This document shows, piece after piece, positions 1 to 63,742 of a DNA stretch of 63,742 nt; within the stretch, counting starts at the first letter, position 1, and every line of letters starts with the position of its first letter. Location of the stretch: assembly GCA_000717735.1 (NCBI GenBank), contig JOBE01000046.1, positions 1 to 63,742 on the forward strand. The letters are read 5' to 3'. The stretch comes from Streptomyces griseoluteus (GTDB lineage Bacteria > Actinomycetota > Actinomycetes > Streptomycetales > Streptomycetaceae). A program made the position numbers and the translations under genes. The notes beneath the pieces are model-generated. The model was not told the origin of the DNA, made no database searches, and saw only the letters and a list, made by a program, of their open reading frames with translations.

Positions 1-2
1 CC

Positions 3-677
3 CCCGTACGCCGGGCCCCGCGCCGGCTGCTCGTCGTCCTCGCCGTCACCGGGCTCGTCCTCGCCCTCACCGCCTGGGGCGTCTCCGTCCTCTCCTCCCC
101 CACGGACACTGCGGCACCGGAACCCTGCGGGCCCGTCGTCAGCATGGGGCAGAACGACGAGTGCGTACGGGACGTACAGGAGCGGCTCCGCGACCACGGT
201 GCCCGCATCGGGGTCGACGGGTCCTTCGGACCGGAGACCCTGCGCCGGGTGACGGCGTTCCAGGTGCTCGCCGGACTCGTACCGAACGGGGTCGTCGGCG
301 ACCCGACGAAGAAGGCCCTCCGCGAGTCGCCGGTCCGTATGGAGACCTGGGCGCCGGAGAAAGTACGCCAACGGGTCCGCGAGGTCTTCACGGAGGCCCC
401 TGACGATGCCGTGGCCATCGCCGACTGCCAGTCCTTCCTGGACCCCCTGCACATCCTGCCGAACACCAACGGCAGCAGGAACTGGGGGCTGTTCCAGATC
501 TCCGACGCACGCCTTGCCGAACTGGGCGGCACCCCCTCCCAGGCATTGGATCCCGAATGGAACATCCAGGCCGCCCACAAGCTGTGGAGCCGCCAACGCG
601 ACTTCAGCGACTGGCCCCACTGCGAACGGGCCCTGAAGCCGACCTCGGCCACGCCGTCCGCGTCGGCATCACGCTGA
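3..677 (+). CDS. Membrane-anchored or secreted PG-binding + lysozyme-like protein (5' partial)
   Basis: The frame is open from the left edge, so the N-terminus lies outside the window. The visible part starts with basic residues and a hydrophobic stretch of about 20 residues, a signal peptide or anchor. A peptidoglycan-binding module follows (around visible residues 48-105, pattern VQERL..G..IGVDGSFGPET..AV.FQ). The C-terminal third resembles a lysozyme/SLT fold, with an NGSRNWGLFQIS motif and a WSRQRDFSDWPHC end like actinobacterial lysozyme domains. The usual catalytic Glu (C-E-S context) reads Cys-Gln-Ser here (CAG at 429-431), so this copy may bind rather than cut the wall. The gene ends at a strong hairpin. 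Confidence 0.8.
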   Translation, partial: PVRRAPRRLLVVLAVTGLVLALTAWGVSVLSSPTDTAAPEPCGPVVSMGQNDECVRDVQERLRDHGARIGVDGSFGPETLRRVTAFQVLAGLVPNGVVGDPTKKALRESPVRMETWAPEKVRQRVREVFTEAPDDAVAIADCQSFLDPLHILPNTNGSRNWGLFQISDARLAELGGTPSQALDPEWNIQAAHKLWSRQRDFSDWPHCERALKPTSATPSASASR

Positions 678-685
678 CGACCCGT

Positions 686-726
686 GCGCCTGCCTCACCT
701 CCCCCGTGAAGAGGTGAGGCAGGCGC
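686..726. terminator. Bidirectional Rho-independent-type hairpin
   Basis: A perfect 16-bp inverted repeat (GCGCCTGCCTCACCTC at 686-701, complement at 711-726) with a 9-nt loop sits between the convergent lysozyme-like gene and the PG-binding gene ending at 734. It can serve both strands. Confidence 0.85.
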
Positions 727-733
727 GTGCGGA

Positions 734-1195
734 TCAGGCGTCGAGGCCACCGGCAAACTTGGCGAACGCGACCCTGGTTCCCTCCCCGGCGATGCCGTCG
801 ATCGGACCGTTGTAGCCGTATCCCCGCAGACTGCGCTGCAGCGCCTTGATCGTGTTGGGGCCGGCGATCCCGTCGATCGCGTCGTCGTAGTCCCAGGCCG
901 CCCGCAGGTGGCGCTGCATCGCCTTCCAGCTGTTGGTGCCGAGGAGTCCGTCAATGTTGTCGTTGTAGTCGTAGTGCAGGGCCAGCCAACGCTGGAGCTG
1001 CTTGGCCTGCGTGCTGCTCAGGCCGAGGTTGTTCGTCGCGAGCGTGCCGAAGGCCTCGGCACTCACCGCCGGCTGGGCCGCCGGTTCGGACGCCGCGAAG
1101 CTGGTCCCGGCACCCGCCAGGGTCCCGATCGTCAGCCCCACCACGGCGGTGGCGCTGACGATCGACCTCGTCATCACGTTCGGTCGCATGCGCAT
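734..1195 (-). CDS. Secreted peptidoglycan-binding-repeat protein (paralogue A)
   Basis: 153 residues. A Sec signal peptide (MRMRPNVMTRSIVSATAVVG...AGTSFAA) precedes three repeats of the PG_binding_1 pattern, Y.Y.D.IDG..G..T..A.Q..L, at about residues 55-150. No catalytic domain is visible, so it probably binds cell-wall peptidoglycan outside the cell. The start was chosen for the GGGGAG ribosome site 6-7 nt upstream; the second ATG (1189) is an alternative. It lies 49 bp downstream of a close paralogue of the same length (1245-1706), so the pair is a tandem duplication and probably co-transcribed. Confidence 0.85.
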   Translation of the reverse strand: MRMRPNVMTRSIVSATAVVGLTIGTLAGAGTSFAASEPAAQPAVSAEAFGTLATNNLGLSSTQAKQLQRWLALHYDYNDNIDGLLGTNSWKAMQRHLRAAWDYDDAIDGIAGPNTIKALQRSLRGYGYNGPIDGIAGEGTRVAFAKFAGGLDA

Positions 1196-1244
1196 GCGCT
1201 CTCCCCTTCGTTCGTTCGGTCCATCGAAGTGACCTGAGCGCGGA

Positions 1245-1706
1245 TCAGATGGTGCCGGTCCAGTTGGCGAACTTCGCGAACGCATACTCGGTTTTCGGCC
1301 CGGCGATGCCGTCGATGCTGTCCGTGTAGCCGTAGTGCGCCTTCAGGAACCGCTGCAGCGCCTTGATCGTGTTCGGCCCGGGGTTCCCGTCGATCAAGTC
1401 GGTGTAGTTCCAGTACTTCGCCAGGAAGCGCTGCATCGCCTTCCAGCTGTTGGTGCCGAGGACGCCGTCGATGGTTCCGGTGTAGCCGTAGTACTTGGCC
1501 AGCCAGCGCTGGACGTTCTTGGCCTGCGTGATACTCAGGCCGAGGTTGTCCGTCGCGAGCGTGCCGAAGGCCTCCGCGCTCGTCGCCTGCTGGGGCGCCT
1601 GCGGGGCCGCCGCGAAGCTGGTGCCCGCCGTCGCGAGGGTTCCCGCCGCCAGGGCGGCGACGGCGGTGGCACTGACGATGGCCCTCGTCATGATGCTCGG
1701 TCGCAT
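1245..1706 (-). CDS. Secreted peptidoglycan-binding-repeat protein (paralogue B)
   Basis: 153 residues, the same length and layout as its downstream neighbour: signal peptide ending near SFAAA, then three PG-binding-like repeats (YGYTGTIDGVLGTNSWKAMQ and variants). Unlike paralogue A, many repeat positions are aromatic (YYGY, YWNY, HYGY). The start has GAAGGGA about 7 nt upstream. The substrate is inferred to be peptidoglycan; no enzymatic motif is present. This is probably the first gene of a two-gene transcript with 734-1195. Confidence 0.85.
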   Translation of the reverse strand: MRPSIMTRAIVSATAVAALAAGTLATAGTSFAAAPQAPQQATSAEAFGTLATDNLGLSITQAKNVQRWLAKYYGYTGTIDGVLGTNSWKAMQRFLAKYWNYTDLIDGNPGPNTIKALQRFLKAHYGYTDSIDGIAGPKTEYAFAKFANWTGTI

Positions 1707-1869
1707 GTGCTTTCCCTTCGTTCGGTGACGCTCTCCGCGTCGAACGGGGACGACGCTGGCAGGGCGTCCCGGGCCGTCGCAACGAACCGCGTCCCGGTGG
1801 GACGGCGGGACGGTTCCAGGCTTCTGATCTGGGCTGATGCCCTCGCCGCTGGGACGGGGGTGGGACGAC

Positions 1870-1905
1870 GTGAGGGCCCCCACCCGTCCGGGTGGAGGCC
1901 CTCAC
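1870..1905 (-). terminator. Strong hairpin terminator
   Basis: A 16-nt stem with one bulge-like mismatch (GTGAGGGCCCCCACCC / GGGTGGAGGCCCTCAC, loop GTCC) lies just past the stop of the FG-GAP protein gene (1928). Nothing else is visible in 1707-1869. Confidence 0.8.
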
Positions 1906-1927
1906 TCACTCACGTACGCCTGGCGGA

Positions 1928-3154
1928 TCAGAACGCGCCGTTCAGACCCGACCAGTTGCCGTCCTCCGGGACGCCCGCGTTCAGCGCGCCCGTGCCCTTG
2001 CCCGTGTAGAGGACCAGGCAGCCCACGCCACGGCACTCGGGGGACACGTAACCGCTGTTGGTGATCGTCGCCAGGTCGTTGCGGCCGTCGGCGTTGAAGT
2101 CGCCGACCGCGAGGAACGAGGCCATGACGTTCCAGCCGCCGGAGCCGATCAGCACGCGCGAGCCGAGGGCGCCGGTGCTGGTGGCCGGGTAGAACCAGAG
2201 CTTGCCCGTGGAGCCCTCGCGGGCGATCAGGTCGGCCCGGCCGTCGCCGTTCATGTCACCCGGCGCGACCAGGGCGTTCATCGCGTTCCAGCCGCCGCTG
2301 CCGATCAGCTTGCGCGCACCCAGGGTGCCCGTCGACGTGCCCGGGTACAGCCACAGCTTGCTCGTGGACTTCTCGACGGCGATCAGGTCCGCGCGGCCGT
2401 CGCCCGTCAGGTCACCGAACGCGGTGATCTTGTCCATGGCGTTCCAGCCGCCGCTGCCGATCAGCTTCCGCGCGCCGATCGCTCCCGTGCCGGTGCCCGG
2501 GTAGAGCCACAGCTTGCCCGTGGACTTCTCGCGCGCGATGACGTCCTCGCGGGCGTCGCCGGTGAAGTCGCCGTGCCGGGTGAGGGTGCTCATGGCGTTC
2601 CAGCCGCCGGTTCCCACGAGCTTGCCCGTGCCGTCACCGGCCAGGAACCACAGCCGGCCCGCCTTGTCGCGGACGATGACGTCCGACTTCCGGTCGCCGT
2701 TCATGTCGCCGAAGCCGGCGGCCTTGGGCGCGGTGTAGGAGTACCACTCCGGGTACGCGGGCAGGACGCACTCGCGCTCGGTGGGAACGAACTTCAGCGA
2801 GCTGACCGAGTTGGTGCCCGGACCGCCCCACTCGGTGCCCGCCGGGTCCGGCGGCGAGGAGTAGACGGCCGCCGAGTCGCCGTAGTTGGCGTCCTCGTGC
2901 AGGCAGACGAACTTGTTCGTGCGGTTCACGACCGAGCGGAACGTGTTGTCCCAGGCGCCGAGCGTCGCCGTGTTCACGTTCGTCTTGTACATCGTGCCGG
3001 TGCCGTTGTCGGTCTTCCAGGCGCAGAAGTAGCCCGACGGGCAGTCGCTGATGGCGGCCTGCGCGGGCGCCGCGCCCGTGCCGAGAAAGCCGGCCGACGT
3101 GAGCCCCAGCGCCGTGGCCACCGTGGCCAGGCGCCGCAGCATGGATGTGCGCAT
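1928..3154 (-). CDS. Secreted protein: peptidase-inhibitor I36 domain + FG-GAP/VCBS repeats
   Basis: 408 residues. A signal peptide (MRTSMLRRLATVATALGLTS...AQA) is followed by an SMPI-like peptidase inhibitor family I36 domain (about residues 35-115, CPSGYFCAWKTDNGTG start and three further Cys). Four or five FG-GAP/VCBS repeats follow, each with a GD.(N/T)GD.R.D(L/V)I Ca-binding loop and a LW.YPGTGTG strand. Family knowledge: FG-GAP repeats form extracellular propellers, and I36 domains inhibit metalloproteases. The start is fixed by GGAGGA 5 nt upstream. A second FG-GAP secreted protein lies at 42863-45142. Target protease and ligand are unknown. Confidence 0.85.
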   Translation of the reverse strand: MRTSMLRRLATVATALGLTSAGFLGTGAAPAQAAISDCPSGYFCAWKTDNGTGTMYKTNVNTATLGAWDNTFRSVVNRTNKFVCLHEDANYGDSAAVYSSPPDPAGTEWGGPGTNSVSSLKFVPTERECVLPAYPEWYSYTAPKAAGFGDMNGDRKSDVIVRDKAGRLWFLAGDGTGKLVGTGGWNAMSTLTRHGDFTGDAREDVIAREKSTGKLWLYPGTGTGAIGARKLIGSGGWNAMDKITAFGDLTGDGRADLIAVEKSTSKLWLYPGTSTGTLGARKLIGSGGWNAMNALVAPGDMNGDGRADLIAREGSTGKLWFYPATSTGALGSRVLIGSGGWNVMASFLAVGDFNADGRNDLATITNSGYVSPECRGVGCLVLYTGKGTGALNAGVPEDGNWSGLNGAF

Positions 3155-3170
3155 GCATTTCCTCCCTGAG

Positions 3171-3200
3171 GCGGCGCGGAGTAGACCTCGGACGCGCCGC
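3171..3200 (-). terminator. Candidate hairpin between hydrolase and FG-GAP gene
   Basis: GCGGCGCG (3171-3178) pairs with CGCGCCGC (3193-3200). It lies in the 113-bp gap between the alpha/beta hydrolase stop and the FG-GAP start, so it could end the upstream transcript or fold in the 5' leader. Confidence 0.4.
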
Positions 3201-3267
3201 GAGAGGGACGGTATCCGGCCGTACGATCCACGCCAACCCGGGGGTGCCCCTCGCCCGGAATGCCGGT

Positions 3268-4269
3268 CTACGGCGTCAGGACGCCGTTCAGGAAGGGCTC
3301 GACGGCCTCCGCCCACGCCTCCGGGTGCTCGTAGTGGAGGAGGTGGCCGGCGTCGGGGATCTCCGCGTACTCCCCGTGGGGCAGCACCCGGACCATCTCC
3401 TGCGCCTCCGCACGGCCCAGCTCGCCGTCCAGGCCGCGTACGACCAGGGTGGGGCAGCGGACCTGGGCGAGCGACTCCCAGTGGGCGTCGTGCACCCAGG
3501 TCGCGCGGGACGTCAGCATCTGCCACGGGTCGAAGACCGGGCGCCAGCCGTCGTGGTGCTCCGTCATCACCTCGGCGAAGAAGGCGCCCCTGGCCGGGTT
3601 GGGGCGCTCCACCCACGCGTCCTCCTCGCCGAACCAGCGGCGGACGGCGTCGAGCGACGGGAAGGGGGCGGGCCAGCTGCGGAACCAGTCCTGCCAGGCG
3701 CGCTGCGAGGCGGCGCCGAGGGCCGAGGCCCGCATGTCGCAGATGACCAGGGCGCGGACCAGGTCGGGGCGCTCGGCGGCGAGTTGCCATGCGGTGAGGG
3801 CGCCCATGGAGTGGCCGACGAGGGTGACCGGGCCCAGGCCGAGCTGCTCGACGGCGGCGGCCGCGTCCGCCACGTACGCCTCGCGGGTGAAGGAGCCCGT
3901 GGCGGGCTTCTCGCTCGCGCCGTGGCCGCGCTGGTCGAGTGCGACGACGCGGTGGCCGGCGGTGAGGCGGCGGACGGCGGGCGCCCAGTGGGCGGCGTGG
4001 CCCATCAGGCCGTGGAGGAGTAAGACACCCGGGCCGGTGGCGGCCTGAGCAACGGTGCGCGGCGGTGTGGCCTGCGGGGCGGTGTGACTGGCCGCGTGCG
4101 GTGCCGTCGCCTGCGGTGCCATCGTCTGCGGTACGGGGACCTGGCCGCCCGTGTCCCTGGACGGCTGGCGGGCGATCCGTGCGGTCGTGGTCGTCCCTGG
4201 TCCGGGCGTGAAGTCCCAGGCCGCCAGCCTTACGCCGTCGGCCCCGGTGACGTCGAGTCGTCGCGCCAT
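3268..4269 (-). CDS. Alpha/beta hydrolase
   Basis: 333 residues with the canonical fold: an LLLHGLMGHAAHW oxyanion region, the nucleophile elbow LVGHSMGAL and a late His in DAGHLLHYEHPEAWAE. The N-terminal 60 residues contain a Thr/Ala/Pro-rich insertion (TAPHAASHTAPQATPPR) between the first strands. The substrate cannot be told; it resembles esterase/lipase-type or dehalogenase-like hydrolases. ATG 4269 is preferred over an upstream GTG (4278) because GAGGGGG lies about 9 nt before it. The promoter holds a LexA-like SOS box (4312-4327) against the -10. Confidence 0.85.
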   Translation of the reverse strand: MARRLDVTGADGVRLAAWDFTPGPGTTTTARIARQPSRDTGGQVPVPQTMAPQATAPHAASHTAPQATPPRTVAQAATGPGVLLLHGLMGHAAHWAPAVRRLTAGHRVVALDQRGHGASEKPATGSFTREAYVADAAAAVEQLGLGPVTLVGHSMGALTAWQLAAERPDLVRALVICDMRASALGAASQRAWQDWFRSWPAPFPSLDAVRRWFGEEDAWVERPNPARGAFFAEVMTEHHDGWRPVFDPWQMLTSRATWVHDAHWESLAQVRCPTLVVRGLDGELGRAEAQEMVRVLPHGEYAEIPDAGHLLHYEHPEAWAEAVEPFLNGVLTP

Positions 4270-4305
4270 CCCTGGCACCCCCTCTGCTTCCCGTCGAACC
4301 CCGCC

Positions 4306-4327
4306 AGACTATCGAACTCGCATTCGA
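4306..4327 (-). promoter_or_regulatory. Putative LexA (SOS) box and -10 of the hydrolase promoter
   Basis: On the + strand 4312-4327 reads TCGAAC-TCGC-ATTCGA, 11 of 12 matches to the actinobacterial SOS consensus TCGAAC-N4-GTTCGA. Directly next to it, 4306-4311 reads TAGTCT on the minus strand, a good -10, so LexA would sit in the spacer. TSS would fall near 4300, about 30 nt before the hydrolase start. Confidence 0.55.
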
Positions 4328-4379
4328 AAATGCGCTCCTGCCACCCAACACCCCTCGTTCGAGTGACAGGGCTCAAGGA

Positions 4380-4521
4380 TTGACGGCCGCTGCCGAGGGG
4401 AGATCTTCAACGGGAGGCGGACCGCTCGGGGAAAACGGTCCGAGGGGAACGACCTTGAGAGCTCGGGGCTCCAGGTCGGATCAGGGGAGGACAGGCCCCG
4501 GCGCCCAAGGGCGCCGGGGCC
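4380..4521 (+). ncRNA. Candidate small structured RNA ending in a terminator
   Basis: The 516-bp gap between the hydrolase start and the dmdR1 stop has no convincing gene. On the + strand it holds consecutive stem-loops: CGGACCG/CGGTCCG, GACCT...AGGTC enclosing GAGC/GCTC, and a strong GC stem (GGCCCCGGCGCCC / GGGCGCCGGGGCC, 4494-4521) followed by a short pyrimidine tract. A TTGACG at 4380-4385 could be a -35, but no good -10 follows it. It may equally be plain intergenic structure or a terminator of antisense transcripts. Confidence 0.25.
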
Positions 4522-4724
4522 CTCTGTCGCCCGAATCCGTTCACCCTCCGGGGCGTTCGGCATCCGGCGCACGGAATCCGTCCGTCGCATCGCCCCACCC
4601 CTCCCCGCATCGCACCGCTCCGTCCAGCGTGGCACGACGAGGGCGCGCGCGTGGCCATTCCGGCGTAAACGGGGCGCACAGCGGGAAGTTGATCGCCCGA
4701 GCACCGCTCGCCACGCACCGAGAA

Positions 4725-4756
4725 GGGGGCGCCCCGCCGGTCGGCGGGGCGCCCCC
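4725..4756 (-). terminator. Hairpin terminator downstream of dmdR1
   Basis: A perfect 15-bp stem (GGGGGCGCCCCGCCG / CGGCGGGGCGCCCCC, loop GT plus closing bases) lies 30 bp past the dmdR1 stop. Confidence 0.8.
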
Positions 4757-4785
4757 TCACTCCGTACTCCGTACCGCGAGCCGCG

Positions 4786-5475
4786 TCAGCGCTTCGCCAC
4801 GAACACGTGCGCCGCGACGTCCGAGTCCAGCTCGGCCGCCTCGCCGCCGCTGCCCACCAGGACACCGCCCGGCGACTCCGTCACCGACACCACGGAGCCG
4901 GGCTGCACGCCCGCCCTCCGCAGCGTGTACATCAGCTGGGCGTCCGTCTGGATCGGCTCGCCGATCCGGCGCACGACCACCGTCTTGCCGTCGCTCGCGT
5001 CCAGCTCCGCGAGCGACACCATCGAGTCGTCGAGGAAGGCCTCCGCCTCCGCCTTCTCGCCGAGCTCCTCAAGGCCCGGGATCGGGTTCCCGTACGGCGA
5101 CTCCGTCGGGTGACGCAGCAGCTCCAGGACCCTCCGCTCCACGGCCTCGCTCATCACGTGCTCCCAGCGACAGGCCTCCGCGTGCACCTGCTCCCACTCC
5201 AGGCCGATCACGTCGACGAGCAGGCACTCCGCGAGGCGGTGCTTGCGCATGACGCGGGTGGCGAGGCGGCGGCCCTCGTCCGTCAGCTCCAGGTGGCGGT
5301 CACTCGCCACGGCCACCAGGCCGTCGCGCTCCATCCGGGCCACGGTCTGGCTCACCGTCGGGCCGCTCTGGTCGAGCCGCTCGGCGATCCGGGCGCGCAT
5401 GGGGACCACACCTTCCTCCTCAAGCTCGAGGATGGTGCGGAGATACATCTCCGTTGTGTCAATCAGTCCGGACAT
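4786..5475 (-). CDS. dmdR1: DtxR/IdeR-family iron-dependent repressor (DmdR type)
   Basis: 229 residues. An N-terminal winged helix (residues 1-70, DQSGPTVSQTVARMERDGL recognition region) precedes the dimer/metal domain and a C-terminal SH3-like domain. The metal ligands of DtxR are present: Met10, Cys102, Glu105, His106 (primary) and His79, Glu83, His98 (ancillary), with Glu173/Gln176 matching the third-domain ligands. Family role: with Fe2+ it represses siderophore and iron genes. It is divergent from the SIS gene; a DasR-like site lies in the shared 150-bp region. In Streptomyces coelicolor DasR has been reported to control dmdR1, which fits. The start follows a GAGGGGC site. Confidence 0.93.
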   Translation of the reverse strand: MSGLIDTTEMYLRTILELEEEGVVPMRARIAERLDQSGPTVSQTVARMERDGLVAVASDRHLELTDEGRRLATRVMRKHRLAECLLVDVIGLEWEQVHAEACRWEHVMSEAVERRVLELLRHPTESPYGNPIPGLEELGEKAEAEAFLDDSMVSLAELDASDGKTVVVRRIGEPIQTDAQLMYTLRRAGVQPGSVVSVTESPGGVLVGSGGEAAELDSDVAAHVFVAKR

Positions 5476-5562
5476 ACGTGCCCCTCGATGAGTCGTGCGC
5501 TGGCCCTGCCCCAATTCTGACGCATCGCGCCGACAACCGGGCCGCACGACCGAAGGGCGGTA

Positions 5563-5592
5563 TTGACAGAGCAATGGTCCAGACCGCACCGT
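5563..5592 (+). promoter_or_regulatory. DasR/GntR-type dre-like operator inside a promoter
   Basis: TTGACA (5563-5568) and CACCGT (5587-5592) are spaced 18 bp, a plausible -35/-10 for the SIS gene. The spacer contains AATGGTCCAGACCGCA (5573-5588), matching the core of the DasR responsive element, TGGTCTAGACCA (GGTC-N2-GACC palindrome). A bound repressor would block this promoter and might also affect divergent dmdR1. Confidence 0.65.
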
Positions 5593-5625
5593 GATCCGCG
5601 ACCACGACGCAAAGGAGCCGCCGCC

Positions 5626-6381
5626 ATGGGCGAGAGCAAGCTGGCCGGACAGTTCTTCGACGCCGCGATCGGCCTGCTCAAGGAGGTCCGTGACGGGGAC
5701 TCCGAAGAGATCGCCGCCGCCGGGGCCGCCATCGCCGAGGCCGTGGCGAACGGCAACCGGCTCTTCGCGTTCGGCGCGGGCCACTCCTCCCTCGCCGCCC
5801 AGGACGTCGTCTACCGGGCCGGCGGCCTCGCCCTCATGAACCTGCTCGTCGTCCCCGGCGTCGTCGGTGTCGACGTCATGCCGGCGACGCTCGGCTCCGC
5901 CCTCGAACGCGTCGACGGACTCGCCGGAGCCGTCCTGGACTCCTCCCCCGCCAAGGCCGGCGACGTCCTGATCGTCATCTCCCTCTCCGGACGCAACGCC
6001 CTGCCGGTGGAGATGGCCATGAACGCCCGCGCGCTCGGCCTCACCGTCATCGGCGTCACCTCGGTGGCGTACGCGACGGAGACCAAGTCACGGCACGTCT
6101 CGGGGACGTACCTCAAGGACCACTGCGACATCGTCCTCGACTCCCGGATCGCCGTCGGCGACGCCGAACTCACCCACGAGGGCATCGAGGCCCCCTTCGC
6201 GCCCGCCTCCACCGTCGTCACCAGCGCCCTGATGCAGGCCACGATGGCCGCCGCCGCCGAGGACCTCGTCCGGCGCGGCATCGAGCCGCCGCTGCTGCGC
6301 TCCGGGAACGTCGACGGCGGGCACGAGTGGAACGGCCGCGTGATGACCGAGTACGGCGACCGGATCTTCTACCGGCACTAG
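5626..6381 (+). CDS. SIS-domain sugar-phosphate-binding protein
   Basis: 251 residues, one SIS (sugar isomerase) domain with the phosphosugar signature FAFGAGHSSLAAQD near residue 47 and the ISLSGRN loop near residue 122. It resembles the UPF0309/GmhA-like SIS group, which binds aminosugar phosphates. The enzymatic reaction is not assignable from sequence. A strong AAAGGAG site precedes ATG 5626. The dre-like operator upstream suggests control by the N-acetylglucosamine regulator DasR, consistent with aminosugar metabolism. Convergent with the PAS-GAF gene across a 38-bp tandem repeat. Confidence 0.85.
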   Translation: MGESKLAGQFFDAAIGLLKEVRDGDSEEIAAAGAAIAEAVANGNRLFAFGAGHSSLAAQDVVYRAGGLALMNLLVVPGVVGVDVMPATLGSALERVDGLAGAVLDSSPAKAGDVLIVISLSGRNALPVEMAMNARALGLTVIGVTSVAYATETKSRHVSGTYLKDHCDIVLDSRIAVGDAELTHEGIEAPFAPASTVVTSALMQATMAAAAEDLVRRGIEPPLLRSGNVDGGHEWNGRVMTEYGDRIFYRH

Positions 6382-6382
6382 A

Positions 6383-6420
6383 CACCGGGCACTGGGCACC
6401 GGGCACCGGGCACCGGGCAC
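6383..6420. repeat. 7-bp tandem repeat (CACCGGG) x 5.4
   Basis: Units CACCGGG, CACTGGG, CACCGGG, CACCGGG, CACCGGG, CAC fill the whole 38 bp between the convergent SIS and PAS-GAF genes. There is no hairpin terminator here. Copy number probably varies between strains through replication slippage. Confidence 0.9.
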
Positions 6421-7751
6421 TAGGCCTCCGACCGGTCCCCCAGGTCCAGCGCCGCCGCCACCCTCGTCGCCACCGACTCCGCGAAGACCACGTCGTCCCG
6501 CTCGAAGGGCGCCCGGCGCGCGTCCCGCAGGAACGTCAGGACGCCGAGGGTCCGGCCCCGGGAGCGCAGCGCCACGCACACCGCGTGCGCCGCCTCGCCC
6601 GGCCACTGGTGGGCCTCCGCCCACACCTCCGCCGTCCGGCCGGCGCTCGCCCGTACCGTGCCCACCCGGTCCCAGGCCTGCAGCGCCGGATGCCTCGGCC
6701 CGTACCGCAGCGGGATGCCGCCGCCCACGACCGGCGAGGCGGGGCCGGGGGCGCCCGCCGGAGTCGCCAGGGTCCGGGTCAGGCGCCGCTCCCCGGCGAC
6801 CCGGTCGACGAGGGCGTGGTCGGCGAACCCGGCAAGGGCGAAGTCGAGCAGCACCGCCGCCGCCTCCGCCGGGTCCTCGCACTCCGCCGCCGCCGCGCCC
6901 GCCCGGTGCAGCTGACTCCACCGGAACCGCAGCCGGTCCGCCTCCCGCGCCGCGAGGCGCTCCTCCGTCACGTCCTGGAACAGCCAGGCCACCCCCAGCG
7001 GCACCGGCTCCTCCGCCATCGGCGACGAAAGCCGCAGGAAGCCGCTGCGCCAGCACCGGCGGCGCTCCCCCGTCGTCGTCCGGATCGTCACCCACACCTC
7101 GGCCGGCGCGGACGGACTGCCCTCCGCCAGGACGTGCTGGAGCGCGCCCTCCAGCTCCTCCGCGCCCTGCACGACGACATCACCGAGCGGGCGCCCCAGC
7201 AGGGCCGTACGGCCGGTTCCGAAGGCGCGGGCCGCGTGGCCGTTGACCATGGCGGGGCGCAGATCGGCGTCGACGAGCACGACCCCCCAGGAGGCGTCCT
7301 CGAACAGGGCTTCGCTGAGGGCCACCGAGCGTTCCAGGTCGAGCTGGACGTGGACCTCGCTGAACGCGAAGTAGACCCCCGCCGGGCGGCCGTCCGCGCC
7401 GCGCACCCCGGCGGCCTGGCTCCGTACGAGGACCCGGCCGCCGTCCTTGCGGAGCAGCGCCAGCTCGTGGACCTGCCGCCCGGGTCCCCTCATGGCGCCC
7501 ATGACCCGCCGCAGGGTCTCCTCGGCGTCGGCGCTGCGCGCCGCCCACCCTTCGAAGCCGTGCCGTCCGACGGCCTCTTCCGCGGACCAGCCGAGGATCC
7601 GCTCGGCCTCGCGGTTCCAGTGTGTGACCGTCCCGTCGGCGTCGAAGGCGCAGAGCGCCGCGTCCATCCCGTCGAGCAGCGCCGCCAGCAGATCGGCCCC
7701 GGCTCCGGAAACGGAGGCCGTCTCGCTCGCGGACCCCGTGAAAGCACTCAT
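6420..7751 (-). CDS. PAS-PAS-GAF signal-sensing protein
   Basis: 443 residues. PAS 1 at about 20-135 (LLDGMDAALCAFDADGTVTHWN...GWSAEE), PAS 2 at about 150-265 with a PAC-like LFQDVTEERLAARE linker that is probably helical, and a GAF-like domain at about 290-435. There is no kinase, phosphatase, GGDEF or DNA-binding output domain, so it must act through a partner or is a reduced relative of the PAS-GAF-PP2C phosphatases common in Streptomyces. The start is ATG 7751 behind GGGGGG. The 104-bp gap to pdxH carries its promoter. Confidence 0.8.
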   Translation of the reverse strand: MSAFTGSASETASVSGAGADLLAALLDGMDAALCAFDADGTVTHWNREAERILGWSAEEAVGRHGFEGWAARSADAEETLRRVMGAMRGPGRQVHELALLRKDGGRVLVRSQAAGVRGADGRPAGVYFAFSEVHVQLDLERSVALSEALFEDASWGVVLVDADLRPAMVNGHAARAFGTGRTALLGRPLGDVVVQGAEELEGALQHVLAEGSPSAPAEVWVTIRTTTGERRRCWRSGFLRLSSPMAEEPVPLGVAWLFQDVTEERLAAREADRLRFRWSQLHRAGAAAAECEDPAEAAAVLLDFALAGFADHALVDRVAGERRLTRTLATPAGAPGPASPVVGGGIPLRYGPRHPALQAWDRVGTVRASAGRTAEVWAEAHQWPGEAAHAVCVALRSRGRTLGVLTFLRDARRAPFERDDVVFAESVATRVAAALDLGDRSEA

Positions 7752-7855
7752 GCCGCACCCCCCATGCTGCGGCCATTCAACTGGAACGTGACGCAGAGCA
7801 CATCGGCTTCGCCGAAATCGTTGCATCGCGGAAACAGGCGGGCACGCGCGCGTGC

Positions 7856-8542
7856 TCAGGGCGCGAGGCGCTCCACCCGCCAGGTCTCGCCGTTCTCGCC
7901 GTCCTCGCCGTTCTCGCGGACGTAGCGCAGGCGGTCGTGGAGGCGGTTCTCGTGGCCCTGCCAGAACTCGACCGCGTCCGGGACGACCCTGACGCCGCCC
8001 CACTCCGGAGGCACCGGCACCTGGGTGCCCTCCGGGTAGCGCGCGGCCAGTTCCTCGTACCGGGCGAGGAGTTCGGCGCGGGAGGCGATCACCGAGGACT
8101 GGCGGCTCGCCCAGGCGCCGAGCTGCGATCCGTGCGGGCGGGTGCGGAAGTACGCGACCGTCTCGTCGCGGCCGACGCGCTCGGCGCGGCCCGTGACGAT
8201 GATCTGCCGGGCCAGCGGGTGCCAGGGGAAGAGCAGCGAGGCGTACGGGTTGCCCGCGAGTTCCGCGCCCTTGCGGGAGTCGTAGTTGGTGAAGAAGACG
8301 AAGCCGGCCCGGTCGTAGTGCTTCAGGAGGACCGTCCGGGAGGACGGCCGGCCGCCGGGCGTGGCGGTGGAGACGATCATCGCGTTCGGCTCGTGGATCG
8401 CCGGGTTCTCGGCGGTCTCCTTGAACCAGCGGGTGAACTGCGCGATCGGCTCGGGCGCGAGGTCGGCCGCGGAGAGTTCCGTGGTGCGGTACTGCTCGCG
8501 CATGTCGGCGGGATCCAGTGCGTCGTTCGCGGTGTCGGTCAC
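7856..8542 (-). CDS. pdxH: Pyridoxamine/pyridoxine 5'-phosphate oxidase
   Basis: 228 residues, close to the family norm. It oxidises PNP/PMP to pyridoxal 5'-phosphate using FMN and O2. Visible signatures: REQYR near the N-terminus, [20 protein letters not shown] (FMN phosphate-binding), [19 protein letters not shown], and the C-terminal [16 protein letters not shown] followed by WRVERLAP. The start is GTG 8542 with an AGGA about 10 nt before it; an upstream in-frame start would add an Arg-rich tail not typical of the family. Divergent from citrate synthase. Confidence 0.92.
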
Positions 8543-8776
8543 GGGGCCATCCTGCCGCAGGGGCCCGTCCCGCCGGCACCGAGGCGTCCTGCCGCAGCGC
8601 CTCAGTCTGCCCGGCACCACGTGCCATCAACCCATACTCGCCGGATCGGCGCAGTGTGCCGGATGTCACGCTTCCCCGCATCATCGGAACCGTACAGACT
8701 CTTGGGCTGGACGACTGTTGCATTCCCACCATCGACCACCATCCGGTTGATCGATCATCGATAGAGGAGCCGCCTG

Positions 8777-9877
8777 ATGTCCGACTTCGTACCCGGGCTC
8801 GAGGGAGTCGTCGCGTTCGAGACGGAGATCGCCGAACCCGACAAGGAAGGCGGCGCCCTCCGGTACCGCGGCGTCGACATCGAGGACCTGGTCGGTCACG
8901 TCTCGTTCGGCAACGTCTGGGGCCTGCTCGTCGACGGCGCCTTCAACCCCGGGCTGCCCGCCGCCGAGCCGTTCCCCATCCCGGTGCACTCCGGCGACAT
9001 CCGCGTCGACGTCCAGTCCGCGCTCGCCATGCTCGCGCCCGTGTGGGGCCTCAAACCGCTCCTCGACATCTCCGTCGAGCAGGCCCGCGACGACCTCGCC
9101 CGCGCGGCCGTGATGGCCCTCTCGTACGTCGCCCAGTCCGCCCGCGGCCAGGGCCAGCCCATGGTCCCGCAGAGCGAGATCGACAAGGCCGAGTCCGTCG
9201 TCGAGCGCTTCATGATCCGCTGGCGCGGCGAGCCCGACCCGAAGCACGTCAAGGCCGTCGACGCCTACTGGACCTCCGCCGCCGAGCACGGCATGAACGC
9301 CTCCACGTTCACCGCGCGCGTGATCGCCTCCACCGGTGCCGACGTGGCCGCCTCCCTCTCCGGCGCCGTCGGCGCCATGTCGGGCCCGCTGCACGGCGGC
9401 GCGCCCTCGCGCGTCCTCGGCATGATCGAGGAGATCGAGCGGTCCGGCGACGCCACCGCGTACGTCAAGCAGGCCCTCGACAAGGGCGAGCGCCTGATGG
9501 GCTTCGGCCACCGCGTCTACCGCGCCGAGGACCCCCGCGCGCGCGTGCTGCGCCGCACCGCGAAGGAGCTCGACGCCCCGCGCTACGAGGTCGCCGCCGC
9601 CCTGGAGAAGGCCGCCCTCGAAGAGCTGCACAGCCGCAGGCCCGACCGGATCCTGGCGACGAACGTGGAGTTCTGGGCGGCCATCGTCCTGGACTTCGCC
9701 GAGGTCCCCGCGCACATGTTCACGTCGATGTTCAGCTGCGCCCGTACGGCCGGCTGGTCGGCGCACATCCTGGAGCAGAAGCGCACCGGGCGCCTGGTCC
9801 GCCCGTCCGCCCGCTACACGGGCCCCGGCAAGCGGGACCCGCGCGACATCGAGGGTTACGCCGACATCGCCGGCTGA
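8777..9877 (+). CDS. Citrate synthase family protein (type 2, short form)
   Basis: 366 residues. The expected active-site histidines are present: His171 (EHGMNAST), His206 (GPLHGGAPS) and His245 (GFGHRVYR). At the usual catalytic Asp the sequence reads NVEFW, Glu298 replacing Asp. It condenses oxaloacetate with an acyl-CoA, acetyl-CoA by default; 2-methylcitrate synthesis cannot be excluded. GAGGAG precedes ATG 8777. The 234-bp divergent region with pdxH contains a TTGATCGATCATCGAT palindromic stretch near 8747-8762. The 3' end overlaps the convergent oxygenase gene by 22 bp. Confidence 0.9.
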   Translation: MSDFVPGLEGVVAFETEIAEPDKEGGALRYRGVDIEDLVGHVSFGNVWGLLVDGAFNPGLPAAEPFPIPVHSGDIRVDVQSALAMLAPVWGLKPLLDISVEQARDDLARAAVMALSYVAQSARGQGQPMVPQSEIDKAESVVERFMIRWRGEPDPKHVKAVDAYWTSAAEHGMNASTFTARVIASTGADVAASLSGAVGAMSGPLHGGAPSRVLGMIEEIERSGDATAYVKQALDKGERLMGFGHRVYRAEDPRARVLRRTAKELDAPRYEVAAALEKAALEELHSRRPDRILATNVEFWAAIVLDFAEVPAHMFTSMFSCARTAGWSAHILEQKRTGRLVRPSARYTGPGKRDPRDIEGYADIAG

Positions 9878-10899
9878 GCCTCCGGGTGGAGGAGGAGCTC
9901 CGCGTGGTGGCGTGCCGCCACGAGGGGATGGGCGCGGAGCTTCCCCTTCAGGGCGTTGAACCCGTACTCGGCGAACAGCGGGTTCGCCGGGTCGTGCGTG
10001 ACGCCGGGCGCCGTGGCCGCGTGCGGGAAGGCGAGCGGCGCGATCCGGGCGTCGAGCCGCGGGTTGTAGAAGAAGGGCACGGAGAACCGTTCCGTCGCCC
10101 CGGGCGGGGACACCACACGGTGGTTCGTCGCCAGCAGGTAGCCGTTCGTGGCCACCTCGAGGAGCTCGCCCAGGTTCACGACGAACGCGCCCGGCAGCGG
10201 CGGCACGTCGTGGAAGTTCCCGTCCTCCCGCTGGACCTGGAGCCCGCCCACCTGGTCCTGGAGCAGCAGGGTGAGGAAGCCGTAGTCCTTGTGCGCGCCG
10301 ACGCCCTGGTCGTCGCCCTCGCCGCTGCTGCCCGGGTAGCGCACCAGCTTGAGCTGCGGGTGGGCGCGCGGCCCGAAGATGTCGTCGTAGAAGTCCGCGG
10401 GCGCGCCGATCGAGGCGAGCAGCTCGTGCAGCAGCCGCTCGGCGACGCCGCTGAGCCGGTCGATCCAGTGCAGTGCGGCGGTACGCAGCTCGGGGAGCGC
10501 GGCCGGCCACTGGTTGGGGCCTTCGAGCCACCAGTACGGGGCTTCCCAGGGCGCGGGGGCGTGCGCGGGGCGCTCGGCGCCGATGTCGAGCTGGTCGCGC
10601 CAGTCACGGGCGCCCTGGGTGCGCTCGTCGCCGATGCGGGTGTAGCCGCGGAAGTGCGGCGAGTTGATGTTGTCGAGGGCGAGCCGGTCGGCCTCGGGCA
10701 GCGCGAAGAAGGCGTGCATCGCGGTGGTGAGGGCCCGGGTCTCGGCCTCGGTCACACCGTGCCCGACGAGCTGGAAGAAGCCGACGTCATGGGCGGCCGA
10801 GTGGAGCTGCGCGTGAAGGAGCCGGCGTGCCTGGGGGTCCCGGTCGGCGGCCGAGAGGTCGACGATGGGGAGCTGGGACGGGTACGAGCTGTTCGTCAT
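9856..10899 (-). CDS. Isopenicillin-N-synthase-like 2-oxoglutarate/Fe(II) dioxygenase
   Basis: 347 residues. N-terminal DIOX_N region (LPIVDLSAADRD..., FFQLVGHGV), then the 2OG-Fe(II) core: Fe ligands His-x-Asp in GAHKDYGFLTLL, distal His in LATNHRVV and the 2OG-binding RFSVPFF (R-x-S). The substrate is unknown; this family hydroxylates, desaturates or cyclises small molecules. Upstream lies a 24-codon leader ORF of the actinobacterial RRHVD...SC type, which suggests sulfur/cysteine-responsive expression. It has only a weak ribosome site (GCGGATG) and overlaps the end of citrate synthase by 22 bp. Confidence 0.88.
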   Translation of the reverse strand: MTNSSYPSQLPIVDLSAADRDPQARRLLHAQLHSAAHDVGFFQLVGHGVTEAETRALTTAMHAFFALPEADRLALDNINSPHFRGYTRIGDERTQGARDWRDQLDIGAERPAHAPAPWEAPYWWLEGPNQWPAALPELRTAALHWIDRLSGVAERLLHELLASIGAPADFYDDIFGPRAHPQLKLVRYPGSSGEGDDQGVGAHKDYGFLTLLLQDQVGGLQVQREDGNFHDVPPLPGAFVVNLGELLEVATNGYLLATNHRVVSPPGATERFSVPFFYNPRLDARIAPLAFPHAATAPGVTHDPANPLFAEYGFNALKGKLRAHPLVAARHHAELLLHPEAQPAMSA

Positions 10900-11023
10900 G
10901 GGTGCATCCGCGGGGTGTACGGGTGCCCGGGGCGGCCGCCGAGGGTGGGGCGGGGGCCACGGGTGCCGGTCGGCTTGGGGCTCTGACGGGGGACCCAGGG
11001 GGCGGTGGTGGTGCCCGGGAGGG

Positions 11024-11098
11024 TCAGGCGGAGCGGCGACAGCTCATGGTCGTGACGCGGACGAAGTCCACGTGGCGACGGCGTACGAGCGTAGGCAT
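11024..11098 (-). CDS. Putative cysteine-responsive leader peptide
   Basis: 24 residues: MPTLVRRRHVDFVRV then TTMSCRRSA. The RRHVD-x-x-RV-x-x-x-S-C pattern matches the short leader peptides found upstream of many actinobacterial sulfur-metabolism genes, where translation through the Cys codon is thought to control downstream expression. The gene appears leaderless: TACTCT (11105-11110 on the minus strand) ends 6 nt before the ATG. It is 124 bp upstream of the dioxygenase, and the GC-rich spacer contains several short inverted repeats that could form an attenuator. Confidence 0.75.
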   Translation of the reverse strand: MPTLVRRRHVDFVRVTTMSCRRSA

Positions 11099-11266
11099 GC
11101 GACCAGAGTACTGCGGGCCGGGGAGATCGACTGTGGCCCGGGTCACGTCCGGGGCGGGTCCCCGGGGGGCTGTTCAAAGTGCCGGGCGTACGCGAAGATC
11201 GCCGCCATTGCGTGTCGAGTACACGCCAAGCTTCCCGTCGCAGCATCCCATCGCAGGAGGATGTCC

Positions 11267-12334
11267 ATGACCCGCCGCACCTCTCGTGGCCTGGTCGCCG
11301 CGGCCGCCGTCACCGTGGCCACCGCCACCGCGGCGCTGCTCCCGTCCACGGGAGCCGTCGCCGCCTCGCCGCAGCCCTCGTCGCTGTCGGCCGCCTCGCT
11401 GCCGCAGGCCCGCATCTTCATGGTGAACCCGGTCCAGTCCACCGGCGACCAGACCCTCGCCGACCACAAGGACTCCGCGAGCGACGTCCCCGCCTCCGCG
11501 TACACCCTCGCCACGCTGCGGAACCTCGGCGCGAGCGGCGGCCTGTCCGGCAAGTGGGTCGAGATCCGCTCCGAGACCGGCAAGCCCGCCACGGTCGCCG
11601 GCGCCGCCTCGTACAACCGCTCCGACGACGAGTTCGAGCAGGTCATGGCGTACTTCTGGGTCAACGAGGCGCAGGAGTACCTCCAGGGCCTCGGCTTCGG
11701 CACCGAGCTGCCCGGGGCCAACGACCGCGTGCAGCCGGTCCGGCTCAACCAGTGGGGCGCCGACAACTCCTACTTCACCGACAAGAAGGCCGAGATCCGC
11801 CTCGGCAAGGGCGGTGTGGACGACGCCGAGGACGCCGAGGTCGTCGTCCACGAGTACGGCCACGCCGTGCACCACGCCCAGGTCCCCGGCTTCGGCACGA
11901 CCGCGGAGTCCGGCGCCATCGGCGAGGCCTTCGGCGACTACCTGGCCATGGCCGTCGGCACGCACGCGGTCGAGAAGTACGGCTGGCCCCTGAAGGCCGA
12001 CGCGGCCTGCGTCGCCGACTGGGACGCCACCGGCTACAGCGAGGCCCCGCACTGCCTGCGCCGCCTCGACGGCACCAAGACGTACGCGGACCGCGAGGGC
12101 GAGGTGCACGCCGACGGCGAGATCTGGTCCCGGGCGCTCCTCGACATCCACACCTCCCTCGGCGCGCGCACCGCCGGCCGGATCATCGTGAACGCGCAGT
12201 TCGGCTTCGCGCCCGACACCAGCTTCGAGGCGGCGGCCCGGACGACGGTGGCGACGGCGGAGCGGATGTACGGGGCGGGTGCGGCGGCCGCCGTACGGGA
12301 CGCCTTCCGGGCCCGCGAGATCCCGGGGGTCTGA
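11267..12334 (+). CDS. Secreted zinc metallopeptidase (gluzincin, M36/M4-like)
   Basis: 355 residues. A Tat/Sec-like signal (MTRRTSRGLVAAAAVTVATA...AVAA) precedes the peptidase domain. The zinc site is HEYGH at residues 195-199, with the downstream glutamate in AIGEAFGDYLA, the thermolysin/fungalysin arrangement. There is no large propeptide, so it is shorter than typical M36 fungalysins. ATG 11267 is preferred to ATG 11261, because AGGAGG lies directly against 11261 but 6 nt before 11267. It probably digests extracellular protein. It ends at a strong terminator shared with the convergent TetR gene. Confidence 0.85.
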   Translation: MTRRTSRGLVAAAAVTVATATAALLPSTGAVAASPQPSSLSAASLPQARIFMVNPVQSTGDQTLADHKDSASDVPASAYTLATLRNLGASGGLSGKWVEIRSETGKPATVAGAASYNRSDDEFEQVMAYFWVNEAQEYLQGLGFGTELPGANDRVQPVRLNQWGADNSYFTDKKAEIRLGKGGVDDAEDAEVVVHEYGHAVHHAQVPGFGTTAESGAIGEAFGDYLAMAVGTHAVEKYGWPLKADAACVADWDATGYSEAPHCLRRLDGTKTYADREGEVHADGEIWSRALLDIHTSLGARTAGRIIVNAQFGFAPDTSFEAAARTTVATAERMYGAGAAAAVRDAFRAREIPGV

Positions 12335-12362
12335 GGGGCTTGGGTCCGCCAGGGCCCTGGGA

Positions 12363-12390
12363 CCTGTCCGGCGGACCATGGCCGGACAGG
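12363..12390. terminator. Bidirectional hairpin
   Basis: CCTGTCCGGC (12363-12372) pairs perfectly with GCCGGACAGG (12381-12390), loop 8 nt, between the convergent metallopeptidase and TetR genes. Confidence 0.85.
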
Positions 12391-12392
12391 CC

Positions 12393-13034
12393 CTAACCCG
12401 TCAGGGCTTCGTTCACGAGCCGCGCCCACTGGGACACCACCCGTTCCCGGCGGGCGCGGTCGTCCGTCAGGAGGGTGGCGAGGCCCAGGCCCCGCGCCAT
12501 GTCCAGGAGCCCCTGGACGGTCTCGCGGACGCCGGGGCGGGACTCGTCCGCGCCCAGGACCTCGACGGCGATGCGGTGGGACTCGCGGCCGACACGGGCC
12601 TCCAGCTCCGCGACCCGGTCGCGGAGCTGGTCCTCGTCGGCGGCGGCGACCCACAGGTGGAGGGCGGCCCGGAAGAGGGGGCCCGTGTAGAGGTCGACGA
12701 TGCCGCAGACGGCCTCCTCCCGGTTGTCGGACGGGAGGGCGCGCAGCGCCTGGGAGCGTTCCTCCGCGACGTACTCGACGGCGGCCGTGAACAGGTCCTC
12801 GCGGGTCGGGAAGTGGTGCTGGGCGGCGCCCCGGGAGACGCCGGCCCGTTCCGCGACGACGGCCACCGTGGAGCCCGCCCAGCCGTGTTCGGCCAGGCAG
12901 GACACGGCGGCTTCCAGGAGCCGCTGCCGGGTGGCGCGGCTCCGGTCCTGCTTGGGGTTCCGGTCCTGCTTGGGGTTCCGGTCGGGCTTGGGGTTCCGGT
13001 CCGGCTGCCGGTCAGGTGCGGTCAGAGCCGCCAT
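12393..13034 (-). CDS. TetR-family repressor of the acyl-CoA operons
   Basis: 213 residues. An odd Asp/Arg/Asn/Pro/Lys-rich tail (about 30 residues of a 6-residue repeat, DRNPKQ) precedes the HTH (TRQRLLEAAVSCLAEHGW...VSRGAAQHHFPTREDL, about 35-80). The ligand domain, residues 90-213, is FadR/AtuR-like in length. It is the last gene of ligase / enoyl-CoA hydratase / tetR, overlapping the hydratase by 13 bp, so autoregulation is likely. Matching CAAGC-N2-GC(T/C)TG operators lie upstream of this operon and of the carboxylase operon. Ligand inferred to be an acyl-CoA intermediate. Confidence 0.85.
   Translation of the reverse strand: MAALTAPDRQPDRNPKPDRNPKQDRNPKQDRSRATRQRLLEAAVSCLAEHGWAGSTVAVVAERAGVSRGAAQHHFPTREDLFTAAVEYVAEERSQALRALPSDNREEAVCGIVDLYTGPLFRAALHLWVAAADEDQLRDRVAELEARVGRESHRIAVEVLGADESRPGVRETVQGLLDMARGLGLATLLTDDRARRERVVSQWARLVNEALTG
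12941..13012 (-). repeat. 18-bp coding tandem repeat x 4 in the TetR N-terminus
   Basis: Units of TCCGGTCCTGCTTGGGGT at 12941-12958 and 12959-12976 are identical; 12977-12994 and 12995-13012 diverge. They encode a six-residue repeat (DRNPKQ-like). Being a multiple of three, copy number can change without breaking the frame. Confidence 0.9.
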
Positions 13035-13762
13035 GCGGGGTCCCGTCGTTCGAGGAAGGCCGTCATCCCCTCGCGCGCCTCGGCGGAGGCGAAGAGCGTG
13101 GCCGACGTCCGCACCAGGTCCTCCGCGTCGCGTTCGAAGGTCTCCAGGACTCTAGCGGTGACCAGCCGCTTGGCCTCCCGCAGGCCCTGCGGGGAGGCGG
13201 CGCGCAGGGAGTCGAGGATGCCGGGAAGGTCCTCGTCGCCCGCCGTCACGAGACCCATGGCGACGGCCTCCGGGACGCCGAACCGCTCCCCCGTCAGGTA
13301 GTGGCGGGCCGCCGCGCGCGGTTCCAGCTTCGGCAGGAGGGTGAGGGAGATGACGGCGGGGGCGACCCCGATCCGTACCTCCGTGAGGGCGAAGTCCGCG
13401 CCCTCCCCCGCCAGCACGATGTCGCAGGCGCCGAGCAGACCGAGACCGCCGGCCCGGGTGTGGCCGCCGGCGGTGACATGACCGACGACCGGTTTCGGCA
13501 GCTCGACGATCTGCCGGAGCAGGTCCACGAAGGCGTACGGGCTCGGCGGCGCCTTCAGGTCGGCGCCCGCGCTGAAGGTGCTGCCGGTGTGGGTGAGGAC
13601 CACCGCGCGGACCGCCGGGTCCTTGCCGCAGGCGGTGAGCGCGTCGGCGAGTTCGGTGACGAGCGTCCCCGAGAGCGCGTTGCGGGTGGCCGGGGAGTCC
13701 AGGGTGAGGGTGGTGATGCCCCGTTCCTCGGTGACGATGACGGTGTCGGCGGCCGGGCTCAA
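13022..13762 (-). CDS. Enoyl-CoA hydratase/isomerase family protein
   Basis: 246 residues of the crotonase fold, with the oxyanion-hole segments ADLKAPP (near residue 68) and HTRAGGLGLLGACDIVLAG (around residue 105-125). It should hydrate or isomerise an enoyl-CoA. The second catalytic Glu of classical hydratases is not obvious (FALTEVRIGVAPAV carries one candidate Glu). The start is a TTG that overlaps the ligase stop as TTGA, with GAGGGA 6 nt upstream, so the genes are translationally coupled. In an Atu-like pathway it would correspond to AtuE. Confidence 0.88.
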   Translation of the reverse strand: MSPAADTVIVTEERGITTLTLDSPATRNALSGTLVTELADALTACGKDPAVRAVVLTHTGSTFSAGADLKAPPSPYAFVDLLRQIVELPKPVVGHVTAGGHTRAGGLGLLGACDIVLAGEGADFALTEVRIGVAPAVISLTLLPKLEPRAAARHYLTGERFGVPEAVAMGLVTAGDEDLPGILDSLRAASPQGLREAKRLVTARVLETFERDAEDLVRTSATLFASAEAREGMTAFLERRDPAWRL

Positions 13763-15333
13763 GTGCGGTCCCTCAATTCCCTGCGGAGGATCTTCCCGGA
13801 CGCTGCCCGGGGGACGGTGTCGATGAACTCGACGCTGCGGACCTTCTTGTACGGGGCGACGCGGGCGGCGACGTGCGCCATGACGTCCTCGGCGGAGAGG
13901 TCCGGCGCGGCCGGCTGGCGTACGACGAAGGCCTTGGGCATCTCGGTGCCTTCGGCGTCGGTGACGCCGATGACGGCGGCGTCGGCGATGCCGTCGTGGG
14001 TGAGGAGGAGCGCTTCGAGTTCGGCGGGGGCGACCTGGAAGCCCTTGTACTTGATCAGCTCCTTGACGCGGTCGACGACGAACAGCCAGCCGTCGGCGTC
14101 GACCCGCCCGATGTCGCCGGTGTGCACCCAGCCGTCGGCGTCGATCATGGCGGCGGTGGCGTCGGGGCGCCCGAGGTAGCCCTTCATGACCTGCGGCCCC
14201 CGGATGGCGACCTCGCCCTCCTCGCCCGGGGCGGCGTCCTTCGACGGGTCGTCGAGGGAGAGGATCCGCATCTCGGTGGAGGGCAGCAGCTTGCCGACGG
14301 TGCCGGGCGGGGGGTTCGGGGCGTCGAGGGGGACGACGTGGGTGCCGGGGGACAGCTCCGTCATGCCGTACGCCTGGAGGACCGGCGGCAGCCCGAGCCG
14401 CGCCGAACAGGCCTCGGCGAGGGCCGCGTCGAGCGGGGCGGCGGCGCTGACGATGTACTCCAGGGAGGACAGGTCGTAGTCGGCGACGGCCGGGTGCTTG
14501 GCGAGGGCGAGGACGATCGGCGGGGCCACGTACAGGCCGTTGATGCGGTGCTTCTGGATGGCGGCGAGGAAGGTGTCGAGCTCGAAGCGGGGCAGGACCA
14601 CGACGGTGGCGCCCTGGCGGAGGGGCGCGTTCATGAGAGCGGTGAGCCCGTATATGTGGAAGAAGGGCAGCACGGCGAGAATGCGGTCCCCCGGTCCCAT
14701 CGGGATGACCGGCTCCAGCTGGGCCAGGTTGGTGGCGATGGAGGCGTGCGTGAGCATCACGCCCTTGGGGACGCCGGTGGTGCCGGAGGAGTACGGGAGG
14801 GCGGCGACGTCCTCGTCGGGGTCGACGTCGATCTCGGGCACGGGTCCGGTGGAGCCGAGGAACGCCTGCAACGACCGCACGTCACCGGCCTCCGCCTGGT
14901 CGCAGACGAAGATCTCCTCGATCCCGCCCGCGAGTTCGGCGGCGGCGCGGGCGGAGGCGAGCAGCGGCGACACGGTCACGATCCAGCGCGCGGCCGAGTC
15001 CCTGAGCTGCTTGGCGAACTCCTCGGGCGTGGCGAGTGGGTGCACGGTGGTGACGGCGGCGCCGGCGCGCGTGGCGGCGTAGAAGGCGACGGGGAACAGC
15101 ACGGTGTTGGGGCTGTGCAGCGCGAGCACGTCCCCCTTCCGCACCCCGGCCTCGGCGAGCCCGGCGGCCACGAGCCGGTGGAAGGCGTCGATCTGCCCGT
15201 ACGTGAGGGTGAGCTCGCCGGTCCCGTCGATCAGCGCGGGCAGGTCGCCGCGCTCGGCGGCGCGGCCGAGGACGGCGTCGTGGATGGGGAGGGAGACGGT
15301 GGACACGTTCTCGTACTCACTGCGGAACACCAT
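13759..15333 (-). CDS. Acyl-CoA synthetase / 4-coumarate-CoA ligase-like AMP-forming enzyme
   Basis: 524 residues of the ANL superfamily. Motifs in order: P-loop YSSGTTGVPKGVMLTH (about 175-190), YGMTELSPGTH, WVHTGDIGRVDADG, RVKELIKYKGFQVAPAELE and the C-terminal catalytic Lys in PRAASGKILRREL. It adenylates a carboxylic acid and transfers it to CoA. It is the first gene of the operon with the hydratase and TetR. The start is ATG 15333 behind AGGGGG; the shared operator is 84 bp upstream. The true acid substrate is unknown; context suggests a branched or isoprenoid acid. Confidence 0.9.
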   Translation of the reverse strand: MVFRSEYENVSTVSLPIHDAVLGRAAERGDLPALIDGTGELTLTYGQIDAFHRLVAAGLAEAGVRKGDVLALHSPNTVLFPVAFYAATRAGAAVTTVHPLATPEEFAKQLRDSAARWIVTVSPLLASARAAAELAGGIEEIFVCDQAEAGDVRSLQAFLGSTGPVPEIDVDPDEDVAALPYSSGTTGVPKGVMLTHASIATNLAQLEPVIPMGPGDRILAVLPFFHIYGLTALMNAPLRQGATVVVLPRFELDTFLAAIQKHRINGLYVAPPIVLALAKHPAVADYDLSSLEYIVSAAAPLDAALAEACSARLGLPPVLQAYGMTELSPGTHVVPLDAPNPPPGTVGKLLPSTEMRILSLDDPSKDAAPGEEGEVAIRGPQVMKGYLGRPDATAAMIDADGWVHTGDIGRVDADGWLFVVDRVKELIKYKGFQVAPAELEALLLTHDGIADAAVIGVTDAEGTEMPKAFVVRQPAAPDLSAEDVMAHVAARVAPYKKVRSVEFIDTVPRAASGKILRRELRDRT

Positions 15334-15416
15334 GCGTTGCCCCCTGAGCGGTGGAAGGTGGTCGCCAGGATCGCCCGTACCGGTACGGCTTGGGGAGACC
15401 CTGGCACCACTCCATC

Positions 15417-15436
15417 GAAACAATCAAGCACGCCTG
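15417..15436 (-). promoter_or_regulatory. TetR operator 1 (ligase / ech / tetR operon)
   Basis: GAAACAATCAAGCACGCCTG on the + strand; the palindromic core CAAGC-AC-GCCTG spans 15425-15436. On the minus strand it overlaps TTGATT, a likely -35. Thirteen bases (GAAACAATCAAGC) are identical in the operator at 23690-23709. Confidence 0.75.
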
Positions 15437-15492
15437 CATGATTTGGGGGATGATCCGGGCCGTTCCTCCCCCGACCCTCGCCTGCCGTGCCC

Positions 15493-16290
15493 TCAGCCCT
15501 CGCAGGCCACGCCGTCGCCGTCGCGGTCGAGGTGGCTGCCGTAGCCCGGCTCGCCCGCCCGGATGGGTGCGGCGCCGGCGGCCCGGACAGCCGTGCAGTT
15601 GCGGTAGTAGACGCTGCTGTCGCCGCCGGAGGACGTGTCCTCGTCGGCGTCCTGCGTGGGCTCCGGCGCGCTGGTGCGCGTCGGCTCAGGCGTGGGCGTC
15701 GGCCGCTGGGTGGTGGGCGCGGGCGTCGGAGTCGGCGTGTGGAGCAGCGTGTTCGGCGACTTCGGGCACGGGACGCCGGGGCCCGTCAGGTACACCACCG
15801 GCACCATCGACGCGATCGGCGCGCCGGCGTCCGGGCGCTGGAAGCAGACCGTCCACGTGCCGTGACCGGCCGGCAGGTCGACGTCCTTGTAGGCGGCGTA
15901 GACCCGGCCCTGGTTGTCCGTGATGAGCTGCTCGGCGGCCGCGAAGGTGCCGCCGACGAGCCGGGGCATCACCGGGGCGGCCGTGGTCTTCGACGGGGTC
16001 GGGGTCGGCGTGGGTGTGGGCTTCGCGGACGCCGTCGCCGTGACCGTCGGCTTCGGCGCGGCCTTCGCGTCGTCCTTCGTCTCGTCCGCCGAGGGGACGA
16101 GGAAGGGCAGCAGGAACCACAGGCCGGAGAGGACGGTCGCCACGATCTTCTGCGACTGCTTCCAGAGGCTCAGCCAGGCGAGGGCTATGCCCGCGGGCGG
16201 GAAGACCACGAGCAGGACGACGATCAGGGCGGGGTGCTGCCACCAGCGGCGGACGGGCGCGGGGGCGTACGGATAGGGGTGCGGATGCAC
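15493..16290 (-). CDS. Membrane-anchored protein with Excalibur Ca-binding domain
   Basis: 265 residues. A short cytoplasmic start (MHPHPYPYAPAPVRRWWQHP), two adjacent transmembrane segments (about 20-65), a Thr/Pro-rich stalk (TPTPTPTPSK), a PASTA-like extracellular module (about 105-180), a second Thr/Pro linker and a C-terminal Excalibur domain (YYRNCTAVRAAG...HLDRDGDGVACEG) with its DxDxDGxxCE calcium loop. The role is inferred to be surface-exposed and possibly wall-associated. GTG 16290 has GGAG 8 nt upstream. It lies alone between the two acyl-CoA operons, with its own promoter region 16291-16400. Confidence 0.85.
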   Translation of the reverse strand: MHPHPYPYAPAPVRRWWQHPALIVVLLVVFPPAGIALAWLSLWKQSQKIVATVLSGLWFLLPFLVPSADETKDDAKAAPKPTVTATASAKPTPTPTPTPSKTTAAPVMPRLVGGTFAAAEQLITDNQGRVYAAYKDVDLPAGHGTWTVCFQRPDAGAPIASMVPVVYLTGPGVPCPKSPNTLLHTPTPTPAPTTQRPTPTPEPTRTSAPEPTQDADEDTSSGGDSSVYYRNCTAVRAAGAAPIRAGEPGYGSHLDRDGDGVACEG

Positions 16291-16403
16291 GGGCGCGTCT
16301 CCTGGGAATGTGAACTGCGTGTGCGCGAAGTGCCGAGAGCGTACACAGGATGTTCACAGGCGATGACCGCCTTACAGAATTCGAGACCGTGACGGAACCT
16401 CCG

Positions 16404-16430
16404 CCTCCGGGCCGTCGGACGGCCCGGAGG
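16404..16430 (-). terminator. Hairpin terminator of the carboxylase operon
   Basis: A perfect 12-bp stem CCTCCGGGCCGT / ACGGCCCGGAGG with a 3-nt loop, just past the acyl-CoA dehydrogenase stop; GACTGAAAAGG follows on the + strand. Confidence 0.85.
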
Positions 16431-16455
16431 ACTGAAAAGGCCGAAGAGGCCCGGC

Positions 16456-17589
16456 TCAGTACGACTTGGGCAGCCCCAGGGAGTGGGTCGAGACGTAGTT
16501 CAGGATCATCTCCCGGCTGACCGGGGCGATCCGGGCCACCCGGGCCGCCGTGATCAGCCTGGCCAGGCCGAACTCCTTCGTGAGGCCGTTGCCGCCGAGG
16601 GTGTGGACCGAGGTGTCGACGGCCTTCACGCACGCCTCCGCCGCCGCGTACTTCGCCATGTTCGCGGCCTCGCCCGCCCCCAGGTCGTCGCCCGCGTCGT
16701 ACAGCTTCGCCGCCTTCTGCATCATCAGGCGGGCCAGCTCCAGTTCGATGTGCGCCTGGGCGAGGGGGTGGGCGATGGCCTGGTGGGCGCCGATCGGGGC
16801 CTTCCAGACCTGGCGTTCCTTCGCGTACGCCACGGCCCGTTCGAGCGCGTAGCGGCCCATGCCGATCGCGAACGCCGCCGTCATGATCCGCTCCGGGTTG
16901 AGGCCCGCGAAGAGCTGGAGGAGCCCCGCGTCCTCGTCGCCGACGAGGGCGTCCGCCGGCAGGTGCACGTCGTCGAGCGTCAGCTCGAACTGCTTCTCGT
17001 CCGCCGCGAGTTCCATCTCGATGTGGCGCCGCCCGAAGCCGGGGGTGTCACGCGGCACGATGAAGAGGCAGGCCTTGAGGTTGCCGGTGCGGGCGTCCGA
17101 CGTACGGCCCACGACCAGCGTCGCGTCCGCGATGTCGACGCCCGACACGAACACCTTCCGGCCGTTGAGGACCCAGCCCTCCTCGGTGCGGGTCGCGGTG
17201 GTCGTGATGCGGTGCGAGTTCGAGCCCGCGTCGGGCTCGGTGATGCCGAACGCCATCGTCCTCGTGCCGTCCGCGAGGCCCGGGAGCCAGGCCCGCTTCT
17301 GCTCCTCCGTACCGAAGCGGGCGATGACCGTGCCGCAGATGGCGGGCGAGACGACCATCATGAGGAGCGGGGCCCCGGCGGCGCCCGCCTCCTCCAGGAC
17401 GATCGACAGCTCGGCCATGCCGCCGCCCCCGCCGCCGTACTCCTCGGGCAGGTTCACGCCCAGGTAGCCGAGCTTCCCGGCCTCCGCCCACAGCGTCGCC
17501 CGGTCGAAACCGGCGCCGTGGCGCCGGCCGAGCGCGGAGACGGCGGCGCGGAGTTCGGTGTGTTCCCGCGGCTCTATGTCGGTGCTCAT
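16456..17589 (-). CDS. Acyl-CoA dehydrogenase
   Basis: 377 residues with the ACAD domain order: N-terminal helical, middle beta (FGITEPDAGSNSHRI, VLNGRKVFVSGVD) and C-terminal helical (HQAIAHPLAQAHIELELARLM, VDTSVHTLGGNGLTKEFGL). It introduces a 2,3-double bond in an acyl-CoA with FAD. The catalytic Glu position cannot be fixed by eye. The start overlaps the biotin-carboxylase stop as ATGA, so it is the last gene of a five-gene operon. AGGAGGAAG precedes it. In the Atu/Liu scheme it corresponds to AtuD/LiuA. Confidence 0.9.
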   Translation of the reverse strand: MSTDIEPREHTELRAAVSALGRRHGAGFDRATLWAEAGKLGYLGVNLPEEYGGGGGGMAELSIVLEEAGAAGAPLLMMVVSPAICGTVIARFGTEEQKRAWLPGLADGTRTMAFGITEPDAGSNSHRITTTATRTEEGWVLNGRKVFVSGVDIADATLVVGRTSDARTGNLKACLFIVPRDTPGFGRRHIEMELAADEKQFELTLDDVHLPADALVGDEDAGLLQLFAGLNPERIMTAAFAIGMGRYALERAVAYAKERQVWKAPIGAHQAIAHPLAQAHIELELARLMMQKAAKLYDAGDDLGAGEAANMAKYAAAEACVKAVDTSVHTLGGNGLTKEFGLARLITAARVARIAPVSREMILNYVSTHSLGLPKSY

Positions 17590-19484
17590 ACGGGGTCTTC
17601 CTCCTGTGCTTCGGTCGTGACGTCTGCCTGTACGACGGCGAGCAGGGCACCGACCTCGACCTGGCGGCCGGGGGCGGCGTGGAGCGCGGTGAGCGTGCCG
17701 GAGGCGGGAGCGATGACGCGGTGCTCCATCTTCATGGCCTCCAGCCAGAGGAGCGGCTGCCCGTCGGTGACCCGGTCGCCGACGGCCAGACCGTCCGCGA
17801 CCCGGACGACGGTGCCGGGCATGGGGGCGAGCAGGGACCCGGGTTCCCGCTGGTCGGCGGGGTCCGGGAAGCGGGGGCGGGAGGTGAGCCGGTACGGGCC
17901 GACGTGGATGGCCTCGCCGTACCGGGCGACGTCGAAGTCCCGTACGACCCCGGCGATTTCCAGGCGTACGCGACGGGGTTCCGCCGACACGACCCGGACG
18001 CCCTCCGGCGCCGTGACCTCGTACCCGCCTCCCCGGCTCGGCCGGTAGCGGACCTCGTGCTCCCCGTACGCCTTCACCTGGTCCTGCGAAGGAAGGTTCC
18101 GCCAGCCGCCGAACCTCCCTCCGGCCCCGGCGGCCTCCGCGAGCGCGGCGGCGACCGCCGCGTACGCCTCGCCGTCCCGGGGGCGGGTGAGCGCCTCCAG
18201 GTTCCGCCCGTAGAACCCGGTGTCCAACCGGTCGACGTCCCGGAACTCGGGGTGTCGCAGCGAGGCGACGAGCAGGTCCCGGTTGGTGGCGGGCCCGTGG
18301 ATCACCGCCCGTTCAAGGACGTGGGCCAGCTTGCGCACGGCCTCGGCGCGGGTCGGCGCGTGCGCCACGACCTTGGCGAGCATGGCGTCGTAGTGCACCG
18401 GCACGGTGTCCCCCGAGGCGTACCCGGTGTCGACGCGGACGCCGGGACCGGCCGGGAACTCGAACCGGTGCAGGACACCCGTCTGCGGCGTCCAGCCCGT
18501 GGCGGGGTCCTCGGCGTAGAGCCGAGCCTCGACCGCGTGACCGGTCTCCACCACCGGGCCGGCGGGAAGCGGCGCGCCCTCCGCGACGGCGATCTGGAGG
18601 GCGACGAGGTCGACGCCGTACACGGCCTCGGTCACCGGGTGCTCCACCTGGAGCCGGGTGTTCATCTCCAGGAAGTGCCAGCGGCCGTCCTCGTAGAGGA
18701 ACTCCACCGTCCCCGCGCCCACGTACCCCACCCGCGACACGGCCTCCCTCACCCGCGCGCGGAGCTCGCCGGTCCCGTCGGTGTGCAGGCCGGGGGCGGG
18801 CGACTCCTCGATCACCTTCTGGTGGCGGCGCTGGAGCGAGCAGTCACGGGTGCCGAGCAGCAGGACACCGCCGTGCGCGTCCGCGAGGACCTGCACCTCC
18901 ACGTGCCGGCCGTTCTCCACGTACGGCTCGACGAACACCTCGCCGTCCCCGAAGGCGCTCGCCGCCTCGGCCGATGCCGCCTTCAACGCCCCCTCAAGCT
19001 CGGTGAGTTCGCGTACGACCCGCATGCCGCGCCCGCCGCCGCCCGCCGCCGCCTTCACCAGGACCGGCAGGTCCCCCTCGGTGACGTCGGTGAGCGGCTC
19101 GACCCCCATGAGCTGCTTCGCCCGCGTCTTCGAGGCCATCGCCTCGATCACCTCCGGCGGCGGCCCGATCCAGACCAGGCCCGCGTCGGTCACGGCCCGC
19201 GCGAAGTCGGCGTTCTCGGAGAGGAAGCCGTAGCCCGGGTGGACGGCGTCCGCGCCCGCCGCGAGCGCCGCCTTCACCACCAGGTCGCCGCGAAGGTACG
19301 TCTCCGCCGGCGCGGCCCCCGGCAGCCGTACCGCCGCGTCGGCCTCGCGGACGTGCAGGGCGTCGGCGTCCGCGTCGGAGTACACGGCGACGGTGGAGAT
19401 GCCGAGGTCACGGCAGGTGCGGAAGACGCGGCAGGCGATCTCGCCCCGGTTGGCGACGAGGACGGAGGTGATCATGGTGATCAA
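17586..19484 (-). CDS. Acyl-CoA carboxylase alpha subunit (biotin carboxylase + BCCP)
   Basis: 632 residues. The biotin carboxylase domains occupy about 1-445 (VLVANRGEIACRVFRTC, glycine-rich ATP loop KAAAGGGGRGMR, EMNTRLQVEHPVTE) and a C-terminal biotinyl domain carries the biotinylation motif LEAMKMEH near residue 590. It carboxylates the carrier biotin for the partner at 19495-21111. The TTG start (19484) is favoured because GAGG lies 8 nt before it, while the ATG at 19475 has no purine-rich site; family alignment would allow either. A slightly shortened central region (MGVEPLTDV) may reflect local indels. Confidence 0.88.
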   Translation of the reverse strand: MITMITSVLVANRGEIACRVFRTCRDLGISTVAVYSDADADALHVREADAAVRLPGAAPAETYLRGDLVVKAALAAGADAVHPGYGFLSENADFARAVTDAGLVWIGPPPEVIEAMASKTRAKQLMGVEPLTDVTEGDLPVLVKAAAGGGGRGMRVVRELTELEGALKAASAEAASAFGDGEVFVEPYVENGRHVEVQVLADAHGGVLLLGTRDCSLQRRHQKVIEESPAPGLHTDGTGELRARVREAVSRVGYVGAGTVEFLYEDGRWHFLEMNTRLQVEHPVTEAVYGVDLVALQIAVAEGAPLPAGPVVETGHAVEARLYAEDPATGWTPQTGVLHRFEFPAGPGVRVDTGYASGDTVPVHYDAMLAKVVAHAPTRAEAVRKLAHVLERAVIHGPATNRDLLVASLRHPEFRDVDRLDTGFYGRNLEALTRPRDGEAYAAVAAALAEAAGAGGRFGGWRNLPSQDQVKAYGEHEVRYRPSRGGGYEVTAPEGVRVVSAEPRRVRLEIAGVVRDFDVARYGEAIHVGPYRLTSRPRFPDPADQREPGSLLAPMPGTVVRVADGLAVGDRVTDGQPLLWLEAMKMEHRVIAPASGTLTALHAAPGRQVEVGALLAVVQADVTTEAQEEDPV

Positions 19485-19494
19485 GGAAGGTGCC

Positions 19495-21111
19495 TCACAT
19501 TCGGAAGACGCCGAAGCCGCCGCGCGCGCCCTCGACCGGTGCCGTGTGGATCGCGGAGAGGCACAGCCCGAGGACCGTGCGGGTGTCGCGGGGGTCGATG
19601 ACCCCGTCGTCGTAGAGCCGTCCGGAGAGGAACATCGGCAGGGACTCCGACTCGATCTGCGCCTCGACGAGGGCGCGGAGCCCTGCGTCGGCCTCGGCAG
19701 CCTTGTCGTCGTACGGCTGCCCCTTGGCGACGGCGCTCGCCCGCGCCACGATCGACAGGACCCCGGCCAGTTGCTGCGGGCCCATGACGGCGGACTTGGC
19801 GCTCGGCCAGGCGAAGAGGAAGCGCGGGTCGTACGCCCGGCCGCACATGCCGTAGTGCCCGGCGCCGTAGCTCGCCCCCATGAGGACGGACAGGTGGGGG
19901 ACGCGCGAGTTCGACACCGCGTTGATCATCATGGCGCCGTGCTTGATGATGCCGCTCTGCTCGTACTCCTTGCCGACCATGTAGCCGGTGGTGTTGTGGA
20001 GGAAGAGGAGGGGGACGTCCCGCTGGTTGGCGAGCTGGATGAACTGCGCCGCCTTCTGCGACTCCGGGCCGAAGAGCACGCCCTGCGCGTTGGCGAGGAC
20101 ACCGACGGGGTAGCCGTGCAGGCTCGCCCACCCGGTCACCAGGCTGGGCCCGTACAGCGGCTTGAACTCGTCGAAGTCGGAACCGTCGACGATCCGGGCG
20201 ATCACCTCGCGCGGGTCGAACGGGGTCTTGAGGTCGCCGGGCACGATCCCGAGGAGTTCGTCCTCGTCGTACATCGGGGGCTCTCCCGTGAGCGGATCGG
20301 GATGCGCCTTGCGGTGGTTCAGACGGGCCACGATCCGGCGGGCCTGGCGGATCGCGTCCGTCTCGTCGACGGCGTAGTGGTCGGCGAGCCCCGACGTCCT
20401 CGCGTGCATCTCGGCACCGCCGAGGGACTCGTCGTCGCTCTCCTCCCCCGTCGCCATCTTCACCAGCGGCGGACCGCCCAGGAAGACCTTCGACCGCTCC
20501 TTGATCATGACGGCGTGGTCGGACATGCCGGGGACGTACGCCCCGCCGGCCGTCGAGTTCCCGAAGACGACGGCGACGGTCGGGATGCCGGCCGCCGACA
20601 GACGCGTCAGGTCGCGGAAGAGCGCCCCGCCGGGGATGAAGATCTCCTTCTGGGAGGGGAGATCGGCGCCGCCGGACTCGACGAGCGAGATGACGGGCAG
20701 CCGGTTGGCGAACGCGATCTCGTTGGCCCGCAGCGCCTTCTTCAGCGTCCACGGGTTGGAGGCGCCCCCGCGCACGGTCGGGTCGTTGGCGGTGATCAGG
20801 CACTCGACGCCCTCGACGACCCCGATCCCGGTGACCAGGGACGCGCCCACTGTGTACTCGGGGGAGGCGCTGCCCCAGGCGGCGAGCGGCGACAGTTCGA
20901 GGAACGGCGAATCCGGGTCGACGAGCAGCTCGATCCGCTCGCGGGCGAGCAGCTTGCCGCGCGCCCGGTGCCGGGCCGTGTACTTCTCGCCGCCGCCCGC
21001 GAGCGCCTTGGCGTGCTCGGCGTCGAGGGCGGCCAGCTTGTCGAGCATGGCGGCGCGGTGGGCCCGGTAGTCGGGTCCGCCGGTGTCGAGGGCGGAGGCG
21101 AGGACGGTCAC
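19495..21111 (-). CDS. Acyl-CoA carboxylase beta subunit (carboxyltransferase, MCC/GCC/PCC family)
   Basis: 538 residues, the carboxyltransferase N and C halves of the PccB/MccB family (VESGGADLPSQ, FGNSTAGGAYVPGMSDH, FLHNTTGYMVGKEYE, GASYGAGHYGMCGRAYDPRF). It moves CO2 from biotin to an acyl-CoA. The overall look is MccB/AtuC-like, but the segment between SGGADLP and AGGAYVP is shorter than in methylcrotonyl-CoA carboxylases and lacks their FGRIFYNQ stretch, so the acyl substrate is open. GTG 21111 follows GGGGGGAT. Ten bp separate it from the alpha subunit. Confidence 0.9.
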   Translation of the reverse strand: MTVLASALDTGGPDYRAHRAAMLDKLAALDAEHAKALAGGGEKYTARHRARGKLLARERIELLVDPDSPFLELSPLAAWGSASPEYTVGASLVTGIGVVEGVECLITANDPTVRGGASNPWTLKKALRANEIAFANRLPVISLVESGGADLPSQKEIFIPGGALFRDLTRLSAAGIPTVAVVFGNSTAGGAYVPGMSDHAVMIKERSKVFLGGPPLVKMATGEESDDESLGGAEMHARTSGLADHYAVDETDAIRQARRIVARLNHRKAHPDPLTGEPPMYDEDELLGIVPGDLKTPFDPREVIARIVDGSDFDEFKPLYGPSLVTGWASLHGYPVGVLANAQGVLFGPESQKAAQFIQLANQRDVPLLFLHNTTGYMVGKEYEQSGIIKHGAMMINAVSNSRVPHLSVLMGASYGAGHYGMCGRAYDPRFLFAWPSAKSAVMGPQQLAGVLSIVARASAVAKGQPYDDKAAEADAGLRALVEAQIESESLPMFLSGRLYDDGVIDPRDTRTVLGLCLSAIHTAPVEGARGGFGVFRM

Positions 21112-21145
21112 GGGCGATCCCCCCGTACGGCTTTCGGTGCGACGG

Positions 21146-22837
21146 TCACAGGAGTCCCTCCGGGATGTCGATGTGGCGCGAGCGGAGCCACTCGCCGAGC
21201 GCCTTGGCCTGGGGGTCGAACCGGGCCTGCGAGGCGACGCCCTCGCCGAGGATTCCGGCGACGGTGAAGTTGAGCGCGCGCAGACGCGGCAGGACGTGCC
21301 GGGTGACGGTCAGGCCGGCGGTCTCCGGGAGGAGCTCCTTGAACGTGCCGACGGTGAGGGCGTGGGCGAGCCAGCGCCACTCCTCCTCCGTGCGGACCCA
21401 CACGCCGACGTTGGCGTCGCCGCCCTTGTCGCCGCTGCGGGCCCCGGCGATCCGGCCGAGCGGAACACGCCGGACCGGCCCGTACGGGAGCGGCTCGGGA
21501 AGATCCGGGCTGGGTACGGGTGCCAGGTCGAGGGTCCGTGGCGGTACGGGGACGGGGACGCGGGTCCCGTCGGGGAGCACGGCCGTGTGCGGGACCTCGG
21601 CGGCCGGTACGGACGCGGTGTCGAAGACGCCGTAGGGGGCGCCCCTGCCGGGTGGGGCGGTGACGTGGAAGCCGGGGTAGCTCGCGAGGGCCAGCTCGAT
21701 CGCGGCCCCCGTCAGGGTGCGGCCGACCTTCTCGGGGTCCTGGTCCCGGACGACGAGCCGGAGCAGGGCGCTCGCGGTCTCCTCGGTGCCGGCGTCGGGC
21801 CTGTCGGTCCGCACAAGCTCCCACCGCACCTCGCCGGGGCGGGACTTCACGAGCGCGTCCTCGACCTGGTCCCGCACCAGCCGGGCCTTCGCCTCGACGT
21901 CGAGACCCGTGAGGACGAACACCACCTCGTTGCGGAAGCCGCCGAGCCTGCTGCGCCCGACCTTGAGCGTCGGGGGTGGCGCCTCGCCCCGTACGCCGTC
22001 GATCCGGACCCGGTCGGGGCCCTCCTGGGTGAGCCGGGCGGTGTCGAGGCGGGCGGTCACGTCCGGGCCGGGGTAGCGGGCGCCGGCCGTCTCGTAGAGG
22101 AGCTGCGCCGTGACCGTGCCGACGTCGACGAGGCCGCCGGTCCCGGGGTGCTTGGTGATGACCGCGCTGCCGTCCGCGTGCAGCTCGGCGACCGGGAAGC
22201 CGGGGCGGCGCAGGACCTCCGGGTCGTGCTCGCGGAAGAAGGCGTAGTTGCCGCCGGTGGCCTGGGTGCCGCACTCCAGGACGTGCCCGGCGACGACCGC
22301 GCCGGCAAGCCTGTCGTACTCCTCGGGCCCCCAGCCGAAGTGCCACTGCGCGGGCCCGGTGACGAGCGCGGCGTCGGTGACGCGGCCGGTGACGACGACA
22401 TCGGCTCCGGCGGAGAGACAGGCGGCGATGCCGGCGCCGCCGAGATAGGCGTTGGCGGTGAGCGCGCCGCCCGTGGCGGGCAGCCGGTCGCCCTCCACGT
22501 ACCCGATCCGGGTCGGCAGGCCGAGCTTCGCGGCGAGGGCGCGCAGGGCGTCGGCGAGCCCGGCGGGGTTGAGGCCGCCCGCGTTGGCGACGATCCTGAC
22601 CCCGCGCTCGTGGGCGAGGCCGAGGCCCTCCTCCATCTGGCGCAGGAACGTCTTCGCGTACCCGGCCTTCGGGTCCTTCAGCTGGTCGCGGCCGAGGATG
22701 AGCATGGTCAGCTCGGCGAGGTAGTCGCCGGTGAGGACGTCGAGTCCACCGCCGGGCCCGCCGCCGGTGAGCATCTCGCGGACGGCGTCGAAGCGGTCGC
22801 CGTAGAAACCGGAGGCGTTGCCGATACGGAGGACCAC
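21146..22837 (-). CDS. AtuA-family protein (DUF1446)
   Basis: 563 residues. An N-terminal AtuA domain (RIGNASGFYGDRFDA start, RIVANAGGLNPAGLADAL, VVTGRVTDAALV, ECGTQATGGNYAF) and a C-terminal AtuA-like ferredoxin-fold domain of about 100 residues (RIAGARSGDKGGDANVGVWV). AtuA is essential for citronellol/geraniol catabolism in Pseudomonas, but its reaction is not established. GTG 22837 shares its G with the TAG stop of the upstream gene, and GGAGGGG precedes it, indicating tight coupling. It sits directly before the carboxylase genes, as in atu clusters. Confidence 0.88.
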   Translation of the reverse strand: MVLRIGNASGFYGDRFDAVREMLTGGGPGGGLDVLTGDYLAELTMLILGRDQLKDPKAGYAKTFLRQMEEGLGLAHERGVRIVANAGGLNPAGLADALRALAAKLGLPTRIGYVEGDRLPATGGALTANAYLGGAGIAACLSAGADVVVTGRVTDAALVTGPAQWHFGWGPEEYDRLAGAVVAGHVLECGTQATGGNYAFFREHDPEVLRRPGFPVAELHADGSAVITKHPGTGGLVDVGTVTAQLLYETAGARYPGPDVTARLDTARLTQEGPDRVRIDGVRGEAPPPTLKVGRSRLGGFRNEVVFVLTGLDVEAKARLVRDQVEDALVKSRPGEVRWELVRTDRPDAGTEETASALLRLVVRDQDPEKVGRTLTGAAIELALASYPGFHVTAPPGRGAPYGVFDTASVPAAEVPHTAVLPDGTRVPVPVPPRTLDLAPVPSPDLPEPLPYGPVRRVPLGRIAGARSGDKGGDANVGVWVRTEEEWRWLAHALTVGTFKELLPETAGLTVTRHVLPRLRALNFTVAGILGEGVASQARFDPQAKALGEWLRSRHIDIPEGLL

Positions 22838-23625
22838 TAGGACCCCTCCGGGGCGCGGCCCGGACCCGCGGGGCCCGCGAAGGCCTGGGCGATGGTGAGC
22901 CAGTGCTCGGCGTCGGGGCCTTCGGCGACGAGGGCGGTGTCGTCGCGGTGGACGCGCTGGGTGACGAGGAGGCAGAAGTCGAGGGCGGGCCCGGTGACCT
23001 TCTGGGCGGCGCCCTCGGGGCCGTAGACCCACGACTTCCCGTCCGGCGCGACGAGTTCCACCCGGAAGGGGTCGGCGGGCGCCGGGAGACCCCGCACCAG
23101 GTAGGCGTAGTCGCGGGCGCGGTGGCCGATCCAGGCGACGTGCCGGAGGCGGGCGGTGGGCGCGCGGACGACCCCGAGGGCGTCGGCGATGTCCTGGCCG
23201 TGCGCCCAGGTCTCCATGAGCCGGGCGGTGGCCATGGCGGAGGCGCTCATCGGCGGCCCGTACCAGGGGAAACGCACGCCCGGCGGCACCGCGCGCAGGG
23301 CCTCCTGGAGCTGCTCGCGGCCCTCGCGCCAGCGCGTGAGCAGCTCGGCGGGCGGCAGCTTCGCGCCCTCCTCGGCGCCCTCGTCGACGAAACGGTCGGG
23401 CGCGGCGAGGGCCTTCGCGGTCTCGGCGGCGAAGGCCTCGGCGTCGGTGGCGGCGAGGAGCGCGGCGCGGTCGGTCCAGGCGAGGTGCGCGATCTGGTGG
23501 GCGACGGTCCAGCCGGGCGCGGGGGTGGGCGCACCCCACTGCTCCTGGCTCGACTCGCCGACGAGCAGGTCGAGTTCGTCGCTCTCGGCACGCAGGTCGT
23601 CGAGCACGACGACGGGGTCGGACAC
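22837..23625 (-). CDS. TIGR03084-like DinB/mycothiol-transferase-fold protein
   Basis: 262 residues of the maleylpyruvate isomerase/DinB-like helical-bundle family: GWTVAHQIAHLAWTD with a metal-type His, RLMETWAHGQDIADALG near residue 140, and a C-terminal SCP2-like half. Proteins of this group often use mycothiol or bind a metal. The reaction is unknown. It is the first gene of the operon leading to acyl-CoA dehydrogenase. GTG 23625 has GAGGGGAG about 7 nt before it. The shared TetR operator lies 65 bp upstream. Confidence 0.8.
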   Translation of the reverse strand: MSDPVVVLDDLRAESDELDLLVGESSQEQWGAPTPAPGWTVAHQIAHLAWTDRAALLAATDAEAFAAETAKALAAPDRFVDEGAEEGAKLPPAELLTRWREGREQLQEALRAVPPGVRFPWYGPPMSASAMATARLMETWAHGQDIADALGVVRAPTARLRHVAWIGHRARDYAYLVRGLPAPADPFRVELVAPDGKSWVYGPEGAAQKVTGPALDFCLLVTQRVHRDDTALVAEGPDAEHWLTIAQAFAGPAGPGRAPEGS

Positions 23626-23689
23626 GGTGCGCTCCCCTCGGGGGACGGGCGTTCACGGGCCTTCGCCGAGGAGCATGACAGCGACACCA

Positions 23690-23709
23690 GAAACAATCAA
23701 GCGTGCTTG
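23690..23709 (-). promoter_or_regulatory. TetR operator 2 (carboxylase operon)
   Basis: GAAACAATCAAGCGTGCTTG, core palindrome CAAGC-GT-GCTTG (23698-23709), better than operator 1. On the minus strand it overlaps TTGATT, and CATGCT lies 17 bp downstream as a possible -10. Confidence 0.75.
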
Positions 23710-23758
23710 CTTTACTTTCGAGGGGTACTTCCGGGGGACTTCCGAGGGGGCGGTCGCG

Positions 23759-24274
23759 TCACGCCCACGCGTTGAAGAGCACTCCACCCAGCGTGGTGAC
23801 GCCGTACGTGCGCACCTGGCGCCACTCCACCCGCGTGAACGCCGAAGTGTCCACGCCGGAGAGAGGCGTGGCGAGCCGCTCGCCGCTCAGCACCACGAAG
23901 CCCGCCGCCTCGAAGACCGAGGCCCACGACGGAGGATCGAGGAACAACTCCTCCGCGTACCAGTTCCGGCGCTCCCGGGCGAAGGCGATCCAGGGATGAT
24001 GGGCGTGACACAGGACGACGGTCTCGCCGGTGCGATCGACGACCGACGCGATGTGGAAGGTCCGAGGGAACTCCTGGACCTCGATCTCGCCCAGCCGGCC
24101 CTCGGCGGCCCGGGCGGCGGCGTGCAGAGCGGCTCGGAACGCCCGCAGACCGGTCTCCGGAAGCGGGCCGTCCTTCGCCACGAAGAAGCCCGTCGCGCCG
24201 CGCGGCAGCGCGAAACCCGTGTCGCCCTCGCCTCCGTTCCCCACGCCGTTCCCCTCATCCCCCTCGTCGCTCAC
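23759..24274 (-). CDS. Conserved hypothetical protein
   Basis: 171 residues, not recognised. The first 20 residues are acidic and Gly-rich (MSDEGDEGNGVGNGGEGDTG). The rest looks globular, with TVVLCHAHHPWIAFARE, NWYAEELFLDPPSW and a closing VTTLGGVLFNAWA. There is no signal peptide or transmembrane segment. GTG 24274 overlaps the DUF1272 stop as GTGA, so both genes form a coupled pair; the function of neither is known. Confidence 0.7.
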   Translation of the reverse strand: MSDEGDEGNGVGNGGEGDTGFALPRGATGFFVAKDGPLPETGLRAFRAALHAAARAAEGRLGEIEVQEFPRTFHIASVVDRTGETVVLCHAHHPWIAFARERRNWYAEELFLDPPSWASVFEAAGFVVLSGERLATPLSGVDTSAFTRVEWRQVRTYGVTTLGGVLFNAWA

Positions 24275-24456
24275 GCCCCGGCGGCGCGTCGCGGCCTCGG
24301 CACCAGTTCACCACCGCAGTTGGGGCACACATCCGCCATGGCGTCGGCGCAGGGAACGCAGAAGCTGCACTCGTACGAACAGATCCGCGCGGGCCCGTCG
24401 GGTGTCAGGGCCGCCGCCTCGCAGCGCTCACACCGGTCTCGCATCTCCAGAGCCAT
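24271..24456 (-). CDS. DUF1272 small zinc-ribbon-like protein
   Basis: 61 residues starting MALEMRDRCERCEAAA with Cys pairs CERC, CSYECSFCVPC and CPNCGGELVPRP, the DUF1272 pattern, probably a structural zinc site. The function of this family is unknown. ATG 24456 follows GGAGGGGG. It is coupled to the downstream hypothetical protein by a GTGA overlap. Confidence 0.85.
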   Translation of the reverse strand: MALEMRDRCERCEAAALTPDGPARICSYECSFCVPCADAMADVCPNCGGELVPRPRRAAGA

Positions 24457-24577
24457 GACCGGCCCCCTCCCTCGTACGACGACTGCGAACACCCCCATGG
24501 TCCGCGGCCGCACCGGGCCCCCTCCACCGCCGCGACGGCCAAAGATCAACGGAATCGGGTCAGCGCCCGGCGGAGAC

Positions 24578-24625
24578 GCGCAAGGGTGCCCGGCCGGGAC
24601 GCGCGCCGGCCGGGCACCCTTGCGC
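24578..24625 (-). terminator. Long perfect hairpin
   Basis: A perfect 20-bp stem (GCGCAAGGGTGCCCGGCCGG and its complement at 24606-24625) with an 8-nt loop, 12 bp past the stop of the small secreted-protein gene. Confidence 0.9.
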
Positions 24626-24637
24626 ATGCGCGCCGTC

Positions 24638-24958
24638 CTACCAGTTCACGAACTTCACCGAACCGAAGTGTTCGACGCCGACCGTACCCGGCTGGTAGAA
24701 GGCCACGGTCTCGCTGTCGTGGCAGTCCACACCCCGGTACAGGATCGCCGTGCGGTCGGTGTGGTTGGTCGGCCGGTCCGCCGCACCCTGCATGTTGTAG
24801 CAGTGATTGTCCTCCGGGTCGGGCAGCTCGAGTGGCGCCCACCACCAGTCCACGTGATAGACGAAACTCCCTCGTGCCGCCTGAGCGGGCGTCGCGAACG
24901 CGGTGGACAGGGCCGCGGCGGCGACGGCGACGGCCAGCGCCTTTCGGAGGTTCTTCAT
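24638..24958 (-). CDS. Small secreted protein of unknown function
   Basis: 106 residues. A clear signal peptide (MKNLRKALAVAVAAAALS...PAQA, cleavage near residue 28) leaves a mature protein of about 78 residues with two cysteines (HCYNMQ, VDCHDS) that could form a disulfide, and many Trp/His/Asp. I do not recognise the family. GAGGGAGTAG lies about 6 nt before the start. It is monocistronic with a strong terminator. The 203 bp upstream (24959-25161) show nothing beyond weak GC stems. Confidence 0.8.
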   Translation of the reverse strand: MKNLRKALAVAVAAAALSTAFATPAQAARGSFVYHVDWWWAPLELPDPEDNHCYNMQGAADRPTNHTDRTAILYRGVDCHDSETVAFYQPGTVGVEHFGSVKFVNW

Positions 24959-25161
24959 GTGGCTACTCCCTCGGGTGACGTCATGACGTCTCGACGTGGA
25001 CGTCTGTACGGGCGGTCAGTGTGTCCGCCCGGACACGCCCGCGGGACGACTGTCACCCGAACAGCCGCGGGGGAAACGATCCCGCCTCACCCTCCGGAGC
25101 TATCGTCCCTCCGTAAACCCCGTTCGGCGTTGAGCAGCGGCTCGATCGGGGACGGACGCGG

Positions 25162-26139
25162 TCAGCCGTCGATCCGCAGCAGCAACTTGCCCGTCGAGGT
25201 GCGCCCGCCCATCAGGGCGTGGGCCGCGGCCGCCTCCGACAGCGGGAACTCCGCGGTGACCGGAAGCTTCACGGTGCCGTCGGTGACGGCACCGAAGGCG
25301 CGCTCGGTGAGCGACCGCAGCGCCTCGGGCGCCGACCGCGCGAGAGCGAGGATGGAGAAGCCGGCGACGGAACGGCCCTCCGCGTAGAGCTCGGGCTGCC
25401 CCACCTGCCACGGGGCCGCCCCGCTCGCGTTGCCGAAGGACACCAGGCGCCCGAAGACGGCCAGCGCGTCGAGTCCCCGGCGAAGGGTGTCGCCGCCCAC
25501 CGGGTCGAGCAGCAGGTCGACGCCCCTGCCGCCGGTGGCGCGGCGGACCTCCTCGGGGAAGGAGTCGCCCACGAACACCTCGTCGTAGCCGTACGCGAGG
25601 GCGTGCTCGGCCTTTACGGAGGAGGAGACCACGCCGTACACCGCGCCCGCGCCGGCCGCCCGGGCCAACTGCCCGGCCGCGGTGCCGATGCCGCCCGCGG
25701 CGCCGTGCACCAGCACGCTCTCCCCGGCGCGCAGCCGCCCCACCTCGTGGAGCAGGGCGTACGCGGTCGGCAGCACGGTGGGGAGCGCGGCCGCGGTCCG
25801 CAGGTCCACGCCCTCAGGGAGGGGGAAGACGGTGGCTGCCTCGGCGACCACCACCTCCGCGTAGGCGCCGGCGCCGACGAGCGCGGCGACCTCCTGTCCG
25901 GGACGCAGTCCCTCGACGCCGTGGCCGACGGCGCGGATCCGTCCGGAGACCTCCAGGCCGGGGACGAAGGGCAGCGACTCCACCCGGTAGCCCTCGGCAC
26001 GTGCCTTGAGGTCCGCGAAGTTCACGCCCGCGTAGGCGGTGTCGATGGTGACCCGGCCGGGCCCCGGCTCGGGGGTGTCGGCCCGCACGACCTTCAGCAC
26101 CTCGGGGCCGCCGTACTCCTGGAACTGGACTGCACGCAT
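25162..26139 (-). CDS. Quinone oxidoreductase-like zinc-type alcohol dehydrogenase (MDR)
   Basis: 325 residues of the NADPH:quinone reductase branch of the medium-chain dehydrogenases. GroES-like N-terminal half (EYGGPEVLKVV, AGVNFADLKARAEGY, PFVPGLEVSGRI), then the nucleotide fold VLVHGAAGGIGTAAGQLARAAGA and VDLLLDPVGGDTL. The structural-zinc cysteines are absent, as usual in this branch. It is divergent from an ArsR-like regulator; the 110-bp region between them contains operator-like palindromes, so the regulator probably controls it. ATG 26139 matches the family start. Confidence 0.88.
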   Translation of the reverse strand: MRAVQFQEYGGPEVLKVVRADTPEPGPGRVTIDTAYAGVNFADLKARAEGYRVESLPFVPGLEVSGRIRAVGHGVEGLRPGQEVAALVGAGAYAEVVVAEAATVFPLPEGVDLRTAAALPTVLPTAYALLHEVGRLRAGESVLVHGAAGGIGTAAGQLARAAGAGAVYGVVSSSVKAEHALAYGYDEVFVGDSFPEEVRRATGGRGVDLLLDPVGGDTLRRGLDALAVFGRLVSFGNASGAAPWQVGQPELYAEGRSVAGFSILALARSAPEALRSLTERAFGAVTDGTVKLPVTAEFPLSEAAAAHALMGGRTSTGKLLLRIDG

Positions 26140-26161
26140 GACGGAACGCACCCTTCGACAG

Positions 26162-26212
26162 GTGTTCAATGAAAAGCGAACACTCGGAGTGTATGATCGT
26201 CATCGAACACTC
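26162..26212. promoter_or_regulatory. Divergent promoter/operator of the regulator and oxidoreductase
   Basis: Contains GTGTTC-N10-GAACAC (26162-26183), the 13-bp palindrome ACACTC-G-GAGTGT (26180-26192) and a direct repeat CGAACACTC (26177-26185, 26204-26212). TATGAT (26192-26197) on the + strand is a good -10 for the regulator and lies between the repeats. Confidence 0.65.
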
Positions 26213-26249
26213 TGCAAGGGGGCGGAACGACGAACGCGAGGAGAACGGC

Positions 26250-26612
26250 ATGCCGGAGCAGGCTGCGGGCGGCGGCCACCGTGCCGCACCCGTGCACACG
26301 GACCCCGACGAGGTTCCCCTCCTGACCGCACTGTCCGCGCTCGCGGATCCCGTACGCATCCAGCTGATCCGCGAACTGGCCGGCTCCGCCGACTGGACGC
26401 GCAGCTGCGGCAGCTTCGACGTCCCCGTCGGGAAAGCGGCGCTCAGCCATCACTTCTCGGTACTGCGGGGCGCGGGCCTGGTCGAACAGCGCGACCAGGG
26501 GTCCAAGCGGGTCAACCGACTGCGCCGCGGCGAGTTCGAGGCCCGCTTCCCCGGACTGCTCGACCTGCTCCTGCGCTCCGACGACGCCGGCAGCGCCGAC
26601 AACACCGGCTGA
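26250..26612 (+). CDS. ArsR-family winged-helix regulator
   Basis: 120 residues with a single winged helix: LTALSALADPVRIQLIRELAG, then VGKAALSHHFSVLRGAGLVEQRDQGSKRVNRL. A CGSFDVPVGK segment replaces the usual metal-binding loop; no CxC metal site is visible, so it probably senses something other than a metal. GAGGAG precedes ATG 26250. Divergent from the quinone oxidoreductase, which is its probable target along with itself. Confidence 0.85.
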   Translation: MPEQAAGGGHRAAPVHTDPDEVPLLTALSALADPVRIQLIRELAGSADWTRSCGSFDVPVGKAALSHHFSVLRGAGLVEQRDQGSKRVNRLRRGEFEARFPGLLDLLLRSDDAGSADNTG

Positions 26613-26633
26613 ACCTTCGAGCGGGCGACCGGG

Positions 26634-27011
26634 TCAGCGCCTGACCAGACAGAACGGATGACCCGCCGGGTCCGCGTACACGCGCCAGGACCGCGTGCCC
26701 GCCCCGCCGTCGAGGAGGGTCGCGCCCCGCGCGAGGACCTGCTCCTCGGCCGCGTCGAGGTCGGCGACACCGAAGTCGAGGTGGAACTGCTGCGGGCGCT
26801 CGGAACCCGGCCAGGTCGGCGGGCGGTGGTCGGGGACGCCCTGGAAGCAGAGGACGAGGCCGCCGGGCGTGTGGAGGGTGGACCAGGCCTCGTCGACCGA
26901 CCAGCGCCGGTCCGGCCGGTCGACCTCGCCGCCGAGCACCGCGCGGTAGAACTCCGCGAGCACGCGAGGGTCGGGGCAGTCGAGCACGACGCACTGGAGA
27001 TCGGCGATCAT
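26634..27011 (-). CDS. VOC-family (glyoxalase/bleomycin-resistance-like) protein
   Basis: 125 residues, one vicinal-oxygen-chelate unit of two beta-alpha-beta-beta-beta modules (LQCVVLDCPDPRVLAEFYRAVLG ... FHLDFGVADLDAAEEQVLARGA ... YADPAGHPFCLVRR). The function is unassigned; such proteins bind or modify small molecules. It is probably leaderless: TAGACT on the minus strand (27018-27023) ends 6 nt before ATG 27011. Convergent with the ArsR gene. Confidence 0.85.
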   Translation of the reverse strand: MIADLQCVVLDCPDPRVLAEFYRAVLGGEVDRPDRRWSVDEAWSTLHTPGGLVLCFQGVPDHRPPTWPGSERPQQFHLDFGVADLDAAEEQVLARGATLLDGGAGTRSWRVYADPAGHPFCLVRR

Positions 27012-27080
27012 GCCCGGAGTCTAGGGTCACGACCCGAGGGCGACTTCAGGACACCGCCGTAAGGTCGCGTCGCGCCCCCG

Positions 27081-28034
27081 CTACTCCTTACGCGGACGCG
27101 ACTGGGTGCGGACCGCGCCCATGCTCGCCGCGATCACGAGGGCGATGGCGACGGCCTCGGTGACGGACAGGGCCTGGCTGAGGATGAGGAAGCCGGCGGC
27201 GGCCGCGATGGCCGGTTCCAGGCTCATCAGGATCGCGAAGGTGGGCGCGGGCAGGCGGCGCAGGGCGAGGAGTTCGAGGGTGTACGGCAGCACCGAGGAC
27301 ATCAGCGCGACCGCGAGGGCCAGGCCGATCGTCGACGGTACGAGGAGCTTGCCGCCCGCCTCCGCGATGCCGAGCGGCAGGGTCAGCACCGCGCCGAAGG
27401 CCATGGCGAGCGCGAGCCCGTCGGCCTGTGGGAAGCGCCGGCCCGTACGTGCGCTGAACACGATGTACGCGGCCCACATGGCGCCCGCGGCGAGCGCGAA
27501 GACCGCGCCGAGCGGATCGAGACGGTCGAAGCCGCCGCCGCCGAGGAGGACGAGGCCACAGAGGGCGAGTCCCGCCCACAGCAGGTTCATCAGCCGGCGC
27601 GAGGCGACCACCGACAGGATCAGCGGGCCGAGGACCTCAAGGGTCACGGCGGCACCCAGCGGGATCCGGTCGGCGGCCTGGTAGAAGAGGACGTTCATGC
27701 CCGCCATGGCGGCGCCGAAGGCGGCGATCGTCCCCCAGTCGGCGCGGCTGTAGCCGCGGACCTTGGGCCGGCAGACGATCAGCAGGACGGCGGCGGCGAG
27801 CACGAGCCGCAGGGTGACGACTCCGAGGGCCCCGGCGCGCGGCATGAGGAGTACGGCGACGGCCGAGCCGAACTGTACGGAGAGCCCGCCCGCGACGACG
27901 AGCGCCACCGGCCCGAGCCGGCGCCCGGCCGTCGGCTGCGCCACCGGGGCCACCCGGGGGCCGGGGACGGCCGCCGCGGCGGGGGGCACGACGGAGGCCG
28001 CGACGGGGGCCACATCCTTGACCGGACTGTCCAC
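27081..28034 (-). CDS. EamA/RhtA-family transporter (DMT exporter)
   Basis: 317 residues with about ten hydrophobic segments from residue 45, two EamA repeats (LMPRAGALGVVTLRLVLAAA..., AMWAAYIVFSARTG...). It resembles threonine/homoserine exporters of the drug/metabolite superfamily; the substrate is unknown. The start is set at GTG 28034 because GGAGGAG lies 6-7 nt upstream; a GTG at 28061 would add nine residues without a ribosome site. The N-terminal 40 residues are Ala/Pro/Val-rich and cytoplasmic. Divergent from a LysR regulator. Confidence 0.85.
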   Translation of the reverse strand: MDSPVKDVAPVAASVVPPAAAAVPGPRVAPVAQPTAGRRLGPVALVVAGGLSVQFGSAVAVLLMPRAGALGVVTLRLVLAAAVLLIVCRPKVRGYSRADWGTIAAFGAAMAGMNVLFYQAADRIPLGAAVTLEVLGPLILSVVASRRLMNLLWAGLALCGLVLLGGGGFDRLDPLGAVFALAAGAMWAAYIVFSARTGRRFPQADGLALAMAFGAVLTLPLGIAEAGGKLLVPSTIGLALAVALMSSVLPYTLELLALRRLPAPTFAILMSLEPAIAAAAGFLILSQALSVTEAVAIALVIAASMGAVRTQSRPRKE

Positions 28035-28234
28035 CGACTGCTCCTCCACCACGTCACACACAAGGGTTCACGGAATCCGGGGCTCACGAAGCCCGCCCCG
28101 AAGTCCACCATACTGGACTACCAGTCCACCACATTGGACCACCCGGCGGCTCCCTCCACCCACTCCCCTCCCACGCTACGAGCCCCCGCGCGGCACCGGA
28201 AATGCCGATTGCCCTGCGGTTATGCTTCGGACGC

Positions 28235-29092
28235 ATGGGCATCGAGCTACGCCACCTCCGCTGCTTCCTCGCCATCGCCGAAGAGAACAGCCTCACCAGA
28301 GCGGCCGCCCGGCTCCACCTCACCCAGCCGGCCGTCTCCCGCACGCTCGCCGCCCTGGAACAGCACCTCGGCGCCCGGCTCGTCGACCGCTCCACCCACC
28401 ACCTCGCCCTCACCGCCGAGGGCCGCGCCTTCCAGGACCGGGCGGCCGCCGCGCTCGCCGCGTTCGAGGCCGCCGTCGACCCGGCGAGGCTGCGCCACCG
28501 CCCCCTGCGCCTCGGACACGCCTGGTCGGCCTTCGGCCCGTACACGACTCCGCTGCTCCGGCGCTGGCAGCGCGAACACCCCGAGACCCCGCTCGAACTC
28601 CTGCGCGTCGACGACCGCACGGCCGGCCTCACCCGGGGAGAGGTGGACGCGGCCCTGCTCAGGGGAGCGGTGGACACACCGGGCCTGGTCACCGAGCAGC
28701 TCACCACGGAGGAACGGGTAGCCGCCGTACCCTCCGACAGCCCGCTCGCCGACCGGCCACGGCTCACCCTCGGCGACCTGGCGGGCGGAACCGTCGTACT
28801 CAACACCGTCTCCGGTACGACCACCCTCACGCTCTGGCCGGCAGCCGACCGCCCGGCGGCCACGGTCACCGTCGCCAACACCGACGACTGGCTCACCACG
28901 ATCGCGGCGGGCCGGGGCGTCGGCGTCTCGTCCGCGTCGACGGCCGCCCTGCACCCCCACCCGGGCGTCACGTACCGCGCGCTGACGGACGCACCCGCAC
29001 TGCCGGTGGTCCTGGCCTGGCGGGACGCGTTCCCGCACCCGGCGACGGAGGCGCTGGTCGCGATGGCCCGGGAGATCGTCAGCGGGGACTGA
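28235..29092 (+). CDS. LysR-family transcriptional regulator
   Basis: 285 residues: N-terminal HTH (MGIELRHLRCFLAIAEENSLTRAAARLHLTQPAVSRTLAALEQHLGARL) and a short substrate-binding domain. The transcript seems leaderless, since TATGCT (28221-28226) ends 8 nt before ATG 28235 with no ribosome site. It is divergent from the EamA exporter, the classic LysR arrangement, so it probably activates or represses that gene. The 3' end overlaps the convergent acetyltransferase by 14 bp. Confidence 0.88.
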   Translation: MGIELRHLRCFLAIAEENSLTRAAARLHLTQPAVSRTLAALEQHLGARLVDRSTHHLALTAEGRAFQDRAAAALAAFEAAVDPARLRHRPLRLGHAWSAFGPYTTPLLRRWQREHPETPLELLRVDDRTAGLTRGEVDAALLRGAVDTPGLVTEQLTTEERVAAVPSDSPLADRPRLTLGDLAGGTVVLNTVSGTTTLTLWPAADRPAATVTVANTDDWLTTIAAGRGVGVSSASTAALHPHPGVTYRALTDAPALPVVLAWRDAFPHPATEALVAMAREIVSGD

Positions 29093-29603
29093 GCGCTTCC
29101 CACTCCTCGCGGAGGATGCCGTACGTCACCGAGTCGCGCCAGCAGCCCCGGACGTGGACGTGCCCCCGGATCAGGCCCTCCTCGGTGAACCCGGCGGCGA
29201 GGAGGGTCCGCGCGGAGCCGGTGTCGAGGGGCGCTCGCGCGGCCCACACCCGGTGCAGGTCGAGGGCGCGGAAGGCGAGGGCGAGCAGAAGGCCGACGGT
29301 CTCCCGCCCGTACCCGACGCCCCAGGACTCGGGGCGCAGGGCGAACCCGACGGTGGCGGCCCGCTGCTGGTGCGGATCGAGCGCGAGCGGCCCGAACCCG
29401 ACGAGCGCGCCGGTGGCACGCTCGACGACGGCGAGCGCGTACTCCTGCCGGGGAACGACCAGGGCGGAGACCATCGACCGCTCGACGATGCCCTGGACTT
29501 CGGGCAGGGAGCGGGGGGTGAAGCCGAGGTGCTCGGTCACGGCCTCGGAGCCGTAGACGCCATGGACGGCAGGCCCGTCACCGACTTCGAGCTCGCGGAG
29601 CAC
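29079..29603 (-). CDS. GNAT-family N-acetyltransferase (RimJ/RimL-like)
   Basis: 174 residues from GTG 29603: an acetyl-CoA-binding fold with SWGVGYGRETVGLLLALAF and LDLHRVWA, ending CWRDSVTYGILREEW, as in RimJ/RimL-type acetyltransferases. No ATG/GTG/TTG gives the usual M-x-x-P-R-L start; the PRLVLREL motif begins a few residues before this GTG, so the true start may be an atypical codon just after the dehydrogenase stop at 29681. Same strand as the FAD dehydrogenase upstream. Confidence 0.7.
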   Translation of the reverse strand: MLRELEVGDGPAVHGVYGSEAVTEHLGFTPRSLPEVQGIVERSMVSALVVPRQEYALAVVERATGALVGFGPLALDPHQQRAATVGFALRPESWGVGYGRETVGLLLALAFRALDLHRVWAARAPLDTGSARTLLAAGFTEEGLIRGHVHVRGCWRDSVTYGILREEWEALSPR

Positions 29604-29680
29604 GAGCCGGGGGTACGGGGAGGGGGCAGGACGTTCGAGGGCTTCTGGTGCGGCCGCCAGAAACGACGCCCCCGCGCACC

Positions 29681-33625
<3,945 letters not shown>

Positions 33626-33645
33626 CCTTTCCCGTACGCGTACGG

Positions 33646-33676
33646 AGGGCCTTCCGTGGATGCCACGGGAGGCCCT
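33646..33676. terminator. Hairpin between serC and the cupin gene
   Basis: AGGGCCTTCCGTGG (33646-33659) pairs with CCACGGGAGGCCCT (33663-33676) with one wobble pair; loop 3 nt. Confidence 0.85.
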
Positions 33677-33695
33677 TCGCCGTGTCCGGCGCGGC

Positions 33696-34064
33696 TCAGC
33701 CGCCCGACTGGGCCTTCACGTGGTCGATCACCGCGTTGAACTCGGCGGTCGGCGAGAACTCCACGACGTCGACGTCCTCCAGGGCCTCGGGCGCGTGGCC
33801 GGGCCCCCAGTAGTAGGCCTGTCCGGCTTCGTAGATCTCCTCGCCCGAGGCGGTCCGCATCCTGATCCGGCCCTTGAAGAGGTATCCCCAGTGGGGGCAC
33901 TGGCACAGGTCGCCGTCCAGGCCCTTGAGCGCCGGACCCATGTCCGTGCCCTTGGGCAGGTGGATGAAGGCGACGCTCATGTCACCGCCGGCCTCCTGCA
34001 TGCGGAAGTCCAGGCCGCCGCCTTCCATGGCGACAGGGGTGTCCTCGCGAGTGAATCCGGTCAT
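33696..34064 (-). CDS. Cupin-fold protein
   Basis: 122 residues forming one small beta barrel: CPHWGYLFKGRIRMRT and YEAGQAYYWGPGHAPEALEDVDVVEFSP resemble the two cupin motifs, with His residues but not the complete metal set (HxH...E). It may bind a small ligand rather than act as a metalloenzyme. Function unknown. GGAGGAG is very close to the ATG (2 nt after AGGAG). Confidence 0.75.
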   Translation of the reverse strand: MTGFTREDTPVAMEGGGLDFRMQEAGGDMSVAFIHLPKGTDMGPALKGLDGDLCQCPHWGYLFKGRIRMRTASGEEIYEAGQAYYWGPGHAPEALEDVDVVEFSPTAEFNAVIDHVKAQSGG

Positions 34065-34141
34065 GGCTCCTCCACGCCTCGTACGCCCCCTCCGACCCCC
34101 TCCCCTCCAGTCTCGACCCGGTACCGCGTCCGGTCGACACG

Positions 34142-34174
34142 GGAGGCGGCACGGAGGCGGCAGGGAGGCGGCAC
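34142..34174. repeat. 11-bp tandem repeat x 3
   Basis: GGAGGCGGCAC, GGAGGCGGCAG, GGAGGCGGCAC in exact tandem, in the 123-bp gap between the cupin start and the propeller-protein stop. Confidence 0.9.
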
Positions 34175-34187
34175 CGGGGGACGTCCG

Positions 34188-35204
34188 TCAGTCCCGCCGC
34201 AGCAGGCGCTTGACGCCGAAGACGAGGACGAACGCACCGGCGAGGACCAGGAAGCCGACGGTGACGTTCCCCTCCTCCCCTTCGGCGGCCGACGCGCCCG
34301 GCGCCTGCGTCGCGCCCGGGGTGCCCGGGGTGTCCGACGGCTGCCCCGACGGGCTCCCGGCACCCGCCCGGTCCACCCGGACGACCTTGCTCTCGCGGCC
34401 CTCCGAGCCGAACATGAACGCCGAGCCGTCCTGCGTGTACGTCACCGACTCCGCCTGCCCCTGGAAGGGCGCCCCGACGGACGTGCCGTCACCGTCCACG
34501 CGGCCGTCCTGCCACACGTACTCCCTCGCGCTGAAGTAGCCGCGCAGGACGAGCCGGCCGCCGTCCGGGGAGAACGCGCCGTCGGTCACCCACGGCACCT
34601 CGCCGACGCGCCGGAAGACGTTCGTCCCGGACGAGGAGAGGCGCTCCGGGCCCGCGTACAGCCCGCCGCCGTCCTCGTTCTTGCTGGCGATGTACACCCG
34701 GCCGGTCTTCGGATGGACCATCAGGGCCTCGGCGTTGCGCGCGCCGTCGGCGTACTTCACGACGTACTGCCGCGCCGCGACCTTCTGGTCCTTCAGTGTC
34801 TTCGGCTCGGGGAAGCGGTAGATCCAGACGTGGTCCCAGGAGCCGTCGAGGTTGTCTCCGATGTCGCCGACGTAGATGTCGCCGTCCGGGCCGACCGCGA
34901 TGGCCTCCATGTCGCGGGGAGTGCCGACGCCCTGCATGGTCAGGGTCGCGACGGTCTTTCCCGTACGGGAGTCGATGCCGTAGATCAGGGGCGCGTCCTG
35001 GTCGTTGTGCGTCCAGTAGATCCCGGGGTGGGCACGGCTCGCGGCGAGGCCGCTGGACTCGGTGATCCGGGGGTCCCCGATCGTGAAGTCCCGGTCGGCC
35101 TCCTGCCCTTCGGCGCGGGCATGACCGGCCGGAAGCAGCACCAGGACCGCCGCCGCACCGAGGGCGCACAGAGCCGTACCGAGGCCGCGCAGAGCAGATC
35201 GCAT
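34188..35204 (-). CDS. Membrane-anchored beta-propeller-like secreted protein
   Basis: 338 residues. A signal peptide (MRSALRGLGTALCALGAAAVLVLLPAGHARA), an extracellular domain with propeller-type repeats (GIYWTHNDQDAPLIYGIDSRTG, GDIYVGDIGDNLDG, VTDGAFSPDGGRLVLRGY), a Ser/Pro/Gly linker and a C-terminal transmembrane helix with RLLRRD tail. It resembles esterase-like/phytase-like propellers annotated in Streptomyces, with no clear catalytic signature. CAGGCT on the minus strand ends 7 nt before ATG 35204, so the mRNA may be leaderless. Confidence 0.8.
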   Translation of the reverse strand: MRSALRGLGTALCALGAAAVLVLLPAGHARAEGQEADRDFTIGDPRITESSGLAASRAHPGIYWTHNDQDAPLIYGIDSRTGKTVATLTMQGVGTPRDMEAIAVGPDGDIYVGDIGDNLDGSWDHVWIYRFPEPKTLKDQKVAARQYVVKYADGARNAEALMVHPKTGRVYIASKNEDGGGLYAGPERLSSSGTNVFRRVGEVPWVTDGAFSPDGGRLVLRGYFSAREYVWQDGRVDGDGTSVGAPFQGQAESVTYTQDGSAFMFGSEGRESKVVRVDRAGAGSPSGQPSDTPGTPGATQAPGASAAEGEEGNVTVGFLVLAGAFVLVFGVKRLLRRD

Positions 35205-35310
35205 GGGCTCAAGCCTGCCACGGCGCGGCGCGGATGACCTTGAGTGCTGTCCCTGATCTGTCCCTGAAACCTGCTTGACCTGCGGTGGGGCCGCTGTCAG
35301 GGTCGCGCCT

Positions 35311-36159
35311 ATGCCTACTTTCCCCGCCCCTGACGGCACCCTGCTCGCGTACCACGCGTCCGGTTCCGGTACCGGAGCGCCGCTGGTCTGTCTGCCCGGC
35401 GGCCCCCTGCAGGACTCCGTCTACCTCGGCGACCTCGGCGGGCTCGACGCCCACCGGCCGCTGGTCCGGCTCGACCTTCGGGGCACGGGCGCGTCGGCGG
35501 TGCCGGAGGACCCGTCCTCGTACCGCTGCGACCGGCTCGTCGAGGACGTGGAGGCGCTGCGGGTGCACCTCGGGCTCGACACGATCGATCTCCTCGGGCA
35601 CTCGGCGGGCGCGAACCTTGCCGCCCTCTACACCGCGCGGTTCCCCGAGCGCGTCGCCCGTCTGGTCCTGGTCGCGCCGGGCACCGCCGCCGTCGGACTC
35701 GACACGGCCGGCGAGGAGCGGCTCGCGGCGGCGCGGCTGCGGAGCGGCGAGCCGTGGTTCGCGGAGGCGTACGCGGCTCTGGAGGAGCTGACGGCGGGGC
35801 GTGGGTCGGCCGAGACGTTCAAGGCGGTCGCGCCGTTCTTCCACGGAACGTGGGACGAGGGCGCGCGGGAACGGGACGCGGCCACGGTGCGACAGCGGAA
35901 CGGGGAGGGCGCCGGGGTCTACGGGAGCGAGGGCGCCTACGATCCGGCGGCCACGCGCGCGGTGCTCGCGGAGTTCGGGCGTCCGGTGCTCGTCGTCGCC
36001 GGAGAGGGCGACGCGAACACCCCGGTGCCGACGGCCACGGCGTACGCGGAGCTGTTCCCGAAGGCCTGGACGGCCGTCCTCGCGGGCGGCGGACACTATC
36101 CGTGGCACGACGACGCGGAGTGGTTCGCGGCTGCGGTCGACGGGTTCCTGGAGGGCTGA
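35311..36159 (+). CDS. Alpha/beta hydrolase (prolyl-aminopeptidase-like)
   Basis: 282 residues: LVCLPGGPLQDSVYL oxyanion region, RLDLRGTGAS, the nucleophile elbow LLGHSAGANLAALYTARFPE, the acid in VVAGEGDANTPV and His in AGGGHYPWHDD. The GGP...DLRGTG pattern is that of proline iminopeptidase-type hydrolases; the substrate is not certain. CAGGGT (35298-35303) ends 7 nt before ATG 35311, a leaderless-type start. Divergent from the propeller protein. Confidence 0.87.
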   Translation: MPTFPAPDGTLLAYHASGSGTGAPLVCLPGGPLQDSVYLGDLGGLDAHRPLVRLDLRGTGASAVPEDPSSYRCDRLVEDVEALRVHLGLDTIDLLGHSAGANLAALYTARFPERVARLVLVAPGTAAVGLDTAGEERLAAARLRSGEPWFAEAYAALEELTAGRGSAETFKAVAPFFHGTWDEGARERDAATVRQRNGEGAGVYGSEGAYDPAATRAVLAEFGRPVLVVAGEGDANTPVPTATAYAELFPKAWTAVLAGGGHYPWHDDAEWFAAAVDGFLEG

Positions 36160-36229
36160 CGCTCACGGTCCGGGGCTCGTGTCCCGGATCACGTCGCAGG
36201 TCCGGGACGGCGTCCGCGATGATATGACC

Positions 36230-36910
36230 ATGCGTTTTCTGTTCGTCGGCGACAGCATGACCATCGGACGCGCCGGCGACTGGACCTGGCGGTACCGCAT
36301 GTGGCGGCACCTGGAGTCCACGCTTCCCGGCGGGTACGAGATCGTCGGCCCGCGCTCACGCCTTTACGTCCCCGAGGACGACGCCGCGACCTCGGAGGCG
36401 TACGCCGACCCCGCCTTCCCCGCCCCCGCCCGGCGCCACCTGGCCGGCTGGGGCGAGGGCTGGCTGCACATGGCGCCGGTGATCGGCGAGACGGTCACGG
36501 CGACCCGGGCGGACGTGCTGCTGATCTCCCTCGGCCTGATCGACCTCGGTTTCTACACCAACAGCGAGCAGACCCACGACAACGTCCGAGCCTTCGTCGC
36601 GGCGGCCCGCACCGCGAACCCGCACGTCCGGGCCGTCCTCCTGCCGGTCATACCCAACGTCCGCGCCGGTTACGACGCCCCCTTCGCGGCCGAGTGCGCG
36701 CGCTTCAACGAGCTCCTCGCGAAGGCGGTCGCCGACCTGGACACGGCGGCCTCGCCGCTGCTGCTCGCGACCGTCCCGGAGTCGTACGACCTCGACGCGG
36801 ACACCTACGACGGCACCCACCCGGGCCCCACGGGCGAACACAAACTGGCCGCCGCCTTCGCCGACGCGATGCACCAGGCGTGGGGCCTGGGCGGCCCGTA
36901 CGCCCGGTAG
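36230..36910 (+). CDS. SGNH/GDSL-family esterase
   Basis: 226 residues. Block I GDSMTIG (Ser nucleophile at the N-terminus), a block with LISLGLIDLGF where GDSL enzymes have GxND, and the catalytic Asp/His block YDGTHPGPTGEHKLA. It is a cytoplasmic, single-domain esterase or acyl hydrolase of unknown substrate. Two starts are possible, ATG 36224 and 36230; GATGAT ends 6 nt before 36230, like the leaderless genes here. Convergent with the AhpD-like gene at 6 bp. Confidence 0.85.
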   Translation: MRFLFVGDSMTIGRAGDWTWRYRMWRHLESTLPGGYEIVGPRSRLYVPEDDAATSEAYADPAFPAPARRHLAGWGEGWLHMAPVIGETVTATRADVLLISLGLIDLGFYTNSEQTHDNVRAFVAAARTANPHVRAVLLPVIPNVRAGYDAPFAAECARFNELLAKAVADLDTAASPLLLATVPESYDLDADTYDGTHPGPTGEHKLAAAFADAMHQAWGLGGPYAR

Positions 36911-36916
36911 CCGCGC

Positions 36917-37336
36917 TCAGGCCGCGCGGGTGAGGCGGTTGGCGAAGGTGGAGAGGGTGTACGTGCCGACGCCGAGGACGACCTCCAGGGCGTTGCGGCG
37001 GCTGTAGCCGGCCTTCTCGAAGGCGGCCAGGTCCGCGTCGCCGACCGCGCCGGAGGTGGCGAGCACCTGGAGGGTGAACGTCCGCACGGCGTCGAGGCGT
37101 TCGGGCTCGGGCGCCGGCCCGAGGGCGGCCATCTTGGCGTCGTGCATGTCGACGCACAGGTGGCACTGGTTGCGGTGGGCGACGGTCAGGATGACGGTCT
37201 CGCGGGAGTGCGGGTCGAGGGTGGTGGACTCGAAGACCTGACTGAGCTTCAGGAAGCCGTCGAGGGTCTCGGGCGACTCCTTGAGGAGGCTGACGGCGTG
37301 GGCGGCGCGGGCGGACATGCTTTCGGGCACGGACAA
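36917..37336 (-). CDS. AhpD/carboxymuconolactone-decarboxylase-family protein
   Basis: 139 residues. A single CMD helical domain with the AhpD-type redox motif C-H-L-C-V-D-M-H (CxxC-x3-H), so probably a disulfide reductase/peroxidase-related protein. The TTG start (37336) lies 7 nt after AGGGGGAG; GTG 37330 would be 13 nt away. It is divergent from a MarR regulator with overlapping palindromes between them, which suggests oxidative-stress-linked control. Confidence 0.85.
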   Translation of the reverse strand: MSVPESMSARAAHAVSLLKESPETLDGFLKLSQVFESTTLDPHSRETVILTVAHRNQCHLCVDMHDAKMAALGPAPEPERLDAVRTFTLQVLATSGAVGDADLAAFEKAGYSRRNALEVVLGVGTYTLSTFANRLTRAA

Positions 37337-37360
37337 GGTCGGACTCCCCCTGGATGGACG

Positions 37361-37418
37361 TAGAATCGACAACATGGTTGACCATGTGTCGAGGGAAAAC
37401 GTAAACCAGGTTGTCGAT
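37361..37418. promoter_or_regulatory. MarR operator region (divergent, overlapping the marR start)
   Basis: TAGAAT (37361-37366) is the -10 for marR, 7 nt before ATG 37374. Around the start lies ACATGGT-TG-ACCATGT, a 7-bp-arm palindrome, nested in a wider perfect inverted repeat ATCGACAAC (37365-37373) / GTTGTCGAT (37410-37418). A bound MarR would cover both the start site and the ahpD-like promoter. Confidence 0.7.
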
Positions 37419-37934
37419 ACTGGCAAGGGAGAAAGAGAGGGGAGGGCCGACGCCCTCAGCGCGCCCACCGACGGCCCCGGCTTCGAGCTGCCCCTGCTCC
37501 TCTTCGGCGGCTTCCGCACCCTCATCGACCGGCTCCACGCCCGCCTCGCCGACGAGGGCCACCCCGGCCTGCGCCCCGCCCACGGCTTCGCCATGCAGGC
37601 CATCGGCTCCCGGGGCGCCACCGCCAGCGAGATCGGGCGGCGCCTCGGCGTCTCCAAGCAGGCCGCCGGCAAGACCGTCGACCGACTGCTCGCCCTCGGC
37701 TACGCCCAGCGCGCCGACGACCCCACCGACGCCCGCCGCAAACTCGTCCACCTCACCCCGTACGGCTACGAGGCCCTCGCCCGCTCCGCCGTGATCTTCG
37801 ACGAACTGCGGGCGGAATGGGTCGCGGCCCTCGGCGAGGACCGCGTCCGGGACATCGAGACGTCCCTGCGGAACGTCGTCCCCGCGGAGACGGCGTTCCG
37901 CCTGGACGCCACCAGCTGGCTCGGCGCGCCCTGA
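37374..37934 (+). CDS. MarR-family regulator
   Basis: 186 residues. A variable 45-residue N-terminus, then winged-helix domain: GATASEIGRRLGVSKQAAGKTVDRLLALGYAQRADDPTDARRKLVHLTPYG. It appears leaderless (TAGAAT ends 7 nt before the ATG), and its first codons lie inside the operator. The probable targets are itself and the divergent AhpD-like gene. No Cys of the OhrR type is seen near the N-terminus. It marks the left boundary of the accessory patch that follows. Confidence 0.85.
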   Translation: MVDHVSRENVNQVVDTGKGEREGRADALSAPTDGPGFELPLLLFGGFRTLIDRLHARLADEGHPGLRPAHGFAMQAIGSRGATASEIGRRLGVSKQAAGKTVDRLLALGYAQRADDPTDARRKLVHLTPYGYEALARSAVIFDELRAEWVAALGEDRVRDIETSLRNVVPAETAFRLDATSWLGAP

Positions 37935-37960
37935 GAAGCGCCTGCCAAGCGCCGTACACA

Positions 37961-38029
37961 TCGGCGGTTGTCAGCGCCATCGCCAAGGCCCTCGGCGCCT
38001 CCCGCGCCACGCTGTACCGACAACCTGGG
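37961..38029 (+). pseudogene. Serine-recombinase (resolvase/invertase) C-terminal HTH remnant
   Basis: Just past marR the + strand reads SAVVSAIAKALGASRATLYR, the HTH_7 helix-turn-helix that ends Tn3/Hin-type recombinases. No catalytic domain, start or stop of its own is left. It marks the left edge of an accessory region and suggests insertion or decay of a mobile element. About 90 bp of unassigned sequence follows to 38119. Confidence 0.65.
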
Positions 38030-38119
38030 AGAGAGCGCCCGAGACAGGCACACAGCAGTTTCAGGCAGGCCTCCGGATACGTCGAGGGCCGTTGTCATAC
38101 GCGGACGTACAACACCGCC

Positions 38120-38341
38120 TTACTCGGCGCGCACCACCATGGCGAACGACGTACAGATCCGCCGGAAGCCGCGATGGTCGCTCAGGCCGGTATGACTCAT
38201 GCACTCGACGTCGACCGCCGCACTGTCCAGCGAAGGCTCCGCCTTCCACTTGCAGGGCAGGTACTCCGCTTCGAAGGTCACGTCCGTATCCGGATGCCGC
38301 GTGATCCGGTGCGTCACGAACCGCAGGACCGCGCGCGACAT
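38120..38341 (-). CDS. DUF7848-like small protein
   Basis: 73 residues: VLRFVTHRITRHPDTDVTFEAEYLPCKW...ECMSHTGLSDHRGFRRICTSF, matching small Streptomyces proteins found beside XRE regulators. Three Cys and several His could bind zinc. Function unknown. ATG 38341 overlaps the upstream stop by one base (TGATG type). Confidence 0.75.
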   Translation of the reverse strand: MSRAVLRFVTHRITRHPDTDVTFEAEYLPCKWKAEPSLDSAAVDVECMSHTGLSDHRGFRRICTSFAMVVRAE

Positions 38342-38544
38342 CACTCGGCCCCGTGGTCTTCCCGGAGGTGCGTGCGGAGCACGACGTTCGCGTCCGTCGC
38401 CTTCGAGTAGTCGCCGACCGATCGGGCGTTGGCTCGGGTCACGGCGACGCCGAGGCACTGCCGACAGCCCGCGACGGGGGCGGGATCTCCCTCCGGAAGG
38501 CTCAGGTTCACCGGCCCTGCCATCGTCGTCTTGGGTTTGCTCAT
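38341..38544 (-). CDS. Small conserved hypothetical protein of the XRE module
   Basis: 67 residues (MSKPKTTMAGPVNLSLPEGD...) with one CRQC pair and a hydrophilic end (THLREDHGAE). I do not know the family function; it commonly sits next to XRE/DUF5753 regulators in Streptomyces. GGGAGG lies 8 nt before ATG 38544. Coupled to the DUF7848 gene. Confidence 0.75.
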   Translation of the reverse strand: MSKPKTTMAGPVNLSLPEGDPAPVAGCRQCLGVAVTRANARSVGDYSKATDANVVLRTHLREDHGAE

Positions 38545-38608
38545 CCGTGCGACCTCCCGGCTGTTCGCCTGCCGAAGGATGATCCCCCGGGGTGCGCACG
38601 GGATGGCG

Positions 38609-38632
38609 CTTCAGTCGCGTAGTCGACTGAAG
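38609..38632 (-). terminator. Hairpin directly after the XRE stop
   Basis: CTTCAGTCG / CGACTGAAG with a 6-nt loop, adjacent to the stop of the XRE gene at 38633. Confidence 0.65.
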
Positions 38633-39466
38633 TCATGCACGGCAAGCGGCGGACCACTCGGCGAGCCGTGCCCGAAGGTCTTCGCCGAAGAGGGCGTGTT
38701 CCTCGTACCCGGAGAACTCCTTCAAGTACGCCTGAACGTCTCGGCCGTCGCGGAGTACGAGACTTCCCGCCGTCGTCTCGATGGTGACCAACGCGGCGTC
38801 GTAGATGGTGAACGTGCTCAGAGGGGTTCGGGGCGTCGGTGTTCCTACGGGGATGACCCCGATCTGAACGTTCGGAAGGTAGGACAGGGACGCCAGCCGG
38901 TCCATCTGCTCGGCCAGTGCCAGCGGGGAGACGACCGGCCAGCGAACCGCCTGCTCAGTCAGAACAAACGTGAACCGCTTCGAGGCGTCGTAGAGGACGG
39001 CTTGACGTCCCAGCTTCCCCGCTACGGCCTTGCTCGTGTCGGCTGTCGAGTGAGCCAGGCTCGCCCGTACGTACTCCGGCGTTGCGAGCAGCCCGGTGAC
39101 CATCGAGAGCAGGAGGTACCGCATGTGCGTGGAGGACGCTTCGAGCGACTTCAGCTCGGCCTGTCTCGTACCGAGCCCCTTGCGTCGAAGCTCTCGGACA
39201 TTCCGCCACTCGGTGTTCGCCATCCTGGCGAGGGCGGAGACCTCGGCGACCAGTTCCGGCGGAGCGTCCAGCGCTCGCAAGATCTGCTCGACATCGACCA
39301 GGGACGGCCGTGTCCGGCCGTTCTCGATGCGAGACACCTTCGACTGGGACATGTTGCAGCGCGCCGCGAGCCGGTCCCCAGAGAGGCCGGCTCGCTTGCG
39401 CAAGTCACGAAGCAGAGAGGCGAGTTCGGTACCAGACTCGTCAAGCTGCTCAGCTTCGAACGTCAC
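38633..39466 (-). CDS. XRE-family regulator with DUF5753 (WhiJ-like)
   Basis: 277 residues. HTH_XRE (ELASLLRDLRKRAGLSGDRLAARCNMSQSKVSRIENGRTRPS, about 12-70) followed by the DUF5753 domain (Y.R.LL...VTGLLATPEYVRASL ... QIGVIPVG ... FTIYD...ETTAGSLVLRD). Such regulators in Streptomyces (WhiJ type) work with small partner proteins in development control; the partners here differ. GTG 39466 overlaps the DUF6879 stop as GTGA. The module's small first gene is broken. Confidence 0.88.
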   Translation of the reverse strand: MTFEAEQLDESGTELASLLRDLRKRAGLSGDRLAARCNMSQSKVSRIENGRTRPSLVDVEQILRALDAPPELVAEVSALARMANTEWRNVRELRRKGLGTRQAELKSLEASSTHMRYLLLSMVTGLLATPEYVRASLAHSTADTSKAVAGKLGRQAVLYDASKRFTFVLTEQAVRWPVVSPLALAEQMDRLASLSYLPNVQIGVIPVGTPTPRTPLSTFTIYDAALVTIETTAGSLVLRDGRDVQAYLKEFSGYEEHALFGEDLRARLAEWSAACRA

Positions 39467-39987
39467 TCCGTCACGCGCTCCGCGTACTCCAGGAAGGGAA
39501 CCGGCTCGGCAACGGCGATGCGCTGCCACTCTATGAAAGGCGCAGGGTCACCCTCGTACAGCTCCCGGCTGATCTGCGTGCCGTCGCCCGCGTAGTGCAT
39601 CAGGACGACCGTCGAGCGGTCGAACATCCAGAAGTCCCCGACATCTGGCAACGGGTTGTCTCGGTCGGTCACGTCAAGGATGCGGATGTCCTCCCCGGCG
39701 AGCACATGCGGGGCGTAGTACCGGGAGAACTCGAAGCGCAGGTACTCGGAGAGCGGTCGAGTCAGGACGTGCACGCGACCCTTGCTCCTCCCCTCGCCGC
39801 GCAACCGCTTCAGGTCCTCCGTGTACACGGAGGAGTAGACGTGCGGGTCGACGCGCTTGCCTGCCCGGAAGGCTTCAAGCTCTTCCGCCTCCTGCGGTAC
39901 GAGGTACTGAGGCAGGGTCTCCAGCCGCCATGCTTCCGACCGGAAGCCCCGGAGCGTCGCCCGCCACTCGTCACCGTCCAAGAGCAC
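39463..39987 (-). CDS. DUF6879-family protein
   Basis: 174 residues (LLDGDEWRATLRGFRSEAWRLET..., RPLSEYLRFEFSRYYAPHVLAGEDIRILDV, DFWMFDRSTVVLMHY, IEWQRIAVAEPVPFLEY), the DUF6879 pattern common next to XRE/DUF5753 genes. Function unknown. GTG 39987 is preferred because GGGAGG lies 6 nt upstream; its start lies inside the 3' end of the broken small gene, a sign of former translational coupling. Confidence 0.82.
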   Translation of the reverse strand: MLLDGDEWRATLRGFRSEAWRLETLPQYLVPQEAEELEAFRAGKRVDPHVYSSVYTEDLKRLRGEGRSKGRVHVLTRPLSEYLRFEFSRYYAPHVLAGEDIRILDVTDRDNPLPDVGDFWMFDRSTVVLMHYAGDGTQISRELYEGDPAPFIEWQRIAVAEPVPFLEYAERVTE

Positions 39988-40177
39988 GAACGGCCTCCCG
40001 AAGAACGCTCTCGGGGATCTCCACGAGCCCTTCCCCCTTCGAGGGAGTGAAGGCGTCGGACACGTCGCCCTGCACCACGATGGAGCCGGAAGCGGTGCGG
40101 TAGACGTTCGGTCAGTCGTCCTCTCCACACGTGCCGTTGCCGTTGCCGGTGAGCCGAGTCAGTTCTTGGCGTGCCAT
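39971..40177 (-). pseudogene. Small conserved gene interrupted by an in-frame TGA
   Basis: ATG 40177 with a perfect AGGGGG-6-nt ribosome site reads MARQELTRLTGNGNGTCGEDD, then TGA (40112-40114), then continues in the same frame PNVYRTASGSIVVQGD to a normal stop at 39971, overlapping the DUF6879 start. Related Streptomyces small proteins read C-G-x-x-D-C-P-x-V/I-Y-R-T here, so the TGA stands at a Cys codon (TGC/TGT). Read through, the protein would have 68 residues. A nonsense mutation is likeliest; no selenocysteine context is visible. Confidence 0.7.
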
Positions 40178-40266
40178 GCGGAACCCCCTTGACTTGAAGG
40201 CCCGTTCGGGCCGCCTGGGACGACCGTACGGGGGCCGCTCGCGGCCGTCCATGCACGGACGTGCCT

Positions 40267-40284
40267 CATGCGTGTTGTCGCATG
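40267..40284. promoter_or_regulatory. Palindrome upstream of the aldo/keto reductase
   Basis: CATGCG-TGTTGT-CGCATG, perfect 6-bp arms, 63 bp before the reductase start. A 10-bp direct repeat GTGCCTCATG occurs at 40261-40270 and again across the start codon (40341-40350). Possible operator; the cognate regulator is unknown. Confidence 0.4.
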
Positions 40285-40346
40285 AATGGGCGCCTGAGTG
40301 GTCGGCTCTTGCTTGGAGTGGGCTCGAAGCAGTTGGCTTGTGCCTC

Positions 40347-41336
40347 ATGAAGTACACGCAGCTCGGACGCACCGGACTCAAGGTCAGCCGACTCGTCCTC
40401 GGGACGATGAACTTCGGCCCGCAGACAGACGAAACGACGAGTCACGGCATCCTGGATGCCGCGCTCGACGCAGGCCTGAACTTCGTAGACACAGCCAATG
40501 TCTATGGCTGGGCGGAGAACAAAGGGCGGACGGAGTCGATCATCGGCTCCTGGTTCGCGAAGGGTGACGGCCGTCGTGACAGGACCGTCCTCGCCACCAA
40601 GGTCTACGGGAACATGGGCCTCGACGGCGAGGCCTGGCCCAACCACGACAAGCTGTCGGCGCTGAACATCCGCCGGGCCGTGGAAGCCAGCCTCAAGCGC
40701 CTCGGCACCGACTACATCGACGTCTACCAGTTCCACCACATCGACCGGTCGACCCCCTTCGAGGAGATCTGGCAGGCCGTCGACGTCCTCATCCAGCAGG
40801 GCAAGGTGTTGTACGCCGGCTCCTCCAACTTCCCCGGCTACAAGATCGCCCAGGCGAACGAGACCGCCGCCCGGCGCGGCTCCGTCGGCCTCGTCAGCGA
40901 GCAGTGCCTCTACAACCTGTACGAGCGGCGCGCCGAGATGGAGGTCATCCCGGCCGCCCAGGAGTACGGCCTCGGGGTCATCCCCTGGTCGCCGCTGCAC
41001 GGCGGCCTGCTCGGCGGCGTCCTGAGGAAGGAGACCGAGGGCAAGCGGCGTACGGAGGGCCGCGCGGCGGCCACGCTCGCCGACCCGGCGGTACGGGCGA
41101 AGTTCCAGGCATACGAGGACCTGCTCGACAAGCACGGCCTGGAGCCGGGCGAGACGGCCCTCGCGTGGCTGCTCACCCAACCGGGCGTGACGGGCCCGAT
41201 CGTCGGCCCGCGCACGCCGGAGCAGCTGACGAGCGCGCTGCGCGCCCTGGAGGTGGAGCTGTCCGAGGAGCTGCTCGCCGGTCTCGACGAGATCTTCCCG
41301 GGCCCGGGCCCGTCCCCGGAGGCCTTCGCCTGGTGA
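40347..41336 (+). CDS. Aldo/keto reductase
   Basis: 329 residues. A full AKR barrel: MKYTQLGRTGLKVSRLVLGTMNFG, the catalytic Asp/Tyr pair in NFVDTANVYG, Lys in VLATKVYG, His in YQFHHID, and the NADPH-binding VGPRTPEQL end. It reduces carbonyls or oxidises alcohols with NADP(H); substrate unknown. It has no clear ribosome site. A partial, inverted copy of a related reductase lies 80 bp downstream (41416-41574). Confidence 0.9.
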   Translation: MKYTQLGRTGLKVSRLVLGTMNFGPQTDETTSHGILDAALDAGLNFVDTANVYGWAENKGRTESIIGSWFAKGDGRRDRTVLATKVYGNMGLDGEAWPNHDKLSALNIRRAVEASLKRLGTDYIDVYQFHHIDRSTPFEEIWQAVDVLIQQGKVLYAGSSNFPGYKIAQANETAARRGSVGLVSEQCLYNLYERRAEMEVIPAAQEYGLGVIPWSPLHGGLLGGVLRKETEGKRRTEGRAAATLADPAVRAKFQAYEDLLDKHGLEPGETALAWLLTQPGVTGPIVGPRTPEQLTSALRALEVELSEELLAGLDEIFPGPGPSPEAFAW

Positions 41337-41357
41337 TCGAGTAGGGCCTCGAACGCG

Positions 41358-41390
41358 TGGCCGTCGCCCGTTCTCGTGGGGCGACGGCCA
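41358..41390 (+). terminator. Hairpin after the aldo/keto reductase
   Basis: TGGCCGTCGCCC (41358-41369) pairs perfectly with GGGCGACGGCCA (41379-41390). Confidence 0.85.
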
Positions 41391-41415
41391 TACCATCACG
41401 CGGGCATCAAAGTGC

Positions 41416-41574
41416 CTACTTGGCAGTGTCGAATAAGTTGAGCCCCGCCTCCAGCGCCGCGTCCATGATGCTGTGGCTGGTGGCTTCGTCCGTCTGGGGT
41501 CCGAAGTTCATCGTCCCGAGGACGAGTCGGCTGACCTTGAGTCCGGTGTGTCCGAGCTGTGTGTACTCCGTGAC
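41416..41574 (-). pseudogene. Inverted 5' fragment of a second aldo/keto reductase
   Basis: On the minus strand about 50 codons read EYTQLGHTGLKVSRLVLGTM, then continue to NLFDTAK and a stop, matching residues 2-50 of the intact reductase at 40347 with scattered substitutions (ILDAALDAGLNFVDTAN versus IMDAALEAGLNLFDTAK). The start codon is replaced by sequence of the adjoining TnpB end, and everything after residue 50 is lost. The substitutions show a diverged paralogue, not a recent copy. Confidence 0.85.
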
Positions 41575-41578
41575 TCCT

Positions 41579-42061
41579 CCCCCTCGTTAACGAGGGGGCT
41601 TCTCGCTGTGCCGGGTTGGCGTCGCGACGGACCAGCCCGGCCCGTAGAACGTTCAGGGCGCCCACCGTGTCGGCGTGCGCGTGGTGGCCGCACGCCTGAC
41701 AGTGGAACTTCTCCTGTGTGGGCCGGTTCTCCTTGGCGGTGTGCCCGCATTCGGGACACTGCCGTGAGGTGTTGCGGGGGTCCACGGCCATCACTTCCCG
41801 CCCGGCACTCTCAGCCTTTGCGTTCAGGATCGTCAGGAACACCCCCCATCCGGCATCAGCGATCGACCGGTTGAGCCCGGCCTTCGCGGCGGCCCCGTTG
41901 GGCAGGAAGCTGCCAGGCTGTTCGGGGTCGGGCTTCGGTGTGGGGGCCTTGCTCATGTTGCGGATCTTCAGATCCTCGTGCGCGATGAAGTCGTGTGCGC
42001 GGACCAGTCCGAGGGCGGCCTTGTGTGCGTGGTCGAGCCGCTGGCGGCGTGCCTGGGAGAC
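41579..42061 (-). mobile_element. Truncated IS200/IS605-family tnpB with right-end hairpin
   Basis: About 160 codons of TnpB remain: VSQARRQRLDHAHKAALGLV, the RuvC-II Glu in HEDLKIRNM, the zinc ribbon (CPECGH...CQACGH) and the RuvC-III Asp in HADTVGALNV. The N-terminal half with RuvC-I is gone, so it cannot be active. A perfect 20-bp palindrome CCCCCTCGTTAACGAGGGGG (41579-41598) at the 3' end is the typical subterminal hairpin/omega-RNA region. No tnpA is present. Confidence 0.85.
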
Positions 42062-42119
42062 GGGGTGGGCAGACGGGTTGGGGTACGGCGGGATGGGTAG
42101 CGCGGTCTGGGTACGGCGG

Positions 42120-42209
42120 CTACTGGCCGACCACCGACGCCACCGCGATGATCGCGAACATCAGTACGAGCACGCCGGCCATGATTCGGTTACGGGTCTT
42201 GGGATCCAC
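42120..42209 (-). CDS. 29-residue conserved membrane micro-protein
   Basis: MDPKTRNRIMAG followed by one hydrophobic helix (VLVLMFAIIAVASVV) and GQ stop. The start is GTG 42209 and the mRNA seems leaderless: TAACCT on the minus strand (42216-42221) ends 6 nt before it. The positive start and single helix predict N-in membrane insertion. Function unknown. It follows thpR by 10 bp, on the same strand. Confidence 0.7.
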   Translation of the reverse strand: MDPKTRNRIMAGVLVLMFAIIAVASVVGQ

Positions 42210-42218
42210 CCTTCGAGG

Positions 42219-42815
42219 TTAACCCGGCCGGACGTCCGGCCCGCCCCCGGCTCCCTCAAGGGGCCAGCCGCCGACCTTCTCGTACCGAGGCTGCTCGCCC
42301 GGCACCCCGCTCACCGGCAGGTTCGAGCGGACAAGCTCCAGCTCGCCGACCTGCCACCGCGTGCCCTCGAAGGTGTGGAGCACGTCGAGGAACGGACGCA
42401 GGTCCACGTCGTCCGTCCGCCCGCGCCCGAGCGTCAGGTGCCCCTGGTAGCGGCGGTGCTCGTCCATCGACACCCCGGCCCTGCGCGCGGCGGCGTCGGC
42501 GCGCTCGGCGAGCAGCCGCAGCTCGTCCAGGTCCCCGGCGACCCCGGTCCACAGGGCGCGCCGCCCGAAGTGCCCGCCGCCGTGCAGCCGCAGCGGGAAC
42601 GGCGGCGTGCGGTGCGCGGCGCGGGCGAGCCGGACGCGCAGCTCGGGCAGCAGCTCCTCGTCGACCTCGCCCATGAAGGCGAGCGTGAGGTGCCATCCGG
42701 GCCGCGCGGTCCAGCGCAGCCCGTCCGCCCCCGGGAGCCGGTGCAGCCGGTCCACGACGTGCGTGAGCTCGGCCAGCTGCTCCGGGGGCGGCAGGACACC
42801 GGCGAAAAGCCTCAT
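42219..42815 (-). CDS. thpR: RNA 2',3'-cyclic phosphodiesterase / 2'-5' RNA ligase family
   Basis: 198 residues with the two HxTx motifs of the 2H phosphoesterases (WHLTLAFMG near residue 41; GHLTLGRG near residue 125). It opens 2',3'-cyclic phosphates on RNA. Start MRLFAGVLPP is typical. CAGACT on the minus strand ends 6 nt before ATG 42815, so it is probably leaderless. The C-terminal 25 residues are Gly/Pro-rich and extend beyond the family core. Confidence 0.88.
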   Translation of the reverse strand: MRLFAGVLPPPEQLAELTHVVDRLHRLPGADGLRWTARPGWHLTLAFMGEVDEELLPELRVRLARAAHRTPPFPLRLHGGGHFGRRALWTGVAGDLDELRLLAERADAAARRAGVSMDEHRRYQGHLTLGRGRTDDVDLRPFLDVLHTFEGTRWQVGELELVRSNLPVSGVPGEQPRYEKVGGWPLEGAGGGPDVRPG

Positions 42816-42862
42816 GGGAAGAGTCTGGCAGGCCGGCGGCCCGGGGCGGGGGATGTGGCCCG

Positions 42863-45142
42863 TCAGGAGACCTGGTTGTACGGCGCTCCGACCCAGCTGT
42901 CCGCCGTTCCGGCCTCGGTCGAGCTGCGAGGCTTGAACGGGACCTTGTAGTCGCCGGTACCGGCGTAGAAGTAGGCGGCGCCCACCGCCGTCCGCGCGTA
43001 CAGGTCGGGGCGGCCGTCCTTGTTGCCGTCGCCGATGCCGACGATGTCGGCGTACACGTTCCAGCCGCCACCGATCTTCTTCCGCGCCGCGAACGTGCCG
43101 TCACCCTTGCCGAGGTACGTCCACAGGACGCCGTCCTTGTCGCGGGCGACCAGGTCTCCGGTCGGGTTGCCGCCGATGTTCCCGGCCGCGGTGAGCTGGT
43201 TGTAGATCCCCCAGCCGTACCCGATCTTCTTCCGCGGCTCGAAGGGAGCGGTCGTCGAACCGGTCGCCTTGTAGAGGTACAGATCGCCCGCCTTGTCGAC
43301 GGCGACCAGGTCCGCCCGCCCGTCACCGGTCAGGTCGCTGCCGCCGGTGAACTGGGTGTACGTGTTCCACCCGCCGCCGATCCGCACCCGGGACTCGTAG
43401 CCGACACGGGTCGCGCTGCCGGTGCCGCGGTGGAGCCAGAGGACCCCGTCCCGGTCGCGTGCGACCAGGTCGGCGGCGTTCGAACCGGCGAGGTCGCCGA
43501 CGGCCTCGATCCGGTCGTAGACGTTCCAGCCGCGCGGACTGGGGCCGTCCTTCGGCCGGGCGACGAGCCGTCCCGTGGCGTCGTCCCAGCGCGTGCTGAT
43601 CTGGTCGAGGTAGCCGTTCTTGTCCAGCGCGACCAGGTCCGGCGCCCCGTTGTCGTCGAAGTCGTGCGGCTTGGGGGCGCGGGTCACGGTGAAGGTGCCG
43701 GAGGCGGTGACGGACGGCGTCCCGTTCCACGGCGTGGCGGTCACCTTCCAGTCGTAGGCGCCGTTGGGGGCGGACTCCGGATACCAGTCGCCCACCTCGC
43801 CGGCCCAGTCGAACCCGAGGGATCCGTCCGGGAACGCCCCCGAGCCGGACGCGGGCCGGACGACCGTCCGGAACCTCTCGTCCGTCACCTTGCTCGTCAG
43901 CTCGACGACGAGGTCCGCCCTCGCCGTGGAGAACTTCCAGGACAGGCGGGCCTTGGCCACTCCGTCCAGGTCGACGGTGGCCGGGGCGCCCCCGACGTAC
44001 GTCAGGGGGGTGGCGCCGTCGTTCGGCTCGCCGGTGGAGGCGACCAGCTCGGCCGTCGGCCGGCCGTCCGCGCCGGCGGCCACCCGGTAGACGCCCGCGC
44101 CGTCGGCGGCGGTGACGCCGAGGACGAGCAGCGAGCCGTCGGGGCCCTGGGTGGCGTGCCTGGCGTGGTCGAGGAGCTTGACGGTCGAACCGTCCTTCAG
44201 GGAGACGGCCGAGAACGCGTGCCACGGGGTGGCGCCGCCCGTGGTGACCGGGTCGGTGGCTCCCCACGCGAACCAGTCGCCGACCAGACCGCCGGTGATC
44301 CCCGCCGCGTCCTCGGGGCCGAGCGGAGTCCGCCGGACCTCGCTCTGGCCTCGTACCGCCGTGGCGAGGACCAGCTTGTCGTCGGTCCGCTCGGTCCAGG
44401 CCACGTGGGCCGGCGAGAGGAAGAGGGACCTCTTGGTGTACGGCTTCGGCCAGTCGGGGTGCGGGACCATCGGGTACTGGCCTTCGACCCGCCCACCGGC
44501 CAGGTCGATGACCAGGGCGTCGTCGGAGCTCTCCGCGACCGCCGCGCCGGGCAGGGTGGCGGTCGCCCATACCGGGTACATGTACGTGTCACCCACTGTG
44601 CGGACGGTCGGCTTCCCGCCCGTGACGTCGATCAGCTTCAGCGTCTGAGGGTTGCGGCTCACCAGAAGCGTCGAACCCACGGCGCCACCGAGGCGCCCGA
44701 ACGTCTCCTGGCTCGCCGACAGGTCGAGGGTGACGGGCGCGGCGCCCGTCGCCATGTCGTACACCCGCACGGCCTTGGTGTATATCTCGTCGCCTCCGGC
44801 TTCGGACCGCACGCGCCCGACCACGACGGTGTCCGAGCCGGGTCCAGAGCCGAAGACCTCATCGCCCTCGCCCTTCGCGATGACCGTGGACACCCCGTCC
44901 GCGTACCGGGTCCAGCGCGCGGTGCCGTTGTTGTCCTCCGAGAGGAAGCCGGTGGCCCCGGCGCCGAGCAGCTTGCCGCCCGCGGCCAGGAACGGAACCT
45001 GGACCGTCGCGGCGGTCTGGGAGGCGGCCACGGCCACAACCGCGGGCGCCGGCGCGGCGGATGCGGCCGGGACGACGAGCGAGGCGGCGAGCACGACGCC
45101 CACCGAGACCACGAGACGCCGATGCGACGAAGCGGTACGCAA
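42863..45142 (-). CDS. Large secreted FG-GAP/VCBS-repeat protein
   Basis: 759 residues. A signal peptide (MRTASSHRRLVVSVGVVLAASLVVPAASA), an N-terminal region (about 45-400) that looks like a beta-propeller (GSTLLVSRNPQTLKLIDV, VWATATLPGAAVAESSDDALVIDL), an Ig-like domain (about 410-510) and four to five FG-GAP repeats (DDNGAPDLVALDKNGYL, GGSDLTGDGRADLVAVDK, GNKDGRPDLYARTAVG). Probably an extracellular adhesive or binding protein; ligand unknown. TTG 45142 has GGAGG 8 nt upstream. Shares its C-terminal architecture with 1928-3154. Confidence 0.85.
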   Translation of the reverse strand: MRTASSHRRLVVSVGVVLAASLVVPAASAAPAPAVVAVAASQTAATVQVPFLAAGGKLLGAGATGFLSEDNNGTARWTRYADGVSTVIAKGEGDEVFGSGPGSDTVVVGRVRSEAGGDEIYTKAVRVYDMATGAAPVTLDLSASQETFGRLGGAVGSTLLVSRNPQTLKLIDVTGGKPTVRTVGDTYMYPVWATATLPGAAVAESSDDALVIDLAGGRVEGQYPMVPHPDWPKPYTKRSLFLSPAHVAWTERTDDKLVLATAVRGQSEVRRTPLGPEDAAGITGGLVGDWFAWGATDPVTTGGATPWHAFSAVSLKDGSTVKLLDHARHATQGPDGSLLVLGVTAADGAGVYRVAAGADGRPTAELVASTGEPNDGATPLTYVGGAPATVDLDGVAKARLSWKFSTARADLVVELTSKVTDERFRTVVRPASGSGAFPDGSLGFDWAGEVGDWYPESAPNGAYDWKVTATPWNGTPSVTASGTFTVTRAPKPHDFDDNGAPDLVALDKNGYLDQISTRWDDATGRLVARPKDGPSPRGWNVYDRIEAVGDLAGSNAADLVARDRDGVLWLHRGTGSATRVGYESRVRIGGGWNTYTQFTGGSDLTGDGRADLVAVDKAGDLYLYKATGSTTAPFEPRKKIGYGWGIYNQLTAAGNIGGNPTGDLVARDKDGVLWTYLGKGDGTFAARKKIGGGWNVYADIVGIGDGNKDGRPDLYARTAVGAAYFYAGTGDYKVPFKPRSSTEAGTADSWVGAPYNQVS

Positions 45143-45294
45143 GGTGTATTCCTCCCCAAGCCCTGATGTATACGCCCCTTACGACTCGCGAACTCGTCGA
45201 AGGGTTGTACGACTTGATCGAGGGATGGAGATCGACACCAACAAGCGCAGGCACGAAGGCGGGCCGGCCGGACGACGGCGGGAGGGGCCGGAGA

Positions 45295-45377
45295 GGGGGA
45301 GGGGGTGTCCGGACGTGAAAGCGTCTTGAACTCGCGCGAAGCGCGGTGAGACGCAGTCCGGACACCCCCCCTCCCCC
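45295..45377 (-). terminator. Long complex stem downstream of the MFS gene
   Basis: GGGGGAGGGGGTGTCCGGAC (45295-45314) pairs with 45356-45377; inside it GCGTCT/AGACGC and CGCGC/GCGCG make further stems. It fills most of the 333-bp gap 45143-45475; the rest shows no gene. Confidence 0.75.
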
Positions 45378-45475
45378 GCGGAGGCCCCGGCCCCCGCAGG
45401 CGCACACCCAGGCCCACCCTGGCCACCCGGCCGCACGCCCAGCCGCCACCCACCCGGCCGCCGCCCGCCCAAGGG

Positions 45476-46813
45476 CTACGCCGCGGTGGCCAGCCGCTCG
45501 CGCGCCACGAACCGCACCTGCGGGTGGCCGTGGCGCCAGGCCATCGCGACCTTGAGGCCGCCGATCTTCGCGAGGACCAGGCCGACGACGACCGCCGCGG
45601 CCAGGGAGATCACACCGCCCGTGGCGAAGCCGACGCGGGCGCCGTACGTGTCGGTGACCCAGCCGAGGAGCGGCGCGCCGATCGGCGTGCCGCCGGCGAA
45701 GACCATCATGTAGAGGCTCATCACGCGGCCCCGCATGGCCGGGTCGGTCGCCATCGTGACGGCCGAGTTGGCGGTGATGTTGACCGTGAGGCCGATCATG
45801 CCGATCGGTACGAGCAGCAGCGCGAACAGCCAGAACGTCGGCGACAGGGCCGCCGCGATCTCGAGGACGCCGAAGACGCCGGCCGCGAGGACCAGCATCC
45901 GCAGCCGGGTGGAGCCGCGCCGGGCCGCCGCGAGGGCGCCCACGAGCGAGCCGGCCGCCATGAGGGTGTTGAGGAAGCCGTACGTACCGGCGCCGACGTG
46001 GAAGACGTCGCCGGAGAAGGCGGTGAGCCAGATCGGGAAGTTGAACCCGAAGGTGCCGATGAAGCCGACGAGGACGATCGGCCAGATCAGGTCGGGCCGC
46101 CCGGCCACGTACCGCAGGCCCTCCCGCAGCTGGCCCTTGCCGCGCGGGGCGCGCTCCACCTTGTGGAGTTCGCTCGTCCGCATCAGCAGGAGGCTGACGA
46201 GGGGGGCGAGGAAGGACAGGCCGTTGAGGAGGAAGGCCCAGCCGCTGCCGACTCCGGCGATGAGGACGCCTGCGACGGCGGGGCCGACGAGCCGCGCGGA
46301 CTGGAAGTTCGCGGAGTTGAGGGAGACGGCGTTGCGGAGCTGCTCCGGGCCGACCATCTCGGCGACGTAGGCCTGCCTGGCCGGGTTGTCGACGACGGTC
46401 ACCATGCCGAGGAGGAAGGCGATCAGGTAGACGTGCCAGACCTGGATGTGGCCGGAGAGGGTGAGGACGGCGAGCGCGAGGCCACAGACGCCGAGGGCCG
46501 CCTGGCTGAAGAGCAGCAGGAGCCGTTTCGGGTAGCGGTCGGCTATGACACCGCCGTACAGGCCGAAGAGCAGCATCGGCAGGAACTGCAGGGCCGTGGT
46601 GATGCCGACGGCGGCGGCCGAGCCGGTGAGGCTCAGGACCAGCCAGTCCTGGGTGATGCGGGCCATCCACGTACCGGTGTTGGAGACGATGGCTCCGGTG
46701 AAGAACAGCCGGTAGTTGCGGATGCGGAGCGAGGAGAAGGTTTCCCCCCGCCCACGGGTCTTGAGGGTGGGTTTGTGGACGGGTGCGGAGTCTGCTCCGG
46801 GTCCCGTACTCAA
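45476..46813 (-). CDS. MFS transporter (EntS/DHA3-like exporter)
   Basis: 445 residues with 12 predicted helices, MFS_3/EntS-like: FRNYRLFF-type start (RIRNYRLFFTGAIVSNTGTWM), loop motif GVIADRYPKRLLLL and DNPARQAYVAEMVGPEQLRNAVSLNSANFQ. Likely a drug or siderophore-type exporter. The TTG start (46813) has AAGGAGG about 9 nt before it. It lies 26 bp downstream of marR on the same strand, so the two form an operon with self-regulated efflux. Confidence 0.87.
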   Translation of the reverse strand: MSTGPGADSAPVHKPTLKTRGRGETFSSLRIRNYRLFFTGAIVSNTGTWMARITQDWLVLSLTGSAAAVGITTALQFLPMLLFGLYGGVIADRYPKRLLLLFSQAALGVCGLALAVLTLSGHIQVWHVYLIAFLLGMVTVVDNPARQAYVAEMVGPEQLRNAVSLNSANFQSARLVGPAVAGVLIAGVGSGWAFLLNGLSFLAPLVSLLLMRTSELHKVERAPRGKGQLREGLRYVAGRPDLIWPIVLVGFIGTFGFNFPIWLTAFSGDVFHVGAGTYGFLNTLMAAGSLVGALAAARRGSTRLRMLVLAAGVFGVLEIAAALSPTFWLFALLLVPIGMIGLTVNITANSAVTMATDPAMRGRVMSLYMMVFAGGTPIGAPLLGWVTDTYGARVGFATGGVISLAAAVVVGLVLAKIGGLKVAMAWRHGHPQVRFVARERLATAA

Positions 46814-46839
46814 AGTGCGTCGCCTCCTTGGCGCATGGA

Positions 46840-47283
46840 TTACAGGTGGGCGAGCTTCTCCAGGACCGGGGCCGCCGCGCGCAGCTTGGCCCATTCGTCC
46901 TCGTCCAGGCCCTCGGCGAGGGAGGCCAGCCAGGCGTTCCGCTTGCGGCGGGACTCTTCGAGCATGGCTTCGGCCTGCTCGGTCGGGCTGACCACCTTCT
47001 GCCGGCGGTCGTCGGGGTGCGGCTCCAGCCGGACCAGCCCCTTGGCTTCGAGCAGCGCGACGATGCGGGTCATCGACGGCGGCTGGACGTGCTCCTTGCG
47101 GGCGAGCTCGCCGGGGGTGGCGGTGCCGCAGAGCGCGAGGGTGCCGAGTACCGACATCTCGGTGGGGCTCAGCGACTCGTCGACGCGCTGGTGCTTGAGG
47201 CGTCGGCCCAGTCGCATGACGGAGGAGCGGAGCGCGTTCACGGCCGCGGCGTCATCGGCGGTGCCGTGGGACAGGTCAGGCAT
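46840..47283 (-). CDS. MarR-family regulator
   Basis: 147 residues with a winged helix (SPTEMSVLGTLALCGTATPGELARKEHVQPPSMTRIVALLEAKGLVRLEPHPDDRRQKVVSPT). It precedes and probably represses the MFS exporter. The mRNA is leaderless: TAGGCT on the minus strand (47291-47296) ends 7 nt before the ATG. The promoter palindrome GTTAG-G-CTAAC equals the core of the DmdR/IdeR iron box, so iron control is possible. Confidence 0.9.
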   Translation of the reverse strand: MPDLSHGTADDAAAVNALRSSVMRLGRRLKHQRVDESLSPTEMSVLGTLALCGTATPGELARKEHVQPPSMTRIVALLEAKGLVRLEPHPDDRRQKVVSPTEQAEAMLEESRRKRNAWLASLAEGLDEDEWAKLRAAAPVLEKLAHL

Positions 47284-47287
47284 GTTC

Positions 47288-47298
47288 GTTAGCCTAAC
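47288..47298 (-). promoter_or_regulatory. GTTAG-N-CTAAC palindrome on the marR -10
   Basis: Reads GTTAGGCTAAC on the minus strand, overlapping the -10 TAGGCT. It matches all 11 central bases of the streptomycete iron box TTAGGTTAGGCTAACCTAA, but only about 2 of the 8 outer bases. It could be a MarR autoregulatory site or a weak DmdR site. Confidence 0.5.
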
Positions 47299-47484
47299 TC
47301 ATTACTCTCGCTAAATACCAACGGGAATGCGCCAACGTCGCACGGATCACAGCCGTACGCGCGCCCACCCCTGGCAACAGTGACGCGACAAGGTCACGCT
47401 CCGGCATCCATGTATCACCCAAACGAGTGAGCCGGATCCAGAAAGTGACGCAAAGAGGCCCCGGCTGCCCCGACCCTGAACGGC

Positions 47485-47739
47485 ATGGGATCGACAGTGC
47501 TCAGCCTGCGCATCGACGGTGAGCTGCTCGACCGGCTCAGGAGCCACGCCGCCAAAAGAGGAATGAGCGTCCAGGACTATGTCGTCCGGACGCTCATTCG
47601 CGAGGATTTCGACGAACGGTTCAAGACCGCCGTCGACGAGACGGAGAAGTTCTACGGGGCGGCCGACACGGCCACCGGCACGGAACCGGTGGCCGACGCG
47701 CCCCGGGATCACGTGAGGCCGAGTGCCGGCATCGCGTAG
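47485..47739 (+). CDS. Ribbon-helix-helix (CopG/ParD-like) protein
   Basis: 84 residues: TVLSLRIDGELLDRLRSHAAKRGMSVQDYVVRTLIREDF is an RHH DNA-binding domain, followed by a short acidic tail. No toxin gene lies next to it, so it is probably a solitary regulator rather than an antitoxin. GACCCT (47472-47477) ends 7 nt before ATG 47485. Its 3' end overlaps the convergent purine permease by 31 bp. Confidence 0.8.
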   Translation: MGSTVLSLRIDGELLDRLRSHAAKRGMSVQDYVVRTLIREDFDERFKTAVDETEKFYGAADTATGTEPVADAPRDHVRPSAGIA

Positions 47740-49154
47740 TAGAAGACGAAGACCGCCGACACGACGTACATGGCCGCCGGGACCTCACGGCCCCGGCCGG
47801 CCGCGAGCCGCAGGACGCTGAACGCGATGAAGCCGATGCCGATGCCGTTCGTGATCGAGTACGTGAACGGCATCATCACCATGGCCAGGAACGCCGGCAC
47901 CGCGATGGTGAAGTCGCTCCAGTCGATGTCCTTGACCGAACCGGCCAGGATCAGGAAGCCGACCGCGAGCAGCGCGGGCGTCGCCGCCTGGGACGGGACC
48001 ATCGTCGCCAGCGGCGTGAGGAACAGCGCCACCGAGAACAGACCACCGGTCACGACCGAGGCGAGACCCGTGCGCGCGCCCTCGCCGACACCCGCCGTGG
48101 ACTCCACGAAGCAGGTGGTGGCCGAGGAGGAGGTCGCGCCGCCGGAGGCGACGGCCAGGCCGTCCACGAGCAGCACCTTGTTGATGCCGGGGAAGTTGCC
48201 GTCCTTGTCGATCAGCTTGGCCTCGTCGCCGACGCCGAGGATCGTGCCCATGGCGTCGAAGAAGCAGGACAGCAGCACGGTGAAGACGAAGAGGACGCCG
48301 GTCAGGTAGCCGACCTTCTCGAAGCCGCCGAAGAGGCTGACCTCGCCGACCAGACCGAAGTCGGGCGAGGCGACCGGGTTGCCCGGCCACTCCGGGGTGG
48401 TCAGACCCCAGGACGGGATGGTCGCGACCGCGTTGATCGCCATCGCCACGATCGTCATGACGACGATCGAGATGAGGATCGCGCCCGGCACCTTGCGGAT
48501 GATCAGGGCGAGCGTGAGCAGCGTGCCCAGGACGAAGACCAGGACCGGCCAGCCGGTGAGGTGCCCGTCGGCGCCGAGCTGGAGCGGGACGGTGGTGTGC
48601 GCGGCGTCGGGGATGCGGGAGACGAAGCCCGAGTCGACGAGGCCGATCAGCATGATGAAGAGGCCGATGCCGATCGCGATGCCCTTGCGCAGGCCGACCG
48701 GGACCGCGTTCATGACGCGCTCGCGCAGGCCGGTCGCGACGAGCAGCATCACGACGACGCCGGCGAGGACGACCATGCCCATGGCGTCCGGCCAGGACAT
48801 CTTCGGCGCGAGCTGGAGCGCGACGACCGTGTTGACGCCGAGGCCGGCGGCGAGGGCGATCGGGACGTTGCCGATGACGCCCATGAGGAGCGTGGAGAAC
48901 GCCGCCGTGAGGACGGTGGCGGTGACGAGCTGGCCGCTGTCGAGCTGGTTCCCGTACATGTCCTTGGCACTGCCGAGGATGATCGGGTTCAGCACGATGA
49001 TGTAGGCCATCGCGAAGAAGGTGGCGAAGCCGCCCCGGACCTCTCGGGCGACGGTGGAGCCGCGTTCGGAGATCCTGAAGAAGCGGTCGAGTCCCGACGC
49101 GGGGGCTCCGGGGCCCTCGGGGGACGTGGCCTTGGCGGGGGCCGTGGTGCTCAT
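47709..49154 (-). CDS. NCS2-family purine permease (AzgA-like)
   Basis: 481 residues, about 12-14 helices. Signatures of the guanine/hypoxanthine/adenine permease branch: GGFATFFAMAYIIVLNP, ALAAGLGVNTVVA, FDAMGTILGVGDEA and the substrate-site segment GATSSSATTCFVESTAGVGEGARTGLASV. It probably imports a purine with H+. ATG 49154 has GAAGAGG about 10 nt before it. An inverted repeat in the leader (49194-49240) may be regulatory. Divergent from the DUF2530 gene. Confidence 0.88.
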   Translation of the reverse strand: MSTTAPAKATSPEGPGAPASGLDRFFRISERGSTVAREVRGGFATFFAMAYIIVLNPIILGSAKDMYGNQLDSGQLVTATVLTAAFSTLLMGVIGNVPIALAAGLGVNTVVALQLAPKMSWPDAMGMVVLAGVVVMLLVATGLRERVMNAVPVGLRKGIAIGIGLFIMLIGLVDSGFVSRIPDAAHTTVPLQLGADGHLTGWPVLVFVLGTLLTLALIIRKVPGAILISIVVMTIVAMAINAVATIPSWGLTTPEWPGNPVASPDFGLVGEVSLFGGFEKVGYLTGVLFVFTVLLSCFFDAMGTILGVGDEAKLIDKDGNFPGINKVLLVDGLAVASGGATSSSATTCFVESTAGVGEGARTGLASVVTGGLFSVALFLTPLATMVPSQAATPALLAVGFLILAGSVKDIDWSDFTIAVPAFLAMVMMPFTYSITNGIGIGFIAFSVLRLAAGRGREVPAAMYVVSAVFVFYYAMPALGLT

Positions 49155-49193
49155 GGGGTGGGGTTCCTCTTCGGAGAAGTTCCTTTTTTGGCG

Positions 49194-49240
49194 GTTCATA
49201 CGAAGGAAACCCGCCAGAGGCAAACCGTTTCAGTATGAAC
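49194..49240 (-). promoter_or_regulatory. Inverted repeat upstream of the purine permease
   Basis: GTTCATAC (49194-49201) and GTATGAAC (49233-49240), perfect 8-bp arms, 31-nt spacer, 40-86 bp before the permease start. Could be two operator half-sites or a long stem. I do not recognise the known purine riboswitch core. Confidence 0.4.
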
Positions 49241-49331
49241 ACATAAGCGAGCGAGCGTCTATCTCCGCGCGTAGACCTCACGGGACACGATCTCCCGTCG
49301 GCCCCGTTCCCCCGCCGCCTAGACTGAGCGC

Positions 49332-49619
49332 ATGGCGAAGTGGACACCGAAGCACGAGGCACCCGAGCCCCTCGAAGGGCCCGTCGTCGCCACCATCACC
49401 GGCGGCACGATCCTCTGGTTCGTCCTCTTCCTCGTCCAGGTCCCGTTCTACGGCTGGTTCGACGACCGGGACCTCACCTGGTGGGTGTGGACCTGCCTGG
49501 CCGGCGCGGGACTCGGCCTGATCGGCATCTGGTACGTACGGAAGCGGGACGCGGCGATCAAGCGTCACGAGGCGGCGAGGGCGGCGGGTGCCGACCCCGA
49601 GGCGACGCCGGGCGCGTAG
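49332..49619 (+). CDS. DUF2530-like small membrane protein
   Basis: 95 residues with two transmembrane helices (GGTILWFVLFLVQVPFYGW; WWVWTCLAGAGLGLIGIWYV) and a basic C-terminal tail (RKRDAAIKRHEAARAAG). Function unknown; often beside the NCS2 permease in Streptomyces. Leaderless: TAGACT (49320-49325) ends 6 nt before ATG 49332. Confidence 0.85.
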   Translation: MAKWTPKHEAPEPLEGPVVATITGGTILWFVLFLVQVPFYGWFDDRDLTWWVWTCLAGAGLGLIGIWYVRKRDAAIKRHEAARAAGADPEATPGA

Positions 49620-49715
49620 TTCCGTAGCACCGGAGGACCATTCCCCTCCTCCCCTGGTCGGATCTTCGCCCTGCTCGGCAGGTGAACGCCCGGTTCCGGT
49701 CGTACCGTCGAAAAC

Positions 49716-52124
49716 ATGACTCAGCGGGCGAAGATCGACACGGACGGCAGCGAGACCGAGGCGGCCGGACCACCCGTCGTGCACCGCCCCGCCGGACTCA
49801 CCTCGTCCGAGGTCGCCGAACGCGTCGCGCGCGGCGAGGTCAACGACGTACCGGTACGAAGCTCCCGCTCGACTACCGACATCGTCCGCGCCAACGTCTT
49901 CACCCGCTTCAACGCGATCATCGGCGTGCTCTGGGTGATCATGCTGATCGTCGCGCCGATCCAGGACAGCCTCTTCGGCTTCGTGATCATCGCCAACACC
50001 GGCATCGGCATCATCCAGGAACTCCGCGCCAAGAAGACCCTCGACGGACTCGCCGTCATCGGCGAGGCCAAACCGACCGTCCGGCGGGACGGCGTCACCG
50101 CCGAACTCTCCACCTCCGAGATCGTCCTCGGCGACCTGATCGAACTCGGCCCCGGCGACAAGGTCGTCGTCGACGGCGAGGTCGCCGAGGCCGACAGCCT
50201 GGAGATCGACGAGTCACTCCTCACCGGCGAGGCCGACCCGGTGGTGAAGAAACCCGGCGACCCGATGATGTCCGGCTCCTTCGTCGTCGCGGGCGGCGGC
50301 GCCTTCACCGCCACCAAGGTCGGCCGCGAGGCCTACGCGGCGCAGCTCGCCGAAGAGGCCTCCCGCTTCACGCTGGTCCACTCCGAACTGCGCAGCGGCA
50401 TCTCCACGATCCTCAAATACGTGACGTGGATGATGGTCCCGACCGCGATCGGGCTGATCATCAGCCAGCTCGTCGTCAAGGACAACGACCTCAAGAACTC
50501 GATCGCCCGTACGGTCGGCGGCATCGTCCCGATGATCCCCGAGGGCCTCGTCCTGCTCACCTCGGTCGCCTTCGCGATCGGAGTCGTACGCCTTGGCCGC
50601 AAGCAGTGCCTGGTGCAGGAGCTGCCCGCCATCGAAGGGCTGGCCCGCGTCGACGTCGTCTGCCTGGACAAGACGGGCACGCTGACCGAGGGCGGCATGG
50701 ACGTCACGGAACTCCGACCGCTGAACGGCAGCGACGAGACGTACGTACGGAAGGTCCTCGGCGCGCTCGGCGAATCCGACCCGCGCCCGAACGCCTCCCT
50801 CCAGGCCATCATCGACGCCTACCCGGACACGGTGGAGTGGCGGTGCACGGAGGCGCTGCCGTTCTCCTCGGCGCGCAAGTACAGCGGCGCGGCGTTCAGC
50901 GAGGGCGACGGCGAGAACTCCACGTGGCTCCTGGGCGCCCCCGACGTACTGCTCAAGGCGGCCGACCCGACGCTCAAGGAGATCGACCACCTCAACGAGC
51001 AGGGCCTGCGGGTCCTTCTCCTCGCGAGCACGCCCCACGACCTCGACTCCCCCGAGGTGGCCACGGACGCCCACCCGACGGCCCTAGTCGTCCTGGAACA
51101 ACGCCTGCGGCCGGACGCCGCCGACACCCTCGCCTACTTCGCCGAACAGAACGTCGCCACGAAGGTCATCTCGGGCGACAACGCGGTCTCGGTCGGCGCG
51201 GTGGCCGGAAAGCTCGAGATGGCCGGCGCGGCGAACACCGTGGACGCCCGCACCCTCCCCACCGACCGGGAGGAGATGGCGAAGGTCCTCGACGAGAACG
51301 CGATCTTCGGCCGGGTCACGCCGCAGCAGAAGCGGGACATGGTGGCGGCGCTCCAGTCCCACGGCCACACGGTCGCCATGACGGGCGACGGCGTGAACGA
51401 CGTCCTGGCCCTGAAGGACGCGGACATCGGCGTGTCGATGGGTTCGGGCTCGGAGGCGACAAGGGCGGTGGCCCAGATCGTGTTGCTGAACAACAGCTTC
51501 GCGACCCTCCCGTCGGTGGTGGCGGAGGGCCGCCGGGTCATCGGCAACATCACGAGGGTCGCGACCCTCTTCCTCACCAAGACCGTCTACTCGGTCCTCC
51601 TGGCGGTCCTGGTGGTGGTCTCCCAGGTGGAGTACCCCTTCCTCCCCCGCCACCTCACGCTCCTCTCCACCCTCACGATCGGCGTCCCTGCCTTCTTCCT
51701 CGCGCTCGCCCCCAACAAGGAACGGGCGAAGCCGAACTTCGTACGCCGGGTGATGCGGTACGCGATCCCCGGCGGCGTCATCGCGGCGGCGGCCACCTTC
51801 ACCACGTACCTCCTGGCCCGCCACCACTACAGCGGCGAAGGTGCCCTGGAGGCGGAGACCAGCGCGGCCACCCTCACCCTGTTCCTGGTCTCGATGTGGG
51901 TCCTGGCGATCATCGCCCGCCCCTACACGTGGTGGCGCCTCACCCTGGTCGCCACGATGGGAGGCGCCTTCCTCCTGGTCCTGATCGTCCCCTGGCTCCA
52001 GGACTTCTTCGCCCTGAAACTGGTGGGCACGACGATGCCGTGGGCTGCGGTGGTCATCGCGGCCACGGGAGGCCTGCTGCTCGAACTCTCATGGCACTGG
52101 GTGAGCCGCAGGTTCCCGACGTAG
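49716..52124 (+). CDS. P-type ATPase, CtpE-like (probable Ca2+ transporter)
   Basis: 802 residues, full length. Actuator TGEAD (ESLLTGEADPVVK), phosphorylation motif DKTGTLTEGG, hinge TGDGVNDVLALKDADIGVSMGSGSEA, and a M4 segment IVPMIPEGLVLLTSVAFAIG as in mycobacterial CtpE, reported as a calcium importer. No heavy-metal CPC motif and no N-terminal metal domain. About 8-10 helices. Leaderless-type start: TACCGT (49703-49708) ends 7 nt before ATG 49716. Confidence 0.9.
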   Translation: MTQRAKIDTDGSETEAAGPPVVHRPAGLTSSEVAERVARGEVNDVPVRSSRSTTDIVRANVFTRFNAIIGVLWVIMLIVAPIQDSLFGFVIIANTGIGIIQELRAKKTLDGLAVIGEAKPTVRRDGVTAELSTSEIVLGDLIELGPGDKVVVDGEVAEADSLEIDESLLTGEADPVVKKPGDPMMSGSFVVAGGGAFTATKVGREAYAAQLAEEASRFTLVHSELRSGISTILKYVTWMMVPTAIGLIISQLVVKDNDLKNSIARTVGGIVPMIPEGLVLLTSVAFAIGVVRLGRKQCLVQELPAIEGLARVDVVCLDKTGTLTEGGMDVTELRPLNGSDETYVRKVLGALGESDPRPNASLQAIIDAYPDTVEWRCTEALPFSSARKYSGAAFSEGDGENSTWLLGAPDVLLKAADPTLKEIDHLNEQGLRVLLLASTPHDLDSPEVATDAHPTALVVLEQRLRPDAADTLAYFAEQNVATKVISGDNAVSVGAVAGKLEMAGAANTVDARTLPTDREEMAKVLDENAIFGRVTPQQKRDMVAALQSHGHTVAMTGDGVNDVLALKDADIGVSMGSGSEATRAVAQIVLLNNSFATLPSVVAEGRRVIGNITRVATLFLTKTVYSVLLAVLVVVSQVEYPFLPRHLTLLSTLTIGVPAFFLALAPNKERAKPNFVRRVMRYAIPGGVIAAAATFTTYLLARHHYSGEGALEAETSAATLTLFLVSMWVLAIIARPYTWWRLTLVATMGGAFLLVLIVPWLQDFFALKLVGTTMPWAAVVIAATGGLLLELSWHWVSRRFPT

Positions 52125-52126
52125 AC

Positions 52127-52150
52127 GCCGCCTACTGCCGGTCAGGCGGC
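52127..52150 (+). terminator. Short hairpin after the P-type ATPase
   Basis: GCCGCCT / AGGCGGC with a 10-nt loop, directly past the stop; convergent with the HIT-like gene. Confidence 0.6.
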
Positions 52151-52211
52151 GGACCGGCGGTCGGCACAGCCGACGTCCGGGTCGCGGCTGCGGAAGGCGC
52201 GATCGCAGCCG

Positions 52212-52820
52212 TCACGTGGCCTTCCGGCGTCCACCGATGGAGGCGACCAACGCGTCCGCCACGAGGGCCGCATCCGCCTCTGCGACATCTGCCGGGTATT
52301 CCGGCAGCAGGTCGTCCCAGACCGGCATCCACGATCCGTACAGCTGTGCCTGCCCCTCGGGCCGGGCGAAGAACCAGATGTGCAGGTGTGCGCCTCCGTC
52401 CCCGATGCGGTAGACGTGGGCCCGCGAGATGTGCGCCAAGGCCTGCACATGGCGGACGATGTGAGTGGTCAGGACCCCCAACTCGGCTGCCAGTCCATCG
52501 GGCAGATCAGCCATGTCGTAGTGCTCGCGCGGATGCAGCATGAGCACCAGCGGCACGCCGACTCCGGCGATCCGAGTGAGCCGCCAACTGTCGTTGAACC
52601 AGATTCCATCGCCTTGGTCACGACACGCATCGCAGTTCGACGGGTCCTCGCCGTGTCGCGGCGGCTCGGGCAGCACCGGGGGCCGCAGGGGCGCGACGCG
52701 CAGCCCGTCCGGTTCGAACGGGCTGACATCCCACCCCGTCATGCGCGCGAGCGGGAGCCGGCGCTCATCATCCGTAGCAGCGAGCGCGTGGTCGTAGAAC
52801 TCATCAGGTCGCAAAGCCAT
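52212..52820 (-). CDS. HIT-like protein
   Basis: 202 residues. The HIT-type motif reads GGAHLHIWFFARPEG (HLHIW, third His of the triad replaced by Trp, as in several HIT-like groups). A Cys pair (NCDACRDQG) earlier resembles the zinc-binding CxxC of HIT hydrolases, and LMLHPREHYDMADLP is the typical approach. It may hydrolyse or transfer nucleotides. Leaderless: TAGCCT on the minus strand (52828-52833) ends 7 nt before ATG 52820. Confidence 0.8.
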   Translation of the reverse strand: MALRPDEFYDHALAATDDERRLPLARMTGWDVSPFEPDGLRVAPLRPPVLPEPPRHGEDPSNCDACRDQGDGIWFNDSWRLTRIAGVGVPLVLMLHPREHYDMADLPDGLAAELGVLTTHIVRHVQALAHISRAHVYRIGDGGAHLHIWFFARPEGQAQLYGSWMPVWDDLLPEYPADVAEADAALVADALVASIGGRRKAT

Positions 52821-53190
52821 GGCCCGAAGGCTAGTTGGACCTCGCCGCCCCGCAAGGGCGGGGGTGACCCGGCCTACACGCCCCGAGGTGAAGCAGCGCG
52901 CGTCCGGCAGCCCGTGGGGCCCCTGGGGTGGTCGTGTCCGGTGGGCCTCGGGTGGGACCGCCCTCTTTCCGAGAGTCGCTCCTTCCGGCGGCGCGTCAAG
53001 GGCGCTCCTTCGTCGCGTCGGCTTCGCCGATGCCTTTCGGCCACCCTTGGCCCGGCGGCGGAGGCCGCCTTTTCACACTCGGAGGGCGGCCGCACCCGAC
53101 ACCCGTCAGAAACGCCCGCCCCGAACGGCCTCGCCTCGGCGCCCTCAAGCGTGGGATGATTTTGCCCTAGGAACTACCCGAGGGGGCGTA
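52821..53190. other. Intergenic region without a gene
   Basis: 370 bp. It holds a short stem CCGCCC/GGGCGG (52845-52861), imperfect repeats of GCTCCTTC-x-GCGCGTC near 52975-53020 and TCGGC-TTC-GCCGA near 53020-53033. No start codon with a ribosome site precedes an extended coding-like frame. The last 60 bp must contain the promoter of the SRPBCC gene. Confidence 0.6.
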
Positions 53191-53640
53191 ATGTCCCGTA
53201 TCGAGAAAACCGTCGACATCTCCCGCAGCCCCGAGGAAGTCTTCACCTACGTGATGGACCCCTCGCACCTGCCGGAGTGGCAGGAGAGCGCCGTCGCCGC
53301 GCGCAAGCTCAGTGACGGGCCGCTCGCGGTCGGCTCCCGCATTCACGTCAAGCGCCGCATCGGGCGCCGCGAGATGCCCATGACCATGGAGGTCACGGAG
53401 CTCGTCCCGCCGCGTAGCTGGCATTTCCACGGCGTCGACGGGCCGGTCCGCGGTGACGTCCAGGGAACGATCGAGCCGCTCGACGACGGCCGGCGGTCCC
53501 GGCTGACCCTGTCGGTCGACTTCGAGTCGCACGGCATCGGCAAGGTCCTCGTCCCGCTCGTGGTCAAACCGCACATCCGTAAGGAGATGCCGCGGAACGA
53601 AGAGCACCTGAAGGAGCTGATGGAATCGGGCGCCCGTTAG
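53191..53640 (+). CDS. SRPBCC-family (polyketide cyclase/START-like) protein
   Basis: 149 residues: IEKTVDISRSPEEVFTYVMDPSHLPEWQES start, a central ELVPPRSWHFHGVDGPVRGD and a C-terminal helix of about 25 residues (VVKPHIRKEMPRNEEHLKELMES), the START/Bet v1 fold that binds hydrophobic ligands. Function unknown. GAGGGGGC precedes ATG 53191 by 4 nt. Confidence 0.88.
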   Translation: MSRIEKTVDISRSPEEVFTYVMDPSHLPEWQESAVAARKLSDGPLAVGSRIHVKRRIGRREMPMTMEVTELVPPRSWHFHGVDGPVRGDVQGTIEPLDDGRRSRLTLSVDFESHGIGKVLVPLVVKPHIRKEMPRNEEHLKELMESGAR

Positions 53641-53655
53641 GGCCGGCCCGCCCCC

Positions 53656-53677
53656 GGGGCGCCCGCCAGGGCGCCCC
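53656..53677. terminator. Hairpin between convergent genes
   Basis: GGGGCGCCC / GGGCGCCCC with loop GCCA between the SRPBCC and GHKL-ATPase genes. Confidence 0.8.
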
Positions 53678-53693
53678 CATCCCCCGGCCGGGA

Positions 53694-56600
53694 TCAGTCG
53701 AACCAGCGGTCCCTCGCCAGTTCCGTCGTCCTCGACGGGTCCTCCAGGAGGGCCGCCACCTCGAAGCGGCGGGGCCACTGGCCCGCCGCCCAGGCCAGGC
53801 CCGCCGCCACGCCCTCCAGGGTGGAGGCGTGCACCACGCCGTCCGGGGTGTGGCGCCAGTCCAGTTCCACTCCGCCCGCCTGCAGCTCCTCGTGTTCGAG
53901 GTACGAGGCCGGCGTCGACGGGCCCAGGAGGGCGTGGACCGAGGGCGGGACCTCGTGTTCCTCGCCCACCGTCGTGACCTCCGCCTCCACCGCCTCGCTC
54001 AGGCGCCGTACCTGGAACAGTTCCGCCAGGTCAGCCGCCCGCGACGGCGCCACCGGCAGTAGCGGCAGCCCGTCCGTCAAAGGCAGGAGGTCCGGGGCGT
54101 CCGCCACCAGTGCCTCCGACGCGTCGACCACCACCAGCTCGCCGTCGACCACCGCCCGCAGTTCGTCCGGGAGCGTCACCTGGTCCGGGTCCAGGTCCGC
54201 CAGGGCCGTGTACAGGGCGTGCAGCTGGACGCCCGTGACCTCCCTCGACGGGTCCGCCAGGCGGGTCAGGAGTTCCGCCGCGCCCCCCGGTTCTTCCAGG
54301 AGCGCCGTCACCGAGGTGCGGACGCCCAGGGCCCGGAGGACCTGCTCGTCCTCGAAGCCGGTCGCGTCGGCGGAGTCGTACAGGCCGATCAGGAGGGGGT
54401 CCGAGCCGGCCGCGCGCAGTCCCGCCGGGCGCCGGCCGTCCAGGACCGGGTGGTCGCGGAGCCACCACGCCGTGTACGAGCGGACCGTCTCCGTCGTGCC
54501 GTCCGGCAGGAGGACCCGTACCGGCTGGGTGAGGGCGTCCCTGAGCGGGGGCTGCGCCAGGAGCGCGAGGGCCTGCGGCCAGGCGTCGTCGTCGACGAGG
54601 TCCAGGTCCCGTACGGCCACGATCTCCGTCGCCACCGGCGGCACCGGCGATTCCGGCAGCCGGTCGAGGACGTCCTCGCACCACACGTCGACCGCGTCGA
54701 GGAGTCCGGCGTCGTCCGGCTCCGGGTAGTCGCCCTCGCGGGGTTCGACCTCGTCCGGGTCGAGGAGCAGGTCGGTGGCGCGGACGAGGGCGAAGTTCGC
54801 GAGGACTCCGCAGGCGGCGAGGGGCTGTTCGCCCCAGCGGGCGGCCAGGTCCGCGTCCACGTAGGGCAGTTCGTCCTCGCGCACCACGGCGGCGAAGGGC
54901 GAGCCGGGCAGGACGAGTTCGCCCGCCGGGGAGAGTTCGCCGTCCTCGTCGGGGAGGGCGAGCGCGCCGAGCCAGGGCTCGTCGCCGGGGCCGAGATCCG
55001 CGTCCCTGACCAGGGCGAGGACCGTGTCCGCGAGTTCCTCCGCGTCCAGCGCCTCCTCGTCCCAGATCTCGCCCGCGTCGAGCGAGGCCGCGACCGCCGC
55101 CCGTACCTGCGGGGTCGTGAGGACCGCGCGGGGTGTGGCGGACAGGGCGCCGAGCTTCTCAAGGAGCGGGTGGGCGGCGTCGGGGTGGGCCACCTTCAGG
55201 CCGAGCCGGGTCAGTTCGGCGGGGGTCCTGTCCTGCGGGAGGAGGACCTGGCGGGGGCCGATCGCCGTACGGATGCGGGCGGTGGGGCCTCCCACGGAGC
55301 GGGACCCCGGCTCCGTGTCCGCGTCCGACTCGGCGTCCGACTCCGGCCTCGGCTCCGGCTCCGCGCCCCGTTCCCCGTCCGGCTGCGCCAGCGGCACCGG
55401 GAGGCCCGTCAGGCGGTCCGGGTCGACGCCCGCCAGGGAGTCGTACAGGCGCCACCACCACGTCGGGGCCCTGTCCACCCCGGCCAGGCGGTCGATCGCC
55501 TCCGTCAGGGGTACGCGGCCGACGCCGAGCGTGCGCAGCTCCGGCCGGCGTTCCAGGCCCGCCGGGAGGAGCGCCGGGAAGACCTCCGCGAGGACGGCGA
55601 CCGTCTCCGCGCCCGCGCCCTCCGCGACCTCGGCCTCGATCGGGCGGAGTGCCGGGAGTTCCTCGGAGGGGGCCGCCGGTGCCAGGAACGCCACCCTCGG
55701 CAGCCGGTCGAGGATGGCCTCGCGCAGCGCCCCGTCGAGGGGGCCCTTGCCGAGCGGGCCGGGGACGAGGTCGAGCGTCGCGGTCGTCACCGGCTGCCAG
55801 TCGGCGAGGAGTTCGGCGTACGCGTCGGCCGCGCGCTGCACCAGGAAGTCGGTGAGCGGGCCGGGCGCCGGGTGCCGTCGCGCGGTGTCCAGGGGCAGGG
55901 AGGCGATGAGGAGTGCGGGGATGCCGAGGGGCTCGTCGGTGGGCGTGGGGGCGTGCACGACCGGGGTCGTACGCGGGTGGCGCGGGGCGCCCTCGGTGTC
56001 CACGGGGACGGCCCAGGTGACGGACCAGTGGGGGCGGAGCCGCTCCTCGACCGGGCGGTCCTTGAGGAGTTCGGCGTCGAGCGGGCCGCCGTGGGAGACG
56101 GTCCGCCAGCGGTGGGTGCCGGTGGCGGTGTCGTCGATACGGACGTAGCCGTCGTCCTCGGAGCGGCGGAGGGTCCGTACGCCCTCCGCCGTCTCGACGA
56201 CGATCTCCGCGAGCCCGGGGAGGGTGAGCAGCAGGGCGTCGTCGACGGAGGCGAGGAGCCGTTCGGCCAGGTCGCGGGCGGCGGCGTCGCGCAGCGGGAG
56301 GACGACGACGGTGTCGTAGCCCTCGGGGGCGGTGCCCTCGGCGGGCAGCGGAAGCCGCAGGAGGGGTACGTGGCCGTCGCGGCGGCGCAGTTCGTCGCCC
56401 AGGCCGGGGCTGTAGCGGGCGGTCTCGGCGGCGAGGCCGCGGGCCTCGGCGAGGGACCAGCGGACGCCGCCGTGCCGGCCGAGGACGGCGGGCTCGTCGG
56501 TCACCGCGAGGACGGCGGCGAAGCCGACGCCGAAGCGGCCGACGGCGCCGGAGGTCTGCTCGCGCTTGGCGGAGGCGCGGAGTGTGGACAGCGATTCGGC

Positions 56601-56909
56601 GCCCGCGGCGTCCAGCGGGGCGCCGGTGTTGGCGGCGGCGAGGACGGCGGGGCCCTCGTGGTCCGCGGGGTGCAGGGTGAGGCGGAGGCGGCCGGTGACG
56701 CCGGCGCGGTGGGCGGCGTCGGCGGCGTTCTGGGCGAGTTCGACGACGAGGCGGTCGCGGTAGCCGCCGAGCGCGAGGTCCTCCTCGGCGTTGGCGTCCT
56801 CCCGGAAGCGGGCGGGCGAGGCGCCCCAGGCGTCGAGCACGCCCCGCCGCAGCCGTGCGGTGCCGAAGGGATCGGTTCCGTCGGTCGTCGTCCGGACGCT
56901 GACGCTCAC
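53694..56909 (-). CDS. Large sacsin-N-terminal-like GHKL ATPase
   Basis: 1071 residues. The GHKL (Hsp90/sacsin) ATPase occupies about 1-220: N-box VVELAQNAADAAHRAG, then AANTGAPLDAAG and GRFGVGFAAVLAVTDEP. The remaining 850 residues are acidic, Leu/Ala/Asp-rich and not recognised, with a very acidic linker near 540-560. Relatives in Streptomyces are annotated as Hsp90-like or sacsin-like and have no known role. GTG 56909 has GGAG 6 nt upstream; GTG 56921 has none. It lies downstream of DUF3027, same strand. Confidence 0.85.
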   Translation of the reverse strand: MSVSVRTTTDGTDPFGTARLRRGVLDAWGASPARFREDANAEEDLALGGYRDRLVVELAQNAADAAHRAGVTGRLRLTLHPADHEGPAVLAAANTGAPLDAAGAESLSTLRASAKREQTSGAVGRFGVGFAAVLAVTDEPAVLGRHGGVRWSLAEARGLAAETARYSPGLGDELRRRDGHVPLLRLPLPAEGTAPEGYDTVVVLPLRDAAARDLAERLLASVDDALLLTLPGLAEIVVETAEGVRTLRRSEDDGYVRIDDTATGTHRWRTVSHGGPLDAELLKDRPVEERLRPHWSVTWAVPVDTEGAPRHPRTTPVVHAPTPTDEPLGIPALLIASLPLDTARRHPAPGPLTDFLVQRAADAYAELLADWQPVTTATLDLVPGPLGKGPLDGALREAILDRLPRVAFLAPAAPSEELPALRPIEAEVAEGAGAETVAVLAEVFPALLPAGLERRPELRTLGVGRVPLTEAIDRLAGVDRAPTWWWRLYDSLAGVDPDRLTGLPVPLAQPDGERGAEPEPRPESDAESDADTEPGSRSVGGPTARIRTAIGPRQVLLPQDRTPAELTRLGLKVAHPDAAHPLLEKLGALSATPRAVLTTPQVRAAVAASLDAGEIWDEEALDAEELADTVLALVRDADLGPGDEPWLGALALPDEDGELSPAGELVLPGSPFAAVVREDELPYVDADLAARWGEQPLAACGVLANFALVRATDLLLDPDEVEPREGDYPEPDDAGLLDAVDVWCEDVLDRLPESPVPPVATEIVAVRDLDLVDDDAWPQALALLAQPPLRDALTQPVRVLLPDGTTETVRSYTAWWLRDHPVLDGRRPAGLRAAGSDPLLIGLYDSADATGFEDEQVLRALGVRTSVTALLEEPGGAAELLTRLADPSREVTGVQLHALYTALADLDPDQVTLPDELRAVVDGELVVVDASEALVADAPDLLPLTDGLPLLPVAPSRAADLAELFQVRRLSEAVEAEVTTVGEEHEVPPSVHALLGPSTPASYLEHEELQAGGVELDWRHTPDGVVHASTLEGVAAGLAWAAGQWPRRFEVAALLEDPSRTTELARDRWFD

Positions 56910-56953
56910 GTCTGACTCCACTCTGGGGGCGGGGCGCGGGGGGTGTCGTGCTT

Positions 56954-56972
56954 CCGGGACCCGAAGTCCCGG
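56954..56972 (-). terminator. Small hairpin between DUF3027 and the ATPase
   Basis: CCGGGAC-CCGAA-GTCCCGG in the 192-bp gap; could end the DUF3027 transcript. Confidence 0.45.
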
Positions 56973-57101
56973 GGCCCGAAGGTACCGCGCGCCGCACCCG
57001 CCCTGCCGCCAGGCCGGGTCGGTCGTGAGTCCCGCTTCCCGCTCGTCCCACGCCTCCGGACGGGTCCGGTGCGTGTCAGGGGCGGGCCACGATTTCAGGG
57101 C

Positions 57102-58031
57102 CTAGGAGTGCCCCAGGTCCTCGAAGGAGTCGTCCGGTTCCGTCGTCGAGCCGGAGTCCTTGGCCGGACGGAGCGGGAAGGCGTCGACGGCCGTCGAGTC
57201 GAAGACCGGCGGCGCGGGGCGCGGCGGCTTCGGCATGATCGCGGCCTCCGAGTGGCCGCCGCAGCCGTACGCGAGGGACACGACGCGGCCGTCGGCCGGG
57301 GAGAACTCGTTGGCGCAGACGCCGAACGCCTGCTTCAGGGAGCCGGCGAGCGGCATCAGGAAGGCGCAGGACTCGCAGGAGGCGGGGGCCGCCTGCGCCA
57401 TCGGCGTAGCGGCGCCGAAGGCCTCGTCCCAGCGGTCGGCCGCCACGTGCAGGCCGTACCGGGACAGGACCCGGGCCCGGCGCATGCCGAGCTCCTCGGC
57501 GACCGCGGCGACCGTCCCCCGCGCGGGGGTACGGGTGACGATCTCGGCGTCCTCGGTGTCGAGGTGCTCCTCCAGCTCCTCCGAGAGCACGGAGTTCGGC
57601 GGCGGCGCGTCCTCGCCGGTGTAGCCGGGCTCCAGGCGCAGGTCGTCCTGCTCGGTGGGAAGGAGGTCGCCGGGGCCCATGTCGCCGGGCCGGAGCCGCT
57701 CGCTCCACGGCACCCACTCGGGGGCGAGGAGGGCGTCGGAGCCGGGCAGCAGGACGGTTTCGTCAAGCGTGACGTTCTTGGCGCGGGAGGCGCGGGTGAC
57801 GGTGACCGCCCAGCGCCAGCCCCGGTAGCCGGGTTCCTTCGACTCGAAGTAGTGGGTGACGACGCGGTCACCCTCCGCGACCACTTCGATGTGTGCGCCG
57901 ACGACGCCGGGGGCGGCCGCCTCCTCGGCGGCCTCCCGCGCGAGGTCCACGGCCTCGGCGCACAGGCGGTCGGGGGTACGCGTGGCTCGCGGGGTACGCG
58001 GGCTACCGCTTCGCGTCGTCGCAGCACTCAC
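57102..58031 (-). CDS. DUF3027 domain protein
   Basis: 309 residues. Start GTG 58031 (MSAATTRSGSPRTPRATRTPDRLCAEAVDLARE). The core shows GYRGWRWAVTVTRASRAKNVTLDETVLLPG...APEWVPWSERLRPGDMGPGDLLPT, the actinobacterial DUF3027 signature, and a C-terminal Cys set (CESCAF, CANEF, YGCGGHSEA) that may bind zinc. Function unknown. GGAGAG lies 11 nt before the start. Widely conserved beside the sacsin-like ATPase and an MFS gene. Confidence 0.87.
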   Translation of the reverse strand: MSAATTRSGSPRTPRATRTPDRLCAEAVDLAREAAEEAAAPGVVGAHIEVVAEGDRVVTHYFESKEPGYRGWRWAVTVTRASRAKNVTLDETVLLPGSDALLAPEWVPWSERLRPGDMGPGDLLPTEQDDLRLEPGYTGEDAPPPNSVLSEELEEHLDTEDAEIVTRTPARGTVAAVAEELGMRRARVLSRYGLHVAADRWDEAFGAATPMAQAAPASCESCAFLMPLAGSLKQAFGVCANEFSPADGRVVSLAYGCGGHSEAAIMPKPPRPAPPVFDSTAVDAFPLRPAKDSGSTTEPDDSFEDLGHS

Positions 58032-58307
58032 AGGTATCGCTTCTCTCCTACGCCGTCTCACGGGTGCGCCGGCCGAGGGGCGGGAGCGAAGCCGCGGATG
58101 GCGGGCGGAGCGGACCTGAGGGCCGCATCGACGTCCGCGCACCCGACTTGTCTCGCATGTCTCGGGCACACCTATCGTCATCCATTCTGCGGGATGCCGA
58201 AGAGGCGCGCGGCCGAGAGCTTCCGCCGGTGACGCGCTACGCACGCTACCCCGTTCGCGGGCGTCAGCCCACCTGCCCGCCCCAAGTGGCCCGGATCGCG
58301 GACGGCC

Positions 58308-58460
58308 GGAGGGGGGTCGGGGGCGGTCGGAGACCGGTCCGAGACCCGTCGGAGACCCGTCGGAGACCCGTCGGAGACCCGTCGGAGGGCGGCTTGAGGA
58401 CCACTGGAGAACGGCTGGAGAACAGCCGGAGTGCGGTCGCAGGGTGGTCGCAGGGCGGCC
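58308..58460. repeat. 11-bp minisatellite (GGAGACCCGTC-type), about 14 units
   Basis: Starting at 58308 the DNA runs in units of 11 (one of 10) bp. Four copies of GAGACCCGTC recur at exact 11-bp steps (58341, 58352, 58363, 58374), followed by degenerate units such as GGAGAACGGCT, GGAGAACAGCC, GGAGTGCGGTC and GCAGGGTGGTC. It lies in the 580-bp divergent gap between DUF3027 and the MFS gene; the rest of that gap shows no gene. Confidence 0.9.
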
Positions 58461-58611
58461 CGGAGGTGCTTCCGATGCTGGTGGGGAGAGTGCTTCACCT
58501 CCGGCGCGAGGGCCTTCGGAGTGCCTCGGCCGGGGCTCCTGAGGCGGTCCGAAGGGGCCTTCCCCGCCGCGCCACGGTTCGTCCGGCGTGCCGGTGGGGC
58601 ACTATGACGGA

Positions 58612-59991
58612 GTGGCAGCCGCACGGTCCCCCGCACGATCCGAAGATCATGCCGGACCGCTCCGCCGAGCGGGCCGGTCGGTCGGCCGTGCCCTGCACCT
58701 GCCCTTCACGGGGACGGCCAAGGGCATCAGGAAGGCCACCCACGCGCACGGCGCGGGCGAGTCGGGGCTCGGCAAGCTGATCGAGCTGCACGCCGTGAAC
58801 GGCGCCGGGGACGTCATGATCACCGTCGCCCTCGCCTCCACCGTCTTCTTCTCCGTGCCGACCGACGAGGCCCGCGGCCGCGTCGCCCTCTACCTCGCCA
58901 TCACGATGGCCCCGTTCACCCTCCTCGCCCCGGTGATCGGTCCGCTCCTGGACCGCATCCCGCACGGGCGGCGGGCGGCGATGGCCGGCGCGATGCTGAC
59001 CCGCGCGGTCCTCGCGATCATGATGTCGGCGGCGGTCGCCACCGGCGGCATCGAGCTGTACCCGGCGGCGCTCGGAGTCCTGGTGGCCTCGAAGGCGTAC
59101 GGGGTGGTGCGCAGCGCGGTCGTGCCGCGGCTGCTGCCACCGGGGTTCTCGCTCGTGAAGGCGAACTCCCGGGTCACCCTGGCCGGGCTGCTCGCGACGG
59201 GGGTCGCCGCGCCCGTCGGGGCGGGGCTGCAGATGATCGGGCCTCCGTATCCCTTGTACGGGGCGTGTGCGCTGTTCCTGCTCGGGGCGTTCTGGGCGCT
59301 GCGGATGCCGCCCAAGGTGGACTCGGCGAAGGGCGAACGGCGGGCGCACCTGCTGACGCACGGCGAGAAGAAGCCGAGCCTGCGGACGGTCGGCCCCTCG
59401 GTGCTGCACGGGCTCCAGGCGAACGCCGCCCAGCGCATGCTGTCGGGCTTCCTGATCTTCTTCCTGGCGTTCCTGCTGCGCGAGCACCCGCTGTCGGGGC
59501 AGAGCGCCGCCGTGTCGCTGGGGATCGTGGGTGTGGCGGCGGGCGTGGGCAACGCGTGCGGTACGGCCGTCGGCTCCCTGCTCCGGGACCGGGGCCACGG
59601 CCCCGAGGTGATCATCGCCACCATGATCAGCGTGGTCTGCGGTACGGCGATCTGCGCGGCGGTGTTCTTCGGCGGGGTGATGGTGGCCGTCCTGGGCGCG
59701 GTCGCGGGCCTCACGCAGGCCCTGTCGAAGCTGTCCCTCGACGCGCTGATCCAGCGGGACGTGCCGGAGGTGGTGCGGACCTCGGCGTTCGCGCGCTCCG
59801 AGACGGCCCTGCAGATGGCGTGGGTGGTGGGCGGCGCGATCGGCATCGCCCTGCCGCTGAACGGGACCCTCGGGATGTCCGTGGCGGCCGGGTTCCTGGC
59901 CCTGGGCGCGCTCCTCGCGGTCCGCGGCCTCCTCGCGGAGGCCCGGCGCAGGCCCGGTTCCAAGGGCAGCCCGAAGACCCCGGTGGCCTGA
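58612..59991 (+). CDS. MFS transporter
   Basis: 459 residues, about 10-12 helices starting near residue 60 (GDVMITVALASTVFFSVPTD, LAPVIGPLLDRIPHGRRAAMAGAML). The family is MFS_1-like without known substrate; it is conserved beside DUF3027 in streptomycetes. GTG 58612 is chosen: CACTAT (58600-58605) ends 6 nt before it, a leaderless pattern, and GTG 58588 lacks a ribosome site. Confidence 0.82.
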   Translation: MAAARSPARSEDHAGPLRRAGRSVGRALHLPFTGTAKGIRKATHAHGAGESGLGKLIELHAVNGAGDVMITVALASTVFFSVPTDEARGRVALYLAITMAPFTLLAPVIGPLLDRIPHGRRAAMAGAMLTRAVLAIMMSAAVATGGIELYPAALGVLVASKAYGVVRSAVVPRLLPPGFSLVKANSRVTLAGLLATGVAAPVGAGLQMIGPPYPLYGACALFLLGAFWALRMPPKVDSAKGERRAHLLTHGEKKPSLRTVGPSVLHGLQANAAQRMLSGFLIFFLAFLLREHPLSGQSAAVSLGIVGVAAGVGNACGTAVGSLLRDRGHGPEVIIATMISVVCGTAICAAVFFGGVMVAVLGAVAGLTQALSKLSLDALIQRDVPEVVRTSAFARSETALQMAWVVGGAIGIALPLNGTLGMSVAAGFLALGALLAVRGLLAEARRRPGSKGSPKTPVA

Positions 59992-60010
59992 GGCCCTCTC
60001 GTGTGGATCG

Positions 60011-60027
60011 GGTACGGGATCCGTACC
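60011..60027 (+). terminator. Short inverted repeat after the MFS gene
   Basis: GGTACGG-GAT-CCGTACC, 20 bp past the stop; a second stem CACGCCG/CGGCGTG follows by 60056. Confidence 0.5.
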
Positions 60028-60088
60028 GGAAGGCGGCACGCCGTACCCCGGCGTGGCGCGGGCGCGGCGGCCCGATAGCCTTCGGCTC

Positions 60089-60568
60089 ATGACCGTTGCG
60101 TTCTTCTCCGGCTCGGGCCGCCGGGCCGCCGTCGCCCTCGGGGCCGTCTCCGCCGGGCTCCTCGTTCTCTCCGCCTGCGACAAGCCGACTCCGCTCGCGA
60201 CCGTGACGGTCGGGACCGACTCGATCCACTCCGAGGCCGCCTGCTACAACGACGGCGACGCCATCAAGGAGTCGCAGATCCAGCAGTGCCTCAACAAGAA
60301 GGCCGAAAAGTCCATCACCGTCGCGATGGACGACAAGATCCGCTTCGGGGTCGACCCCGAGATCGCGGACAACGGCTGGACGATCTTCCTCGGCGGCCAG
60401 CAGGCCGAGCCCGAGCCGTACAAGAAGACGTACCGGACCATTCCGGCCAGCGCCTTCTTCTCCAGCCAGAGCGGCGAGGCCACCGACAAGACCCAGGTGA
60501 CCATCGTCGAGAACACCGGCAAGAAGCTGACCGGCGTCTGGCACTTCCAGCTGAAGAAGGAATCCTGA
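60089..60568 (+). CDS. DUF2771 lipoprotein
   Basis: 159 residues. A lipoprotein signal with lipobox LSAC (GLLVLSACDKP), two further Cys (SEAACYND, IQQCLNK) that may pair, and a beta-rich domain ending TGVWHFQLKKES. DUF2771; role unknown. Leaderless: TAGCCT (60076-60081) ends 7 nt before ATG 60089. mqnB starts 8 bp after its stop, so it is probably the first gene of the mqnB-mqnD transcript. Confidence 0.85.
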   Translation: MTVAFFSGSGRRAAVALGAVSAGLLVLSACDKPTPLATVTVGTDSIHSEAACYNDGDAIKESQIQQCLNKKAEKSITVAMDDKIRFGVDPEIADNGWTIFLGGQQAEPEPYKKTYRTIPASAFFSSQSGEATDKTQVTIVENTGKKLTGVWHFQLKKES

Positions 60569-60575
60569 TCCTCCG

Positions 60576-61337
60576 GTGCTCCACCGGATCCTGATCGTGA
60601 CGGCCGTGGCGGCGGAGGCGGACTCCGTCTCCACCGGCCTCGGCCCAGGCGGCCAGGAGCTCGTCCCACTGCCGGGCGGCTTCGTCCTGCGCCGCCACAC
60701 GGACGGGACCGCGCCGACCGCTCGCGTCGACGTGCTCGTCGGCGGGGTCGGCCCCGCGGCCGTCGCCGCCGCGACGGGGACGGCACTCGCGTACGCCTCA
60801 CTGGCGAAAGCGGGCGCCGACGCCCCCTACGACCTGATCGTCTCCGCCGGGATCGCCGGCGGATTCGTCCCCCTCGCGCCGATCGGGTCGATCGTCGTCT
60901 CGGCGTCCGTCGTCGCCGCCGACCTCGGCGCCCAGACCCCCGACGGCTACCTCACCGTCGAGGAACTCGGCTTCGGCCGGTCCGCGCACCCGGTGCCGGA
61001 GGCCCTGACCGGCCGTATCGCCGCCGCCCTCGCCGCCGGGGGCCGGGCGCACACCGTCGGGCCCGTCCTCACCGTCTCGACCGTCACCGGCACCGCCGGA
61101 CGCGCCGCCGAACTCGCGGCACGCCATCCCGGAGCCGCCGCCGAGGCGATGGAGGGCTTCGGCGTCGCCGAGGCCGCCGCCGCGTACGGGGTCCCCGTCG
61201 TCGAGGTCCGCGCCGTGTCGAACGCCGTCGGCCCCCGCGACCGCGCCGCCTGGCGCATCGGCGAGGCCCTGGAATCGCTCGGGCGGGCCTTCGGACTGCT
61301 CGGCAAGACCGTCTTCGTGGACCTTGACCCGTCGTGA
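60576..61337 (+). CDS. mqnB: Futalosine hydrolase
   Basis: 253 residues. It splits futalosine to hypoxanthine and dehypoxanthine futalosine in the futalosine menaquinone pathway. Nucleoside-phosphorylase fold: ILIVTAVAAEADSV, VDVLVGGVGPAAVAAAT, LIVSAGIAGGFVPLAPIGSIVV and AEAMEGFGVAEAAAAYGVPVVEVRAVSN with the AMEG purine-site motif. GTG 60576 lacks a close ribosome site. The TGA stop overlaps the first of four tandem GTG starts (61334). Confidence 0.93.
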   Translation: MLHRILIVTAVAAEADSVSTGLGPGGQELVPLPGGFVLRRHTDGTAPTARVDVLVGGVGPAAVAAATGTALAYASLAKAGADAPYDLIVSAGIAGGFVPLAPIGSIVVSASVVAADLGAQTPDGYLTVEELGFGRSAHPVPEALTGRIAAALAAGGRAHTVGPVLTVSTVTGTAGRAAELAARHPGAAAEAMEGFGVAEAAAAYGVPVVEVRAVSNAVGPRDRAAWRIGEALESLGRAFGLLGKTVFVDLDPS

Positions 61338-61425
61338 CCGAGCCGGACGGGGAGTCGTCGTGACCAAGCCGGACGTGGACCCGTCGTGACCAAGCTGGAG
61401 CTGGAGCCGTCGTGACCAAGCTGAA
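61331..61425 (+). repeat. 26-bp tandem repeat carrying three coupled mini-ORFs before mqnD
   Basis: GTCGTGACC recurs at exact 26-bp steps, giving GTG starts at 61334, 61360, 61386 and 61412. The first overlaps the mqnB stop (GTGA). Each of the first three opens a 9-codon ORF (MTEPDGESS, MTKPDVDPS, MTKLELEPS), and each ends in a TGA overlapping the next GTG; the fourth GTG is mqnD (MTKLKIAYS). Purine-rich GGGGAG or GGAG stretches lie 5 nt before the second and fourth starts. Confidence 0.92.
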
Positions 61426-62266
61426 GATCGCCTACTCGCCCTGTCCGAACGACACCTTCGTCTTCGACGCCTGGGCCCACGGGCGCGTCCCCGGCGCGCC
61501 CCGGCTCGACGTGACCTTCGCCGACATCGACGTCACCAACGGCTGGGCGGAGGGCGGTGACGACGACCACGACGTCCTCAAGGTGTCGTACGCCGTGCTG
61601 CCGTGGATCCTCGACGAGTACGCGCTGCTGCCCTGCGGCGGCGCCCTGGGCCGTGGCTGCGGGCCGCTGGTCCTGACCCGGGAGGCAGGGAGCGGTGCCG
61701 ATCTCGCCGGGAAGACGGTCGCGGTGCCGAGCGAGCGGTCCACCGCGTACCTGCTGTTCCGGCTGTGGGCGGCCGAGAGCGTGCCGGGCGGGGTCGGGAA
61801 CGTCGTCGTGATGCCGTTCCACGAGATCATGCCCGCCGTGCGCGACGGGAAGGTCGACGCGGGGCTCGTCATCCACGAGGCCCGCTTCACATACCGGAAC
61901 TACGACCTGCACTGCCTCGCCGACATGGGCGAGCACTGGGAGGCCACGACGGGACTGCCGATCCCGCTCGGCGCGATCGTCGCCCGCCGCTCGCTGGGCG
62001 CCGAGACGCTTGAGCGGCTCGCCGAGGCCGCCCGCGCCTCGGTGCGGATGGCCTGGGACGACCCTGCGGCCTCCCGCCCGTACGTTCTGGAGCACGCGCA
62101 GGAGATGGACCCGAAGGTGGCCGACCAGCACATCGGCCTCTACGTCAACGAGTTCACGGCCGACCTCGGCGAGCACGGCTACGCGGCGGTCCGCGGGCTG
62201 CTCACGCGCGCCGCGGCCGAGGGACTCGTACCGCCCCTCGGCCCGGACGCGCTGTCGTTCCCCTGA
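61412..62266 (+). CDS. mqnD: 1,4-dihydroxy-6-naphthoate synthase
   Basis: 284 residues. It converts cyclic dehypoxanthine futalosine to 1,4-dihydroxy-6-naphthoate. Periplasmic-binding-like fold: IAYSPCPNDTFVFDAWAHGR, VLKVSYAVLPWILDEYALLPCGGALGRGCGPL, KTVAVPSERSTAYLLFRLW, GLVIHEARFTYRNY. The catalytic His is probably in VIHEARF. It starts at the fourth GTG of the tandem array, and its translation is likely coupled through the mini-ORF chain. Convergent with the cold-shock gene at 10 bp. Confidence 0.95.
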   Translation: MTKLKIAYSPCPNDTFVFDAWAHGRVPGAPRLDVTFADIDVTNGWAEGGDDDHDVLKVSYAVLPWILDEYALLPCGGALGRGCGPLVLTREAGSGADLAGKTVAVPSERSTAYLLFRLWAAESVPGGVGNVVVMPFHEIMPAVRDGKVDAGLVIHEARFTYRNYDLHCLADMGEHWEATTGLPIPLGAIVARRSLGAETLERLAEAARASVRMAWDDPAASRPYVLEHAQEMDPKVADQHIGLYVNEFTADLGEHGYAAVRGLLTRAAAEGLVPPLGPDALSFP

Positions 62267-62276
62267 GCTGCCTGGA

Positions 62277-62660
62277 CTACACGTCGAGCTGGTCGGCGAC
62301 CGCCCGCAGCAGGCCGGCGATCTTCGCGCCCTGGGTCTTCTCCGGGTAGCGGCCCCGCTCCAGGGCCGGCGTGATGTTCTCCAGGAGCGTCGTCAGGTCC
62401 TGGACGATGGACGCCAGTTCGTCGGGCTTACGGCGCTGGGCCGCGGCGACGGACGGCGTCGGGTCGAGGATCGTGACGGTGAGCGCCTGGTCGCCGCGCT
62501 GACCGGCGACGACCCCGAACTCGACCCGCTGCCCCGGCTTCAGTGCGTCGACTCCGGCAGGGAGCACCGACGAGTGGACGAAGACGTCGCCGCCGTCGTC
62601 ACGGGAGAGAAAGCCGAAGCCCTTCTCGGGGTTGAACCATTTGACCTTGCCGGTAGGCAC
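62277..62660 (-). CDS. Cold-shock-domain protein with C-terminal extension
   Basis: 127 residues. The CSD (MPTGKVKWFNPEKGFGFLSRDDGGDVFVHSSVL, residues 1-67) has the RNP1 KGFGFL and RNP2 VFVH motifs. An extra 60-residue helical tail (ASIVQDLTTLLENITPALE...GLLRAVADQLDV) is typical of the longer streptomycete CspB-like proteins. It binds single-stranded RNA/DNA. GTG 62660 has AGGA 5 nt before it. Confidence 0.92.
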   Translation of the reverse strand: MPTGKVKWFNPEKGFGFLSRDDGGDVFVHSSVLPAGVDALKPGQRVEFGVVAGQRGDQALTVTILDPTPSVAAAQRRKPDELASIVQDLTTLLENITPALERGRYPEKTQGAKIAGLLRAVADQLDV

Positions 62661-62801
62661 GTCTGTCCTCGTCCTCGTACTCGTCGTCGGGTATGGCGAA
62701 CAGCGGGTTTACCGACCCGCCGGCACCAAGGCTAATGGCCCGGAGGCCGGTGACAAGACGGTGCCGGTGTGTTCCTGTGGCCTGGGAACTACCCTGGCGG
62801 G

Positions 62802-63080
62802 ATGCGTAGTGAAACCCCCGCCGCACCGGCGAACGACAGCGCTCCGGGTGACGGCCTCGTCAAGGCCGGTGTCGTCCTCTTCGCCGTCGGCGCGGTGGCG
62901 ACGCTGGTCACCGTGGCTCCGCTGTTCCTCGGCACCGACCCGTTCCCCACCGTCGCGTACACCGTCTCCATGCTGATGGGCGTCGGATTCCTCGTCGCCG
63001 GCGCCGGTGTGCTGCGGGCCATCGCCGCCCAGCGGCGGCAGGCCAAGGCCGGGGCCGCCACACCGGTTCACGCCAGGTAG
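62802..63080 (+). CDS. Small two-helix membrane protein
   Basis: 92 residues with two transmembrane helices (VKAGVVLFAVGAVATLVTV, VSMLMGVGFLVAGAGVLRAI) and a basic Ala-rich tail. Function unknown. Leaderless: TACCCT (62790-62795) ends 6 nt before ATG 62802. Its 3' end overlaps the convergent HAD gene by 13 bp. Confidence 0.82.
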   Translation: MRSETPAAPANDSAPGDGLVKAGVVLFAVGAVATLVTVAPLFLGTDPFPTVAYTVSMLMGVGFLVAGAGVLRAIAAQRRQAKAGAATPVHAR

Positions 63081-63727
63081 GCCTCCCACCAGGGACGGAA
63101 GTCCGTCAGGTCCGGCAGGACCACGTCCGCGCCGGCCTCCTTCAGCTCCTCGGCCGCGCAGGGGCCGGTCGCCACGGCCACCGACAGGGCGCCCGCGGTC
63201 ATGGCGCCGCGGACGTCGCCGACGTGGTCCCCGACGTACACCCGGGCGCCGTGGGCGCGCAGGGCCTCCGCCTTGCCCTCGGCCCACAGGCCGCCCGCGA
63301 CGGCGTCCGGGGTGATGCCGAGGTGCGTGAGGTGCAGCTCGGCGTGCGGGCCGTTCTTCGCGGTGACGACGATGGTGCGCCCGCCGGCCTCGCGTACCGC
63401 GTCGATCGCGTCCCGGGCGCCCGGCATCGGGTGCGAGGGCTCGATCGCGTACGTCGGGTAGAGCGCCCGGTAGCGGGCCACCATCTCCGTGACGTGCTCC
63501 TCGGGGAACCAGTACGCCATCTCGTGTTCGAGGGGCGGGCCGAGGCGGGTGACGACGAGGTCCGCGTCGATCTCGGCGCCGGTCTCGGCGGCGAAGGCCT
63601 GCCAGGCCGCCTTGATGCCGGGCCGGGTGTCGATCAGCGTCAGGTCGAGGTCGAAGCCGACGGTGAGCGGGGAGCCGGGGGCGGGCGGGGGCGTGGGGGC
63701 GGCGGGCGTGGCGGGCGTGGTCGTCAT
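63068..63727 (-). CDS. HAD-superfamily phosphatase (phosphoglycolate-phosphatase-like)
   Basis: 219 residues. HAD motifs: FDLDLTLID (motif I, DxDxT), TAKNG (motif II region), and VYVGDHVGDVRGA (motif IV, GDHVGD). The cap domain carries AYWFPEEHVTEMVARYRALYP. It dephosphorylates a small sugar or organic phosphate; the substrate is not certain. The N-terminus is Pro/Ala/Thr-rich. CAGAAT on the minus strand (63734-63739) ends 6 nt before ATG 63727, a leaderless pattern. Confidence 0.9.
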   Translation of the reverse strand: MTTTPATPAAPTPPPAPGSPLTVGFDLDLTLIDTRPGIKAAWQAFAAETGAEIDADLVVTRLGPPLEHEMAYWFPEEHVTEMVARYRALYPTYAIEPSHPMPGARDAIDAVREAGGRTIVVTAKNGPHAELHLTHLGITPDAVAGGLWAEGKAEALRAHGARVYVGDHVGDVRGAMTAGALSVAVATGPCAAEELKEAGADVVLPDLTDFRPWWEAYLA

Positions 63728-63742
63728 GCACTCATTCTGGGG

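Follow-up and report, generated by a model that had tools for sequence, protein, structure and literature searches.

A serial array of stop/start-overlapping mini-ORFs made from the mqnB-mqnD junction in Streptomyces griseoluteus

Introduction

Gene pairs that overlap at an NTGA tetramer (-4 nt spacing) are known to be translated by termination-reinitiation. In H. volcanii and E. coli, reinitiation drops steeply with distance, and a separation of about 20 nt almost abolishes it; at +38 nt two E. coli pairs lost 80-90% of it and a third pair lost it altogether, while the last 15 nt of the upstream gene sufficed for coupling (excerpts of PMC10666635). In Haloferax, six of the cases in which the Shine-Dalgarno motif was lost showed 20-80% less reinitiation, and one showed more (PMC6728339). 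A review cites studies in which spacings from -4 to +25 nt were without effect and in which coupling was kept at +62 nt in phage f1 (PMC12548453).

The same review describes the short delivery ORF, or bicistronic design, in which a short ORF brings ribosomes to a coupled gene (PMC12548453). It also describes the mycobacterial MIRU, which are apparently mobile and hold an ORF coupled by a -4 nt spacing, so that their insertion hardly disturbs a gene (PMC12548453). In the senX3-regX3 spacer, MIRU stand in tandem with periods of 77 and 53 bp, and this spacer is said also to drive senX3-independent expression (excerpts of PMC4213456).

The array described here lies between two menaquinone biosynthesis genes in a stretch of 63,742 nt from Streptomyces griseoluteus (contig JOBE01000046.1), which is called the window below. 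Like the systems above it contains -4 nt overlaps, and it is built from the two genes that flank it.

The array between mqnB and mqnD

The features of the locus are as follows, with every GTG start read as Met in the peptides.

60576..61337, + strand: mqnB, futalosine hydrolase; two futalosine-hydrolase equivalog models score above cut-off, and its TGA overlaps the GTG at 61334
61318..61423, + strand: 26-bp tandem array; the longer of its two possible registers holds 4.1 copies
61334..61363, + strand: mini-ORF 1, MTEPDGESS and stop; GTG with weak Shine-Dalgarno pairing (-3.0 kcal/mol)
61360..61389, + strand: mini-ORF 2, MTKPDVDPS and stop; GGGGAG 5' of the start (-8.4 kcal/mol)
61386..61415, + strand: mini-ORF 3, MTKLELEPS and stop; its 26-bp unit is identical to the single extra unit of S. 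exfoliatus, with weak Shine-Dalgarno pairing (-3.7 kcal/mol)
61398..61423, + strand: mqnD-proximal junction copy, identical at 26/26 positions to the unduplicated junction of close relatives; GGAG 5 nt before GTG (-7.0 kcal/mol)
61412..62266, + strand: mqnD, menaquinone biosynthesis; Pfam PF02621 VitK2_biosynth, 244 bits, with its GTG start inside the fourth GTGA

The gene at 61412-62266 has no NCBIfam match, and by exact name we take it to be mqnD. Four GTGA tetramers, at 61334-61337, 61360-61363, 61386-61389 and 61412-61415, are spaced by exactly 26 bp, and between mqnB and mqnD they delimit three ORFs of 9 codons, the TGA of each overlapping the GTG that follows. The distance from the mqnB stop to the mqnD start is 74 nt. 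An initial annotation of this DNA had proposed such a chain of three stop/start-coupled mini-ORFs, and direct reading of 61334-61415 confirms it. The exact 26-bp intervals between starts hold as well, and the fourth GTG is the start of mqnD, since all 80 MqnD homologues align from query residue 1-4.

Tandem Repeats Finder detected the array independently (period 26, 3.6 copies, 86% matches). Three GTGA at 26-bp spacing occur at this site only in the 8.10-Mb host genome, as two overlapping matches that both lie here. With up to 3 mismatches allowed, one middle unit has a single match in the window, and 100 shuffles gave none. The bare 26-bp GTGA spacing pattern is not rare in the genus: at least one match is found in 265 of 392 same-genus genomes, and many of these matches are other tandem repeats.

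Origin of the array

Searches with MqnD gave 110 loci and a search with the junction gave 30, the window and some genomes being repeated among them. The 26-mer GAGCTGGAGCCGTCGTGACCAAGCTG is the plain single junction in the close relatives L003, L033, L035, L119, L120 and L121. In S. exfoliatus NRRL B-2924 (L031), GAGCTGGAGCCGTCGTGACCAAGCTG stands twice in tandem; the mqnD-proximal copy matches at 26/26 positions and the mqnB-proximal copy carries three substitutions. In the window, the copy beside mqnD is again 26/26 identical to the unduplicated junction, and the three upstream copies match it at 21, 21 and 23 of 26 positions. Close relatives thus have 0 extra units, S. exfoliatus has 1 and this genome has 3, and each mini-ORF joins the opening codons of mqnD to the closing codons of mqnB.

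As judged from these copies, the units arose by local tandem duplication of an ancestral 4-nt GTGA overlap, and we infer the order of events. The first copy of the window has all three S. exfoliatus substitutions and the copy at 61386 has two of them, which suggests that a later duplication probably followed that drift. The comparison of junction copy number across related Streptomyces, which the initial annotation had recommended, thereby bears out the origin that it had proposed, and its 26-bp tandem duplication is real, with the refinement that the units are diverged copies and not identical ones. The two-junction unit pattern, with at most one mismatch, had no match in the 392 same-genus genomes, a sample that did not contain the host genome (G000) or a positive control. 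The S. exfoliatus junction, with its one unit, leaves the mqnD frame open as far upstream as a TTG that precedes the mqnB stop by 11 nt, so an extended MqnD is possible in this species and a different overlap could operate there.

For a copy of period p with a 4-nt overlap, the following stop is in frame only if p = 2 mod 3. Because 26 = 2 mod 3, each added unit is an ORF of mqnD head and mqnB tail, opened by a GTG that overlaps the previous TGA. Placements of a single duplication spanning the GTGA of an unduplicated junction were enumerated for periods of 6-60. With periods of 2 mod 3 a relay, that is, an unbroken chain of overlapping stops and starts through mini-ORFs, was formed in 529 of 549 placements; with periods of 1 mod 3 coupling was kept in 0 of 531; and with periods of 0 mod 3 the product was an N-terminally extended MqnD in 551 of 570. 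The earlier proposal that each 26-bp unit brings its own stop and start, keeping the coupling arrangement, is supported by this enumeration, solely since 26 = 2 mod 3. The senX3-regX3 MIRU periods of 77 and 53 are, by our own arithmetic, also 2 mod 3. Other Streptomyces (L128, L130, L085, L086, L094 and L100) have, as the relay's counterpart with a period of 0 mod 3, repetitive in-frame extensions of the MqnD N-terminus at the mqnB-mqnD junction.

Tandem repeats span 61 gene stops in the G015 and G031 stretches (L173-L292) and the window. When the next gene is on the same strand, their periods are 2 mod 3 in 12 cases, 0 in 11 and 1 in 9, and on these counts a period bias to 2 mod 3 was rejected as proof of selection. 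For stops not followed by a same-strand gene, the corresponding counts are 16, 10 and 3, an unevenness for which coupling gives no reason.

Relays at other junctions in the genus

Relays were surveyed in 2.0 Mb of G015, in 0.4 Mb of G031 and in the window, with a simple, unbenchmarked codon-usage gene caller of our own. Of 818 same-strand pairs whose genes lie 9-250 nt apart, 153 have an NTGA stop; relays were counted in 36 of the 818, where mononucleotide shuffling of the spacers leads one to expect 27.9. A gap range of -4 to 250 gave 43 relays in 1181 pairs. The proposition that any mini-ORF chain is special was rejected on these numbers. Single mini-ORF chains between Streptomyces genes are largely due to chance, and only the tandem architecture is special. 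Three survey relays are built of tandem junction copies: the one at mqnB-mqnD and two in G015, of which one has five 38/39-bp units and the other, between an ABC ATPase and a permease gene (names read from sequence), has two 35-bp units. G015 has two more repeat chains, of 17 bp and 28 bp, that are not in the gene caller's list; after the 17-bp chain the next called gene is on the opposite strand.

Among 126 conserved adjacent pairs compared between G015 and G031 or the window, 21 have NTGA in both and 3 have a relay in both. Another 5 have NTGA in one and a gap without relay in the other (2, 4, 10, 10 and 148 nt), one has a relay versus NTGA, and one a relay versus a short gap. This comparison is too small for a test, and it does not favour relays as the only tolerated change. 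Among 30 loci with the 26-bp GTGA pattern (L143-L172), L146 alone has a relay where the pattern lies and coding signal to either side of it; chains that end at starts within mqnD were set aside.

A second relay lies in the window itself.

21108..21149, - strand: one 13-codon mini-ORF (MTVAPKAVRGDRP and stop), with 38 bp between its two GTGA
21146-22837, - strand: AtuA-like gene, flanking this relay
19495-21111, - strand: acyl-CoA-carboxylase-like gene, flanking this relay

The two gene names were read from the sequence and are presumptive. This junction is a plain -4 overlap in 27 of 30 loci, the window included in the 30; the other three, in the window, G015 and G002, are relays. In G015 (L305) the orthologous junction holds the array of five 38/39-bp units, in which the 39-bp unit shifts the frame, giving four mini-ORFs, one of which spans two units. 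In G002 (L319) the relay has 20 codons.

In G236 (L146/L323), four mini-ORFs of 26, 29, 26 and 26 bp lead from a moeA-like gene to a TrkA-N/ion-channel (K+ channel) gene, and the later ones consist of channel head and MoeA tail. Of 27 scored loci with this pair, 23 have direct junctions, 3 have relays and 1 has a plain gap; three of the 30 loci were unscored, L333 having no downstream match and L337 and L339 having the genes on opposite strands. The direct junctions lie inside the palindrome GTTTCACGTGAAAC, presumably a ParB-binding parS site, and all three relays (L146/L323, L325 and L351) carry extra or diverged copies of it. It may therefore be extra binding sites, and not coupling, that drive the moeA-like/K+ channel arrays.

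These two junctions were followed because relays were present in them, the discovery cases being L293, L305 and L323. A figure of 6/7 that counts the discovery cases was set aside. When they are left out, relays are found in 3 of 4 spacer-bearing loci (L319, L325 and L351, and not L324). The baseline is 23.5% when the spacers counted are those that follow an NTGA stop, and 4.4% when all are counted; by hand calculation, P is about 0.04 with the stricter baseline.

A single 23-bp mini-ORF unit (GTGAACGCC repeated) was also seen at position 534 of L045 and in L140. It separates an MFS-like gene from a putative lipoprotein gene, and this pair appears homologous to the genes at 58588 and 60053 in the window.

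Possible translation through the array

We lean slightly towards the reading that ribosomes use the relay, with leakage. Ribosomes that finish mqnB would restart at 61334 and traverse the three 9-codon ORFs by repeated termination-reinitiation up to mqnD, with some loss per step and probable top-up initiation at the Shine-Dalgarno-like sites preceding 61360 and 61412. The added units leave both proteins unaltered and the chain of 4-nt overlaps unbroken, and the mini-ORF peptides would be by-products. The changed MqnB:MqnD ratio that the initial annotation had raised stays hypothetical. The array is probably tolerated, not selected, because such a junction duplication spares both the coupling and the two proteins. 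The array is real and well explained in its origin, and the relay is plausible in its mechanism.

Nearly all mqnB-mqnD junctions overlap, which speaks for relay use. In 119 of 127 distinct scored junctions an in-frame mqnD start lies at or before the mqnB stop (44 NTGA and 75 other overlaps), and the others comprise 3 relays, of which that in L043 is probably due to chance, and 5 gaps without a relay. For this tally L088 and L133 were dropped, identical junctions were collapsed and the window was counted; other collapsing and gap rules give 125 junctions, with 116 overlapping, 6 gaps and 3 relays. Coupling is not indispensable, as indicated by the five gap junctions without a relay and by the five changes between NTGA and a gap without a relay in the paired genomes. 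In L043, L049 and L075 the two genes stand about 50 nt apart; the spacer has a GC-rich inverted repeat, mqnD is preceded by a GAGGAGG-like site, and the arrangement looks decoupled.

The published distances bear on this reading in both directions. ORFs of 9 codons would in principle be long enough, given that coupling needs no more than the final 15 nt of the upstream gene (PMC10666635), and the Haloferax cases indicate that reinitiation does not always depend on a Shine-Dalgarno motif (excerpts of PMC6728339). The argument that 74 nt is too far to cross without the relay is disputed in the literature, and the studies consulted concerned organisms other than Streptomyces.

It is quite possible, if somewhat doubtful, that the duplication is neutral and the relay unused. 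In that case most initiation at mqnD would come from free 30S subunits, which would use its own GGAG-5 nt-GTG, or else from ribosomes that cross the 74 nt and bypass the mini-ORFs, while the upstream copies drift; the longer-gap coupling in some of the work reviewed (PMC12548453) is consistent with such a crossing. Shine-Dalgarno pairing at the starts 61334, 61360, 61386 and 61412 is -3.0, -8.4, -3.7 and -7.0 kcal/mol, against a background with a median of -2.7, a 20% point of -5.4 and a 5% point of -8.6 kcal/mol. A Shine-Dalgarno-like site thus persists ahead of mqnD but has been lost at 61334 and 61386, as one would expect if mqnD started independently. In both duplicated genomes the last GTG has retained its GGAG, and the mqnB-proximal copy no longer has one. 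Independent initiation of mqnD is possible because GGAG survives there but not before two upstream starts. The divergence of all three upstream copies beside an unchanged last one fits neutral drift too. The local RNA is less folded than shuffled sequences (z +1.84; 196 of 200 shuffles fold at least as well). This counts in favour of relay use, and such low structure would also expose the mqnD start site.

Against an unused relay stand the four GTGA and three frames, which are all intact. However, in a drift simulation the relay stayed intact after 8-10 random substitutions with a probability of 0.23-0.15, so its survival does not prove selection; selection on the relay was put aside as a conclusion, the simulation being unable to exclude neutrality. 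Evidence from other junctions also argues against disuse. At the AtuA-like/carboxylase junction, all 3 spacer-bearing loci among the 30 are relays (two of the three being discovery cases), and the six starts of the G015 array all keep strong Shine-Dalgarno pairing, from -8.8 to -10.3.

It is very improbable that the mini-ORFs owe their retention to functional micro-peptides or to a role as an attenuator-like regulatory leader. Three short ORFs of equal length would suit such a function, and nothing further does; the peptides are accounted for as head-tail by-products, and the mini-ORFs are absent from most relatives. The micro-peptides suggested by the initial annotation find no support, as no peptide conservation is visible among the mini-ORFs: all 8 differences between neighbouring ones change the amino acid, and just 3 of 8 fall at third positions. 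A micro-peptide function was rejected on this absent codon-position signature. An RNA element was likewise rejected, with no Rfam match at the gathering threshold in 60000-62700, no terminator-like or sigma-70-promoter-like site in 61150-61550, and a region less folded than its shuffles. An assembly or sequencing artefact of a single junction, which the initial annotation itself had cautioned against and which a host assembly of 190 contigs might suggest, is scarcely credible, since the copies differ at up to 5/26 positions and the independent genome of S. exfoliatus NRRL B-2924 has one unit.

Implications

The enumeration amounts to a rule: if a piece that spans an NTGA junction is duplicated in tandem and the period is 2 mod 3, both proteins and the chain of overlaps are nearly always left intact. 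Relays suggest how spacers can enter coupled operons without breaking them. They also offer natural test objects: among close species the mqnB-mqnD junction carries 0, 1 or 3 relay units, and a G015 junction carries five units of 38/39 bp. Such a copy-number series would let the loss of reinitiation per step be measured, a figure relevant to the disputed choice between local reinitiation and long scanning. A much broader proposal, which we regard as unlikely, is that coupled Streptomyces junctions are recurrent hot spots of junction-derived 2 mod 3 arrays, several per genome, forming copy-number-variable relays that act as a protein-neutral dial for the output ratio of neighbouring genes.

Comparison with known systems

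Each of the four junctions of the array is a GTGA overlap, as in the NTGA (-4 nt) termination-reinitiation pairs (PMC10666635 and PMC6728339, in part). Unlike the usual pair, which has one overlap, the array has four in series, with three mini-ORFs between the genes. Among the matches listed from the open-access literature searched, no title or beginning of an abstract described junction-derived tandem relays.

With the bicistronic design the array has in common a short ORF and stop/start overlaps, and its Shine-Dalgarno-like pairing is better at 61360 and 61412 and weak at 61334 and 61386. The engineered design sits at the 5' end of an mRNA; the mqnB-mqnD relay is natural, in series and placed after a full-length gene.

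The MIRU resemble the array in being tandem units between cistrons, each of which holds an ORF with -4 nt overlaps at its ends, and in having a tandem copy number that differs between relatives (here 0, 1 and 3 among species). MIRU units are not known to be made of their flanking genes. In contrast, the mqnB-mqnD unit is made from its two flanking genes, mqnD head and mqnB tail, and is not inserted from elsewhere. Nor, as far as searched, does it belong to a dispersed family: the triple GTGA at 26 bp is confined to this site in G000, the unit occurs once in the window (up to 3 mismatches), and the two-junction unit pattern (up to 1 mismatch) has no match in 392 same-genus genomes other than G000. 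The nearest precedent among the systems seen in these sources thus appears to be the mycobacterial MIRU, alike in layout, while the array of S. griseoluteus is, as far as searched, home-made from its flanks and not a member of a dispersed family.
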